A DNA stretch of 48,170 nucleotides, taken from assembly GCA_030429455.1 (NCBI GenBank), contig JAUIFC010000008.1:1-48170 (forward strand), read 5' to 3'. This stretch comes from Bacteroidia bacterium. Lineage in GTDB: Bacteria; Bacteroidota; Bacteroidia; Flavobacteriales; Flavobacteriaceae. The position numbers were made by a program, and so were the translations under genes. Shown in pieces: positions 1 to 48,170 of this stretch (position 1 is its first letter; each line of letters opens with the position of its first letter). Below the pieces are notes generated by a model. That model did no database searches, had not been told where the DNA came from, and was given only the letters and a program-made list of their open reading frames with translations.

Positions 1-53
1 CCCAAAAGGAATTTTTTACAAACTTTTAGCTGAATCGACCAGGTTCCAGCCTG

Positions 54-110
54 CCCCGAAGCATTTCGGGGTTCAACCCAATTTTTCATTGTTCGTCCTG
101 CGGACGCAAC
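54..110. other. two GC-rich hairpins next to the nuclease gene
   Basis: Hairpin 1 pairs ccccgaa (54-60) with ttcgggg (65-71) around a 4-base loop. Hairpin 2 pairs cgtcc (94-98) with ggacg (102-106) and can extend with gtt/aac. They lie just past the 3' end of the minus-strand nuclease gene in DNA clearly richer in G and C than its surroundings. They could stop transcription or be part of a dispersed repeat at an island edge. No U-tract follows either stem on the minus strand, so a standard terminator is not proven. Confidence 0.45.
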
Positions 111-122
111 GAAAACTTAGTT

Positions 123-2461
123 GTTGTCAATCGTTTTTTTCTATTAATTCATCAATCTTTGAATATGTCTTCTTCATAAAGTCTTCAGATTTATAATTCT
201 TGATAGCCTCTTCTAATATTGCATAAATTTCAGACTCAAAATTCTCACTTTCGAAAACATTAATTAAGTCTTTAAAGGAGTTGCTTGTCTCAAATGAAGT
301 ATAATGTTGTCTAATTTTTAAAAGAACATTTGTAATTGGTGCTTCTCGTGTTTCGAATATGCTCTCATCCTCAATATTTCCGTCTAAGTCTTCCGTTTCC
401 TTTTTTAAATTGGCCAATTTTTTAAGTATCGATAATTTGGAGACTTCTTTATCATTAAAGAAGGTAGAAATAACATCAAAAAAGGAATTCGTCTTCGTGC
501 TGTAATTAAAATTGGTTTCGGCTAATGCAACAATATTATGTGTAATGGAATCAGAAGAAAGCTTAAAATTCATCACAGATAAACGATCGATAAATTTTAA
601 AGGGGAATAGATGTACCAGTAACTTAATTGACGATACTTCTGAAGTAAGGTCTTTCTAAAGTTGTAAAATGCAGAATCCCAAGTAATTAAAAAGGGTTCA
701 TTCAAACTTCCATTTTCAGAGTTGATGTGCTGATCTTCAGAAGATAAATACAATATTGTTCTTAAATCGTTTTCTCTCGCTTTATAGGACCTTTCTTTTC
801 CCGCAAAAGCTAAGCTAATTTCGTAGTCCCGCTTAATTGATGTATAATTATCATATGTAGGATGCCAGATGATTTCTATTCCCGCTAAATCAAATAAATC
901 ACATAAGCGATCGGTTACATCATTAATAAAATTATCATCTTCGAAAACATCATGTTCCTCACCCAACAAATCCTGGATAAAGTCTTCTAAATCATCGTTA
1001 TCGCTGATTGCTCCTACTTCTTTATATCGATTATATACATTGTAAAAAACATTTTTAGAAGCTCCAAATTCCGATATATATGGTAAGTGTAGAAATCTTT
1101 GCAGTTTTAAGGCTTCCTGCAAATGACCAGCAACTTCTTGGATGTAATCTACTGATGTAACCAAACGAACATTTTCAGAGTTATTTGAAATACACTTATA
1201 AAAGCTTTTTATGGCAGACAGTGCTGAATCCTTAAACTCAAAATCTTCATTATGATAAATGCATATAAGCCTTATTAGAATTTGAGTGTCAAGATATACG
1301 GTTTGAATTTTATTGTTTAGATACTCATCTAACTTATCAGAATTATAGAGATTTGCAAAAAGAGAGGTAGTAGCTAATTTGTTCAAATATTCTTTTTCTG
1401 AGCATTTAGTAAGAATTTCTTTTGCAACTGATATTGCCTCTTTCTTTTCGACTCCCTTATCAATTAAAAAACTTTGCAAATCGTTAAAAGATCTCTTTAG
1501 CGAAGAACTAAATGAGTTGGAGGTATTTTGAATTTCATCAATATCAATTTGATAATTATCAATATAGATTTTTTGAATAGCTTCAATTAATTCTGATGGC
1601 TCACAACTTATTGAAAAACTCTCAATGAATTTATTTATTTCTTGAACTAAGTTATGTTCTTGTATTTCAACATTCTTTTGAATTTTTTCAATCTCTGATC
1701 GTTTCCCCTCTGATAGACGATATTTAGTTTTATCTAATGGAGTTACAATGAACCCTTTTGATTTGAGATAATTAAGTTCCTTCAAAAGATAATCTCCATC
1801 TATCCCATTTTGTAAATAATTATCAACGTCTTTTCTTATTGCTTCTAATTCTGAATCCGGGTTATTAAAAAGGAAGGAAAAAATATATGAATAGATTAAA
1901 TTCTTTCGAATTTCAACTGTATTCTTATTTCCAGATAAAACGTCAAAAAGTATCTTAGATTCTTTACTTAACTTACCATCTAAAGAATTTAACTTAATCC
2001 CATGTGCTTTATATGTAACTAAAGAAATGGACTTATAAGTTTCGGAATCATTTGCAAGGATAGTTGCATCAATAATTTTTAAATCAATATTATGATTTAT
2101 CTCCGCTGCAGTTTGAAGTTTGTTACGAGTATTTTTCGGAACATTCTGACTTATATAAAAATCAAGCTTATTTAAATATCCATATTCGTGGACATTTTTT
2201 TTTGCTTTTAGTAAGTCATCTTCAAGTTTATTTTCCCAATTTATTTTTTGGACTGTTATCTGTATGTTTTTTCTAATTTCACGATCCTCAATTAGTATTT
2301 CTAGATCATTTCCACCGTCATAAGGACCATCAACAATTCTGACTTGTTTAGTGGAATACTTTTCCTTATTTAACTCCTTAACGAGCAACCTAAAGTTTTC
2401 AACTGAAAGTGTATTAATTAATTTTCTTATTTCTTCATTCATATTTTAAATGATTGACAAC
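123..2461. repeat. 10-bp perfect inverted repeat bracketing the nuclease gene
   Basis: The left copy is gttgtcaatc at 123-132 and the right copy, gattgacaac, is at 2452-2461. The left copy overlaps the stop codon of the gene and the right copy starts 10 bases upstream of its ATG, so only this one gene lies between them. A mobile cassette would give this pattern, but 10 bases is short enough to be chance. Confidence 0.4.
127..2442 (-). CDS. dual-nuclease protein: Mrr-like PD-(D/E)XK plus PIN-like domain (putative defence)
   Basis: 771 aa, no signal peptide, so cytoplasmic. The N-terminus (about 1-140) resembles the Mrr/PD-(D/E)XK restriction fold: GGND at 43-46 and QITVQK at 61-66 fit the usual D...QxK spacing. 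Residues about 160-260 look like a winged helix and may bind DNA. From about 383 to 600 there is a PIN-like arrangement of acidic residues: YLDTQ near 385, a Glu in VDYIQEV, an ENDL segment, and TWD near 588. The helical C-terminus is not recognised. PIN domains are usually RNases and Mrr domains DNases, so joining both in one chain is unusual. I do not recognise a named family; a role in anti-phage or anti-plasmid defence is inferred from domain content and the accessory surroundings. The ATG at 2442 is the natural start. The gene stands alone in the visible sequence, with a promoter at 2496-2511. Confidence 0.72.
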   Translation of the reverse strand: MNEEIRKLINTLSVENFRLLVKELNKEKYSTKQVRIVDGPYDGGNDLEILIEDREIRKNIQITVQKINWENKLEDDLLKAKKNVHEYGYLNKLDFYISQNVPKNTRNKLQTAAEINHNIDLKIIDATILANDSETYKSISLVTYKAHGIKLNSLDGKLSKESKILFDVLSGNKNTVEIRKNLIYSYIFSFLFNNPDSELEAIRKDVDNYLQNGIDGDYLLKELNYLKSKGFIVTPLDKTKYRLSEGKRSEIEKIQKNVEIQEHNLVQEINKFIESFSISCEPSELIEAIQKIYIDNYQIDIDEIQNTSNSFSSSLKRSFNDLQSFLIDKGVEKKEAISVAKEILTKCSEKEYLNKLATTSLFANLYNSDKLDEYLNNKIQTVYLDTQILIRLICIYHNEDFEFKDSALSAIKSFYKCISNNSENVRLVTSVDYIQEVAGHLQEALKLQRFLHLPYISEFGASKNVFYNVYNRYKEVGAISDNDDLEDFIQDLLGEEHDVFEDDNFINDVTDRLCDLFDLAGIEIIWHPTYDNYTSIKRDYEISLAFAGKERSYKARENDLRTILYLSSEDQHINSENGSLNEPFLITWDSAFYNFRKTLLQKYRQLSYWYIYSPLKFIDRLSVMNFKLSSDSITHNIVALAETNFNYSTKTNSFFDVISTFFNDKEVSKLSILKKLANLKKETEDLDGNIEDESIFETREAPITNVLLKIRQHYTSFETSNSFKDLINVFESENFESEIYAILEEAIKNYKSEDFMKKTYSKIDELIEKND

Positions 2462-2481
2462 ATTAGCATATAACCACCAAG

Positions 2482-2534
2482 TGGCTTATATACACCAAAT
2501 ATACAAATATACAGGCACAAAATGGCTTATATAC
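2482..2534. repeat. 12-bp direct repeat bracketing the nuclease-gene promoter (operator-like)
   Basis: tggcttatatac occurs at 2482-2493 and again at 2523-2534, 41 bp apart (about four helical turns). The two copies lie on either side of the tandem -7 boxes at 2496-2511, one between promoter and ATG and one upstream. Paired repeats around a promoter suggest binding sites for a regulator; no regulator gene is visible nearby. Confidence 0.4.
2496..2511 (-). promoter_or_regulatory. tandem Bacteroidota -7 boxes for the nuclease gene
   Basis: On the minus strand TATATTTG occurs twice back to back (2511-2504 and 2503-2496), each an exact match to the Bacteroidota -7 consensus TAnnTTTG. A TTTG lies upstream on the minus strand, 14 bases from the proximal box, which is shorter than the usual -33 spacing. 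The ATG is about 54 bases downstream. Confidence 0.5.
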
Positions 2535-2580
2535 CTATTATGTATAGCAAGATTATAGCATATTAAATCCGTGCAGCTGG

Positions 2581-2660
2581 CAGAATATCCAAGGCTCAAG
2601 GCCTGCGAGTGAAACAACTGTTGTGTTGAGGCAAAAAGGACCTAAAGTCCATGCTTTTTT
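2581..2660 (+). other. GC-richer segment ending in a terminator-like hairpin
   Basis: In the 316-base gap between the nuclease gene and the carbonic anhydrase-like gene, 2581-2640 is richer in G and C than its surroundings. It is followed by ggac/gtcc (2638-2641 and 2647-2650) and a run of T after 2654. This would fit the 3' end of a small plus-strand transcript or a repeat remnant. No known RNA family was recognised. Confidence 0.25.
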
Positions 2661-2714
2661 TAAATAATGTACCAAATACTAACAACGGTCTTATTTCTTC
2701 CACTTTTAGCAACA

Positions 2715-2722
2715 TAACTTTG
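2715..2722 (+). promoter_or_regulatory. -7 box upstream of the LCIB-like gene
   Basis: taactttg is an exact TAnnTTTG match 36 bases before the ATG at 2759. No clear TTTG was found at the -33 distance, so the promoter is supported by the -7 box and its position only. Confidence 0.45.
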
Positions 2723-2758
2723 TAGGCTTATATTACAAGCTAAACTGAAACTTTTACC

Positions 2759-3463
2759 ATGTTACAGAAAAAATTTGAAGAGGTTGTAAGGGGATATTAC
2801 CCTGATGCCATGGATGCCAAAGACACTTCCATCCACTTTCTTGGAAAAATGCTCTTGGAGCACAACATCGATATAGCTAAAGTCTTAATGGCAACATCGG
2901 TCTGTTCCGACGATATCAATGTACCTTCCACCTCATTCTTTAATATACTATTCGGGCCTTTTATTATGGGAGGATTAGGCGGTTTGCCATTTGCTGGCGA
3001 AACAGGAATGACGGCTTTTGCGCATCACATTCCAGATGATGGAAGCGCTTTTATCTTTTATGGCCCTCATATAGGCATAACTATCAATGGCGAATTAGGA
3101 AAAATGTACAGGCCTTTGCAGGAAGAAAGTGGTAATTCTTGTGGAGCATTAATGTTGGCGCTGGATAGATTTCAAGATCCTGATTACAAACCAGTATTTA
3201 ATGAAGATGACTATCAGCAAATGAAGCTTGAACAATATTTACTGCCATACAGAGAAGAAATTTTAAGCAGTAAATACCCCGAAAAAGCAATAACAGATGC
3301 TACATATCACGTCATTAATGCTAAACTTCATCGACATATAAAGGCTTGTAAAGACGAATTTAAAGTGAATCAAATTACACTTTTAGGCGGCATAATAATT
3401 AATACCGACTATGGTTTAGACGATTATTTTGAAGTTAAAAATTTTGAACTCATCGACTTGTGA
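2759..3463 (+). CDS. LCIB/C-type (theta-class) carbonic anhydrase-like protein
   Basis: 234 aa, cytoplasmic. It carries the hallmarks of the LCIB/CGHR family, first known from the algal carbon-concentrating mechanism: CSDDIN (Cys49), the Gly-rich GPFIMGGLGGLPFAGETG block (66-83), AHHIPDDG (His89/His90), GPHIGI (102-107) and SCGA (Cys128). In that family two Cys and one His bind zinc and the enzyme hydrates CO2. The expected zinc ligands are present. Algal members, as I recall, have Arg after the DxIN motif; here it is Val54, so activity should not be assumed. The length fits a single domain without a targeting sequence. It stands alone, convergent with the RND adaptor gene (25-base gap), with its own -7 box. 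No bicarbonate transporter or other carbon-handling gene is adjacent. Confidence 0.75.
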   Translation: MLQKKFEEVVRGYYPDAMDAKDTSIHFLGKMLLEHNIDIAKVLMATSVCSDDINVPSTSFFNILFGPFIMGGLGGLPFAGETGMTAFAHHIPDDGSAFIFYGPHIGITINGELGKMYRPLQEESGNSCGALMLALDRFQDPDYKPVFNEDDYQQMKLEQYLLPYREEILSSKYPEKAITDATYHVINAKLHRHIKACKDEFKVNQITLLGGIIINTDYGLDDYFEVKNFELIDL

Positions 3464-3488
3464 TGATTTAGTGACGACTAACTCAAAC

Positions 3489-4568
3489 TCAATCCAATAC
3501 CACTATAGTTTTAGTTTTAAAATCCTCCACATTTAAAATCTCAGTGTAGACATCGTTTTGAATGCCAAGAGTAAGGTAAAGTTTTGTGGCCTTATCAACA
3601 TCTTTATTCTTTTCATCTATTACCAAAACATAGGAGCCATCAGCGTCTGATTGGATGGCAGAATTTGGAAGCCCATAGCCTGTTTTATCATCCACCAAAA
3701 TGTCTGCATCCACATACATTCCAACCATAAAATTTGCTGTCGATTCCACATGAGCATGAACCTCAACGCGCCTGTTTGTGTCATCAATGGCAGTGCCGAT
3801 GCGATGTACCTTAGCCGAATAAACGTCTTGACTTGCCTCTGGTAGTGTAAATGCAATCGGTTGACCTTCTTTGACCTTCATGATATCTTTCTCAAAAACA
3901 CTAAGCTCTAAGTGGATATGCTCGAGATTAATGATTTCCATAATGACATCATCGGAATTGACATAACTCCCTTGACTCACATTTACTTTGGAGACATAAC
4001 CGTCTATCGGTGCCAAAATGTTGATTGCCGATGCTATTTTGCCCTCTTCCACATTTTTAGGATTGATGTTCAACATTTGTAAGGTTTGTTTTAAACCTTC
4101 AACATTGGCCAGACTGCTTTTGTAGTTGCTTTTTGCCTTCAGGTATTCCTTTTTGGAGGTGATGTCCTCTTGATAAAGTTTTTCTTTTCGATCAGATTCT
4201 TCTTTAAGAAACGAAAGTTGTTCGAAAATTTTTAAATAATTCTGCTGCAATTCTATATAATCGGTGTGTTGCAAAGACACCAAAAACTGGCCTTTTACAA
4301 CCTTATCACCTTCCAATAAAGGCGTTCGAGCAATATAACCTGGCTTGAATGGCGAAACGACAGACCTGTGTTTTGGTGGCACATCCACTTTACCCGTTAC
4401 ACTTAGGGTTTCTTTAAAATCTATTTCTAAAAGTGGAACAGTCTGATACGATAATTCTTTTGCTGAAACCTGATCGTTTGCATCGTCTATAGATGAAGAA
4501 TCCGTGTTTTTACTACAAGATACTAAGAAGATAAATAATAAAACTAAACTAAAATATTTCATTTTCAT
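3489..4568 (-). CDS. RND efflux periplasmic adaptor (CusB/CzcB-like), lipoprotein
   Basis: 359 aa. A hydrophobic N-terminus ends in a lipobox with Cys18 (LVSCS), so it is a lipoprotein facing the periplasm. The order is that of membrane fusion proteins: a lipoyl/barrel-sandwich half near 65-110 (PGYIARTPLLEGDKVVKGQ), a coiled-coil hairpin about 115-170, the second barrel-sandwich half (LAPIDGYVSKVNVSQGSYV, about 185-205), then beta-barrel and membrane-proximal domains. It should link the inner-membrane pump to the outer-membrane channel. Its ATG overlaps the stop of the upstream CzcA-TolC gene by four bases (ATGA), so translation is probably coupled. A second ATG two codons later is an equally possible start. 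The substrate is inferred from the partner pump. Confidence 0.88.
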   Translation of the reverse strand: MKMKYFSLVLLFIFLVSCSKNTDSSSIDDANDQVSAKELSYQTVPLLEIDFKETLSVTGKVDVPPKHRSVVSPFKPGYIARTPLLEGDKVVKGQFLVSLQHTDYIELQQNYLKIFEQLSFLKEESDRKEKLYQEDITSKKEYLKAKSNYKSSLANVEGLKQTLQMLNINPKNVEEGKIASAINILAPIDGYVSKVNVSQGSYVNSDDVIMEIINLEHIHLELSVFEKDIMKVKEGQPIAFTLPEASQDVYSAKVHRIGTAIDDTNRRVEVHAHVESTANFMVGMYVDADILVDDKTGYGLPNSAIQSDADGSYVLVIDEKNKDVDKATKLYLTLGIQNDVYTEILNVEDFKTKTIVVLD

Positions 4569-7500
4569 AACATCAAGTAATTAAGTTGAATAAGTGTTTG
4601 GTTGTAGCGATTTAAGCTTTCTAAAAACTCCAATCGAAGGTTTTGAGCCGTCTCCACGCTTTGGACGTAATTAAAAAAGTCTATCTCACCTTCCTTATAA
4701 CTTCGATTTGCCGTTTTAATAATTTCATCTGAAAGTTCTTTGCCTTCAGCTTTAAAATAATCTACCTCCTTTTTATACTGCTCAAGTTGCAAGTATAGAC
4801 TGCTATATTTGACTTCTAAATTTGTTTTGTACGCAATTTCTTGCTGCGCCATGGCCTCGTAGTTCAGTTGAGCTTCTCTAATTTTTTTACGCTGCCCATT
4901 AAACAACAGCGGAATTTTCAACCCAAACTGATAACCAATTAGATTTTGATTTATGCCATCATTAGACCCTTGAAAATACTCTGCCGTCAAATCAGGAAGT
5001 AGCTTGTGTCGCTCTAAATTGGTATTGGATTTTTCGAAATCAAGCTTTGCCGTCATATATGCTGTGCCAATATGATTATTAATTTCTAAAGGCTTTAAAA
5101 CTAAATCATTTAAAGGCTGATAACCAGTTGAAATATCTAAACTATCCACCACAATTAAGGCTCTAAGCTTCTCTTGACTAAAACGAACTTCTTGCTCAGC
5201 TTGGTCATATAAGTTAGAAATCTGGCGATGCTTGGATTTTGCCGTAATGCTTTCCAAATAATTTGCCTCTCCCAACTCAAATCGACGTTTAGCTTTTATT
5301 GAAAAATGGGTGTAAAGACTGTCTAAAAATCTATAGGTATTTGCCTTTAGTTCTTGATAATTGAGTTGGTAATATGCCGCATAAACTTGTTGCTTTAAAG
5401 CTAAAACGGATAGTTGATATTTCTTAAATTCCACTTGGTATTCTTGCTCTTTTAGTTTCCGTTCTGCAAGGTAGTTTGTCGGAAATTTAAAATCCTGTGA
5501 AACTCCAAAAACGCCAATGGGCCTATCGTTTATAGCAAGGTTGTTTTCATCATAACCGTAATAAATATTTGTTTTATCAAACAAAGAAACAGTGCCAATG
5601 GCAGCTTTAGACTTATCTACATAAAGCTGTGAGGCTTTTAAAGAAGCATTGTTTTCCAAAGCGAGTTCGTAAACTTGTTCTACAGAAAGTTGTTGTTTTT
5701 CTTGAGCTTGTGCATAGACTGAAGAAGAAATAAACAAGATGCTAAGCATGACTTTAGAATTTACTTTCTTTAGCTTAAAATCATGAATCCATGCGTATAA
5801 AACTGGCAAAACAACGAGCGTAAGAATGGTAGCCGTAATCAGTCCTCCAATAACGACTGTTGCCAACGGACGTTGAACTTCTGCGCCAGAATTTGTTGAA
5901 ATCGCCATTGGCAAAAAGCCTAAAGCGGCTGCAGATGCCGTTAGCAAGACTGGCCGCAATCGGTCTGTAGTTCCTTGAACTATTAGCTTTTGGATGTTAG
6001 AAACACCCTTGGATTTCAAATCCTTAAAATGCTCAATAAGCACAATACCGTTTAAAACAGCTATACCAAACAAGGCGATAAAACCTATCCCGGCAGAAAT
6101 ACTAAATGGCATGTCTCTAAGCCATAATAACAAAACACCACCAACGGCAGCTAGTGGTATGGCGGTATAAATAATCAAAACATCCTTAACAGAACCAAAA
6201 GCAAAAAACAGTAAAATAAAGATTAAAAACAACGCAATTGGCACAGCAATAAGCAGTCGTGTTTTTGCTTGATTCAGGTTTTCAAATTGACCGCCATAGG
6301 AGACCAAATACCCTGAAGGCAACTCTAGTTTATCATCTAGAATACGTTGAATATCTTTGACAACAGATTGCAAATCTCTATCTCTTACATTCACACCCAC
6401 AACAGCGCGCCGTTTCGTATTGTCTCTAGAAATTTTGGCGGGTCCAGTTGTGAATTCGATAGTTGCCAATTCGTTGAGAGGTATTTTAAGACCTGAAGGC
6501 GAATCTACCCATAACTGTCGTAAATCTTCAATGGATTTTCGTTGTTTTTCGCTGAAACGAAGTACCAAATCAAACCTCTTTTCGCCTTCAAAAACACTTC
6601 CCAACACTTCTCCAGCAAAACCCATGGCGACTACCCTATTTAAATCTGCGATGTTTAGACCATATCGTGCTACCTTTTGTCTATCAAAGGAGACTTTCAT
6701 CTGTGGTAAGCCTTCAATTTTTTCGACTACAATATCCGACGCTCCTTGGACATGACTTATAAGCGTTTTGATTTCCTCTGCTTTATCAGCAAGAACATTT
6801 AAGTCTTCACCAAAAATTTTTATGGCGACATCTGCTCTAACACCTGTAATCAATTCATTGAATCGCATTTCTATAGGCTGTGTAAATTCAATTTCGACAT
6901 CGGGCATGTCGAGTTGTAGGGCTTCTTTAAATTTTTCGGCTAAGCCGTCTTTAGATTTTGCAGATTGCCATGTCCCTTTAGGATTAAGTGTTATGATGAC
7001 ATCTGTTTCTTCCATAGACATGGGGTCTGTTGGGATCTCTGCAGCACCGATTCTGGTTACCACCTGCGAAACTTCAGGAAATTTTTCTAACAAAATTTGT
7101 TCAATTCGAGTTGTGGTTTCTATGGTTTTTCCTAAAGAAAGTCCAGTTGGCAAAACGGGTTGGATTACAAAATCTCCTTCGTCTAAAGTGGGAACAAATT
7201 CCGCGCCCATTCTAAAAAATAAAAATCCACTGAACACCAATAATCCGCAGCTTATGCCAATAACGGTTTTCTTTCGACCTAAAGCCCATAAAATAACAGG
7301 TTGATATGCAGAAACAACAGAAGAAAGTATACGTTGAGAAAGCGTATTTTGTTTTGGTTTTACCGGCTTGATGATGAGCGATGACATGACAGGAACATAG
7401 CTTAAGCACAATAGCATGGCGCCAATTAAAGCAAAACTAAATGTCAATGCCATGGGCGTAAACATTTTGCCTTCAACACCTTTTAAAGATAAAATAGGAA

Positions 7501-8890
7501 TAAATACAATCAGAATGATAAGTTGACCAAAAATAGCAGAATTCATCATTTTTGATGCACCATTAAGTGTGATTGCGTCTATATTCGCTTTTATTTCGGT
7601 TTGAGAAATGTGCTTTAAATCTTTATACTTTCTTGTGATTTGAAACGTGATGAATTCCACAATGATAACTGCGCCATCGATAATGATTCCGAAGTCTATT
7701 GCTCCTAAGCTCATCAAGTTAGCGTTTACACCAAAAAGATACATGAGGGAAATGGCAAATAACAAACTTATCGGAATTATGGAGGCTACAATCAAGCCAG
7801 AACGCCAATTACCTAGCAATAAAACGACGACAAAAATGACAATTAAAGCGCCAAGAATCAAGTTTTCTGAAATGGTGTAAGTGGTTTTGTCGATTAATTC
7901 GCCACGGTCTAAAAAGCAGTTTATAAAAACACCTTCTGGCAATGATTTTTGAATATCTGCAACTCGCTTCTGCACGTCGTCAATCACGGATTTGGCATTC
8001 CCGTTTTTAATCATCATGATTTGGCCGAGGACTTTTTCTCCTTCGCCATTTCCTGTTATAGCGCCAAACCTCGTCGCCGCTCCATAGCCAACCTCGGCAA
8101 CATCTTTGATATAGATTGGCTGGCCATCATTCTTCACAACGATAGCTTCGATGTCTTTTAGATTTTTTATCAACCCTTCTCCTCGAATGTAAAAAGCTTT
8201 GTCATCCTTTTCGATATAACCGCCTCCGGCTATGCTATTATTTTTTTCCAAAGCCGTGTATAATTCCTGTATCGAAATATGGAGTGCATTGAGTTTCGCT
8301 GGGCTAATGGCCACTTCGTATTGTTTAAGAAATCCACCCCATGTATTTACTTCGACAACACCTGGAATGCCTGACAGCTGCCTTTTGACAATCCAATCTT
8401 GTATCGTCCTTAAATCGGTAATAGAATAGCGATGCTTGTAAGCTGGCTCTACATCCAAAATATATTGGTAAATTTCACCTAAACCTGTGGATATCGGTCC
8501 CATTGAAGGCGTTCCGAATTCTTCCGGAATAACTTCTTTTACAGACTCGATCTTTTCTGCAATAAGTTGACGTGGCAAATAAGTACCTAGATGGTCTTCG
8601 AAAACAATAGTTACAACAGACAAGCCAAATTTTGAAACTGAACGGATTTCTTTTACCCCAGGCAAATTTGCCATTTCGAGCTCAACGGGATAAGTAATAA
8701 ATTGCTCCACGTCTTGCGTCGAAAGATGCCTCGATGTTGTAATCACTTGAACCTGATTATTGGTAATGTCTGGAACTGCACCTATAGAAATTTTGGTTAG
8801 AGCATACAGACCAAAGGCAACAACACCTACAATTGTAAGCAGAACAATCAGTTTGTTTTTTAGACTTAATCTTATTATTTTTTCTAGCAT
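4565..8890 (-). CDS. CzcA/CusA-family heavy-metal RND pump fused to a TolC-like outer-membrane factor
   Basis: 1441 aa, about 400 more than a plain RND pump. Residues 1 to about 1040 form the inner-membrane RND transporter. Near 395-415 the fourth membrane helix reads DFGIIIDGAVIIVE, carrying the Asp/Asp/Glu of the HME1 class (Zn/Co/Cd export), although the usual Asn after the Glu is Phe. At 1048 a second start-like Met opens a hydrophobic stretch ending SSSVYAQAQ, which looks like a signal peptide. Residues about 1065-1441 are a TolC-family domain with long coiled coils. The fusion has precedent in Bacteroidota. The adaptor gene follows with a 4-base overlap. Metal efflux by proton antiport is the expected function; the exact metal is not determined from sequence. 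Confidence 0.9.
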   Translation of the reverse strand: MLEKIIRLSLKNKLIVLLTIVGVVAFGLYALTKISIGAVPDITNNQVQVITTSRHLSTQDVEQFITYPVELEMANLPGVKEIRSVSKFGLSVVTIVFEDHLGTYLPRQLIAEKIESVKEVIPEEFGTPSMGPISTGLGEIYQYILDVEPAYKHRYSITDLRTIQDWIVKRQLSGIPGVVEVNTWGGFLKQYEVAISPAKLNALHISIQELYTALEKNNSIAGGGYIEKDDKAFYIRGEGLIKNLKDIEAIVVKNDGQPIYIKDVAEVGYGAATRFGAITGNGEGEKVLGQIMMIKNGNAKSVIDDVQKRVADIQKSLPEGVFINCFLDRGELIDKTTYTISENLILGALIVIFVVVLLLGNWRSGLIVASIIPISLLFAISLMYLFGVNANLMSLGAIDFGIIIDGAVIIVEFITFQITRKYKDLKHISQTEIKANIDAITLNGASKMMNSAIFGQLIILIVFIPILSLKGVEGKMFTPMALTFSFALIGAMLLCLSYVPVMSSLIIKPVKPKQNTLSQRILSSVVSAYQPVILWALGRKKTVIGISCGLLVFSGFLFFRMGAEFVPTLDEGDFVIQPVLPTGLSLGKTIETTTRIEQILLEKFPEVSQVVTRIGAAEIPTDPMSMEETDVIITLNPKGTWQSAKSKDGLAEKFKEALQLDMPDVEIEFTQPIEMRFNELITGVRADVAIKIFGEDLNVLADKAEEIKTLISHVQGASDIVVEKIEGLPQMKVSFDRQKVARYGLNIADLNRVVAMGFAGEVLGSVFEGEKRFDLVLRFSEKQRKSIEDLRQLWVDSPSGLKIPLNELATIEFTTGPAKISRDNTKRRAVVGVNVRDRDLQSVVKDIQRILDDKLELPSGYLVSYGGQFENLNQAKTRLLIAVPIALFLIFILLFFAFGSVKDVLIIYTAIPLAAVGGVLLLWLRDMPFSISAGIGFIALFGIAVLNGIVLIEHFKDLKSKGVSNIQKLIVQGTTDRLRPVLLTASAAALGFLPMAISTNSGAEVQRPLATVVIGGLITATILTLVVLPVLYAWIHDFKLKKVNSKVMLSILFISSSVYAQAQEKQQLSVEQVYELALENNASLKASQLYVDKSKAAIGTVSLFDKTNIYYGYDENNLAINDRPIGVFGVSQDFKFPTNYLAERKLKEQEYQVEFKKYQLSVLALKQQVYAAYYQLNYQELKANTYRFLDSLYTHFSIKAKRRFELGEANYLESITAKSKHRQISNLYDQAEQEVRFSQEKLRALIVVDSLDISTGYQPLNDLVLKPLEINNHIGTAYMTAKLDFEKSNTNLERHKLLPDLTAEYFQGSNDGINQNLIGYQFGLKIPLLFNGQRKKIREAQLNYEAMAQQEIAYKTNLEVKYSSLYLQLEQYKKEVDYFKAEGKELSDEIIKTANRSYKEGEIDFFNYVQSVETAQNLRLEFLESLNRYNQTLIQLNYLML

Positions 8891-9277
8891 GAATTGTATT
8901 TAACTGAGCTCAGTATTTTGGTCATGATGTCAACAGCATCATTTTAAGCCAATAAAATTCTTAAAACCAAAAGAGTCTGCTTATGATTTTTGTCAATCTT
9001 TCAGTAAAAACTTTGCTTATATAGATTGAGTTTTAATAATATGTCGTTATTTCACGATAATCTTTAATACTAATAATCACTACTGTGTTTCATGAAAGTC
9101 TTTGTTGAAATTTGTTATGAAAGAAATTCAAATACCAAGTTTGATTTTAATAATTTTTGTCATGAAGTCACTTTTGGTCATTTGTAGAAGAAAGGTATTA
9201 AACGATGAGATGATCGAATGTTTTATCAATAAAAGTTGACAAGAACAAATTTCAATTTTTACTAGATAAAACAACAA

Positions 9278-9293
9278 GGTAACTTTTGTTACC
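9278..9293. promoter_or_regulatory. inverted repeat GGTAAC-N4-GTTACC, candidate operator of the tolC-RND operon
   Basis: Perfect 6-bp arms around tttt, 22 bases upstream of the -7 box of the plus-strand efflux operon. Short spaced palindromes at this position are typical sites for dimeric repressors such as TetR-family regulators of RND pumps. No regulator gene lies in the window, so the binding protein is unknown. Confidence 0.45.
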
Positions 9294-9314
9294 ATAAATA
9301 ATAAAAACCCAATC

Positions 9315-9322
9315 TAAATTTG
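9315..9322 (+). promoter_or_regulatory. -7 box of the tolC-RND operon
   Basis: taaatttg matches TAnnTTTG exactly, 19 bases before the ATG at 9341. The nearest upstream TTTG (9285-9288) is 26 bases away, beyond the usual 17-23, and lies within the inverted repeat. Confidence 0.5.
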
Positions 9323-9340
9323 CAACATAATTCAAGAAAA

Positions 9341-10648
9341 ATGTATTATAAATCGTTAATTATAATTGTTGTGTTGTTTTGCTTTTCGCAAATTCAAGCT
9401 CAACAAACCGTTCGAATATCGAAGCAGGAAGTCGCTCAAAAGGCTTCTGAAAACAATACGAGTATAAAAATTTCAGAGCAAAGTGTTTTAGAGGCAAACG
9501 CAGACTTTAGACAAACCAATGCTGTTTTTCTTCCAAGCATTACGGCAAGTCATACAGGAATCACAACAACAAACCCTCTAATGGCCTTTGGATCTCGATT
9601 AAACCAAGAAATTTTAACCTCAAATGATTTTGACCCGAATCTTTTAAACGATCCGGAACAAATCGAAAATTTTGCTACATTGATAGAATTCCAACAACCA
9701 TTGATAAACATAGATGGCTTGTACCAACGTAAAGCTGCAAAAACCAAAATGCAAGCGATGGAATTTCAAACCCAACGGGCAAAAGAATATTTAGATTTAG
9801 AAGTAGATAAAGCCTATATGCAATTGCAACTGGCGTATAGAGGTGTAAGTGTTTTGGAAAAAGCATTGAAATCGGCGGAAGCCAATCTAAAATTAGCCAA
9901 TGATAATTTTAAACAAGGCTTGCTTCAACGAGCAGATGTTCTTGCTGTTGAAGTTCGTGTGACCGAAGTAAAAAACCAACTTCAAACGGCTAAAAGCCAA
10001 ACAGCCAATGCTTCCAATTATTTATCCTTTCTAATGAATGATAACACCAGCCTCATATATGAACCTGTAGATAGTTTGCAAGTCAATCTGGTTGAAACAG
10101 AAATGAGGCAAACTATTTCTGAAAACCGCTCGGATGTAAAAGCTATGGAATTGGCATCGCAAGCCTACAAATCCATGAGCAAGGCAGATCAGATGGCCTT
10201 TTTGCCACGATTAAATGCCTTTGGGTCTTATGCTCTTTTTGACAATGAACTATTTCAAGCAGATGCCAATGGATATACGATTGGAGCTCAATTAAGCTGG
10301 AACATTTTTGAAGGTTCAAAACGTCTGGGGAAAGCCCAAAAAAGCAAAGCGACTTACGAAAAATCGCAATTGCAATATGAGCAGTATAAATCTCAAAGTC
10401 AACTTGAACTTAATAAGGCAAATCGAATGCTTATGGACGCCAAAAACAAATTGGAATTAACGGCTTTGGCACTATCGCAATCCAAGGAATCTTTGCGCAT
10501 AAGAACAAATCGATTTAAAGAAGGCTTGGAAAAAACTTCTGATTTGCTATTGGCCGAAACACAATTTGCTCAGAAGGAATTAGAATACTTTCAAACTGTA
10601 TTCGAATACAATTATGCTCAATCTTACTTGAAATTCTTAACAAACTAA
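9341..10648 (+). CDS. TolC-family outer-membrane efflux protein
   Basis: 435 aa from the ATG at 9341; this start is chosen over an in-frame TTG seven codons earlier because it begins a clean signal peptide (YYKSLIIIVVLFCFSQIQAQ). The body shows the two-fold TolC pattern: long amphipathic helices (about 30-60, 140-215, 255-280, 345-420) alternating with beta segments, for example LPSITASHTGITTTNPL and LPRLNAFGSYALF, the latter starting the second repeat. It should form the outer-membrane channel for the adaptor and pump encoded next (18-base gap). First gene of a five-gene run ending at 15466. This system has a separate channel protein, unlike the fused pump on the other side. Confidence 0.9.
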   Translation: MYYKSLIIIVVLFCFSQIQAQQTVRISKQEVAQKASENNTSIKISEQSVLEANADFRQTNAVFLPSITASHTGITTTNPLMAFGSRLNQEILTSNDFDPNLLNDPEQIENFATLIEFQQPLINIDGLYQRKAAKTKMQAMEFQTQRAKEYLDLEVDKAYMQLQLAYRGVSVLEKALKSAEANLKLANDNFKQGLLQRADVLAVEVRVTEVKNQLQTAKSQTANASNYLSFLMNDNTSLIYEPVDSLQVNLVETEMRQTISENRSDVKAMELASQAYKSMSKADQMAFLPRLNAFGSYALFDNELFQADANGYTIGAQLSWNIFEGSKRLGKAQKSKATYEKSQLQYEQYKSQSQLELNKANRMLMDAKNKLELTALALSQSKESLRIRTNRFKEGLEKTSDLLLAETQFAQKELEYFQTVFEYNYAQSYLKFLTN

Positions 10649-10666
10649 ATCTTATAAAATAGACTT

Positions 10667-11737
10667 ATGAAATCTATATACCATATCAGCTTACTTATCC
10701 TTGCTCTTCTCATTGTAGCCTGTGGCAAAGACAAAAACATTTCTACCGAAAACAACAGCTTAGCGGTAAAAGTAACAGTACAAAAAGTAAATGAAAACAA
10801 CACAAATCCCAAGCTAAGCCTAAGTGGAAAAATTCAAGCTAAAAATTCTGCTAACCTGAGCACAAGACTTATGGGTTTTGTAAATAAGCTACATGTCAAC
10901 GCAGGAGATAGCGTTAAAAAAGGAGAGTTACTCGTATCTTTAAACAGTTCGGATTTGCAAGCAAAAGCTGCACAAGTAAATGCTGGCATTACAGAAGCTA
11001 CAGCAGGCTTTAAGAACGCAGAAAAAGATTACAAGCGTTTCCAAAATCTATTTGATGACAATTCTGCCTCGCAGAAAGAGTTGGACGACATGACAGCAAG
11101 ATACGAAATGGCAAAAGCCAGACTAGAAGCTGCCAAACAAATGAAAAATGAAATTAACGCTCAATTTGAATACACCAACATTAGAGCGCCATTTTCGGGT
11201 GTGGTTACCAACACATTTATCGACGAAGGTGATATGGCAAGTCCTGGAATGCCTTTAGTCGAAGTCGAAAACCCAAACATTTTTGAAGTAAAAACAATGG
11301 TACCAGAAACCGAAATTGTCAACATAAAATCAGATTCTGAAGTAGATGTGCTTATTTCGTCTGTGAACAAAACGTATAAAGGCAAAGTAAGTGAAGTAAG
11401 CACGTCGGCCAAAAACACAGGCGGTCAATATTTGGTAACTGTCGATTTAGAAAATCTAGATTCCAATGTTTTTTCAGGAATGTTTGCCAGCGTCCAGTTT
11501 CCAACAGATACACCTTCAAATACAGTTTTAATCCCTAAAAAAGCTCTAGTAAAAAATGGTCAATTAAGCGGTGTTTATGCAGTAAGTCAGAGCAATACTG
11601 CTGTGTTGCGTTGGCTTCGTTTAGGCAGAACTTATGGAGATCAAGTTGAAGTATTATCTGGACTTTCGACAGGTGAAACGTACATCGTTTCTGCTGATGG
11701 AAAATTATTCAATGGAGTTAAAATTCAACTTAAATAA
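10667..11737 (+). CDS. RND efflux periplasmic adaptor, lipoprotein
   Basis: 356 aa. The signal sequence ends in a lipobox at Cys19 (LIVACGK). Barrel-sandwich halves are at about 60-90 (GFVNKLHVNAGDSVKKGELLVSL begins here) and about 165-195 (IRAPFSGVVTNTFIDEGDMA), separated by a coiled-coil hairpin with Ala-rich heptads. A beta-barrel (VDVLISSVNKTYKGKVSEVS) and a membrane-proximal domain (VLIPKKALVKNGQLSGVYAV) follow. This is the MFP/HlyD-like AcrA family order. It sits between the TolC-like gene and the RND permease with gaps of 18 bases, so it is part of one tripartite pump. Confidence 0.9.
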   Translation: MKSIYHISLLILALLIVACGKDKNISTENNSLAVKVTVQKVNENNTNPKLSLSGKIQAKNSANLSTRLMGFVNKLHVNAGDSVKKGELLVSLNSSDLQAKAAQVNAGITEATAGFKNAEKDYKRFQNLFDDNSASQKELDDMTARYEMAKARLEAAKQMKNEINAQFEYTNIRAPFSGVVTNTFIDEGDMASPGMPLVEVENPNIFEVKTMVPETEIVNIKSDSEVDVLISSVNKTYKGKVSEVSTSAKNTGGQYLVTVDLENLDSNVFSGMFASVQFPTDTPSNTVLIPKKALVKNGQLSGVYAVSQSNTAVLRWLRLGRTYGDQVEVLSGLSTGETYIVSADGKLFNGVKIQLK

Positions 11738-11755
11738 CGCTAAAAAATCAGACAC

Positions 11756-14700
11756 ATGAAAGAAGGTTTAGCAGGAAAAATTGCAAAGAGTTTTATAAGC
11801 TCCAAGCTCACAGTACTCCTAATGATTGTATTTATGGTCATAGGCGTGTATAGTTCGTTTTTAATTCCACGTGAAGAAGAACCACAAATAGATGTTCCGA
11901 TAGCAGATATTTTTGTTGGATATCCCGGCGCAAGTCCAGCGGAAGTAGAGTCTAGAGTGGTCAAACCCTTAGAGAAACTGTTCTCAAACATCAAAGGTGT
12001 TGAATACGTCTATTCCACCTCGATGAAGGAACAAGCCATGGTGATTGTTCAGTTTTACGTTGGCGAAGATCTAGAACGCTCATTTGTAAAACTGTATAAC
12101 GAAATAAACAAGCACATGGATATCATGCCAGAAGGCGTTACATTTCCTTTGGTAAAAACAAGAGCCATTGACGATGTGCCAATGCTTGGTCTAACACTTT
12201 GGAGTGAAAATTATGATGATTATCAACTTAAGCAACTCGCACAGGAACTCACCGATGAAATTGAAAAGGTAAACGACGTTGCCATTACCAAAAATATTGG
12301 AGGCCGAAGTAGAGAAATGCGCGTTGTATTGGATAAAGACAAACTTGCCGCTAGTGGTTTGGATTTTTTATCGGTTGCCGAAATGGTAAAGGCAAATAAT
12401 TCTCAACTCAGTAGTGGAACTTTCAATAATAATGATATAGAATTTGTTGTTAATTCTGGTGATTTTCTAAAAACAGTTGAAGATGTAGAAAATCTCGTGG
12501 TCGGTGTCCAACAAAATCAACCGATATATTTAAAGCAGATCGCAACTATTGTCGATGGTCCAGAGCTGCCTAAGACTTATGTGTCTTTGGGTTTTGGTGG
12601 CGCAAGCACAAAAAAGTCTGATTTCCCTTCGGAATATCCTGCGGTAACGATTTCTATTGCAAAACGCAAGAGTGCAGACGCGATGAAAATTTCTGATATC
12701 ATAATAGCTAAAGTTGAAAAACTTAGAACAACCCTAATTCCTGATGATGTTCATGTAGAAGTTACAAGAAATTATGGTGAAACCGCATCTCAGAAAGTAT
12801 CGGAATTGCTTCTGCATCTTATCGGTGCCATTATTGCTGTAACACTTGTCGTCATGTTGGCCATGGGATGGCGTGGTGGTTTGGTCGTCTTTTTGTCTGT
12901 TCCTATCACCTTTGCCTTAACATTGCTAAGCTATTACATGCTCGATTATACCTTAAATCGAATTACGCTTTTTGCTTTAGTTTTTGTAACAGGTATTGTT
13001 GTCGACGACTCCATAATTATTGCCGAAAATATGCATAGGCATTTTAAGATGAAACGCTTGCCCTTTAAACAAGCTGCGCTCTATGCCATAAACGAAGTTG
13101 GAAATCCAACCATTTTAGCCACATTTACTGTAATTGCTTCTGTACTGCCTATGGCTTTCGTTTCGGGATTAATGGGGCCTTACATGAGTCCAATGCCTAT
13201 TGGTGCATCTATCGCCATGCTATTATCCCTGTTTGTCGCTTTAACCATTACACCGTATTTAGGGTATTTATTTTTAAGAGAAAAAGACAAAAAAGGCGCT
13301 AAGTCTCACGAAGAAGACGAAGTAAAACAGATGGAATCGTCCTTTATCTACAAAATGTATGATAGATTAGAACGTCCACTGATTGAAAACAAAACCAAAC
13401 GTTGGGTATTTTTAGGAATTACAATTGTATTGTTAATGGGCTCTTTGGCGATGTTTTTCACCAAATCGGTGGCTGTAAAGATGTTACCCTTCGATAACAA
13501 AAATGAGTTTCAGATTGTCATAGATATGCCAGAAGGAACGACACTAGAACGTACTGCTGTCGTTGCCAAAGAAATTGCACAATACCTTTCGACGCGACCC
13601 GAAGTAGTGAATTACCAAAGTTATGTTGGGTCATCTGCGCCAATTACCTTTAATGGTTTGGTACGCCATTACGATTTGCGAGGCGGTAGTAATATGGCAG
13701 ATATTCAAGTCAATCTAATCGACAAACATGAAAGAAGTGCACAAAGTCACGATATCGCCAAGCTTTTGCGCCCTGAAATACAAAAGATTGCTTCAAAGTT
13801 TAATGCTAATGTAAAAATGGTCGAAGTACCACCTGGTCCACCAGTGCTTTCTACCATTGTTGCCGAAGTTTATGGCCCTCATTACGACAAGCAAATTGAA
13901 GTCGCCAATGCTGTTCAGGACATCTTAAAGAACACCGAAGATGTTGTAGATATCGATTGGATGGTAGAAGACGAACAAGTGGAATACGATTTTGTGATAG
14001 ACAAAGAAAAAGCAATGCTGTATGGCGTCGCTCCAAAACAAATCGTTCACACAATGAATCTGGCATTGTCAAACAGAGCAATCACTACGATGTATAACGA
14101 AACTTCATCAAAGCAAGTAGGCTTGGTTTTAGCTTTAGCTGAAAAAGAAAAATCTACAATAATGGATATTTCACAGCTTAAGATAAAATCTGCTCAAGGC
14201 CATTTGGTTCCAATAAGTGATTTAGTAAGTATTGAAGAACGCATTAAAGCAAAAAGCATCTACCGCAAAAATCAAAAACGCGTGGTTTATGTCATGGCCG
14301 ATATGGCGGGTGAACTAGAAAGTCCGGTATATGCCATTTTAGGAATGGAGGAAAAATTGAAAGAAATCAATCTACCCAAAGGTTATACTTTGGACGAAAA
14401 ATACTTAGGACAACCTGAATTCGAAGACGATTATACTGTAAAATGGGATGGCGAATGGCAAATTACGCTAGAAGTATTTAGAGATTTAGGCGTAGCATTT
14501 TTAGGTGTAATCATCATCATATATATGTTGATTGTTGGTTGGTTTCAAAACTTTAAAGCACCAATAGTCATGATGGTTGCGATACCGCTGTCTATGGTAG
14601 GCATTGTGATTGGTCATTGGTTATTAGATGCCTTTTTTACAGCAACATCGTTTATTGGAATGATTGCTCTTGCTGGTATCATGGTTCGTAATTCGGTGCT

Positions 14701-14959
14701 ACTTATCGATTTTGTAAATCTTAGAGTTGGAGAAGGCATTCCGCTTAAACAAGCTGTAATTGAGGCAGGCGCTGTACGAACAACACCTATACTACTAACG
14801 GCTGGAACAGTTGTAATTGGAGCTTTTGTGATATTATTTGATCCTATTTTTCAAGGACTAGCCATCTCGTTAATGGGTGGAACGATTACCGCAACCGTGT
14901 TAACGCTTCTTGTTGTACCACTGGTATATTATTTAATCGAAAGAAAAAATTATAAATAA
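11756..14959 (+). CDS. RND efflux permease (AcrB/MdtC-like superfamily)
   Basis: 1067 aa, full length for the family. The first membrane helix is at about 15-38, followed by IPREEEPQIDVPIADIFVGYPGASPAEVE, typical of RND pumps. In the fourth helix GIVVDDSIIIAEN (near residues 415-430) holds the paired Asp expected for proton relay in multidrug and related RND pumps, unlike the DFG...DGA motif of the metal pump upstream. Two periplasmic porter loops and twelve membrane segments can be followed. The substrate cannot be read from the sequence; organic compounds are more likely than metals from the Asp-Asp motif, but the PII-like neighbour recalls metal systems. The next gene begins one base after the stop, indicating a tight operon. 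Confidence 0.9.
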   Translation: MKEGLAGKIAKSFISSKLTVLLMIVFMVIGVYSSFLIPREEEPQIDVPIADIFVGYPGASPAEVESRVVKPLEKLFSNIKGVEYVYSTSMKEQAMVIVQFYVGEDLERSFVKLYNEINKHMDIMPEGVTFPLVKTRAIDDVPMLGLTLWSENYDDYQLKQLAQELTDEIEKVNDVAITKNIGGRSREMRVVLDKDKLAASGLDFLSVAEMVKANNSQLSSGTFNNNDIEFVVNSGDFLKTVEDVENLVVGVQQNQPIYLKQIATIVDGPELPKTYVSLGFGGASTKKSDFPSEYPAVTISIAKRKSADAMKISDIIIAKVEKLRTTLIPDDVHVEVTRNYGETASQKVSELLLHLIGAIIAVTLVVMLAMGWRGGLVVFLSVPITFALTLLSYYMLDYTLNRITLFALVFVTGIVVDDSIIIAENMHRHFKMKRLPFKQAALYAINEVGNPTILATFTVIASVLPMAFVSGLMGPYMSPMPIGASIAMLLSLFVALTITPYLGYLFLREKDKKGAKSHEEDEVKQMESSFIYKMYDRLERPLIENKTKRWVFLGITIVLLMGSLAMFFTKSVAVKMLPFDNKNEFQIVIDMPEGTTLERTAVVAKEIAQYLSTRPEVVNYQSYVGSSAPITFNGLVRHYDLRGGSNMADIQVNLIDKHERSAQSHDIAKLLRPEIQKIASKFNANVKMVEVPPGPPVLSTIVAEVYGPHYDKQIEVANAVQDILKNTEDVVDIDWMVEDEQVEYDFVIDKEKAMLYGVAPKQIVHTMNLALSNRAITTMYNETSSKQVGLVLALAEKEKSTIMDISQLKIKSAQGHLVPISDLVSIEERIKAKSIYRKNQKRVVYVMADMAGELESPVYAILGMEEKLKEINLPKGYTLDEKYLGQPEFEDDYTVKWDGEWQITLEVFRDLGVAFLGVIIIIYMLIVGWFQNFKAPIVMMVAIPLSMVGIVIGHWLLDAFFTATSFIGMIALAGIMVRNSVLLIDFVNLRVGEGIPLKQAVIEAGAVRTTPILLTAGTVVIGAFVILFDPIFQGLAISLMGGTITATVLTLLVVPLVYYLIERKNYK

Positions 14960-14960
14960 A

Positions 14961-15266
14961 ATGAAATTATTGTTAGTCACTGCCGTAGAGCACTTTCACA
15001 AGGAAGTCATCGAACTTTTTAAAAAGGCTAAAATAGACAGCTTTAGCGGGTCTGGAATAGACGGATACAAAACAATACAGGCCTTATCTGTTTCGAATAG
15101 TTGGTTTGCATCAGAGTCGGTTGGCGCAGAATCAAGTATGTTTTTTGCATTTACTGAAGAAGAAAAAATCGATAATTTATTCGAGTACATCAAGGAATTT
15201 AATTCGAATCTAGAAACTATAAACTCCATCAGAGCAATAGTCCTACCAATTGAAAAATACATTTAA
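14961..15266 (+). CDS. PII-like small protein in RND operon
   Basis: 101 aa, soluble. The alternation MKLLLVTAVEHFHKEVIELFKK... (strand-helix), a Gly/Ser-rich loop, strand (SSMFFAF), helix (EEEKIDNLFEYIKEF) and a final strand (SIRAIVLPIEKYI) suggests the beta-alpha-beta-beta-alpha-beta fold of PII-like proteins. PII-like proteins of the DUF3240 type are known beside RND pumps, where a sensing role has been proposed. The ATG is one base after the permease stop, so the two are almost certainly co-translated. No T-loop uridylylation Tyr context is evident, so classical nitrogen signalling is unlikely. The family assignment rests on pattern and context only. Confidence 0.6.
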   Translation: MKLLLVTAVEHFHKEVIELFKKAKIDSFSGSGIDGYKTIQALSVSNSWFASESVGAESSMFFAFTEEEKIDNLFEYIKEFNSNLETINSIRAIVLPIEKYI

Positions 15267-15277
15267 AACATAAACAC

Positions 15278-15466
15278 ATGAAAAATAGAATCGTACGTGG
15301 CATAGCAGGAACTATAATTCTCTTTAGTCTAATCATGGCCATATATGCCAACATCAATTGGCTTTGGGTTACCGTATTTGTTGGAGCAAACCTATTACAG
15401 TCCTCTTTGTCCAACTGGTGTTTGATGGATGATATTTTGGTAAAAATATTTAAGGTAAAAGATTAA
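15278..15466 (+). CDS. DUF2892/YgaP-type small membrane protein
   Basis: 62 aa. The N-terminal MKNRIVRGIAGTIILFS and two predicted membrane helices (about 8-24 and 27-45) separated by NINW, followed by NWCLMDDIL, match the pattern of the DUF2892 inner-membrane domain, which has an RxxAGxxxL start and a conserved C-terminal Cys region (Cys48 here). In other bacteria the domain is often joined to rhodanese. It ends the efflux operon, 11 bases after the PII-like gene. Function unknown; Cys48 is the only obvious reactive residue. Confidence 0.75.
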   Translation: MKNRIVRGIAGTIILFSLIMAIYANINWLWVTVFVGANLLQSSLSNWCLMDDILVKIFKVKD

Positions 15467-15623
15467 ACATTCATTACGCTAAAAAGATGAGTGTCCTAAG
15501 AATAAATTTTTAAAAAAAATCAAATAAATAGCACAAGAGAATAAAAAAGAGACTTCAGTCATATTTTCATTAATTTCGAAACATATTAAAATACCTAATT
15601 CATATTATTTAACATTCTTATAG

Positions 15624-15631
15624 TAATTTTG
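15624..15631 (+). promoter_or_regulatory. -7 box upstream of the porin-like gene
   Basis: taattttg is an exact TAnnTTTG match, predicting a 5' leader of about 85-90 bases before the ATG at 15725. No clear -33 TTTG was seen. It suggests the porin-like gene is transcribed separately from the efflux operon ending at 15466. Confidence 0.4.
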
Positions 15632-15724
15632 CCACAGTAAACCTTTCATAATCGTTTTGAGCGAGATGAATTGTTGTGGTGGTATTATGTCAAAGGTTTT
15701 AAAGTATAAATTAAAACTACAAGT

Positions 15725-17092
15725 ATGCGACTGAAATTACTAAGCTTACTTTTTCTTTTTGTTATTAGTTTTCCTAAAGACATTGTTGCTCAAGAGCATG
15801 AGGACGAGGAAGTACACACGTTAAGAGATTTGTTTACCAAAGGAGAGATTGAAGGACACATTCGAAATTATTTTATGTCCACAATAAATGATGGTGACCT
15901 GACAGACTTTTATACAAATGCTATTGGTGGAGCAATGATGTTTAAGTCTAAAGAATTTATGGGGTTTGAAGGCGGTGCAAAAGGGATTTTTACCTACAAA
16001 ACCTTTTCTTCCGACCTCAACACACCAGATGAAACTACTGGTAGAATTTCTAAATGGGAACATGAACTTTACGACATCACCGATATTGATAATTTTAACG
16101 ATTTAGATCGCTTAGAAGAATTATACATTAAATATAATTTCGAAAAAGGATACGTGACTTATGGCAAACTTGCTATTGAAGAAACGCCTTTGCTTAACGA
16201 AAGTGATGGCAGAATGAAGCCCTTTGCTTTCAAAGGGTTATGGCTGAACTATAATTTAAAAAACCACGTATTCAACCTAAGCTGGCTAGATAAAGTTTCT
16301 CCTCGAAGTACGGTAGAATGGTATGACTTTAATGAAGCTATTGGTTTGGTAAACAATGGTTTTCAACCCAACGGAGAGACTGCTCATTACCATGACAAAA
16401 CGGAATCGGATGGGATTGCAAACTTTCAATATGAAACCTCTATAAAGGCCTTTGATTTCAGAGCAAATCATTACTATTTGCACCATGTAAGTCATACGAG
16501 TTTGTTAGAATTGGATTATCATACCAACAACTGGTTTTTTGGTCTTCAATACGCATACCAAATTCCAGATAACTTTCAGGAAGAATTGGCTTACGAAGAG
16601 AGGTATATGCAACCGGATGAAAATGGACAGGTGTTTAGTTGCAAACTAAAATATGAAGAGCAAGACCAATGGAATTTTAGCTTAGCTTATACAAAAGCTT
16701 TTGACAGTGGGCGTTTTTTATTTCCAAAAGAATTGGGTAGAGATCATTTTTTTACCTCTTTATCCCGTTCACGGCTTGATGGATTAGGAGATGCAGATGT
16801 GCTTGCGCTTTCTGGTGCATACCAATTCAATCCAAATGGTTTGGGTTTAAGATTGGAATTTACTCAAGTTTTTGGTCCTGAAGTAGGAGACTTTCAATAC
16901 AATAAATACAATATAGACGAATATTTTCAAATTAATACAAGGCTACATTATGAATTGCATGGATTTTTTGAAGGCTTAAACTTTGATTTACTGTATGTTT
17001 ATAAAGAAAATTTAAATAATACTTCGGCAGAAGTCATTTTCAATAGAAGTAATTATCATCAGTTAAATTTTGTGACGAATTATAATTTTTAA
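15725..17092 (+). CDS. outer-membrane porin-like protein
   Basis: 455 aa. Signal peptide of about 22 residues ending at IVAQ, then an acidic stretch (EHEDEEVHTLRDLF). The rest is a run of amphipathic beta strands with aromatic girdles, ending in Phe (VTNYNF) as expected for BamA-inserted barrels. The opening TKGEIEGHIRNYFMST and the phrase GYVTYGKLAIEETPLLNESDGRM resemble OprD-type outer-membrane porins, which take up small solutes; this is moderate evidence. It follows the efflux operon by 258 bases with its own -7 box. The gap holds no other gene that I can see. Convergent with the thioredoxin-like gene. Confidence 0.7.
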   Translation: MRLKLLSLLFLFVISFPKDIVAQEHEDEEVHTLRDLFTKGEIEGHIRNYFMSTINDGDLTDFYTNAIGGAMMFKSKEFMGFEGGAKGIFTYKTFSSDLNTPDETTGRISKWEHELYDITDIDNFNDLDRLEELYIKYNFEKGYVTYGKLAIEETPLLNESDGRMKPFAFKGLWLNYNLKNHVFNLSWLDKVSPRSTVEWYDFNEAIGLVNNGFQPNGETAHYHDKTESDGIANFQYETSIKAFDFRANHYYLHHVSHTSLLELDYHTNNWFFGLQYAYQIPDNFQEELAYEERYMQPDENGQVFSCKLKYEEQDQWNFSLAYTKAFDSGRFLFPKELGRDHFFTSLSRSRLDGLGDADVLALSGAYQFNPNGLGLRLEFTQVFGPEVGDFQYNKYNIDEYFQINTRLHYELHGFFEGLNFDLLYVYKENLNNTSAEVIFNRSNYHQLNFVTNYNF

Positions 17093-17125
17093 AGCAACCG
17101 AAGTCCTATTATCAGTTTGAAGATT

Positions 17126-17422
17126 CTAACTAAAACTTTTTAGCTCAAAGACTAGATCATTTGCTGTCATAACACCCGCTCTACGCCATACCATTTCTCC
17201 GTCTTTATAAATGATATATGTTGGTATAGCTTTAATTCTTAAGGCTTCTGCAAGGTTTTCATTTTTATCTACATTAATTTTTATTACCATTGCCTTATCG
17301 CCCATAACAGCAGCAACATCCTTAAGAGTAGGGTGTATAGTTTCGCATTCTTCAGACCATTCTGTATAAAAAATTAGAAGTACAGGAACCTTGTGATCGA
17401 TTAAATCTCCAAATTTTGACAT
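17126..17422 (-). CDS. thioredoxin-like protein lacking the first active-site cysteine
   Basis: 98 aa, a minimal thioredoxin fold with no signal peptide. FYTEWSEECETIHP (19-32) lines up with the thioredoxin active site WCGPC: Trp22 is kept, the first Cys is Ser23, and Cys26 is retained. The cis-Pro motif is present (IKAIPTYIIYKDGE, Pro at about 69), as is the final strand pair (GEMVWRRAGV). With only the buried Cys left, ordinary dithiol reductase activity is not expected; it may bind partners or act as a monothiol or chaperone-like protein. The gene stands alone between convergent and tandem neighbours. Confidence 0.8.
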   Translation of the reverse strand: MSKFGDLIDHKVPVLLIFYTEWSEECETIHPTLKDVAAVMGDKAMVIKINVDKNENLAEALRIKAIPTYIIYKDGEMVWRRAGVMTANDLVFELKSFS

Positions 17423-17562
17423 TACATTAAAATTATAGTCACTAAAATAAAAGTTTTTATTCTGATGTACAAGTAATTAGTCTGATAACTAGATGTAAGA
17501 CTGATTTAATAACACATTATTAAACAATGTCATGCATATTTTACAATAAAATATGATATGAA

Positions 17563-18531
17563 CTATAATTGTAATCGCTGCCTGATTTTAGCCACATCGA
17601 AAATCAATTGATAACTTTTGAACAAATCAGGCTTATTCTTACAATTACAAATGACTTCTTGACCATTCCAAGTGACATAAACCCTGTAGTGTTCTCCGTT
17701 GAAATAAGTATCATCAATTAGAATATCATTAAATTTTGATTCTATTAGTCCTATCTCATGAGGATACACGATTATCGTTCCTGTTAATGTTTCACCAATA
17801 TACTTCGCTTCAATGGCATTATAAATAGATAATAAGCCTGCTGCATAAGGCGTCATGTTTTTGTTATAAACATCTTCTGGAGAATCTTTCAATAGCATTT
17901 TTCCTTGTTTTAATACTAAAATCTCGCTCGCATAAGGAAGAATATCGTTATGATCGTGTGTTGCAATGATACAAGAACAGTTGATGGATTTTAAATACTT
18001 AAAAAGTTTACGACGTAAGCTATGCTTCAAAAAATTATCGATATGAGAAAAGGGTTCATCCAGCAACAATAACTTAGGGGTTTTTGCCAAAGCTTTCGCT
18101 AAAGCCACGCGTTGCTTTTGTCCTCCACTTAGATTTTTTACCTTTTTATTTCTAAATTCTGCCAGTTCTACCACTTCCAAAAGTTCTTCTGCTCTTTGTA
18201 TGTTTTGGTCTAGGTGTTGTCTAGATAATGGGCTAATGATATTTTCAAGAATAGTTGTAAAGGGCATTAATTCAGAATCTTGAGTTACGTATTTAAAATC
18301 TTCATGTCCAGAAATCAACTGCTTTGATGGTCCTTTAATGGGCTCATCATTCCAAAGAATTTCACCTTTCAATAGGTCATATTCTCCATGAATGAGATCC
18401 AAAATAGTCGTTTTTCCACAACCACTTTCACCAATAATTCCTAAAACTTCACCTTGAGCCAATTGAAATGAAATATCTTTCAGATCAAAATCATCTTTAT
18501 GACTAAAAGAAATCGATTTAACATTTAACAT
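17563..18531 (-). CDS. ABC transporter ATP-binding protein (orphan)
   Basis: 322 aa from the ATG at 18531. An in-frame ATG eight codons earlier is rejected because it lies against the terminator hairpin at 18558-18585. Walker A is GESGCGKTT (34-42), the signature is LSGGQKQRVALAKAL, Walker B is LLLLDEP and the H-loop is IATHDHND. The last 90 or so residues form a beta-rich tail (TGTIIVYPHEIGLIES...), resembling the TOBE-type extensions of importer ATPases such as PotA/FbpC. No permease or binding protein gene is adjacent, so substrate and partners are unknown. Only 27 bases separate its start from the terminator of the upstream gene, so it needs read-through or a promoter inside the peptidase gene. 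Confidence 0.85.
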   Translation of the reverse strand: MLNVKSISFSHKDDFDLKDISFQLAQGEVLGIIGESGCGKTTILDLIHGEYDLLKGEILWNDEPIKGPSKQLISGHEDFKYVTQDSELMPFTTILENIISPLSRQHLDQNIQRAEELLEVVELAEFRNKKVKNLSGGQKQRVALAKALAKTPKLLLLDEPFSHIDNFLKHSLRRKLFKYLKSINCSCIIATHDHNDILPYASEILVLKQGKMLLKDSPEDVYNKNMTPYAAGLLSIYNAIEAKYIGETLTGTIIVYPHEIGLIESKFNDILIDDTYFNGEHYRVYVTWNGQEVICNCKNKPDLFKSYQLIFDVAKIRQRLQL

Positions 18532-18557
18532 GAATATTGCTTTAAGTATAAACATAC

Positions 18558-18585
18558 AAAAAGCTGAATCTAGATTCAGCTTTTT
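18558..18585 (-). terminator. terminator of the M36 peptidase gene
   Basis: A 28-bp perfect palindrome centred between 18571 and 18572 (core gctgaatctagattcagc at 18563-18580 with A5/T5 ends), followed on the minus strand by a T-rich tract. It lies 25 bases after the stop of the peptidase gene and before the ABC gene. It could work in both directions. Confidence 0.75.
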
Positions 18586-18609
18586 AGGATTTGATAATCA
18601 TTTTGACTT

Positions 18610-21216
18610 TTAGTCGATGATAATTTTTCTTGAGATATTCACTTTACTATTCTCGATTTTAAGAATGTATAATCCTTTATCCAAAGTCGAAACGTTAAGG
18701 TTTAGGATACTATCAAAATCTTTCGGTGAATTAAGTACTTGTTTACCTGTAACATCATACAATTTAAGATTCGCCATTCCTATTGAACCTGCTACAGCAT
18801 CGATGGTTAAAATCTCATTGGTTGGTACAGGATATATCTTTAAATTGTTCTCTACAAATTCCTGAGAAGAAAGCTCTTCACAAGGCAATGTAATGTTTGG
18901 TGGCAAATCAAATGCTTCTACTTGGTCAAATCGATTAAATGATGAGCCTTGTGATGCACTAAAACCAAGGCCTCTATTCGCAAATGCTTTCCAAATGTAA
19001 CACTCATTTGCTCCATTATTTGCCAGTTGGTCTGCTTGAAGAATAGCGTCTCGCCCGTCTATAAAACCTGGAGAGCAATTTTGGAGCTTCATGGCATCTA
19101 TAATTAATTGTGTTGCTAGATTATTACCTCCCGTACCATTTATAAGGTCTGGATCAAAGCCGTATTGATCAATAAGCTCCCAAGTCAAATCCCAAAGCAT
19201 TGTAGCCCAAACGAAACCTACTCCATGAGGTTGAGATATGTTTTGGTTATTTGAAATGCCATATGTTGCAGAGTTTATGCTAAAATCTGTAGAATATTGA
19301 GCAGGCCTTATTCCTGTTCCATCTGTAGGTTCTGAAATTGCAAACGTTGCTATACCTCTTGGTGCTTCAGGTACATCTCCAGGATTTATGGTCATCATAA
19401 GTCCAACCCAATCGCTCCATCCTTCGCCCATTTGTTCATCGTTAAATAAACATCCTGCTTGTTGAGCACCTCCAGTAAGCCTAATGGACAGGCCATGGCC
19501 ATATTCGTGGGCTACTATACCGCTGTCAAAGTCGCCATCTACTTCGAATGGGCCATTATTTACTAACGTAGCATTAACTACATCTCCGTTTTGCAACTTA
19601 TTTAAAATTGGCTGACCTACTGCCAAAGAAATCATTATGGAAGGAATTGTAATATTGGCTCCATCGCCTCCCATGACAATTGGCGGTTGCAAATTATTAT
19701 TTACCATAATAACCGCCAAAGCACCATTATTCTGAGCAGCTTCAATCTTTTCAACAAATAAACAGTTTCCTCTATTTATTACAACAATCTTACCAGCTAA
19801 AGCACTGCCATTCGTAATATTGTCGCAACCATCGTTGGTGTCGTTAGAATCAGGGGTAGAATTATCATCTTCTATCAATACAAGATCCGAAGTAATAGGC
19901 GTAGGTGTTAATCCTGGACCAAAAGCCGCTTCCAGACCTTGATAACTTCCAGCAATATCGCTAGGCGAATTAAGGGTAAGTATGTCTGCTGGCGGGTTTG
20001 GTGGACTCCATAAAAACATTTGCATTCTAGGATTAAAACCATCTGGTGGTGTTGCAAAATTGGCGTTATTTAAACCTGAGCCATCCTGAGCATCTGCTAA
20101 AACAAAATCGTTGCTAGCTCCTAAGCCACTATAATTTGTTTGTTGAAAATTACCCGACGCCTCGTCAAATCCATATCTGAACAAAAAGTCATGCGTGTAA
20201 TTATTCCAAACAAATAAATTGGTGATTGCTGCATCTTCACTTTCTGCAGGTGGGGAATTGAGATCCAATGGAAAATCAAATACCAAATTGGCACCACCAT
20301 CTGGAGAATAGCCTGGAATATTATCCGCATCTCTATCTTCGCTGGCTAGAACATTATTCCCTCTTGTGATCGTAAATTCAGCACCTGGAATACCGTCTGT
20401 GTCATGCCATCCAAAAGGCGAAGCGATAGGATCAGCTGGTTCGGTTAAGAGTATTCTGCTGCCATGGTTTGGAGATTCCACACCTAATGGAAAAACTCTG
20501 TATTGTGAACCATCGTTTGGTGTTAATGACAGACTTCCCATCTTTTGACCGATAAGCTCTTCATGGCTATGAGCGTTGTCTGCATTTGTATGATCAAATT
20601 GACAAGACAACATCCAATCGTTTTGTCTAATTATATCGCCAGATACAGCATCTACAGACATGCTCCACCAGTGCGATTGATCTATGGTAAGAATACTCGT
20701 GTCCCATGCCAGTCTTATGCTTCCGTCCTCAGCCAAAACATACATTAATTTTACCGGCATAACTTCGAAAGAAACATCGGAAGATTCAAACACAAAGTCA
20801 TAATTAGGAATCGCTGGAAGTGAAACAAGAGCATCGTTAAGCTCTAAGCCTAGATGAGAAATAGCTTTGACTAAAGCATCTTCGGCAGTAATTGTAGGTG
20901 ATATTGTCGAAATTCTTTGTTGAATATCCTCTAAATATGAATGGTTAAAATACATCACTCTGTTCTCTCTAATCGCAAAACTGCCAATTGCAGCATGTAT
21001 GGGTATTCCTTGATATGCCTGCTGAACATAAACATTGTGCACATCCATACTTTTTGAATATGTATGGTTTGAAATCACATAGTCGTTCACATCAAGCCTC
21101 TGAAAATCATAACTTTGGGCATTTTGATCAAAAAAGTTTTGAATAATATTATCAAAGTTTTGAGCTGAAGAGATAAGGGAAAATAGTAAAAATAAAGAAA
21201 GTAAATATGTTCGCAT
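18610..21216 (-). CDS. secreted M36 (fungalysin) metallopeptidase with PA insert and T9SS type A sorting domain
   Basis: 868 aa. Signal peptide (MRTYLLSLFLLFSLISSAQ), then an FTP-type propeptide to about 200. The catalytic domain carries the zinc motif HEYGH near residue 570 (GIVAHEYGHGLSIRLTGG) and the downstream GEGWSDW motif of fungalysins. A protease-associated (PA) domain is inserted at about 430-550 (GKIVVINRGNCLFVEKI). The last 80 residues (LKIYPVPTNEILTID... ending KIIID) are a type A T9SS sorting domain, so the enzyme is exported across the outer membrane and either anchored or released. Expected role: breakdown of environmental protein. Monocistronic, with a terminator immediately after. 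Confidence 0.92.
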   Translation of the reverse strand: MRTYLLSLFLLFSLISSAQNFDNIIQNFFDQNAQSYDFQRLDVNDYVISNHTYSKSMDVHNVYVQQAYQGIPIHAAIGSFAIRENRVMYFNHSYLEDIQQRISTISPTITAEDALVKAISHLGLELNDALVSLPAIPNYDFVFESSDVSFEVMPVKLMYVLAEDGSIRLAWDTSILTIDQSHWWSMSVDAVSGDIIRQNDWMLSCQFDHTNADNAHSHEELIGQKMGSLSLTPNDGSQYRVFPLGVESPNHGSRILLTEPADPIASPFGWHDTDGIPGAEFTITRGNNVLASEDRDADNIPGYSPDGGANLVFDFPLDLNSPPAESEDAAITNLFVWNNYTHDFLFRYGFDEASGNFQQTNYSGLGASNDFVLADAQDGSGLNNANFATPPDGFNPRMQMFLWSPPNPPADILTLNSPSDIAGSYQGLEAAFGPGLTPTPITSDLVLIEDDNSTPDSNDTNDGCDNITNGSALAGKIVVINRGNCLFVEKIEAAQNNGALAVIMVNNNLQPPIVMGGDGANITIPSIMISLAVGQPILNKLQNGDVVNATLVNNGPFEVDGDFDSGIVAHEYGHGLSIRLTGGAQQAGCLFNDEQMGEGWSDWVGLMMTINPGDVPEAPRGIATFAISEPTDGTGIRPAQYSTDFSINSATYGISNNQNISQPHGVGFVWATMLWDLTWELIDQYGFDPDLINGTGGNNLATQLIIDAMKLQNCSPGFIDGRDAILQADQLANNGANECYIWKAFANRGLGFSASQGSSFNRFDQVEAFDLPPNITLPCEELSSQEFVENNLKIYPVPTNEILTIDAVAGSIGMANLKLYDVTGKQVLNSPKDFDSILNLNVSTLDKGLYILKIENSKVNISRKIIID

Positions 21217-21288
21217 TAATTAAAATTTTTTATAAAAATATAACAAACCATTGCATTGGTAAAACTAACATTTGTTAATAAGAATTAA

Positions 21289-22275
21289 CTAGGCCTTATT
21301 AGCAACTATGTATTCTGCAATTTGTACAGCATTTGTTGCAGCTCCTTTCCTCAAATTATCCGAAACAATCCATAAATTGAGGCCATTTGCTATGGTGAAA
21401 TCCCTTCGGATTCTTCCTACAAATACTTCATCTTGTCCATAAGCTGATAATGGCATAGGATAGCTATTTGCAGAAGGATTATCTTCTAGACTAATGCCAT
21501 CAAAATTCTTAAGTGCTGTTTTCACTTGTTCTATTTCAAATGGTTTTTCGAACTCGATATTTACACTCTCGGAATGTCCACCAACAACTGGAATCCTTAC
21601 AGCAGTGGCGACAACGTCTACGCTATCATCACCAAGAATTTTTTTGGTTTCGTTGGTAAGTTTCATTTCTTCCTTGGTGTAATCGTTGTCTAAAAAGATG
21701 TCACAATGTGGTAGAGCATTTTTATGAATTTGATGAGGATAGGCTCTTTCGCCTTCAATATTATTGTATTCGTTTTCCAATTGCCTAACAGCTTTCACTC
21801 CTGTTCCCGTTATAGATTGATAAGTTGATACAACTACTCTTTTTATGGTGAATAAATCATGAAGTGGTTTTAATACCATGACCAATTGAATGGTAGAACA
21901 ATTTGGATTGGCTATAATTCTGTCATTCGCTGTGATTTGGTTTGCATTTATTTCTGGTACAACTAACTTTTTATCCTTGTGCATTCTCCAAGCAGAAGAA
22001 TTGTCAATCACAATTGTTCCAACTTCAGCAAATTTTGGCGCCCATTCCAAAGACGTATCTCCACCAGCGCTAAATAAGGCTATATCTGGTGCCAAGTCTA
22101 CAGCATCTTGAAGGCTTACAACTTTATGCAACTCATTATTAAAACTAATTTCTTTTCCAACTGACCTTTGGGAAGCCACTGGGATTAAATTTGTTATAGG
22201 AAGATTTCTTTCTTGAAGTACTTCAAGCATCACCTGTCCAACCATTCCCGTAGCCCCAACAACAGCAATATTCAT
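21289..22275 (-). CDS. asd: aspartate-semialdehyde dehydrogenase
   Basis: 328 aa, the family's usual length. The NADP-binding motif GATGMVGQVMLEVL is at residues 7-20, the catalytic Cys lies in NPNCSTIQLV (near 127), and the active-site His is in RIPVVGGHSESVNIEF (about 225). It converts aspartyl phosphate to aspartate semialdehyde for lysine/diaminopimelate, methionine and threonine synthesis, in the cytoplasm. No other aspartate-pathway gene is adjacent, which is common in Bacteroidota. The gene is separated from its neighbours on both sides (72 and 120 bases), so it is probably transcribed alone. Confidence 0.95.
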   Translation of the reverse strand: MNIAVVGATGMVGQVMLEVLQERNLPITNLIPVASQRSVGKEISFNNELHKVVSLQDAVDLAPDIALFSAGGDTSLEWAPKFAEVGTIVIDNSSAWRMHKDKKLVVPEINANQITANDRIIANPNCSTIQLVMVLKPLHDLFTIKRVVVSTYQSITGTGVKAVRQLENEYNNIEGERAYPHQIHKNALPHCDIFLDNDYTKEEMKLTNETKKILGDDSVDVVATAVRIPVVGGHSESVNIEFEKPFEIEQVKTALKNFDGISLEDNPSANSYPMPLSAYGQDEVFVGRIRRDFTIANGLNLWIVSDNLRKGAATNAVQIAEYIVANKA

Positions 22276-22395
22276 TATTTTCCGATTTAAAAAGCGTAAA
22301 AATAAGCAGTTAGCACTTTATAACAATAAAATGGCGAAGAAGATTAGACATCCTTAAGAATAAATTCCTAAAGATTTATGCAATAAATGTATAGA

Positions 22396-22887
22396 TTATT
22401 CTATTATATTTTGTTTTGAAAGGGTATTGTGAATGTCGTTTATTGCCATTACCGCAGCAGAACCGTACCATTCTTTGAGTTCCATCTCAAGAACTCCTGC
22501 TTGAATCGATGGATCAGAATTTGTTAACCCCTGAGCTTCTTCAATGGTTTCGACATCAAAAATATATATTCCTCTCAACTCTCCAGAATCCATAAAAGGG
22601 CCTGCTAAAACTAACTTTCCCTCTTCTGCCATTCGTGTTATGTTCTTAAGGTGTTGGTTTTGTAATTCTGCCTTCTGTGTAGAATCCAAACTTTCATTTT
22701 TACCCCTTTTCAAAAAGGCCATCACGTACTTTTTCATCCCATAATCATCTGCACCATATTTTGCTGCAGCAACAGAATCGTATGTCGTTCTAGGCATTTT
22801 TGATTCCAAATCTTGATGCATTTCTACTTCATTATTTGCACATGACGTTATCATTAGAATTGAAAAGAAGAAAAGTAAATGTTTCAT
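22396..22887 (-). CDS. YciI-like domain lipoprotein
   Basis: 163 aa from the ATG at 22887. The frame stays open further upstream but overlaps the TPR gene there, and this ATG starts a proper signal peptide with lipobox (MKHLLFFFSILMITSCANN, Cys16). The body has the YciI/YCII pattern: KKYVMAFLKRG, LQNQHLKNITRMAEEGKLVLAGPFMDSGELRGIYIFDVETIEEA, and DPSIQAGVLEMELKEWYG. YciI domains are small ferredoxin-like folds of mostly unknown or hydrolase/dehalogenase-like role. Attachment as a lipoprotein is the flavobacterial variant. It lies 52 bases after the TPR gene on the same strand and may share its transcript. Confidence 0.82.
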   Translation of the reverse strand: MKHLLFFFSILMITSCANNEVEMHQDLESKMPRTTYDSVAAAKYGADDYGMKKYVMAFLKRGKNESLDSTQKAELQNQHLKNITRMAEEGKLVLAGPFMDSGELRGIYIFDVETIEEAQGLTNSDPSIQAGVLEMELKEWYGSAAVMAINDIHNTLSKQNIIE

Positions 22888-22939
22888 AGTTTGATTTAAT
22901 TTAGAATTAGATAAATATAGTAAAATCAATGAACATGAT

Positions 22940-23473
22940 TTATTCTTTGGTTTTAATGCCATTTTCAGCAATAATTTTTTTAGCTTTTTTCTTTTTTGGC
23001 AATTTACTTTTAATTCTTGTTTTAGTTTCTTCAATATTTGAAATAAACCCTGAATCAAAGGCAAATGACTTGGCCTCTTTAACAAAACGCAACGCCTTTT
23101 TATAATTCTTTAAATGTTCATATAACATTGCTTTTTTCAAGTATAACATTGCCTTGTCAGATCCTTTTATGTTTAAAGCATAATTGATGAAAACTTCGGC
23201 TTCTGTATAATCTTCGTTCCATAATAACACTTTTAAGTAAGGTTCGTAGGCTTCAAAAGCATAAACATTTTCAGCTAAAGCTTGTTGGAAATAGTGTATC
23301 GCCTCCTCGTATTTAAATAATTGTTCTGCGTATACTTTCCCCATTATAGTTAGAGCCATTGTATTTTTTTCGTCATAAGAAAGTGCATAATGCAATGCCT
23401 CCATAGTCTCTTCCAAGTCGTACGGATAGTTTTCTAATGCTTTGAAAATGTAATGATTAATTATTGTTCCCAT
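22940..23473 (-). CDS. TPR-repeat protein overlapping prfH
   Basis: 177 aa, no signal peptide. Tandem helix pairs of the TPR type run from about 20 to 145: TMEALHYALSYDEKNTMALTIMGKVYAEQ, then KYEEAIHYFQQALAENVYAFEAY, then DYTEAEVFINYALNIKGSDKAMLYLKKAMLYEHLKNYKKALRFVKEA. The C-terminus (about 155-177) is highly basic (KSKLPKKKKAKKII), which could contact RNA or the ribosome. Its start codon lies inside the end of the prfH frame (13-base overlap), so translation is coupled to PrfH. A role with PrfH/RtcB is inferred from this coupling; TPRs themselves say only that it binds proteins. Confidence 0.82.
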   Translation of the reverse strand: MGTIINHYIFKALENYPYDLEETMEALHYALSYDEKNTMALTIMGKVYAEQLFKYEEAIHYFQQALAENVYAFEAYEPYLKVLLWNEDYTEAEVFINYALNIKGSDKAMLYLKKAMLYEHLKNYKKALRFVKEAKSFAFDSGFISNIEETKTRIKSKLPKKKKAKKIIAENGIKTKE

Positions 23474-24156
23474 TGTTTTTTTAATTCTTGTTTCAATTTT
23501 AGTCTTTTTGACTTAAAGTTCTTTTCTGTCTTCTTTTTAAGTTTAAAATCACTGCCTTTAAAAATTCTAACAGGATTGCCTCTCTCAAGATTTAAATGAT
23601 TCTCCCATTGATTTTGGGCAATTAATGTTATTTCTTCCAAATTATGATGGTTAACCTTTTGCTCTAAACGCCTAAATGCCAGTTTTTTATTCTGATGCTG
23701 AGAACGACTGTCCATAGCCAAAACTTGCAAGCCTGTTGGAATATGGGTTGCTCTTATGGCCGAGCTTACTTTATTGGCATGCTGTCCACCAGGACCTGAA
23801 CTTCGAATAGCTTGATAGGAAACGTCAATAGTCTTGAGTTTTAACTGCTGTTCCGCTTTTATTTCGTAAAAGCCAATAAACCAATTTTTACGTTTGTGAA
23901 ACTTCCTAAAGTTGGATTTCCCAATCCATTGTATGGTTCCTAACCAAGCTTTCAAAACACCCTCTAATTCTTTGGCTTGAAGCTGTACTGTTGCAGATTG
24001 TAACGTCCCATTAACTGGCCCTAACTCTCTATGCAACACCTGATAACCAATTTTTTGTTGGTTTAGCTCTTCAATAAAGTATTTTAAAACTTGAGCCACA
24101 ACCCAACAACACTCTACTGGTCCTCTTCCAGATGTTATTTGTATTATTTTTTTCAT
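23461..24156 (-). CDS. prfH: peptide chain release factor H
   Basis: 231 aa from the ATG at 24156, chosen because the family begins at MKKIIQITSGRGPVECCWVV; the frame is open upstream to 24237 and would overlap rtcB. The release-factor catalytic loop is GPGGQHANKVSSAIRATH (GGQ near 136-138), which hydrolyses peptidyl-tRNA. The codon-recognition domain of RF1/RF2 is missing, as is normal for PrfH. PrfH is known to be encoded with RtcB and has been reported to rescue ribosomes damaged in the 16S decoding centre so that RtcB2 can repair the RNA. That pairing is seen here: rtcB is directly upstream on the same strand and a TPR gene overlaps its end. Confidence 0.93.
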   Translation of the reverse strand: MKKIIQITSGRGPVECCWVVAQVLKYFIEELNQQKIGYQVLHRELGPVNGTLQSATVQLQAKELEGVLKAWLGTIQWIGKSNFRKFHKRKNWFIGFYEIKAEQQLKLKTIDVSYQAIRSSGPGGQHANKVSSAIRATHIPTGLQVLAMDSRSQHQNKKLAFRRLEQKVNHHNLEEITLIAQNQWENHLNLERGNPVRIFKGSDFKLKKKTEKNFKSKRLKLKQELKKQWEQ

Positions 24157-24220
24157 GTTTTTTAGATTATTTTTTTCTAAAATTAGATAGACGATTTTAC
24201 TCGTTCTAGTTTGATAATAT

Positions 24221-25609
24221 CTAATGCATTCTAACAATTTTTGGAGTAAATGTTCCTAAAACTTCAACTAATTCTTGTTGATTAGCCATCACGTTGTTGA
24301 TGTTTTTATAGGCCATTGGTGCTTCATCAACTCCTCCTCCAATTAGTTTTACATCATGTTTTTTTAATTCATTTTTTACGTTACTTTGTGTAAACTTCAA
24401 CTTACATTGTCTTCTAGAATATAAACGTCCAGCGCCATGAGAAGCTGAATTTAAACTTTCTGCATTTCCTAACCCTCGAACAATAAAACCCGGAGCCGTC
24501 ATCGAACCAGGTATTATACCTAGTTCATCTTTTTGGGCAGGCGTGGCACCTTTTCTATGCACAATACATTCCTTTCCATTTATGTCTTCTTTCCATGCAA
24601 AATTGTGGTGATTTTCAATTTTTACAACTGATTTGGATCCTAATAATTTTCCGATTCGGTAATGAATATCATCATGACATGCTTTGGCGTAATCGCCTGC
24701 TAAAGACATAGCAGCCCAATACTCTTGTCCATCGTGAGTATCCAAATCTAACCAAGCTAAATGTTGAACTTGTTTTGGCAAAGGGCATTGTTTTGCTGCT
24801 AAGTACGTATAATGTTTTGCGATGTTTGCCCCTAATCCTCGCGAACCACTATGTGACAATAATCCAATGTATTCTCCAGGCTTTAGTTTCCATGTATTGT
24901 TTTCATCTGAAATAGACACTGTTCCAAATTCTACAAAGTGATTGCCACTTCCAGAAGTTCCAAGTTGTTGATATGCTTTGGTTTTCAATTTTTTAACTAT
25001 TGGAATTTCTCGAAATTCTATTCGTTCAAAAATCGCATGATCATGTTTTTTTGCATGTGTTTCATGCATTCCAAACTTTGTATGGTTCTTTAGAATGTTT
25101 TCTAACTGAGCTTGTTTGCCCCTAAGAAATGAAGCCTTTATTGGGTAAATACTTAAAGCCATTCTGCATCCAATATCTACTCCAACGCCATAAGGTATAA
25201 CTGCATTTTCCGTTGCTAAAACGCCACCAATAGGCAATCCATATCCAGAATGCGCATCTGGCATTAAGGCACCTTGAACAGCAATTGGTAGCTTAAGCGC
25301 ATCGTACAATTGTTGCTTAGCTTGTTGATCGATTTCATTTTCTCCATAAATACTAAAGGGAGCTCTTGTATGTCTCAATTCATGAAATCGAACTTCAACC
25401 GGCTGTAACAATGCTTCAACCACTTTTCCCCATATGGCATTTTTTGTATAGTTTTCAGGGTGTTTTAAAACATCCTTTGCCTCTTCAAGGATGCGCTCAT
25501 GTTTTTCTTTTTTTCTGTATCTATTTATTTGACCAATAGCAATATTGATACTGTTGTTCTTTGGAAACCCTAATTTTATTAGGTCTTTCCCTCTTAATTT
25601 TCGTCCCAT
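24221..25609 (-). CDS. rtcB: RtcB-family RNA ligase (RtcB2-like)
   Basis: 462 aa. The metal and guanylate sites of RtcB are all visible: MPDAHSGYGLPIGGV (near 115-130), GVGVDIGCRM with the metal-binding Cys (near 146), SGNHFVEFG (near 220), LLSHSGSRGLG (near 250), the NHHNFAWKE His cluster, and SASHGAGRLYSRR with the His that takes GMP. RtcB joins RNA ends with 2',3'-cyclic phosphate or 3'-phosphate to 5'-OH. Its pairing with prfH points to the RtcB2 branch that repairs ribosomal RNA rather than tRNA splicing. No archease or RtcR/RtcA gene is present. First gene of an operon of three or four. Confidence 0.94.
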   Translation of the reverse strand: MGRKLRGKDLIKLGFPKNNSINIAIGQINRYRKKEKHERILEEAKDVLKHPENYTKNAIWGKVVEALLQPVEVRFHELRHTRAPFSIYGENEIDQQAKQQLYDALKLPIAVQGALMPDAHSGYGLPIGGVLATENAVIPYGVGVDIGCRMALSIYPIKASFLRGKQAQLENILKNHTKFGMHETHAKKHDHAIFERIEFREIPIVKKLKTKAYQQLGTSGSGNHFVEFGTVSISDENNTWKLKPGEYIGLLSHSGSRGLGANIAKHYTYLAAKQCPLPKQVQHLAWLDLDTHDGQEYWAAMSLAGDYAKACHDDIHYRIGKLLGSKSVVKIENHHNFAWKEDINGKECIVHRKGATPAQKDELGIIPGSMTAPGFIVRGLGNAESLNSASHGAGRLYSRRQCKLKFTQSNVKNELKKHDVKLIGGGVDEAPMAYKNINNVMANQQELVEVLGTFTPKIVRMH

Positions 25610-25971
25610 GATATATTGTTTTTTATTATATCTTTTACCTCGTGGATATGTTTTAAACCCTTAAACGTTATTGAAATTTCTTTCACCTCATATTATAGTA
25701 CATTTAGTATAAGCTCTGAATAATTATATGCTGTATGCGCTTTTAGGGCATCTGACATGATACACCATTCTCTATATCCTTATGTCTTATTTTACACCAA
25801 GATGATATAAATGATTCTTGAGCTTTATCACTTAAGTTTTTGCACCCATTTTATGTTAATGTTGGTACGTCACGATAAACGAAACACTGACGTGCTTCAG
25901 GAGCCATTAACAGCATTATGTGTTAAAACTGGCGTCATTGACTTGTCGGAATTTTTGAATAAGTACTACAC

Positions 25972-26001
25972 AAAAAAGTCCGAAACATTTGGCTTCGGAC
26001 T
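25972..26001 (-). terminator. terminator of a small minus-strand transcription unit
   Basis: Perfect 8-bp stem agtccgaa (25977-25984) with ttcggact (25994-26001), 9-base loop, followed on the minus strand by a run of T (25977-25972). It lies 30 bases beyond the stop of the small frame ending at 26031. Confidence 0.7.
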
Positions 26002-26170
26002 CTTCGTATATTCGATAAAGAAGTTTATCGCTATTGAAAGATGTCGCGAAGCAGTAGCACCACAAAACCTAGTCTCGAATCAGTGCTATATTGTTTAAAC
26101 TGTTTTTTCATTTGCTTCTTAGTTGTCCCATCTACTCTGATCAGGGTAATATTAATATTATGCTTAATTG
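25972..26170 (-). ncRNA. candidate small RNA or micropeptide transcript (about 200 nt)
   Basis: Bounded by a near-consensus promoter and a rho-independent terminator, so a discrete transcript of roughly 200 nucleotides is predicted. Inside it is a 26-codon frame from an ATG at 26111 to a stop at 26031 (MKKQFKQYSTDSRLGFVVLL then RDIFQ), which has a charged start and a hydrophobic stretch. Either the RNA itself or this peptide could be the product. No known RNA family was recognised. A longer frame starting at 26315 is rejected because the promoter lies inside it. Confidence 0.4.
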
Positions 26171-26175
26171 CGGTG

Positions 26176-26208
26176 CAAATATAATGCATAATTTTTGTAT
26201 TTGCCAAA
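26176..26208 (-). promoter_or_regulatory. near-perfect Bacteroidota promoter, minus strand
   Basis: On the minus strand TTTG (26208-26205), 21 bases of spacer, then TATATTTG (26183-26176). This matches TTTG-N17-23-TAnnTTTG in both boxes and in spacing, the only fully matching site I found in the window. Transcription would start near 26170 and run to the terminator at 25972. Confidence 0.65.
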
Positions 26209-26355
26209 TATTTTTTTGTCTTATTAACCTCATTATCAGCTATATAACTAAAATATAGCATGTGAACTTCTTGTCCACATTTTGTAGATTCGTTAAGCTT
26301 TTGAAGTAATGCCACTTAGCTTTATAATTACAATTTTCAAATGAAGAAAATATTT

Positions 26356-26389
26356 AAAAAAAAAGCGTCCAAAATAATTTTGGACGCTT
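26356..26389 (-). terminator. rho-independent terminator, minus strand
   Basis: Stem gcgtccaaaa (26365-26374) with ttttggacgc (26378-26387), 3-base loop, then a run of T on the minus strand. It is 300 bases beyond the stop of the zinc-ribbon gene at 26689, so either that gene has a long 3' UTR or another minus-strand RNA ends here. Confidence 0.7.
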
Positions 26390-26688
26390 CTGGTTTTTAT
26401 CTTTTAAAGCTAAATCACACAAAATCGAGATAGCTATTCAGCATCCTTATATTTGATTTTAAATGATTTTGCATAGTTTATTTTTTAATAATCGTGCAAT
26501 AATAACAAAATTTGAGAAATATTTCATCTATTGAGTCCTGCATAAATTACGTCAGGGCATTTCATTAAGTTGACTGTTATTGCAGACTTAACGGGTCAAA
26601 TAAGTTTACCTAAATTAATTTATTAGTGAAAATCCAAAAAAATCTAGTACCTCATCTGATTATTTAGAAATAGAATTATATCCAATTT

Positions 26689-27054
26689 TTAATCATTACT
26701 AAGTCGTTTAACAACAGCGTAATAGTCATTTCCCAACTCTAAATATCCTTGGTCGTAAATGAAAAAATACACTTTCCCTGTCTTCGTTGTATAAATACTT
26801 GTAAAATAATTAAAATTAAAACCTTGTCTTAAAAGCGCGTCTTTGGTAGTTTTCGTTTTTTGGTTAGGATTTATTTTTTCTAAAATTCGATAATTTTTTC
26901 GCAGGAGATTATTCGTGTTTCTTATTAAATTCTTTGTGTCTCGATTAATTTTGTTGTTGTAAGAATTCCTACAATAATCTGAACAAAATTTTTTATCAAC
27001 ACGTCCAATGACTTCTTTCCCACACTCAAGGCATTGTTTATTTGGATTAGACAT
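26689..27054 (-). CDS. small zinc-ribbon protein (DUF2116-like)
   Basis: 121 aa. The N-terminus holds two Cys pairs, CLECGKEV (Cys9, Cys12) and FCSDYCRNSYNN (Cys24, Cys28), the pattern of a short zinc ribbon of the DUF2116 type. The middle is basic and helical (about 35-70), and the C-terminus has a compact beta-like stretch (NYFTSIYTTKTGKVYFFIYDQGYLELGNDYYAVV). It may bind nucleic acid, but this is a guess from the charge and zinc ribbon. It stands alone, with a terminator of the preceding operon just upstream (27088-27119). Confidence 0.75.
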   Translation of the reverse strand: MSNPNKQCLECGKEVIGRVDKKFCSDYCRNSYNNKINRDTKNLIRNTNNLLRKNYRILEKINPNQKTKTTKDALLRQGFNFNYFTSIYTTKTGKVYFFIYDQGYLELGNDYYAVVKRLSND

Positions 27055-27087
27055 GTTTGCATTTTAATTGTTCTGCTAAATATAACA

Positions 27088-27119
27088 AAATACCTCAACT
27101 TATCTAAGTTGAGGTATTT
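27088..27119 (-). terminator. terminator of the T9SS adhesin operon
   Basis: Stem tacctcaactta (27091-27102) with taagttgaggta (27105-27116), 2-base loop, extended by AAA/TTT and followed on the minus strand by T-rich DNA. It lies 55 bases past the stop of the OmpA-family gene. A weaker hairpin, taccattt/aaatggta, lies between them at 27133-27163. Confidence 0.75.
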
Positions 27120-27173
27120 AATAATGAGATTATACCATTTATAACTTGTAATTACAAATGGTATTAAATAAGT

Positions 27174-29063
27174 TTATTCTACGATTATAAATTTAGATCT
27201 TCTGTTTTCTCTATGCTGCTCTTCTGTACAGTCATTACCACAATCGTTTATTGGATTTTTCTCACCCATACCTACTGCACTAAGTCGGCTTTTATCTATG
27301 CCTTTATCGACTAGATACTGTAAAGTACTTTGAGCTCTTGCTTCTGATAGCTTTTGGTTATAACTTTCCGAACCTCTACTGTCCGTGTAACTCTCGATTC
27401 GAATAACCAAATCATCATACTTTTTAAGTGTTTCGACAACTTTATCAAGTTCGAATGCAGCATCTGCTTTTATAGAATCTTTATCATAATCGAAAACGAC
27501 ATTAGAAAAAGTAACTTCTCTTTCCACAATTAGCACTTCGATTGGTTTAAGTGACAAATTTATCATCATTCTATCACCGACGGCTGTAAATGTCTCTGAA
27601 CTACTTTCATAATCACTTAAGTTTCCTTGCATATCATACTCCATATTACTTAAGACCACAATCTCTGACTTACCTTCAGCATCTGTTTTAAGTTTTCCGA
27701 TTTGATTATCTTCATCGTCGTAAACTAAAACTTCAACATTCGAAAGTGGCTTACCAGTATCCTGATTTACAACATTTACCACAAGATTTGTTTCTTCAAG
27801 AGGTACTAACAATTTCAGTTGGTAAATATTATCGTCTGTAGCATCTCCTCCTCTGTTACTTGATACATATCCCCGATCTACATTATTAAAATATGAGAAT
27901 GCAAAATCGTCCATATTACTATTTACAGGTTCCCCTAAATTAACAGGATTTGAATAGGAGCCGGATTCGTTTGTTGTATAAAATACATCTAATCCACCTA
28001 AGCCCAAATGTCCATCTGACGAGAAAAATAATTTACCATCTGAATCTACAAAAGGAAAATTCTCCTTACCCTCGGTATTTACAGTTGGACCTAAATTAAC
28101 TGGTTTTCCATACGTTCCGTAATCATCATTTATGCTTACCATGTAAATATCAGATTCTCCATAGCCTCCTTCCATATTACTTGAAAAGTACAAAGTAGAA
28201 TCATCAGGACTTAAAGCAGGATGGCTTACTGAGTATTCTGAACTTGTAAACGGTAAAGGCTTTACATTGACCCATTTATTATTAACAAATTGTGCAGAAT
28301 AAATTCTTAACTGGCTAATTCCTTCACTGCTTGTATTGTATTTTTTGTCCAGAACATCATTTCTAGTAAAGTACATTGTACTACCATCCTTTGTAATAGC
28401 AACTGTCCCCTCGTTGAACTTTGTATTGACATCACCTTTAACAGCTTCCTCATTCTTAAATGTCCCCGCAACATTTTCTGCTCTATATATTTCGGTTGTC
28501 GGTTGCATATTCCAGCCGTATGTTCTATTAGACTTATTCCTTGAGCTTACAAAATAGAGATACGAATCAGATTCAAAGCCTCCAAAATCTGACAAATCTG
28601 AATTGATGTCTAAAATAGTTGCTTCATACTTTGGTGTCATCATTGTAAGGTCTTCGGCATAATTTGGATTTGCCATAAAGGCCATAGCTCTTGAATCGTC
28701 CGATGCCAATTCCGAAAACTTATTTAATGCTTTTTTAGCTTCGTCAGTTTTTCCGCTTGAAGTTAACATTTGAGCATACTTAAAATAGTCTTCGGCTGTT
28801 ACCTCTTGAGCATTTTTAAGATATAAACCATAATAGTACGCAGATTGTTCTGCGTTTGAAATGTTAGAATTAGCAATGGCTAATTGCTTATATACATACG
28901 CATCTGCCTTATTTTTCTTTATTAATTTTTCGTAATCTTTTATGGCATCAACAAATTCGAGTCTGTTAAAGTGTTGATCTGCTTTTTTGGTATCATCATT
29001 TTGAGCAATTACAAATTGAGTTGATATAGCTAAAATGAATAGTGTTTTTATTATTTTTTTCAT
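27174..29063 (-). CDS. OmpA-family protein with TPR and PD40 repeats
   Basis: 629 aa from the ATG at 29063, chosen over an upstream in-frame TTG because it opens a clean signal peptide (KKIIKTLFILAISTQFVIAQ). Helical TPR-like repeats span about 25-120. PD40/WD40-like beta-propeller repeats occupy about 150-420 (HPALSPDDSTLYFSSNMEGG, FVDSDGKLFFSSDGHLGLGG). A carboxypeptidase-like domain follows (about 430-510). The C-terminal OmpA domain (about 525-629: FDYDKDSIK, YTDSRGSESYNQKLSEARAQ, NRRSKFIIVE) binds peptidoglycan. Such proteins form the periplasmic partner of PorP/SprF-type outer-membrane proteins. Last gene of the minus-strand operon from 38227, 21 bases after the PorP/SprF gene. Confidence 0.9.
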   Translation of the reverse strand: MKKIIKTLFILAISTQFVIAQNDDTKKADQHFNRLEFVDAIKDYEKLIKKNKADAYVYKQLAIANSNISNAEQSAYYYGLYLKNAQEVTAEDYFKYAQMLTSSGKTDEAKKALNKFSELASDDSRAMAFMANPNYAEDLTMMTPKYEATILDINSDLSDFGGFESDSYLYFVSSRNKSNRTYGWNMQPTTEIYRAENVAGTFKNEEAVKGDVNTKFNEGTVAITKDGSTMYFTRNDVLDKKYNTSSEGISQLRIYSAQFVNNKWVNVKPLPFTSSEYSVSHPALSPDDSTLYFSSNMEGGYGESDIYMVSINDDYGTYGKPVNLGPTVNTEGKENFPFVDSDGKLFFSSDGHLGLGGLDVFYTTNESGSYSNPVNLGEPVNSNMDDFAFSYFNNVDRGYVSSNRGGDATDDNIYQLKLLVPLEETNLVVNVVNQDTGKPLSNVEVLVYDDEDNQIGKLKTDAEGKSEIVVLSNMEYDMQGNLSDYESSSETFTAVGDRMMINLSLKPIEVLIVEREVTFSNVVFDYDKDSIKADAAFELDKVVETLKKYDDLVIRIESYTDSRGSESYNQKLSEARAQSTLQYLVDKGIDKSRLSAVGMGEKNPINDCGNDCTEEQHRENRRSKFIIVE

Positions 29064-29083
29064 GGTATACTGCAATATTAATA

Positions 29084-29983
29084 TTAGAAATAACGTGGAG
29101 ATAGGAATGTTTTCTTTTTAAAGTATAAATCAAATATGACAAATGCTTCATAAGAGTCTGTATCTAAAGCACTCGAAACGCTATCGTAAGCAAAACCTAA
29201 TTGAATCCAATCCGTCGGTCTGAATCCAATAAGACCACTAAATGAGTCTCCTGTTCTATAAGATGCTCCTATTTCAAATTTTTCATAAAATAAAAAGTTT
29301 GCATTAATATCAATTGTCGCATCTGTAGCAAAATCAGTTTTGATCATTGTGGAAGGCTTGAATTTAATATTCTCATTAAGATTGAAGACAATACCAGCTG
29401 TTGTAAATAAATGCTGTGTTTCATTACCATAAGTAATTCCATCATCAGCATCCAAGTGCGTTGAATCCAAAAAATTCGGCATAGAAACACCTAGATAATA
29501 GTTGTCTGAGTAAAAGAAAAATCCTGCGCCAACGTTAAAAAAAGTTTCACTGAAAGGAACTAAAGCTGGATCACCTGGATCTTGTAAAATTAAACTTCCT
29601 AAGTCAAAAAACGAGGCACCAGCTTTTAAACCAAATGCCAATTTATGCTTTTCTCCTAAATCTAAAGTATAAGAAAAATCCGCAAAAAAAGTATTTTCTT
29701 CTACTGGACCTAGTCTATCTGAAATAGCACTTAATCCTACACCAACTCCATTTCCGACAGGTGTATGAGCTGCAAAAGTAAATGTTCTAGGTCCATCAGG
29801 AATATCGGTGTATTGGTCTCTAAAAAGTAAACCAACAGACAAGCTTTCCTTGGAGCCTGCATAAGCCGGGTTAACAACATTCATGTTGTACATGTATTGC
29901 GTATATTGTGGGTCTTGTTGTGAAAATGCATCCGGCATGCATAGTAATCCTACAAAACTTGCTATTATAAAAATTTTCTTCAT
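29084..29983 (-). CDS. PorP/SprF-family type IX secretion membrane protein
   Basis: 299 aa from the ATG at 29983, which starts a normal signal peptide (MKKIFIIASFVGLLCMPDAFSQ); an in-frame ATG four codons upstream is also possible. The mature start QQDPQYTQYMYNMNVVNPAYAGSKE is the PorP/SprF signature, followed by a 14-strand-type outer-membrane barrel. In gliding flavobacteria SprF is needed to export the adhesin SprB, and SprF-like proteins serve type B T9SS cargo. Two type B cargo genes lie directly upstream in the same operon and an OmpA/PD40 gene directly downstream, so this is most likely their dedicated export or anchoring partner. Confidence 0.93.
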   Translation of the reverse strand: MKKIFIIASFVGLLCMPDAFSQQDPQYTQYMYNMNVVNPAYAGSKESLSVGLLFRDQYTDIPDGPRTFTFAAHTPVGNGVGVGLSAISDRLGPVEENTFFADFSYTLDLGEKHKLAFGLKAGASFFDLGSLILQDPGDPALVPFSETFFNVGAGFFFYSDNYYLGVSMPNFLDSTHLDADDGITYGNETQHLFTTAGIVFNLNENIKFKPSTMIKTDFATDATIDINANFLFYEKFEIGASYRTGDSFSGLIGFRPTDWIQLGFAYDSVSSALDTDSYEAFVIFDLYFKKKTFLSPRYF

Positions 29984-30016
29984 GGTAATATTCATTAAGG
30001 TTTATGTGTTGGTAAT

Positions 30017-33000
30017 TTATTGAGGAGCATTAACATACACCCAGCCTTTGATAACTAAACTGTTATTTCCAAGTTTTGTGCTAGGATTTTCTAATTCGAT
30101 GACGTAAAAATAGGTTCCAGTAGATAACTCGTTACCATTTTCATCCTGTCCACAGAATGTATTTACATAATTATTCTCTTCAAATACCATTCGTCCATAT
30201 CTATTAAAAACTGTCATTTTTCTAATACCAGATTCATCACTTAACCATTGTAAGTCCATACAATTATTAAATTGATCTTCATTTGGAGAAATACCTTGTG
30301 TAATTACACATTCTTGAACATTATATCCTCCAACACTTACTGTTTCACTGCTTACACAACCTTGATTGTCTACGGTAAGCGTGTAGTCGCCTTCGACCGA
30401 TGTAGTCAAAGTTTGTCCTGTTTCTGTAGTACCGTTTGGCAAAGTCCAAGTGTAAGTAGCTCCACTTGGTGTAGAAGAGAAAATTGGTGTCAACGTAACA
30501 TCGTCATCAGGGCACTTTATAGCATCCGCCAAACTTATATCCACTGTTTCGAGAAGTAATATATCAATAGAATTTGATGTTTGTAAACATTCACCATTTA
30601 CATCAACATCTAAAAAGTAAGTTCCAGATTGTGTAACAGTTAATGTTTCGCCATTACTTCCATCACTCCAAAAGTAATTTACTTGACTTTCTTGTGCAGT
30701 TGTTAAATTAGGTAAATTAGGAAGCAAAGTTATTGTGTCCGAACCTCCTGTCCCTGTACAAAGCACGGTATCTCCTGTATCTGTAGATATTGTAACTGTT
30801 GCGTCTATAGCTTCTACAACAAAGGATGCCGTATCTGAACAACCATTATTATCTACTGTAACAACATAAGTTCCTCCAGCTGTAATATCTAAAGTGGCCA
30901 TGTCTCCAGTAATAGGATTACCATCTAGAGTCCAAGAATAGGTCGGATTTACCAAATTATTTAGGTTCATAGGTGTTGCATCCAAAGTATTAGTGTCACC
31001 AATACATAATGTTGGCAATCCATTTATACTCACCATTGGATCTTCATAGAACGTAAAGGTTTCTGTAACCGACTCGTCGCATCCATTAAATGTAGTAGTG
31101 ACCGTATAAGTTCCACTCTGTGTTACTTCTATTGTAGGCGTAGTTTCGTTTGTACTCCATGTATAAGTTAAGTCGTTGTCTATTTGGTCCTGAGTTAACC
31201 CAGTAAAACTAGGTGTCAAAGTAATTGTTTCTCCTTGACCAATACATGAATCAGATGGTGCAGGTAATGAAACTGAATAATCTATTAATTCAACCACAAT
31301 TGAGTCTGTTGTTATACAACCATTATTATCTACTGACACTTCATATGTGCCTCCACTTGTAATATCTAAAGTAGCCATATCACCTGTAATAGGATTACCA
31401 TCTAAGGTCCAAGAATATGTAGGAGATGTAAGGTTTGCTAAATTTGATGGTGTTGCATCAAGTGTATTTGTCAATCCATCACATAGAAATAGATCGCCTG
31501 TAATGTCTACAATAGGATTATTAAAAAATGTAAATGTTTCTGTAACAGACTCATCGCAACCTTCAAAAGTAGTTGTGAGGGATACTGTCTGACCTTCTGT
31601 AATGTCTATAGAAGGGGTAGTAAATGTTCCAGTATCTGTTGTCCAAAGGTAGGTAACATCGTTGTCAATTTGATCTTGTGTCAATCCTGTAAAACCGGCA
31701 TTTAAAGTTACAATGTCTGTATCACCAATACAAGAAACCCCAGGATCTGTAATACTTACTTGATAATCGATCAGATTTACTATAAATGTATTTGGAGCAT
31801 CGTCACAAGCATTGGCATCGACAATAACTTCGTATGTTCCACCATCTGTAACAGTCAAGGTTGAACCAGTTTCTCCAACAATTTCAACACCGTCCTTGGA
31901 CCATGAATAGTCTATACTTGAATATGCCGCAGCATTAGTAGGTGCTCCGTCCAATACTAATGTATCTCCTGCACATAATGTAAAAGGTAATGATGGATCA
32001 AAAGTAGGTTGTGGGTAAAACTCTATAACTACTTGGTTGGATACACCAAAACAAGCAGCTCCGGTAGATCCAATCTGGATACCTACTTCGTAAGTACCTG
32101 GCTGTGTAACATCAAGTGTTTGTCCGTTTTCTCCAGGAATTATATTACCGTCTACTGCCCAAAAGTACTGAATATTTGTTGCGCTAAAACCAGCATCTAA
32201 AGTAACCACATCTCCTTCGCATGGGGCTGTACCATTTATAATTGTAATATCAGGCCCTAAATCAATTCCACCTAAATCGAAAGAAGAAGATTCCAAAAAC
32301 ACTGCCGTATTTAAAATGGTATCACCTCTGTCTGCTACAGCTAACTTAATACTATAGGTTTGTCCTGGGATGACTTGTGCAGTAGCTGCAAGTGGAACTG
32401 TTCTCCCAAAATACATCGATGTCCCATCGTCTTCTCCGGCAGTATCATAAAGCTGAGGTACTGCAAATTCTCCAAGGGATCCAGGTCCACAAGTTGCTGT
32501 AAGGTCATGAACATTAGTAGGATTTACCGGAATATTAGTGCCTGGTAAAGTCGCAATATTAAGACCTCCTAGGTCCAGAGTCAAATCAGGGGTATTAGGA
32601 TTTGCATCATGATTGTAATCGTTTACATTCGAAATTCCTGGACCGCTTAATATAAAGGCAAATGTATCTGCGAATGTACATACAAACGTAGGGTACTCAT
32701 CCGAAGCAAGAAAATAATTAAAACTTATCTCCTCCACAAAAGGGATGAAATCAAACTCTATAACTGTAGCATTATTGGTGTTACCTGGTTCATTAATTAA
32801 GGCTTCTAAATCTGGATCCCCTACCCAACTTCCACCTCCGTTTTGTACAGGTGCTCCAGTAGGAATCATATCTACCCCATTGGAAGCCAATACAATACCT
32901 GAGGTAAATGGAAAAGGCGGAACGGATACTGTACCATCGAATGCTGCAAAACTTAAAAACGTTTCTCCTCCAACAGTACTATTGTTTGGTGAAGTTATAT

Positions 33001-33145
33001 TACTAACTTCTGCACAGTTACCTAGGACAAGAATATCGTCAACAAGTTGCTGGACAGTTTGAGTGTCGTCTATGGTAATAGGCGTTTGAGCTTGAGTGTA
33101 AAACAAACCCAACCCAAACATGAGTAAAAGTAAAATTCTTTTCAT
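30017..33145 (-). CDS. secreted adhesin with choice-of-anchor L and Ig-like repeats, T9SS type B domain
   Basis: 1042 aa. Signal peptide (MKRILLLLMFGLGLFYTQAQ). Residues about 45-290 form a choice-of-anchor L-type domain (FDGTVSVPPFPFTSGIVLAS, FIPFVEEISFNYFLASDEYP). About 295-930 are at least six PKD/Ig-like beta repeats of about 90-100 residues, with recurring GLTQDQIDND and ATLDITSGGTYEVSVDNNG phrases and regularly placed Cys. The C-terminus (about 940-1042: QGISPNEDQFNNCMDL, VFNRYGRMVFEENNYVNTFCG, GTYFYVIEL) is the gliding-motility-associated type B sorting domain. It is expected on the cell surface as an adhesin. Second gene of the operon, 24 bases after the 1685-aa gene and 21 bases before the PorP/SprF gene. 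Confidence 0.9.
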   Translation of the reverse strand: MKRILLLLMFGLGLFYTQAQTPITIDDTQTVQQLVDDILVLGNCAEVSNITSPNNSTVGGETFLSFAAFDGTVSVPPFPFTSGIVLASNGVDMIPTGAPVQNGGGSWVGDPDLEALINEPGNTNNATVIEFDFIPFVEEISFNYFLASDEYPTFVCTFADTFAFILSGPGISNVNDYNHDANPNTPDLTLDLGGLNIATLPGTNIPVNPTNVHDLTATCGPGSLGEFAVPQLYDTAGEDDGTSMYFGRTVPLAATAQVIPGQTYSIKLAVADRGDTILNTAVFLESSSFDLGGIDLGPDITIINGTAPCEGDVVTLDAGFSATNIQYFWAVDGNIIPGENGQTLDVTQPGTYEVGIQIGSTGAACFGVSNQVVIEFYPQPTFDPSLPFTLCAGDTLVLDGAPTNAAAYSSIDYSWSKDGVEIVGETGSTLTVTDGGTYEVIVDANACDDAPNTFIVNLIDYQVSITDPGVSCIGDTDIVTLNAGFTGLTQDQIDNDVTYLWTTDTGTFTTPSIDITEGQTVSLTTTFEGCDESVTETFTFFNNPIVDITGDLFLCDGLTNTLDATPSNLANLTSPTYSWTLDGNPITGDMATLDITSGGTYEVSVDNNGCITTDSIVVELIDYSVSLPAPSDSCIGQGETITLTPSFTGLTQDQIDNDLTYTWSTNETTPTIEVTQSGTYTVTTTFNGCDESVTETFTFYEDPMVSINGLPTLCIGDTNTLDATPMNLNNLVNPTYSWTLDGNPITGDMATLDITAGGTYVVTVDNNGCSDTASFVVEAIDATVTISTDTGDTVLCTGTGGSDTITLLPNLPNLTTAQESQVNYFWSDGSNGETLTVTQSGTYFLDVDVNGECLQTSNSIDILLLETVDISLADAIKCPDDDVTLTPIFSSTPSGATYTWTLPNGTTETGQTLTTSVEGDYTLTVDNQGCVSSETVSVGGYNVQECVITQGISPNEDQFNNCMDLQWLSDESGIRKMTVFNRYGRMVFEENNYVNTFCGQDENGNELSTGTYFYVIELENPSTKLGNNSLVIKGWVYVNAPQ

Positions 33146-33169
33146 AGTATACTTTGTTTAATTGTTAAT

Positions 33170-36100
33170 TTATTGTTCTCTATTTATATAAATCCATCCT
33201 TTATGGATAGCTCCGTATGTATCATCTGTTCTGTCGAACTTAATGACATAGAAATATGTGCCCGTTTCTAACATATTTCCATTATCAGATTGACCAAAGA
33301 ATTCATCCCTATAATTATCTTTCTTGTAAACTCTTTGACCGTATCTATTAAATATTTCTAAAGACGAAATCCCTGATCTATCATCTAAAAACCGTAAATC
33401 TAATTTATCATTTCTGCCATCTACAGTTCCAGTTGAAAGCCCTTGGGTAATTACGCATTGCCCAACATCATAGTAATTAAGTGCAATGCTTTCTTCAAGA
33501 ATGCAATCTTGTCCAATTGTGGCAACTACAGTTACTGTTAATGAGGAACTTGAATTCTGTTGTGGAATTTGGTAATTACTTAAAACATTGGTCATTTCCG
33601 TTTGTACTTCTCCGTTGACGGTCCACATAAAATCGGCTTCTGCCAACATCGCATTATTAAGAACTGCTGTTAAAGTAACAAATTCACTTGGGCAGAATAA
33701 ATTATCCTGATCGTCTGAAGTTATGGAAAGTTGGATATCATTTCTTAGTTCTAAGACAATTGTATCAGAAGTACTGCACGTTGGATCGTCAAAATAAACT
33801 TCTACTTGGTATGTCCCATAGCCAAAGTCATCAGGGTTTAAAGTAGCGGTTGAAACATTCAGTGGATTTCCATTAAAGCTCCAAGAATAATTGACATTCT
33901 GTCCATTTGCATTTGATGGAGTAGCGTCAAGAACAAATTCACTTAAATCACAAATTGAGGAATCTGGACCTAATTCGAGTATTGGACTTTCGTTAAAGGT
34001 GTAAATTACACTTTCTGTCACAGGACAACCATTAATGGTTACAGTCACAGTATACTCGCCAGAATTATTAACTGTAATGCTATCTGTTGTTTCACTTGTA
34101 CTCCATAGATAAGTAGCGTTAGTAGCATCTGTACCAACTACACTTGCCGTTATCGTCTGAGGTTCTGCATCGCAGAAGCTTTGATCTCCACCTAAATCAA
34201 CATTAAATATTGCACCATCAATAACTATTGTATCTATAGCTGTACAGACAAATAATTGATTGTCTGCTGTGACAGTTGTTGTTGAAATTTCTACACTATA
34301 AGTTCCAGGTAAATTTACATTTAAAGTATTTTGAGTCTCTCCTGTAATTATACCAGTTTCGTTGGACCAAAGGTATTCTACAGCCGTAAAATCGGATGAG
34401 TTTGAAACTGTGGCATCAAGAGTGATAGATTGGCCTTCACATAAATTCTGATCATCGCCTAAGTCGAATAATGGCTCTTCTGCAAACGTATAAATAACAC
34501 TTTCTGTTACAGAACATCCATCAATTGTAATTGTTACCTCATATGTTCCTGTAGAATTCACATCTATTGAAGAAGTAGTTTCGTTTGTATTCCAAAGATA
34601 AGTTGCATTACCCGGGTCTGCACCGATGACATTTGCTGTAATCGTCTCAAGATTCGTGGCATCACTTGGACAGAAGGTTTGGTTTCCTCCTAAATCTATT
34701 GTAAAATCTGCTGATGTCACAATAATATTAAAGACACTTACACATGTTAAATCGTTACCATCTGTATCTACATTCAAGCTTGTAGTTGTGTATTCAATTG
34801 AATAATTTCCAGGTACCGAAACATTTAAGGTTGGTTGTACTTCTCCAGCAATAGGACTACCTTCCAAATACCATTGGTAAGAAATTGAATCATAATCACC
34901 AAGATTTAGTACAGTAGCATCAAGTGTAATTACACTGTTACTACATATCGAGACTGTATCTACCAAATTATTGTCAGGACTTTCTATAAACGTCACAGCA
35001 AATTCTTCGGTTGATATCTCTGTACCGTTAAGTGTAAGAATCTGGTAGGTTCCAGGCTGATTAACTGTTAGTGTTGGCGTATTTTCTCCAGCAATTGGTG
35101 TAAAATCTTGAAGTGCTTCATCAAACACTAACCATTGGTACTGGTCCGCAGTTGTGTCTGTAGCATCAAGTATCACATCTTCTCCTTCACAAGCTACAAC
35201 TTGATTGAATAAAACAATATCACAATCTGTAGAACCACTGCCAGTATCATCTGAGTTAATCTGTCCTAAACTAATAAACCCAGGATCACCATTAAAGTTG
35301 GTTATAAGTACTGCATAAATTTCACCAGTTTGCGCATTAGGAATTGTAAATGTCTCAACAGGAGCAGCAGAATAACTACAGTCTATGACGTTTCCGTATG
35401 GATAATTGTTATCAAATGTATTACTGCCACAATTGTCACAGCTATCTAAATCATTACAAAATTGTGTGTCCGTAAATGGCCCCCAAGCAATAAAGTCGAC
35501 ATCAAGAGGCGTTCCTACAGGATTTCCAGCGGCATCGAATTGCGTGTTTTGAACAATTTCGAACACAAGCTCACCTGCCTGATCAATTTGCAAGAAATAC
35601 CAAACAGGATTTGGTTGTGTTGCTAAGCAGCCATAATTACTTAAGTTAGGATCTGCTACAGTCCCACTTGAATCATCCACATTTGGAAAAATTAAAGCCT
35701 GACCAGGTGCTGGTGCACAAAATGGCTCTGCACCAAAACAACCACAAGTTAGCAAATTCTGAGGTGGACTTGTTAATGTACAATTTACATCATCAACATT
35801 TTCAACTGTAAAAATCACATCTGTTCCAAGCGCATAAGGACCATAGATAAGCGTTGTTGGTGTTGTAACATTCTGAACTGGGTCACCTTGATTGCTTGTA
35901 ATATCTAAAGATGAAGCAGAACCAATATCAATAATTTCAACTTCTACATTAAATTGTTCATTTCCATTTGTACAATCCCCTATTACATTGTAATCAACTT
36001 GAGGATTAACACAAGTGGCACAGGACACTGTAAAATCAATAGGATTTATGTTTCCTGAACTTTGGCATGAAATAGATCCATCAGGTGTGACTTGAAGCGT

Positions 36101-38227
36101 AATGGTACCTCCAGTAGATTGAAAGCTCAGCCCTGATAAGTCGCCAGTATTCCCGTAATCGTTATAAATTTCAGAACCATCTGAATCTAAAATTATCAGC
36201 TCGTCAAAATTATTTTCGACGTTACCAGAATTGATGACTAAATTTAAAGGAGAGCCATCACTACTTACAAAAATAAATTCTTCAACTATTCCCGAATCAT
36301 AGCAAAATACAGTATTTACTGGTCCCGCCGTACAATCTACAAGAGTTGTTGTACAGAAATCTTGTGTAAATTGTCCAGAAAAAGCCTGACAATTTACATC
36401 TTGGTTGTTTATCGCAGTGAGCTCTACAACAGTTCCATTCGGATAAGGACCAAAAGTAACAATGCCTGTCGCTGAGACAGTTTGCACAGCACTGCCTTGA
36501 TTATCTGAAATATCTAAATCTGTAGCTGAACCTAAATCGACAACATCGGCTTCTACAAAAAATTGAGGAGCATTTAAACAGTCGTCTATGAGTTGGAAAT
36601 TGACTTGTGGATTAGTACATGTCGCACAAGAAACCGTTAAGTCTATAGGATTAATAGTTCCGGACCCTTGACAATCTATTGAGCCATCAGGAGTTACTTG
36701 AACAATTAAAGTATCTCCAGAAGACTGGAAATTTAATCCCGTTAAATCTCCCCCATTACCATATCCATTAAAAAGTTCAGTACCATCTGAATCTAAAACA
36801 ATAAACTCGTCAAAATTATTTTCTACATTACCCGAATTAACAACCAAATTTAAAGGCGATCCATCACTACTCACAAAGGTAAATTCCTCATTAATGCCAG
36901 AGTCGTAACAAAATACTGTGTTAAGTGGACCTGCTGTACAATCTACTAAAACAGTTGTACATACATCTTGTGTAAATTGTGGAGAAATTGATTGGCAATT
37001 TGCATCTTGATTGTTTACAGCGATTAACTCTACAACAGTTCCATTTGGATAAGGACCAAACGTTAATATTCCGGTTGAAGAAGCAGTCTGAGGCGGATTT
37101 CCTTGGTTATCAGAAATATCCAAATCTGTTGCAGAACCTAAATCGACAACATCAGCCTCGACAAAAAACTGTGGCGCATTTATACAATCGTCAATGAGCT
37201 GGTAATTAACCTGTGGATTAACACATGTCGCACAAGACACAGTTAAATCTATTGGATTTATAGCCCCAGAGCCTTGACAATCTATTGAACCATCTGGTGT
37301 CACTTGAATTGTTATCGTATCTCCAGTTGATTGAAAATTTAAACCTGATAAATCGCCTGCATTGCCATAGCCGTTAAATAGCTCTGTTCCGTCTGTATCG
37401 AGCACAATAAACTCATCCCAATTATTTTCTACATTACCCGAATTAACGATAAGATTTAAAGAAGAACCATCACTACTTACATATGTATATTCCTCTAAAA
37501 CTCCTGAAGAATAACAAAAAACTGTATTTACAGGACCAGCCATACAATCTACAACTGTAGTTGTACATAAATCTTGCGTAAATTGACCTGAAACAACCTC
37601 GCAATTTGCATCTTGATTGTTTACTGCAGTAAGCTCTACAACAGTGCCATTAGGATAAGGACCAAAAGAAACTATTCCTGTAACAGATACTGTCTGGACT
37701 GGACTACCTTGGTTATCTGAAATGTCTAAATCTGCAGCTGAACCTAAATCTGTAACATCGGCTTCTACAAAAAATTGAGGTGCATTCACACAATCGTCAA
37801 TCAATTGGAAAGTCACTTGAGGATTTGTGCATGTTGCGCAAGACACGGTATAATCTATAGGATTAATTCCTGTAGAACCTTGACAATCTACAGACCCATC
37901 TGGTGTAACCTCTAAAGTAATGGTATCTCCAGACGATTGAAAACTAAAACCTGATAAATCGCCTGCATTCCCATCACCATTATATAATTCTGTCCCATCT
38001 GAATCTAAAACTATAAATTCATCCCAGTTGACTTCTACATTTCCTGAATTAATAACTAGATTTAAAGATGAACCATCACTACTGGTGTAAGTAAAACTTT
38101 CATTAACACTAGAGGCATAACAAAAGTTATTAGAGATTGGACCTATATTGCAATCTACTATATCTTGGGCTGATGTATTAAGAATTATAAAAAATGCTAA
38201 TATAGCCCCAAAGTAAAATTTATTCAT
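33170..38227 (-). CDS. giant repeat adhesin with four CUB-like repeats and T9SS type B domain
   Basis: 1685 aa. Signal peptide (MNKFYFGAILAFFIILNTSAQ). Four repeats of exactly 202 residues begin at residues 24, 226, 428 and 630. Each has a CUB-like half (VDC...FCY, SSDGS-LNL, WDEFIVLDSDGTELFNG, VTPDGSIDCQG) and a second half with CATC-NPQV and FGPYPNGTVVEL. A single domain follows (about 835-1010: FCAPAPGQALIFPNVDDSSG, NPVWYFLQIDQAGEL), then PKD/Ig-like repeats to about 1590. The C-terminus (QGLSTGTVDGRNDKLDLRF, FNRYGQRVYKKDNYRDEFFG) is a type B sorting domain. CUB-like and Ig-like folds suggest binding to glycans or surfaces. First gene of the four-gene operon. Confidence 0.9.
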   Translation of the reverse strand: MNKFYFGAILAFFIILNTSAQDIVDCNIGPISNNFCYASSVNESFTYTSSDGSSLNLVINSGNVEVNWDEFIVLDSDGTELYNGDGNAGDLSGFSFQSSGDTITLEVTPDGSVDCQGSTGINPIDYTVSCATCTNPQVTFQLIDDCVNAPQFFVEADVTDLGSAADLDISDNQGSPVQTVSVTGIVSFGPYPNGTVVELTAVNNQDANCEVVSGQFTQDLCTTTVVDCMAGPVNTVFCYSSGVLEEYTYVSSDGSSLNLIVNSGNVENNWDEFIVLDTDGTELFNGYGNAGDLSGLNFQSTGDTITIQVTPDGSIDCQGSGAINPIDLTVSCATCVNPQVNYQLIDDCINAPQFFVEADVVDLGSATDLDISDNQGNPPQTASSTGILTFGPYPNGTVVELIAVNNQDANCQSISPQFTQDVCTTVLVDCTAGPLNTVFCYDSGINEEFTFVSSDGSPLNLVVNSGNVENNFDEFIVLDSDGTELFNGYGNGGDLTGLNFQSSGDTLIVQVTPDGSIDCQGSGTINPIDLTVSCATCTNPQVNFQLIDDCLNAPQFFVEADVVDLGSATDLDISDNQGSAVQTVSATGIVTFGPYPNGTVVELTAINNQDVNCQAFSGQFTQDFCTTTLVDCTAGPVNTVFCYDSGIVEEFIFVSSDGSPLNLVINSGNVENNFDELIILDSDGSEIYNDYGNTGDLSGLSFQSTGGTITLQVTPDGSISCQSSGNINPIDFTVSCATCVNPQVDYNVIGDCTNGNEQFNVEVEIIDIGSASSLDITSNQGDPVQNVTTPTTLIYGPYALGTDVIFTVENVDDVNCTLTSPPQNLLTCGCFGAEPFCAPAPGQALIFPNVDDSSGTVADPNLSNYGCLATQPNPVWYFLQIDQAGELVFEIVQNTQFDAAGNPVGTPLDVDFIAWGPFTDTQFCNDLDSCDNCGSNTFDNNYPYGNVIDCSYSAAPVETFTIPNAQTGEIYAVLITNFNGDPGFISLGQINSDDTGSGSTDCDIVLFNQVVACEGEDVILDATDTTADQYQWLVFDEALQDFTPIAGENTPTLTVNQPGTYQILTLNGTEISTEEFAVTFIESPDNNLVDTVSICSNSVITLDATVLNLGDYDSISYQWYLEGSPIAGEVQPTLNVSVPGNYSIEYTTTSLNVDTDGNDLTCVSVFNIIVTSADFTIDLGGNQTFCPSDATNLETITANVIGADPGNATYLWNTNETTSSIDVNSTGTYEVTITIDGCSVTESVIYTFAEEPLFDLGDDQNLCEGQSITLDATVSNSSDFTAVEYLWSNETGIITGETQNTLNVNLPGTYSVEISTTTVTADNQLFVCTAIDTIVIDGAIFNVDLGGDQSFCDAEPQTITASVVGTDATNATYLWSTSETTDSITVNNSGEYTVTVTINGCPVTESVIYTFNESPILELGPDSSICDLSEFVLDATPSNANGQNVNYSWSFNGNPLNVSTATLNPDDFGYGTYQVEVYFDDPTCSTSDTIVLELRNDIQLSITSDDQDNLFCPSEFVTLTAVLNNAMLAEADFMWTVNGEVQTEMTNVLSNYQIPQQNSSSSLTVTVVATIGQDCILEESIALNYYDVGQCVITQGLSTGTVDGRNDKLDLRFLDDRSGISSLEIFNRYGQRVYKKDNYRDEFFGQSDNGNMLETGTYFYVIKFDRTDDTYGAIHKGWIYINREQ
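35735..38158 (-). repeat. four tandem 606-bp coding repeats
   Basis: The Val-Asp-Cys codons opening each unit lie at 38158, 37552, 36946 and 36340, exactly 606 bases apart each time. Long stretches are nearly identical between units 2 and 3 at DNA level, while unit 4 diverges in its second half. Such exact spacing allows gain or loss of units by recombination without breaking the frame. Confidence 0.85.
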
Positions 38228-38320
38228 CCAAATATAGTTTTGGCTGTGAATATAAATAAATTGTTATAGATACGTTAAACATATCTCAACAAAAATTAGT
38301 ACAAAAATCTTTTTAACAAA

Positions 38321-38347
38321 AAAACCGTCCTTAGAGGACGGTTTTTT
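38321..38347 (-). terminator. terminator of the 38368-39921 gene
   Basis: Stem ccgtcct (38325-38331) with aggacgg (38335-38341), 3-base loop, with A7 on the left and T7 on the right, so it can work in both directions. It lies 20 bases past the stop of the type A T9SS gene and isolates it from the adhesin operon. Confidence 0.85.
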
Positions 38348-38367
38348 TGTTAAGGATGTAAAAGATG

Positions 38368-39921
38368 TTACCTTTTAATTACTTTAAAGGTCTCATTAAT
38401 ATTACCTATTTGCACCTGTGCTATATAAAGACCTCTTGTTAATTTGTTTAAATCGACAGTTTCAGTCGGATTTGAAAGCTTTTGATTTAAAACTTCCTGA
38501 CCTTTTAAGTCATATAGTTTTATTTCTGAAAATGACTGATTAGCAGAAAGATTTAAAATGTTTAAATTATTTGTAAAGTAGTCAAAATCTAATGTTTCAA
38601 ATTCATTGACAGATAGTGTTTCGTCTATAGTATAATCAAATACCAATAAAAATCCTGTTGCGGTGTTTGGAGGCAAGTTAACAGTTGTTGTCTTAAACAC
38701 AAGGTGGTATAAACCAGTAGTCGAAGGTGTAAATTGCCCGGCGTTTGTAAGAGCCTGATTATCAACGTCAGCAAACGCTCCATTTTGTGCAATCCCGGTA
38801 TCGGTAAAGATAGACGTTCCCGCATTTGCATCTGCCACAGTATTACCAGAGGCCATCAGCACTTCTAAATCTTCACTGGCAGGTCCACCCCCACTATCAG
38901 CACCATTGTATCTCACTGAAATATCATATGTATTTCCAGCTGTTAAGTTGATTGCTGGAGAAAACAAATAGTCTTCTTTTTGAGTATCGTTAGTACCATT
39001 GGTAGCAAAAGTGCTAAAAATGCCTGGAGAAAGCTCTAAGGTTTGTTGGATCCATGCCGTACCATTTCCATCTTGGTCTATAACTGTATAGCAGCTATCA
39101 AAATTTGCTCCACTATCAAAATCTTCTGTAATAGGAAATCCAGAATACACCATGTTACAATCAGTAGGATTTAAGAAATTTACTGGACCAGTAGGCACAC
39201 TTGTTCCAGACGCGCAAACTGCATTGACATACACATCATAATAATTGCCTTCTAATAAACCTGTTAATTGTGTAGAAGTAGTTGATATTCCTGAGATTAC
39301 TGTTCCATTTCCAATGGCAAATCCTTCTACACCGTATTCTACATCGAAGGTAGTCATTCCTCCATTTGGATCTGTCCATGATACATCTGCTGTTGTAGCA
39401 GTAATATTGGTAACAGTAACATTTTGGGGTGCGTTACAACTTGTTTTTGTAAGCAAAAATTCGACTGTTGATGGTGCCACATTACATCCACCATCAGTTT
39501 GAAATTCCTCGAGTATCAATGTGAAACTAGAATCGTCATTTTGATTAAACGTACCTGTTGTAGCTGCTGGACCTAGTGTAATATTGCCCATCTGGTCACA
39601 AGTTAAAAATGTATCTAAACCTGCATCTACAATCACATCGCTTCCATTAGGGCAGTCTAAAGTGAAAGTCACATCCATAGCTGGCTGATCGGGAGGTAGG
39701 GCTTCTGCATAAACAGCAGAAAAAACTCGACCATTTGGCGTAGCACCAATACTCAAAGTAACTACTTGTGATTCAAATGAAGGTACATTTATAGCAGTAT
39801 TATTTGGGGTAGTTTGTACAATGTTGTAATCTCCAACAAAAGCAGTTGGTGGAATTGGACACTGTGCATTAACGGTATATCCCATTAATGTAAATAAAAG
39901 TAAGCATAAAAGTTTTTTCAT
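38368..39921 (-). CDS. secreted protein with fibronectin type III domain and T9SS type A sorting domain
   Basis: 517 aa from the ATG at 39921. The frame is open 15 codons further but this ATG begins the signal peptide (MKKLLCLLLFTLMGYTVNAQ). N-terminal domain to about 160 with Cys pairs; a fibronectin type III domain at about 165-250 (APQNVTVTNITATTADVSWTDP, GLLEGNYYDVYVNAVC); then a beta-sandwich domain at about 255-440 (YTVIDQDGNGTAWIQQTLEL, YNGADSGGGPASEDLEVLM). The last 75 residues (FDYFTNNLNILNLSANQSFSEI... ending VIKR) form a type A sorting domain. The beta-sandwich is shared with the next gene upstream (40024-41274), so they are tandem paralogues. No catalytic motif is visible; a surface-binding role is likely. 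Confidence 0.85.
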   Translation of the reverse strand: MKKLLCLLLFTLMGYTVNAQCPIPPTAFVGDYNIVQTTPNNTAINVPSFESQVVTLSIGATPNGRVFSAVYAEALPPDQPAMDVTFTLDCPNGSDVIVDAGLDTFLTCDQMGNITLGPAATTGTFNQNDDSSFTLILEEFQTDGGCNVAPSTVEFLLTKTSCNAPQNVTVTNITATTADVSWTDPNGGMTTFDVEYGVEGFAIGNGTVISGISTTSTQLTGLLEGNYYDVYVNAVCASGTSVPTGPVNFLNPTDCNMVYSGFPITEDFDSGANFDSCYTVIDQDGNGTAWIQQTLELSPGIFSTFATNGTNDTQKEDYLFSPAINLTAGNTYDISVRYNGADSGGGPASEDLEVLMASGNTVADANAGTSIFTDTGIAQNGAFADVDNQALTNAGQFTPSTTGLYHLVFKTTTVNLPPNTATGFLLVFDYTIDETLSVNEFETLDFDYFTNNLNILNLSANQSFSEIKLYDLKGQEVLNQKLSNPTETVDLNKLTRGLYIAQVQIGNINETFKVIKR

Positions 39922-39976
39922 AATATATATTTTAAAATAGAATTGTAAATTTAAAATAAAAATCACAATACAAAAT

Positions 39977-40003
39977 AAAAAACCACCATATTGGTGGTTT
40001 TTT
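39977..40003 (-). terminator. terminator of the 40024-41274 gene
   Basis: Stem aaccacca (39981-39988) with tggtggtt (39992-39999), 3-base loop, flanked by A and T runs. It lies 21 bases past the stop of the upstream type A T9SS gene and ends about 56 bases before the start of the next one, so the two paralogues are transcribed separately. Confidence 0.8.
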
Positions 40004-40023
40004 TATCTAGAATAATTTTAGTC

Positions 40024-41274
40024 TTATTTCTTCACAAACTTAAAGGTCTCCACAGCATTGTTTATTTGAACTTTTGCCAAATAAACACCAGAGTTAAGTC
40101 CATTAATGTCCACAACTTCATTTTGACTAGAAAGATTTTTAGACATCATTTCTTGCCCTAACAAATTGTAAAGTTTCACTTGGCTTAAAGACTCGTTAGA
40201 AGTTAAGTTTAACATATTTTGTGCATCTACAAAATAGTTAAAGTTTATAGTGTTAAAATCATCTACTGAAAGAGTTTCGTCGACAGTATATTCAAAAACT
40301 AGTAAAAAACCAGAAACACCACCCACTTGAAGAGGGGAACCTGTACTTTTAAAGACAAAGTGGTAATCACCAGACATTGTAGGTGTAAAAGTGCCTGTTC
40401 CTGTTAGTGCCTGAGCTTCCACATTTGCAAAATCACCGTTTTGTATTATACCAGTATCAGTAAAAATAGAAGTACCCGCATTTGCGTCTGCTACAGTTGG
40501 CCCTTGAGCAACAAGAATTTCAATATCTTCGTTTGCTGGACCTCCGCCACTATCAGCACCGTTATACTTAAAAGTGAAATCGTAAGTATTACCTGCCGCT
40601 AAAGTAAAGGCTGGCGTAAACAAATAATCCTCTTTTTGAGCACCATTTGTACCATTTGTAGAGAAGTAAGAAAGAACATTAGGTTGATTTGTGTCTAATG
40701 CAAGCTCTTGCTGAATCCAAGCTGTTCCATTTGCATCTTCGTCTATTACTGTGAAACATCCTGTAAAATCAACACTGCTATCAAAATTCTCAACATAAGG
40801 GAAAGAAGTCGTACAATTTGGAACTTGTGCAATTAAATCAAAATCAAATCCACCACCGTTCCATCTGTCGTCCCAAGCGATGTAATAAGTCACCCCAGAC
40901 TCTGCTAAAAAGTCAACTTCGGAAAGGAAGTTATTGTTTGCTATGTCATCATTTCCAGCCAAGCATGTTAGATTTCCGCAAGTTCCTGTGTAAATATGGA
41001 CTCTTGTATCGTCAGAATTTACAACACCGTCATTTTGAGGTAAATTTGTTGTAATAGTAACTACTTCCAATTGAGAAGGTGTATAAGAGTACCATTCGCC
41101 GCCTGTAGCTCCAGCTCCATTGGCCGCGCATATAGGAGCGGGGATTTCAGTTCCATCAATTGTTCCAACTGTGGTAGTACCAGCTGTAACTGCAACAGCC
41201 GTTGCACATGTATCTTGGGCATTTATGCCATAAGACACTAAACATAAAAGTAATAATAAAGTAATTTTTTTCAT
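40024..41274 (-). CDS. secreted protein with T9SS type A sorting domain, paralogue of its neighbour
   Basis: 416 aa. Signal peptide (MKKITLLLLLCLVSYGINAQ). Residues about 21-155 are a beta-sandwich resembling bacterial pre-peptidase or PPC-type domains (DTCATAVAVTAGTTTVG, DDTRVHIYTGTCGNLTCLAGNDD, GVTYYIAWDDRWNGGGFDFD). About 158-340 is the domain shared with the downstream gene (FTVIDEDANGTAWIQQELAL, YNGADSGGGPANEDIEILV, ANAGTSIFTDTGI). The tail (FNYFVDAQNMLNLTSNESLS... ending FKFVKK) is a type A sorting domain. No enzyme motif is evident. The promoter region lies in the 92-base gap shared with the divergent polyprenyl synthase gene. Confidence 0.85.
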   Translation of the reverse strand: MKKITLLLLLCLVSYGINAQDTCATAVAVTAGTTTVGTIDGTEIPAPICAANGAGATGGEWYSYTPSQLEVVTITTNLPQNDGVVNSDDTRVHIYTGTCGNLTCLAGNDDIANNNFLSEVDFLAESGVTYYIAWDDRWNGGGFDFDLIAQVPNCTTSFPYVENFDSSVDFTGCFTVIDEDANGTAWIQQELALDTNQPNVLSYFSTNGTNGAQKEDYLFTPAFTLAAGNTYDFTFKYNGADSGGGPANEDIEILVAQGPTVADANAGTSIFTDTGIIQNGDFANVEAQALTGTGTFTPTMSGDYHFVFKSTGSPLQVGGVSGFLLVFEYTVDETLSVDDFNTINFNYFVDAQNMLNLTSNESLSQVKLYNLLGQEMMSKNLSSQNEVVDINGLNSGVYLAKVQINNAVETFKFVKK

Positions 41275-41366
41275 AGGTATAAATTTTTGTAATAAAAATG
41301 TAAATATAAATAAATGTGCTTCACAACAGCAAATAAAATCTTAATTTTAGCGACTAAAACCATATA

Positions 41367-42344
41367 GTGAAGGTAGTTGAACAAATAAAAGCACCCATAA
41401 GTCACGAAATGGAGCTTTTTGAGAAAAAGTTTTCGCTTTTCATGTCCTCGAAAGTAGCCCTTTTAAATAAAATCACACATTTTATAGTCAACAGAAAAGG
41501 GAAGCAAATGCGTCCTATGTTCGTGTTTTTGGTTGCAAAAATGGTCTCCGATGGCGAAGTGAATGATAGAGTCTACAGAGGTGCATCGGTTATAGAGCTT
41601 ATTCATACGGCTACCTTGGTTCATGACGATGTGGTTGACGATTCTAACCGAAGACGAGGTTTTTTTTCGTTAAATGCTTTATGGAAAAACAAAATTGCAG
41701 TTCTTGTTGGTGACTATTTGTTATCAAAAGGATTACTATTATCCATAGACAATGACGATTTTGATCTCTTAAAAATTATCTCTATTGCAGTTAGAGAGAT
41801 GAGCGAAGGTGAACTTCTACAAATCGAAAAAGCCAGACAATTAGACATTACAGAGGAGATTTATTACAATATTATACGTCAAAAAACAGCCACGCTTATT
41901 GCCGCTTGTTGTAGTATGGGTGCCGCTGCAGTGCTTCCTAATTCTTCACATATAGAAAAAATGAGAAAATTCGGTGAGCTTATTGGAATGTCATTTCAAA
42001 TAAAAGATGACCTTTTTGATTATGGGGAAAAGAAAATAGGTAAACCAACTGGAATAGATATCAAAGAACAAAAAATGACATTGCCTTTAATCCATGTTCT
42101 TAACAATGCAAGCACTCGCGACAAAAGATGGCTCATCAATTCTGTAAAAAATCATAATAGAAACAAAAAGAGAGTAAACGAAGTCATCGAGTTTGTAAAA
42201 CAAAACAATGGGTTGACCTATGCAAAAGAGCAGATGTATCTTTACCAAAAGCAAGCCCTAGAAATACTGAACACTTATCCAGAATCTATCTACAAAACTT
42301 CATTAGTCACTATGGTTGATTATGTGATCAATAGAGAAAAATAA
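41367..42344 (+). CDS. ispB: polyprenyl (octaprenyl-type) diphosphate synthase
   Basis: 325 aa from a GTG start at 41367; the following KVVEQIKAPISHEMELFEK is the usual beginning in flavobacterial relatives, so GTG is accepted. The first Asp-rich motif is HDDVVDDSNRRRG (near 89-101) and the second is QIKDDLFDYG (near 212-221). Both bind the diphosphate through Mg2+. The enzyme extends farnesyl diphosphate with isopentenyl units to make the menaquinone side chain, at the cytoplasmic side of the membrane. The 3' end (42255-42344) is present a second time at 45361-45450. The -7 region may be taatttta at 41342-41349, one mismatch from consensus. Confidence 0.93.
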   Translation: MKVVEQIKAPISHEMELFEKKFSLFMSSKVALLNKITHFIVNRKGKQMRPMFVFLVAKMVSDGEVNDRVYRGASVIELIHTATLVHDDVVDDSNRRRGFFSLNALWKNKIAVLVGDYLLSKGLLLSIDNDDFDLLKIISIAVREMSEGELLQIEKARQLDITEEIYYNIIRQKTATLIAACCSMGAAAVLPNSSHIEKMRKFGELIGMSFQIKDDLFDYGEKKIGKPTGIDIKEQKMTLPLIHVLNNASTRDKRWLINSVKNHNRNKKRVNEVIEFVKQNNGLTYAKEQMYLYQKQALEILNTYPESIYKTSLVTMVDYVINREK

Positions 42345-42422
42345 GTTTCTACTCAGCTGAAGGATATTTAACTGACTTAAAACTTATTTGATTTTTACTT
42401 TTCTGAAGTTTCTTAGTTCGCA

Positions 42423-42430
42423 TAAATTTG
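42423..42430 (+). promoter_or_regulatory. -7 box upstream of the GH57-like gene
   Basis: taaatttg is an exact TAnnTTTG match 103 bases before the ATG at 42534. No proper TTTG is seen at -33 distance. It implies a leader of about 90-100 bases and transcription separate from ispB. Confidence 0.45.
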
Positions 42431-42533
42431 ACTTATAATTATCTAATACATATTCAATGTCTTATGATTAGGTGTCTAAATATTTTTTAAGATATTTTTA
42501 ATAATTTTGATAATCAATCAATTTTTGAACAAA

Positions 42534-44501
42534 ATGACTTTAAAAAATCAATTATGTGTTTTTATAATGTTTTTAGTTTTTAGGACTGCTGCGGCCCAAG
42601 TTCATACCACATATTTATGGCACCTTCAACAACCCATATACTGGCCTGATCAAAGTGTAGCAAATCTTTATACCTATCAAAAAGTATGGGAATCTCAAAT
42701 GCTAAAAATCAACGGCGGTAATAATTACCCTAGTGGGTTAGACCATCCGCTTAATGATTTGCAGCAAATTTTTAGTAAACCTGATCGGGTGAATGTTTAC
42801 CAATGGGAAGCGAGAAATTCGATTAATACCATAATTTCACATCCTGATGCTGGTGCTCAGGTCAATTACGGAGGTAGTTTAATTGAGAATATCCAATCGC
42901 TTTCTGATGCAGGACAATGGGGCTACGTTCCAAATTGGACGTCATGGGTACAGGAAGCTCAAAACTGGAGCACGTCTGGAGGTTTTCCACGAATGGATGT
43001 TACAGCATTTACATGGCATCATGTTTTATCACCTTTAGTAAGCGACAGAGTATTAAGAAAAGAATTACAAGGGCATAAATACCTGGTGGAGAATTATTTT
43101 AATGGTACCGTATCCAAAGGCTATTGGCCTGCAGAGTGTTCATTCTCAGAGCGAAATATCCAAGTGTTAGTAGAAGAAGGTATAGAATGGACTGTTGTTG
43201 CAAATAGTCACCTGGCAAGAACATTAAACGATTATCCTATTAATTTTGGAACATCAGGTGTGAATACCAATCCACCAAATTTAGCAGATAAAGTATCTAC
43301 CAATGGTAATAATTGGTGGAGTGGACAGATTGACGGACGTGGAGGAACATTTGCTGCACCTTACAGTTATCAGGCACACAAAGCTAAATATGTCAATCCA
43401 GAAACAGGGCAAGAATATAAAATCACCGTGGTGCCAATGGCAGATTTGCTAAGTTATAAAGATGGTTTTTCTCAACAAGGAACTACAGATATAGATGCCA
43501 ATATTGCCCCTTATGATGATCCTAATAAACCAAGTATAGTTCTTTTGGCTCATGATGGAGATAATGCTTGGGGTGGCGGAGCAAGCTACTACCAGCAGGC
43601 GGTTCCTGGTTTTACAAATGCAGCGAGTGCTCAGGGCTATTCGCCAACAACTATTGAACAGTTTTTAAACGATCATCCTGTGGCAGATTCAGATGTTGTT
43701 AAAGTTGAAGATGGTTCTTGGGTAAATGCGGCGAATGACTGGGGTAGCCCTCAATTTATAAACTGGTTATGGCCCATGTACACTTCAAATTTTGAATTTG
43801 ATCCTAATGGATGGACAGAAGACGCCAGAAACTGGTCGGTACTTACGGCAGCAGAAAATTATGTTTTGATGGCAGAAGATTTGGAAGGCGGAACAGATAT
43901 TCTAGACATAGTGAATCCTTCAGCGTCTTCAACCAATGCAGAACTCGCTTGGCATTTTTTATTACCAGGTTTTACCAGTGGTTATATGTACTATGGTAAA
44001 TCCATTGATATGGAAATCAAACAAACCATCGCCGCTAACAATGCCGTAAATTATGCTCAAACGGTTATCGATAATAATCCTGGTGTGGATAACACACCGC
44101 CATCAGTCTTTGTACCTCAACGCTATCCCTACAATCCTGGAGAAATAGGATTTGGACCTACATATGGTTACCAACAGCATTTAAATTCAGCCGATTTTAC
44201 AGTTTGGACATTCGCTCACGATGTAAACGGCTTAGCTTCTATCGAATTAAAATACCGTGCAGATAACGATGGTGTAAATCCATTAAGTTCCAATGAAAAT
44301 GAAATTTATGCTGGAGGTCAAGAAGTAGGTACTTGGCTAAGTATTCCAATGACAGAGCGTGTTTTTCCTAAAGGAAACATTACAAACGATCCTGAGATAG
44401 ACTTTTTTGTATTGCCGACGCATATTGCAAATGAATATTATGCAGAAATACAAGGCCTGTCTGAAGTATTAGTGGATTATTATATCGAAGTTACCGGATA
44501 A
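42534..44501 (+). CDS. GH57-like secreted amylase, 5' part of a frameshifted gene
   Basis: 655 aa from the ATG at 42534 (an in-frame TTG nine codons earlier is not needed). Signal peptide (TLKNQLCVFIMFLVFRTAAAQ). The catalytic domain resembles glycoside hydrolase family 57: YLWHLQQPIYWPDQ near the start (the HQP-type motif), KGYWPAECSFSERNIQVLVEEG (near 200-220) with the probable catalytic Glu, and LLAHDGDNAWGGG (near 345) with a probable acid Asp. A beta-sandwich follows at about 545-650. The frame ends at TAA 44499-44501, but the next frame continues the protein at once (44497-45354). One extra G at 44496/44497 explains the break: removing it restores acc-gat-aac. Starch or glycogen-type glucan is the expected substrate because of the CBM26 module downstream. 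Confidence 0.8.
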   Translation: MTLKNQLCVFIMFLVFRTAAAQVHTTYLWHLQQPIYWPDQSVANLYTYQKVWESQMLKINGGNNYPSGLDHPLNDLQQIFSKPDRVNVYQWEARNSINTIISHPDAGAQVNYGGSLIENIQSLSDAGQWGYVPNWTSWVQEAQNWSTSGGFPRMDVTAFTWHHVLSPLVSDRVLRKELQGHKYLVENYFNGTVSKGYWPAECSFSERNIQVLVEEGIEWTVVANSHLARTLNDYPINFGTSGVNTNPPNLADKVSTNGNNWWSGQIDGRGGTFAAPYSYQAHKAKYVNPETGQEYKITVVPMADLLSYKDGFSQQGTTDIDANIAPYDDPNKPSIVLLAHDGDNAWGGGASYYQQAVPGFTNAASAQGYSPTTIEQFLNDHPVADSDVVKVEDGSWVNAANDWGSPQFINWLWPMYTSNFEFDPNGWTEDARNWSVLTAAENYVLMAEDLEGGTDILDIVNPSASSTNAELAWHFLLPGFTSGYMYYGKSIDMEIKQTIAANNAVNYAQTVIDNNPGVDNTPPSVFVPQRYPYNPGEIGFGPTYGYQQHLNSADFTVWTFAHDVNGLASIELKYRADNDGVNPLSSNENEIYAGGQEVGTWLSIPMTERVFPKGNITNDPEIDFFVLPTHIANEYYAEIQGLSEVLVDYYIEVTG

Positions 44502-45354
44502 CAACAATAATGTTACAAAAACAAAAATTCAGCACGTTTGGGTAGGAGAGAATCTAGATGTAACTCCAAGTATTAGTTTTACACCAGAGGATAATTACTC
44601 TGCAACTTCAATAGATGTTACTATAACTGCAACAGATTCTACAGATCCGAATCCTACAATTTATTATACCATTGATGGCAGTACACCAACCACATCTTCT
44701 CTATCAGCTGTAGGCAGTGTTACGGTGAATATTACCCAAACCACTACCTTTAAAGCTTTTGCGATAGACATGGATGGCAATTCATCAGACGTGGTTACAA
44801 AAACTTATAATATTGGAAGCATTCAGGGGTTTTGGGTGTACTTTAAGCCTCCTACGAGTTGGACAGTTACACCACGCGTGTATTGGTGGAATGTTCAGCC
44901 TTCTGATGCCATGCCAACTGCTTCATGGCCAGGTGAACAGATGTTGGTTCATGACAGTCAATGGTATAAATACCATTTTGATGGTGTGTCTTCAACCAAC
45001 TTGATTTTTAACGATGGAAATCCAAATGGCGTAGTCGATGTTACCCAAACACCAGATATTACTGGGATTACAGAAGAAATATGGTACGAATGGGGTGTTG
45101 GTATTTTGGATGTAAATACACCTGAAATCAATTTGAATACCAAGATTTATCCAAATCCAGCTGATAGTTTTATTAGAGTAGAAGCCGATGTGCCCTTTTC
45201 TTTATATAAAATTTTTGATGCTCAAGGCAGACTCGTCTTGAAAGGTGAAATAAAAAATCAAAATATTGATGTAAGTCGTCTCTCTAATGGAAAATTTATT
45301 TTGGAATTACAGGATAAAGATCAACACAAAAAGACGATACGGTTTATTAAATGA
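44497..45354 (+). pseudogene. 3' part of the GH57 gene: chitobiase-like, CBM26 and T9SS type A domains
   Basis: 285 codons in the +1 frame, continuing the preceding gene after the frameshift. A beta domain of the chitobiase C-terminal type comes first (PTIYYTIDGSTPTTSS..., TTTFKAFAIDMDGNSSDVV). Next is a CBM26-like starch-binding module (GFWVYFKPPTSWTVTPRVYW, ASWPGEQM, WYKYHFDG). The end (LNTKIYPNPADSFIRVEADV ... RFIK) is a type A T9SS sorting domain. No good start codon opens this part; a GTG at 44725 falls inside the chitobiase-like domain. Without the frameshift the full protein would be 939 aa. As it stands the catalytic part would lose its starch-binding and export-anchoring domains, unless this is a sequencing error. 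Confidence 0.8.
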
Positions 45355-45360
45355 TCCCTA

Positions 45361-45450
45361 GCCTTGGAAATTCTGTATACATATCCAGAATCTGTCTATG
45401 GATCTTCATTAGTCACTATGGTTGACGATGTGATCAATAGAGAAAAATAA
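45361..45450 (+). pseudogene. remnant 3' end of a second ispB gene
   Basis: Thirty codons ending in TAA encode ALEILYTYPESVY...LVTMVDDVINREK, matching the C-terminus of the intact polyprenyl synthase at 24 of 29 residues. No start or upstream part of the gene is present; GH57 coding sequence abuts it. It is the only recognisable content in the 312-base gap before the subtilase gene. Confidence 0.8.
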
Positions 45451-45666
45451 ATTGCCAAATGCCTAGAAAAATGGGGTTATAATTCCAATATATCAGGCCT
45501 AGTACATCTTACAACATTCAATTATTTGTATCTGTTTTTTAAACAATCAACAGATAAGTATGATTTCATCTATTTATAAAGAAATCATTTAACGCTATTA
45601 TTAATTTTTATTAAATGAAATTTATTATTTTCATCCCAAATATATATTAACTTAAAACTAACAATA

Positions 45667-48170
45667 ATGAAAAACAATCACTTTAAGTACGTTCTAGCCG
45701 TCATGGTTATGATGTTTACTTTAGTTTCTTTTGGACAAAATCAAAAAGAGAAAGAAAAAATTACAGGACGTTATGACAAAGATGCAATTAATCAGTTGCA
45801 TAGGCAGTTAAGCGCAAAGGCTATTAAGGAAAAGCAAACTGCCCTTCAAGCAGCCAAATTAAACAATTGGCCTATTGTCATCGAAGAAAATGGCAAGTAT
45901 GCAGAATTACAACGCTTAGCACCAGACGGTTCTCCTATATATTATACAACTTATAATGTTGATGCTGCAAAGTCTACTCGAACCGATCACATAAACATAG
46001 GAGGCTCTTTGGGTCTAAATCTCGATGGACAAAATATGACGGCACACGTATGGGATGGAGGTATCGCAAGGTCGACTCATCAAGAATACGATGGTCCTGG
46101 AGGAAATAATCGATTTTCGGTTGGAGACGGGTCATCATCCCTTAATTTTCATGCTGCGCACGTTACAGGAACAATAATTGCTTCTGGGGTACAACCAGCT
46201 GCAAAGGGAATGGCACCACAAGCACAGGCAGTGGGTTACGATTGGAATAATGACATTCCTGAAGCCACAGCTGCCGCTAATAATGGTATGCTAATATCCA
46301 ACCACTCGTATGGTTGGGTTCCAGATGCACTTCCCGATTATGTTTTTGGAGCATACCTTACAGAAGCAAGAGATTGGGATAATGTGATGTATACTGCTCC
46401 TTATTACCTTATGGTTGTTGCTGCAGGGAATGATGGGAATGAAAATTACAATGGTTCTCCATTAGATGGAAATGCAGGCTATGATAAATTAACAGGACAT
46501 TCGACTTCAAAAAACAATTTGGTCGTTGCCAACGCACAAGATGCAAATATAGATGCTTCTGGAAATTTGGTTTCAGTAAGTATTAATGGAAGCAGTTCAC
46601 AAGGACCGACTGACGATTATAGAATTAAACCTGACATTACAGGAAATGGTACTGGACTTTATTCTACATACCACAACAGCGATACAGCTTACAACAGTAT
46701 ATCAGGAACATCAATGGCATCACCTAATGTTGCTGGAACGCTTTTATTACTTCAACAACATGCTAATAATCTAAATGGAAGTTACTTGCGCGCTGCGACC
46801 TTAAAAGGTTTAGCACTTCATACCGCAGACGATGCTGGTCCAAGCGGTCCAGACGCTGTTTATGGGTGGGGATTACTGAACGCTAAACGTGCAGCAGAAA
46901 CTTTAAGTGAAGATGGCAACGCATCAGAAATTAGTGAATTGACTTTAATGGTTGGGCAGACTTACCAAATATCCGTAGAATCAGATGGCATAAACGACTT
47001 GATAGCTTCAATTTCTTGGACAGATTATCCTGGAAATCCAAGCTCAGCATTAAACTCTAATACTCCAAAGTTGATTAATGACTTGGATATCAGAATCACA
47101 AAAGGCGGCACAACATATACACCTTGGAAGCTAACAGGAGTTACGACCAATACTAAGGGTGACAATATTGTAGATCCATATGAGCGTGTTGAAGTCGCAA
47201 ATGCAAGCGGAAATTATACGATTACAGTATCTCACAAAGGTAACTTGATAGGTAATCATCAAAACTATTCTCTTATTATTACTGGATTGTCAAATACGCC
47301 TGTTGTTTGTAATGCAGTTACGCCTACAAATGTCACAGTATCTGCTTTTGCAGATACAACGGCTACGATTCTTTGGGATGCTGTTCCAAGTGCATCATAC
47401 ACCTTTAGATACAGAGAGGTTGGAGGCTCATGGAACACAATGCCTTTAGCAGGAAATTTAGTTAATCTCACAGGTCTTACTCCAGAAACTACATACGAAG
47501 TAAGTGTAAGAAGTGAATGTCCTGATGCTACGACATCTTCTTACAGCAGCATTGTTAATTTTACTACAGCGCCGTTACAATTGGACTATTGTGACTCTGA
47601 AAGTGTAAGTGTAAATGACGAGTACATAAGTAAAGTAGAATTAAATACCATTGATAACAGTTCTGGTGCCCAACAATATTCAAATTTCACTAATCTCTCT
47701 ACAGATTTGACACAAGGTAATACATATACCATAGCGGTAACTCCTACTTGGACAGGAACAATTTTTCAAGAAGGGTATGCTGTTTGGATTGATTACAATA
47801 GAGACGGAGATTTTGAAGATTCAGGAGAACAAGTATGGACGCAATCGCCTACAACAAATACACCAGTAAGTGGTTCATTTACAATTCCTAATAGCACTAT
47901 AATTGGCAACACAAGAATGCGCGTTTCTATGCAGTATAATGCTGTACCAGCACCATGTGGTACTTTCACTTGGGGCGAGGTAGAAGATTATACTGTTAAT
48001 TTGGTAAGTTCTAATACAGAAACAGATTTTTTAACATTTAGTTTTGCAGAACAAACTCAAGAAGCGACGATAGATGATACCAATCATACCATTGATGTCG
48101 AAGTGGTCTCTGGAACTAACACTTCCAATTTGATTGCGACATTCACCTTATCCTCTGGTGCTACAGCGAG
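45667..48170 (+). CDS. secreted S8 subtilisin-like peptidase with GEVED domain (partial, runs off the window)
   Basis: At least 834 residues; no stop before the window end. Signal peptide (MKNNHFKYVLAVMVMMFTLVSFGQ). An N-terminal pro-region is followed by the subtilase domain: catalytic Asp in AHVWDGGIARSTH (near 123), His in NFHAAHVTGTIIASG (near 164), the oxyanion Asn region VVAAGNDGNENY, and Ser in SGTSMASPNVAG (near 348). Then a P-domain-like beta region, a fibronectin type III domain (about 545-635) and a GEVED domain (near 640-780, ending TWGEVEDYTVNL). A further beta domain begins at the edge. A T9SS sorting domain is likely beyond the window but is not seen. No TAnnTTTG box was found close upstream. 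Confidence 0.9.
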   Translation, partial: MKNNHFKYVLAVMVMMFTLVSFGQNQKEKEKITGRYDKDAINQLHRQLSAKAIKEKQTALQAAKLNNWPIVIEENGKYAELQRLAPDGSPIYYTTYNVDAAKSTRTDHINIGGSLGLNLDGQNMTAHVWDGGIARSTHQEYDGPGGNNRFSVGDGSSSLNFHAAHVTGTIIASGVQPAAKGMAPQAQAVGYDWNNDIPEATAAANNGMLISNHSYGWVPDALPDYVFGAYLTEARDWDNVMYTAPYYLMVVAAGNDGNENYNGSPLDGNAGYDKLTGHSTSKNNLVVANAQDANIDASGNLVSVSINGSSSQGPTDDYRIKPDITGNGTGLYSTYHNSDTAYNSISGTSMASPNVAGTLLLLQQHANNLNGSYLRAATLKGLALHTADDAGPSGPDAVYGWGLLNAKRAAETLSEDGNASEISELTLMVGQTYQISVESDGINDLIASISWTDYPGNPSSALNSNTPKLINDLDIRITKGGTTYTPWKLTGVTTNTKGDNIVDPYERVEVANASGNYTITVSHKGNLIGNHQNYSLIITGLSNTPVVCNAVTPTNVTVSAFADTTATILWDAVPSASYTFRYREVGGSWNTMPLAGNLVNLTGLTPETTYEVSVRSECPDATTSSYSSIVNFTTAPLQLDYCDSESVSVNDEYISKVELNTIDNSSGAQQYSNFTNLSTDLTQGNTYTIAVTPTWTGTIFQEGYAVWIDYNRDGDFEDSGEQVWTQSPTTNTPVSGSFTIPNSTIIGNTRMRVSMQYNAVPAPCGTFTWGEVEDYTVNLVSSNTETDFLTFSFAEQTQEATIDDTNHTIDVEVVSGTNTSNLIATFTLSSGATA

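Follow-up and report, generated by a model that had tools for sequence, protein, structure and literature searches.

Single proteins that act against phages through a nuclease effector are an established kind of bacterial defence. DS-3, reported with DefensePredictor, is described as a one-protein anti-phage system that requires the catalytic residues of its PIN RNase (PMC13092281), and a defence protein of Escherichia coli combines an N-terminal Mrr-family domain with a beta-propeller (Vassallo 2022, PMC9519451). Furthermore, inactive restriction endonuclease domains have been proposed as immunity sensors in BREX-related systems (PMC12839542), and PD-(D/E)XK folds taken as inactive occur in defence neighbourhoods in Dnd-related systems (PMC10853773). 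Here we describe a gene from a Bacteroidia bacterium whose predicted product joins an Mrr-like PD-(D/E)XK fold, a winged helix and a PIN domain in one polypeptide, an architecture that is well supported by structure models. A first-pass annotation of the same DNA had proposed these three parts and knew of no described system with this layout; searches of the open-licence literature likewise yielded no such system, and searches for inactive restriction endonucleases with NACHT returned loosely related papers only. Since it occurs alone in scattered genomes and mobile elements, including a known anti-phage hotspot of P2-like phages, the protein probably provides phage defence from a single gene and represents a system not yet described.

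Gene, distribution and genomic context

The gene occupies positions 127 to 2442 on the minus strand of the analysed window, a stretch of 48,170 nucleotides that is the entire contig JAUIFC010000008.1 of a 310-contig assembly (GCA_030429455.1). Its open reading frame, which is backed by homologues, starts with ATG and runs uninterrupted through 771 codons and a stop, and the plus strand of the same span contains 66 stops. The contig ends only 126 bp beyond the stop codon, so one flank is unseen. On the other side, the divergent upstream neighbour (2759 to 3463) matches the LCIB/C carbonic anhydrase family and is followed by two efflux-type gene sets, which were named by reading their translated open reading frames; there are no defence genes among these window neighbours. 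The G+C content of the gene is 0.28–0.33, compared with 0.32–0.39 for most of the next 10 kb. RNA folding of the region upstream of the gene gave no signal (z 0.13), and promoter-like and terminator-like sites numbered 11 and 1, compared with 17.9 and 1.3 in shuffles. A possible third copy of an upstream repeat (at L047) was judged to be a chance match, the rest of the element being missing there.

Homologues were collected from genomes of the same phylum, E. coli chromosomes, one Raoultella conjugative plasmid and IMG/VR contigs. The 15 that we aligned are 753–773 residues long and 19–36% identical to the window protein, the nearest being L024; for the N-terminal domain alone, ten homologues are 23–47% identical. 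Together with the window protein they form a 16-row alignment, which resolves into ten groups sharing at most 64% identity and in which L009 and L020, one identical protein, are both counted. Other close rows are L005, L015 and L016 (87–89%), L010, L017 and L018 (95–96%) and L006 and L012 (83%), while L019 with its broken frame, L011 and the NWU_1 copy (both duplicates of L010) and the C-terminal remnant of G159 lie outside the 16-row counts. Invariance is confined to 22 of the 771 positions, which include G39, D42, G44, D46, K72, D76, K79, D385, E436, D559 and D589. In a tree, the window protein and L024 fall with the Enterobacterales clade; since the program flags long branches, we draw no claim from it.

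The gene is rare and patchy in its distribution. Among 60 close relatives searched it is found in its own genome only, and it is absent from 26 other genomes of its genus. Including its own genome, it occurs in 4 of 395 genomes of the phylum and in 4 of 397 of the family, one of the latter being the G159 remnant with a stop; genome G114, of the same family, encodes a protein that is 83% identical to one from Flavobacterium terrisoli. Outside the phylum, we detected it in 4 of 5,426 E. coli genomes and in 1 of 72,556 plasmids. None of 50,697 phage records contained a relative when queried with the window protein and with an E. coli homologue, and five of eight viral-contig scans as well as one of two genome-contig scans returned none.

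Several Enterobacterales homologues lie in mobile elements. In E. coli 1218KP the gene is located in a P2-like prophage, with a truncated replication-endonuclease gene as one neighbour and the portal gene as the other. The same flanking genes surround the identical protein of the IMG/VR contig L020, in a fuller P2-like prophage, and in contig L016 the gene lies between gpA and gpQ, adjoining a KAP NTPase that matches the PADLOC candidate family PDC-S49; the flanking genes of both contigs match the annotated flanks in 1218KP. The gpA-gpQ locus of P2-like phages, occupied by old and tin in P2 itself, is described as a hotspot of anti-phage genes (PMC9122126; PMC9519451), and in the 2022 study by Rousset protection was conferred by old-tin and, among eight other systems that were cloned, by three (PMC9122126). 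The genes of this hotspot are not all defensive. The other E. coli type is present as an identical copy in three genomes; an LA2681 HEPN gene is nearby in both of the two loci that were viewed, and Rac prophage genes surround one of them. In L017 and L018 the gene follows tail-fibre genes, as read from the open reading frames. The Raoultella copy is carried by a conjugative IncFII MOBF plasmid, where it separates psiA, psiB and ssb from a gene annotated as antirestriction.

The Bacteroidota loci are more varied. In G114 the Septu genes PtuA and PtuB begin 495 bases after the gene, which places this homologue 0.5 kb from a known defence system, and the G710 copy has a PemK/MazF toxin gene 1.7 kb upstream of it. 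Several homologues occupy defence-type sites, and there is no conserved housekeeping context, although five of the eight Bacteroidota members (L007, L008, L012, L013 and L014) stand alone on chromosomes among unrelated, mostly housekeeping-looking genes. Among 229 open reading frames of at least 90 aa at 16 loci, neighbour sharing is restricted to the P2-like loci, and no antitoxin or partner gene of at least 90 aa is conserved at the loci outside P2-like phages. Since only the P2-like loci share neighbours and the settings vary, the homologue loci argue for a solitary, mobile and self-sufficient gene that is full length in its homologues. A role in housekeeping RNA processing was rejected because the gene is absent from the 26 congeners and from all relatives but its own genome, and because its neighbours are unconserved.

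Predicted domains and their active sites

The N-terminal PD-(D/E)XK (Mrr-like) domain comprises residues 1–150 (positions 1993 to 2442, minus strand, as are all features below) and is delimited by a structure model, fold matches and a profile match. Because winged helices filled the re-alignment list of the full-length model, we folded residues 1–165 separately from nine sequences (pLDDT 85.1, pTM 0.81). The secondary structure of this model and its structural re-alignment contain the alpha-beta-beta-beta-alpha-beta core of the PD-(D/E)XK superfamily. When Foldseek candidates were re-aligned to it, AF1548 came first (Z 9.8, rmsd 3.4, 128 aligned), followed by residues 2–175 of Avs4 (PDB 8dgf; Z 9.2, rmsd 3.7, 134 aligned), EcoT38I (Z 8.9, rmsd 3.9, 131 aligned), FokI (Z 8.1) and Card1 (Z 8.0), with MspJI, Can2 and SduA, the Shedu protein, lower down. 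The AF1548 and Avs4 structures belong to the PD-(D/E)XK class, and the N-terminus of Avs4 is a nuclease. Foldseek itself gave no PDB match at an E value of 0.001 or better for the N-terminal or the full model, its first entries for the former being Avs4 (6.1e-3), FokI and BamHI (both 7.8e-3). When viral protein structures were searched with the full model, the top rank went to the model of a phage restriction endonuclease (E 8.8e-3).

The family profile of the N-terminal domain, run against the 395 genomes of the phylum, retrieved four members of the family and, as its sole hit outside the family (E 7.6e-5), a genuine Mrr_cat protein of genome G306 (Mrr_cat E 6.6e-23). The Pfam match is unconvincing, although it falls in the expected place: Mrr_cat (PF04471) was listed for residues 35–92 of L016 with an E value of 0.12 and 12.9 bits, under the Pfam cut-off of 21 bits, and was not listed for the seven other homologues scanned or for the window protein. 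Against PDB sequences the family profile of the N-terminal domain retrieved no nuclease, the top match being katanin (E 0.13). As the profile-profile alignment with the G306 protein is weak (probability 21.5%), the link to Mrr rests jointly on fold, signature and profile match.

Active nucleases of the PD-(D/E)XK superfamily carry a catalytic D...(D/E/Q)xK motif. In Mrr enzymes the pattern is D...QxK, and the G306 protein reads GGKDDQGVD...IQCK. Its first half is retained in our family as the GxxDxGxD signature at residues 39–46 (2305 to 2328), in which G39, D42, G44 and D46, the proposed metal ligand, are invariant in 16/16 homologues. However, the second half is not. At the place of QxK, 12–15 residues past the last Asp of the signature, all 16 homologues have Qx[T/S] (residues 61–63, 2254 to 2262), and none has QxK. 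Q61 is invariant in 10/10 rows of alignment A3; it is missing from the 22 invariant positions because some rows are shifted there, and Qx[T/S] was therefore counted by pattern. The weak profile alignment to the G306 protein puts QxK two residues off Qx[T/S], so that pairing the two motifs requires a two-residue gap; even without the gap there is no conserved lysine, positions 65 and 66 being variable across the 16 rows. As far as the aligned sequences indicate, the canonical catalytic lysine is missing from the family and the putative DNase site is altered. The helix that follows the Q61 strand (modelled as residues 69–87) bears K72, D76 and K79 (2206 to 2229), invariant in 16/16 homologues, and K72 and K79 could be candidate stand-ins for the lost lysine.

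The winged helix (residues 172–245, 1708 to 1929) was matched by 3tdu_C with a Z score of 11.3 (rmsd 1.9, 72 aligned). It is connected by a helical linker (residues 246–377, 1312 to 1707), modelled partly at low confidence, to the PIN domain (residues 378–620, 583 to 1311), which carries an insertion between E436 and D559 and is followed by a C-terminal helical region (residues 621–771, 130 to 582). The linker and the C-terminal region were delimited on the full-length model, which was built from eight sequences and is mediocre (pLDDT 66.7, pTM 0.49). The alpha/beta/alpha fold of the PIN superfamily was recognised within this model through VapC2 of Rickettsia felis (3zvk_B), which re-aligned over residues 380–615 with a Z score of 8.8 (rmsd 3.9, 132/133 aligned), a score slightly over the tool's stated background of 7–8. 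Moreover, the four acids that are conserved in the superfamily, D385 (1288 to 1290), E436 (1135 to 1137), D559 (766 to 768) and D589 (676 to 678), are each present in 16/16 homologues; the chance of all four named positions being invariant is 5e-7, although the rows are non-independent and fall into only the ten groups given above. A weak match to PIN_3 lies in the expected place, on residues 385–442 of L013 (E 0.27, 12.5 bits, compared with a cut-off of 27). The PIN-part profile retrieved no nuclease among PDB sequences, where a fatty-acid-binding protein was the top match (E 0.65), and its extra match in G271 (E 3.9e-4) was judged to be due to chance, since the alignment spans 25 residues and Pfam gave no match for the protein.

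The motifs from which the first-pass annotation had started, GGND (43–46), QITVQK (61–66), YLDTQ (383–387) and ENDL (557–560), all lie where it had placed them, both halves that it had predicted to be nuclease-like gave nuclease-like fold matches, and the three folds do occur in one predicted polypeptide. Its unnamed Glu we take to be the invariant E436. Two of its residues had to be revised: TWD spans 587–589, so that the last PIN acid is D589 rather than D588, and K66, proposed as the catalytic lysine, is a lysine in only 6 of 16 rows. Its Mrr-like DNase is therefore supported as a fold but not as a working enzyme. Altogether, the RNA-cutting PIN half looks intact and the DNA-cutting half looks altered.

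Possible function and rival explanations

A defence role is likely for this protein. We consider it about evenly balanced whether it is a one-gene anti-phage cargo protein in which the Mrr-like and winged-helix half senses nucleic acid and the PIN RNase is the effector. For such a protein we infer the following course of events. The gene would be carried between genomes as cargo. The Mrr-like PD-(D/E)XK fold, together with the winged helix, would bind nucleic acid, of which DNA is the likeliest kind, and thereby report infection. The PIN effector, which retains all four metal-binding acids, would then be freed from autoinhibition and would cut RNA, either tRNA or mRNA, and stop the infected cell, the outcome probably being abortive. 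In a more specific form, which we put forward only tentatively, the lysine-less restriction fold would read infecting or damaged DNA and directly switch on the PIN RNase of the same chain, a DNA-in, RNA-out protein that would need no ATPase, second messenger, helicase or antitoxin.

That the N-terminal half senses and the PIN half acts is a reasonable reading of the two active sites. For the N-terminal half, a role as sensor or scaffold is more probable than that of a standard DNase, because its catalytic lysine is replaced by Thr or Ser in 16/16 homologues. However, the invariance of K72, D76 and K79 would not be required of a purely binding domain, and it underlies the main rival, which we regard as unlikely: that both halves are active nucleases, the lysine having moved to K72 or K79, with the N-terminal half cutting DNA in the manner of a modification- or structure-dependent Mrr enzyme and the PIN half cutting RNA, which would make it a protein with two effectors. 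Together with D46 these residues are conserved in all 16 homologues and the three follow the Q61 strand on one helix, and lysines displaced to a helix have precedents in the PD-(D/E)XK superfamily, influenza PA being an example. Yet none of the 16 homologues retains QxK, and E27 in the first helix is Arg in three of them.

The remaining explanations concern the target of the PIN half and the purpose of the cargo. Both other recognised parts of the protein are of DNA-binding types, and Foldseek listed Exo1 far down among the matches to the full model (E about 0.6), so the PIN half could act on DNA in a structure-specific manner, like the FEN-type members of the wider PIN superfamily, and the whole could be a DNA-only restriction enzyme; but it is a VapC RNase that covers the whole PIN domain in the re-alignment, and we think this very improbable. 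Somewhat less remote, though still doubtful, is that phages and plasmids carry the gene to some other end, such as superinfection exclusion by another route, anti-defence as in a plasmid leading region, or an addiction toxin. Prophage and plasmid homologues exist, and the plasmid copy between psiA/psiB/ssb and an antirestriction gene would suit such a purpose, but the chromosomal Bacteroidota members have neighbours unlike phage genes, and no antitoxin or partner gene is conserved among the neighbouring open reading frames compared. Of the first-pass interpretation as a whole, a single gene with these folds, several of whose homologues lie in defence-type locations, has held, including its one-gene nature in the lack of a conserved partner among the loci; K66 and a working DNase are not supported.

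If defensive, the protein would represent a compact single-gene system in which a DNA-nuclease fold is coupled with an RNase effector, and a simple case for how a degenerate restriction-enzyme fold serves as a sensor. The Enterobacterales members reside in laboratory-tractable P2-like and Rac prophages, which makes direct testing possible.

Comparison with known families and systems

Five sequence libraries (Pfam, NCBIfam, PADLOC, PHROGs and PDB sequences) contain no credible match to the protein, and defence annotation would thus gain a family without existing models. In PADLOC 2.0.0 neither the window protein nor L024 matched any family, and there were only weak partial matches for eight other homologues, the best being Cmr5 over 42 residues of L006 (E 0.00098). 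No NTPase family was matched by the window protein at E values up to 10 or by eight homologues at values up to 1. Membership in STAND/Avs was ruled out by this lack of an NTPase, and a VapBC-type toxin by the lack of a shared antitoxin-like neighbour among open reading frames of at least 90 aa.

With the Mrr-type restriction endonucleases (PF04471) the protein has the fold and the GxxDxGxD signature in common, but it has Qx[T/S] in place of QxK, its partners are a winged helix and a PIN domain, and its score lies under the Pfam cut-off. The N-terminal fold is also like that of the STAND defence protein Avs4, here without an NTPase family match. VapC-type PIN RNases (3zvk) are alike in fold over 132/133 residues and in the four acids; in contrast to them, the present domain has a large insertion, no conserved antitoxin gene and a fusion to Mrr-like and winged-helix domains. 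The inactive restriction endonuclease domains of the BREX- and Dnd-related systems are fused to helicases or AAA+ ATPases, whereas the one described here is fused to a PIN RNase. The E. coli protein has its beta-propeller where ours has the winged helix and the PIN domain (PMC9519451). In DS-3, compared by its published description only, the PIN domain is split between the N and the C terminus, whereas here it occupies residues 378–620 behind an Mrr-like N terminus. Overall, the protein belongs, if defensive, to the already known kind of single-gene defence with a nuclease effector, in a layout for which we found no description in the open-licence literature.

A repeated stretch upstream of the gene

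A stretch of about 100 bases lies directly upstream of the gene for the Mrr-like, winged-helix and PIN protein (window 2457-2558, minus strand), and we found a second copy with 92% identity on another contig of the same genome (G000:C81:26996-27097). Both copies, the second of which precedes an unrelated 172-aa ORF close to the contig end, stop just short of a start codon. The stretch contains the inverted repeat TATATAAGCCAC / GTGGTTATAT. Among the 26 other genomes of the genus, a partial match of 39 bases was detected in one (a single match).

A decayed copy and a frame-broken homologue

A C-terminal remnant of about 99 residues with one stop, located in another genome of the same taxonomic family (G159:C1:3654243-3654539), is a decayed copy of the studied protein family; it adjoins an ORF read as a putative transposase fragment. 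A homologue on an IMG/VR viral contig (L019:10001-12267) has a broken reading frame, with the break in the PIN half.

Genes near the homologues

In an E. coli Rac prophage, an LA2681-type HEPN gene (L010:10158-11579) is separated from the nearby homologue by a broken recombinase gene. Past the Septu operon of genome G114 lies a 1418-aa protein (L006:14799-19055), for which neither a Pfam domain at E 0.001 nor a PADLOC match was found; its N-terminus gives the impression, judged by sequence, that it may resemble a dsDNA-nuclease domain. One P2-like phage carries two KAP NTPases, one adjoining the integrase and the other the studied family's gene (L016:1-1767 and 12010-13713), and both match the PADLOC candidate defence family PDC-S49.
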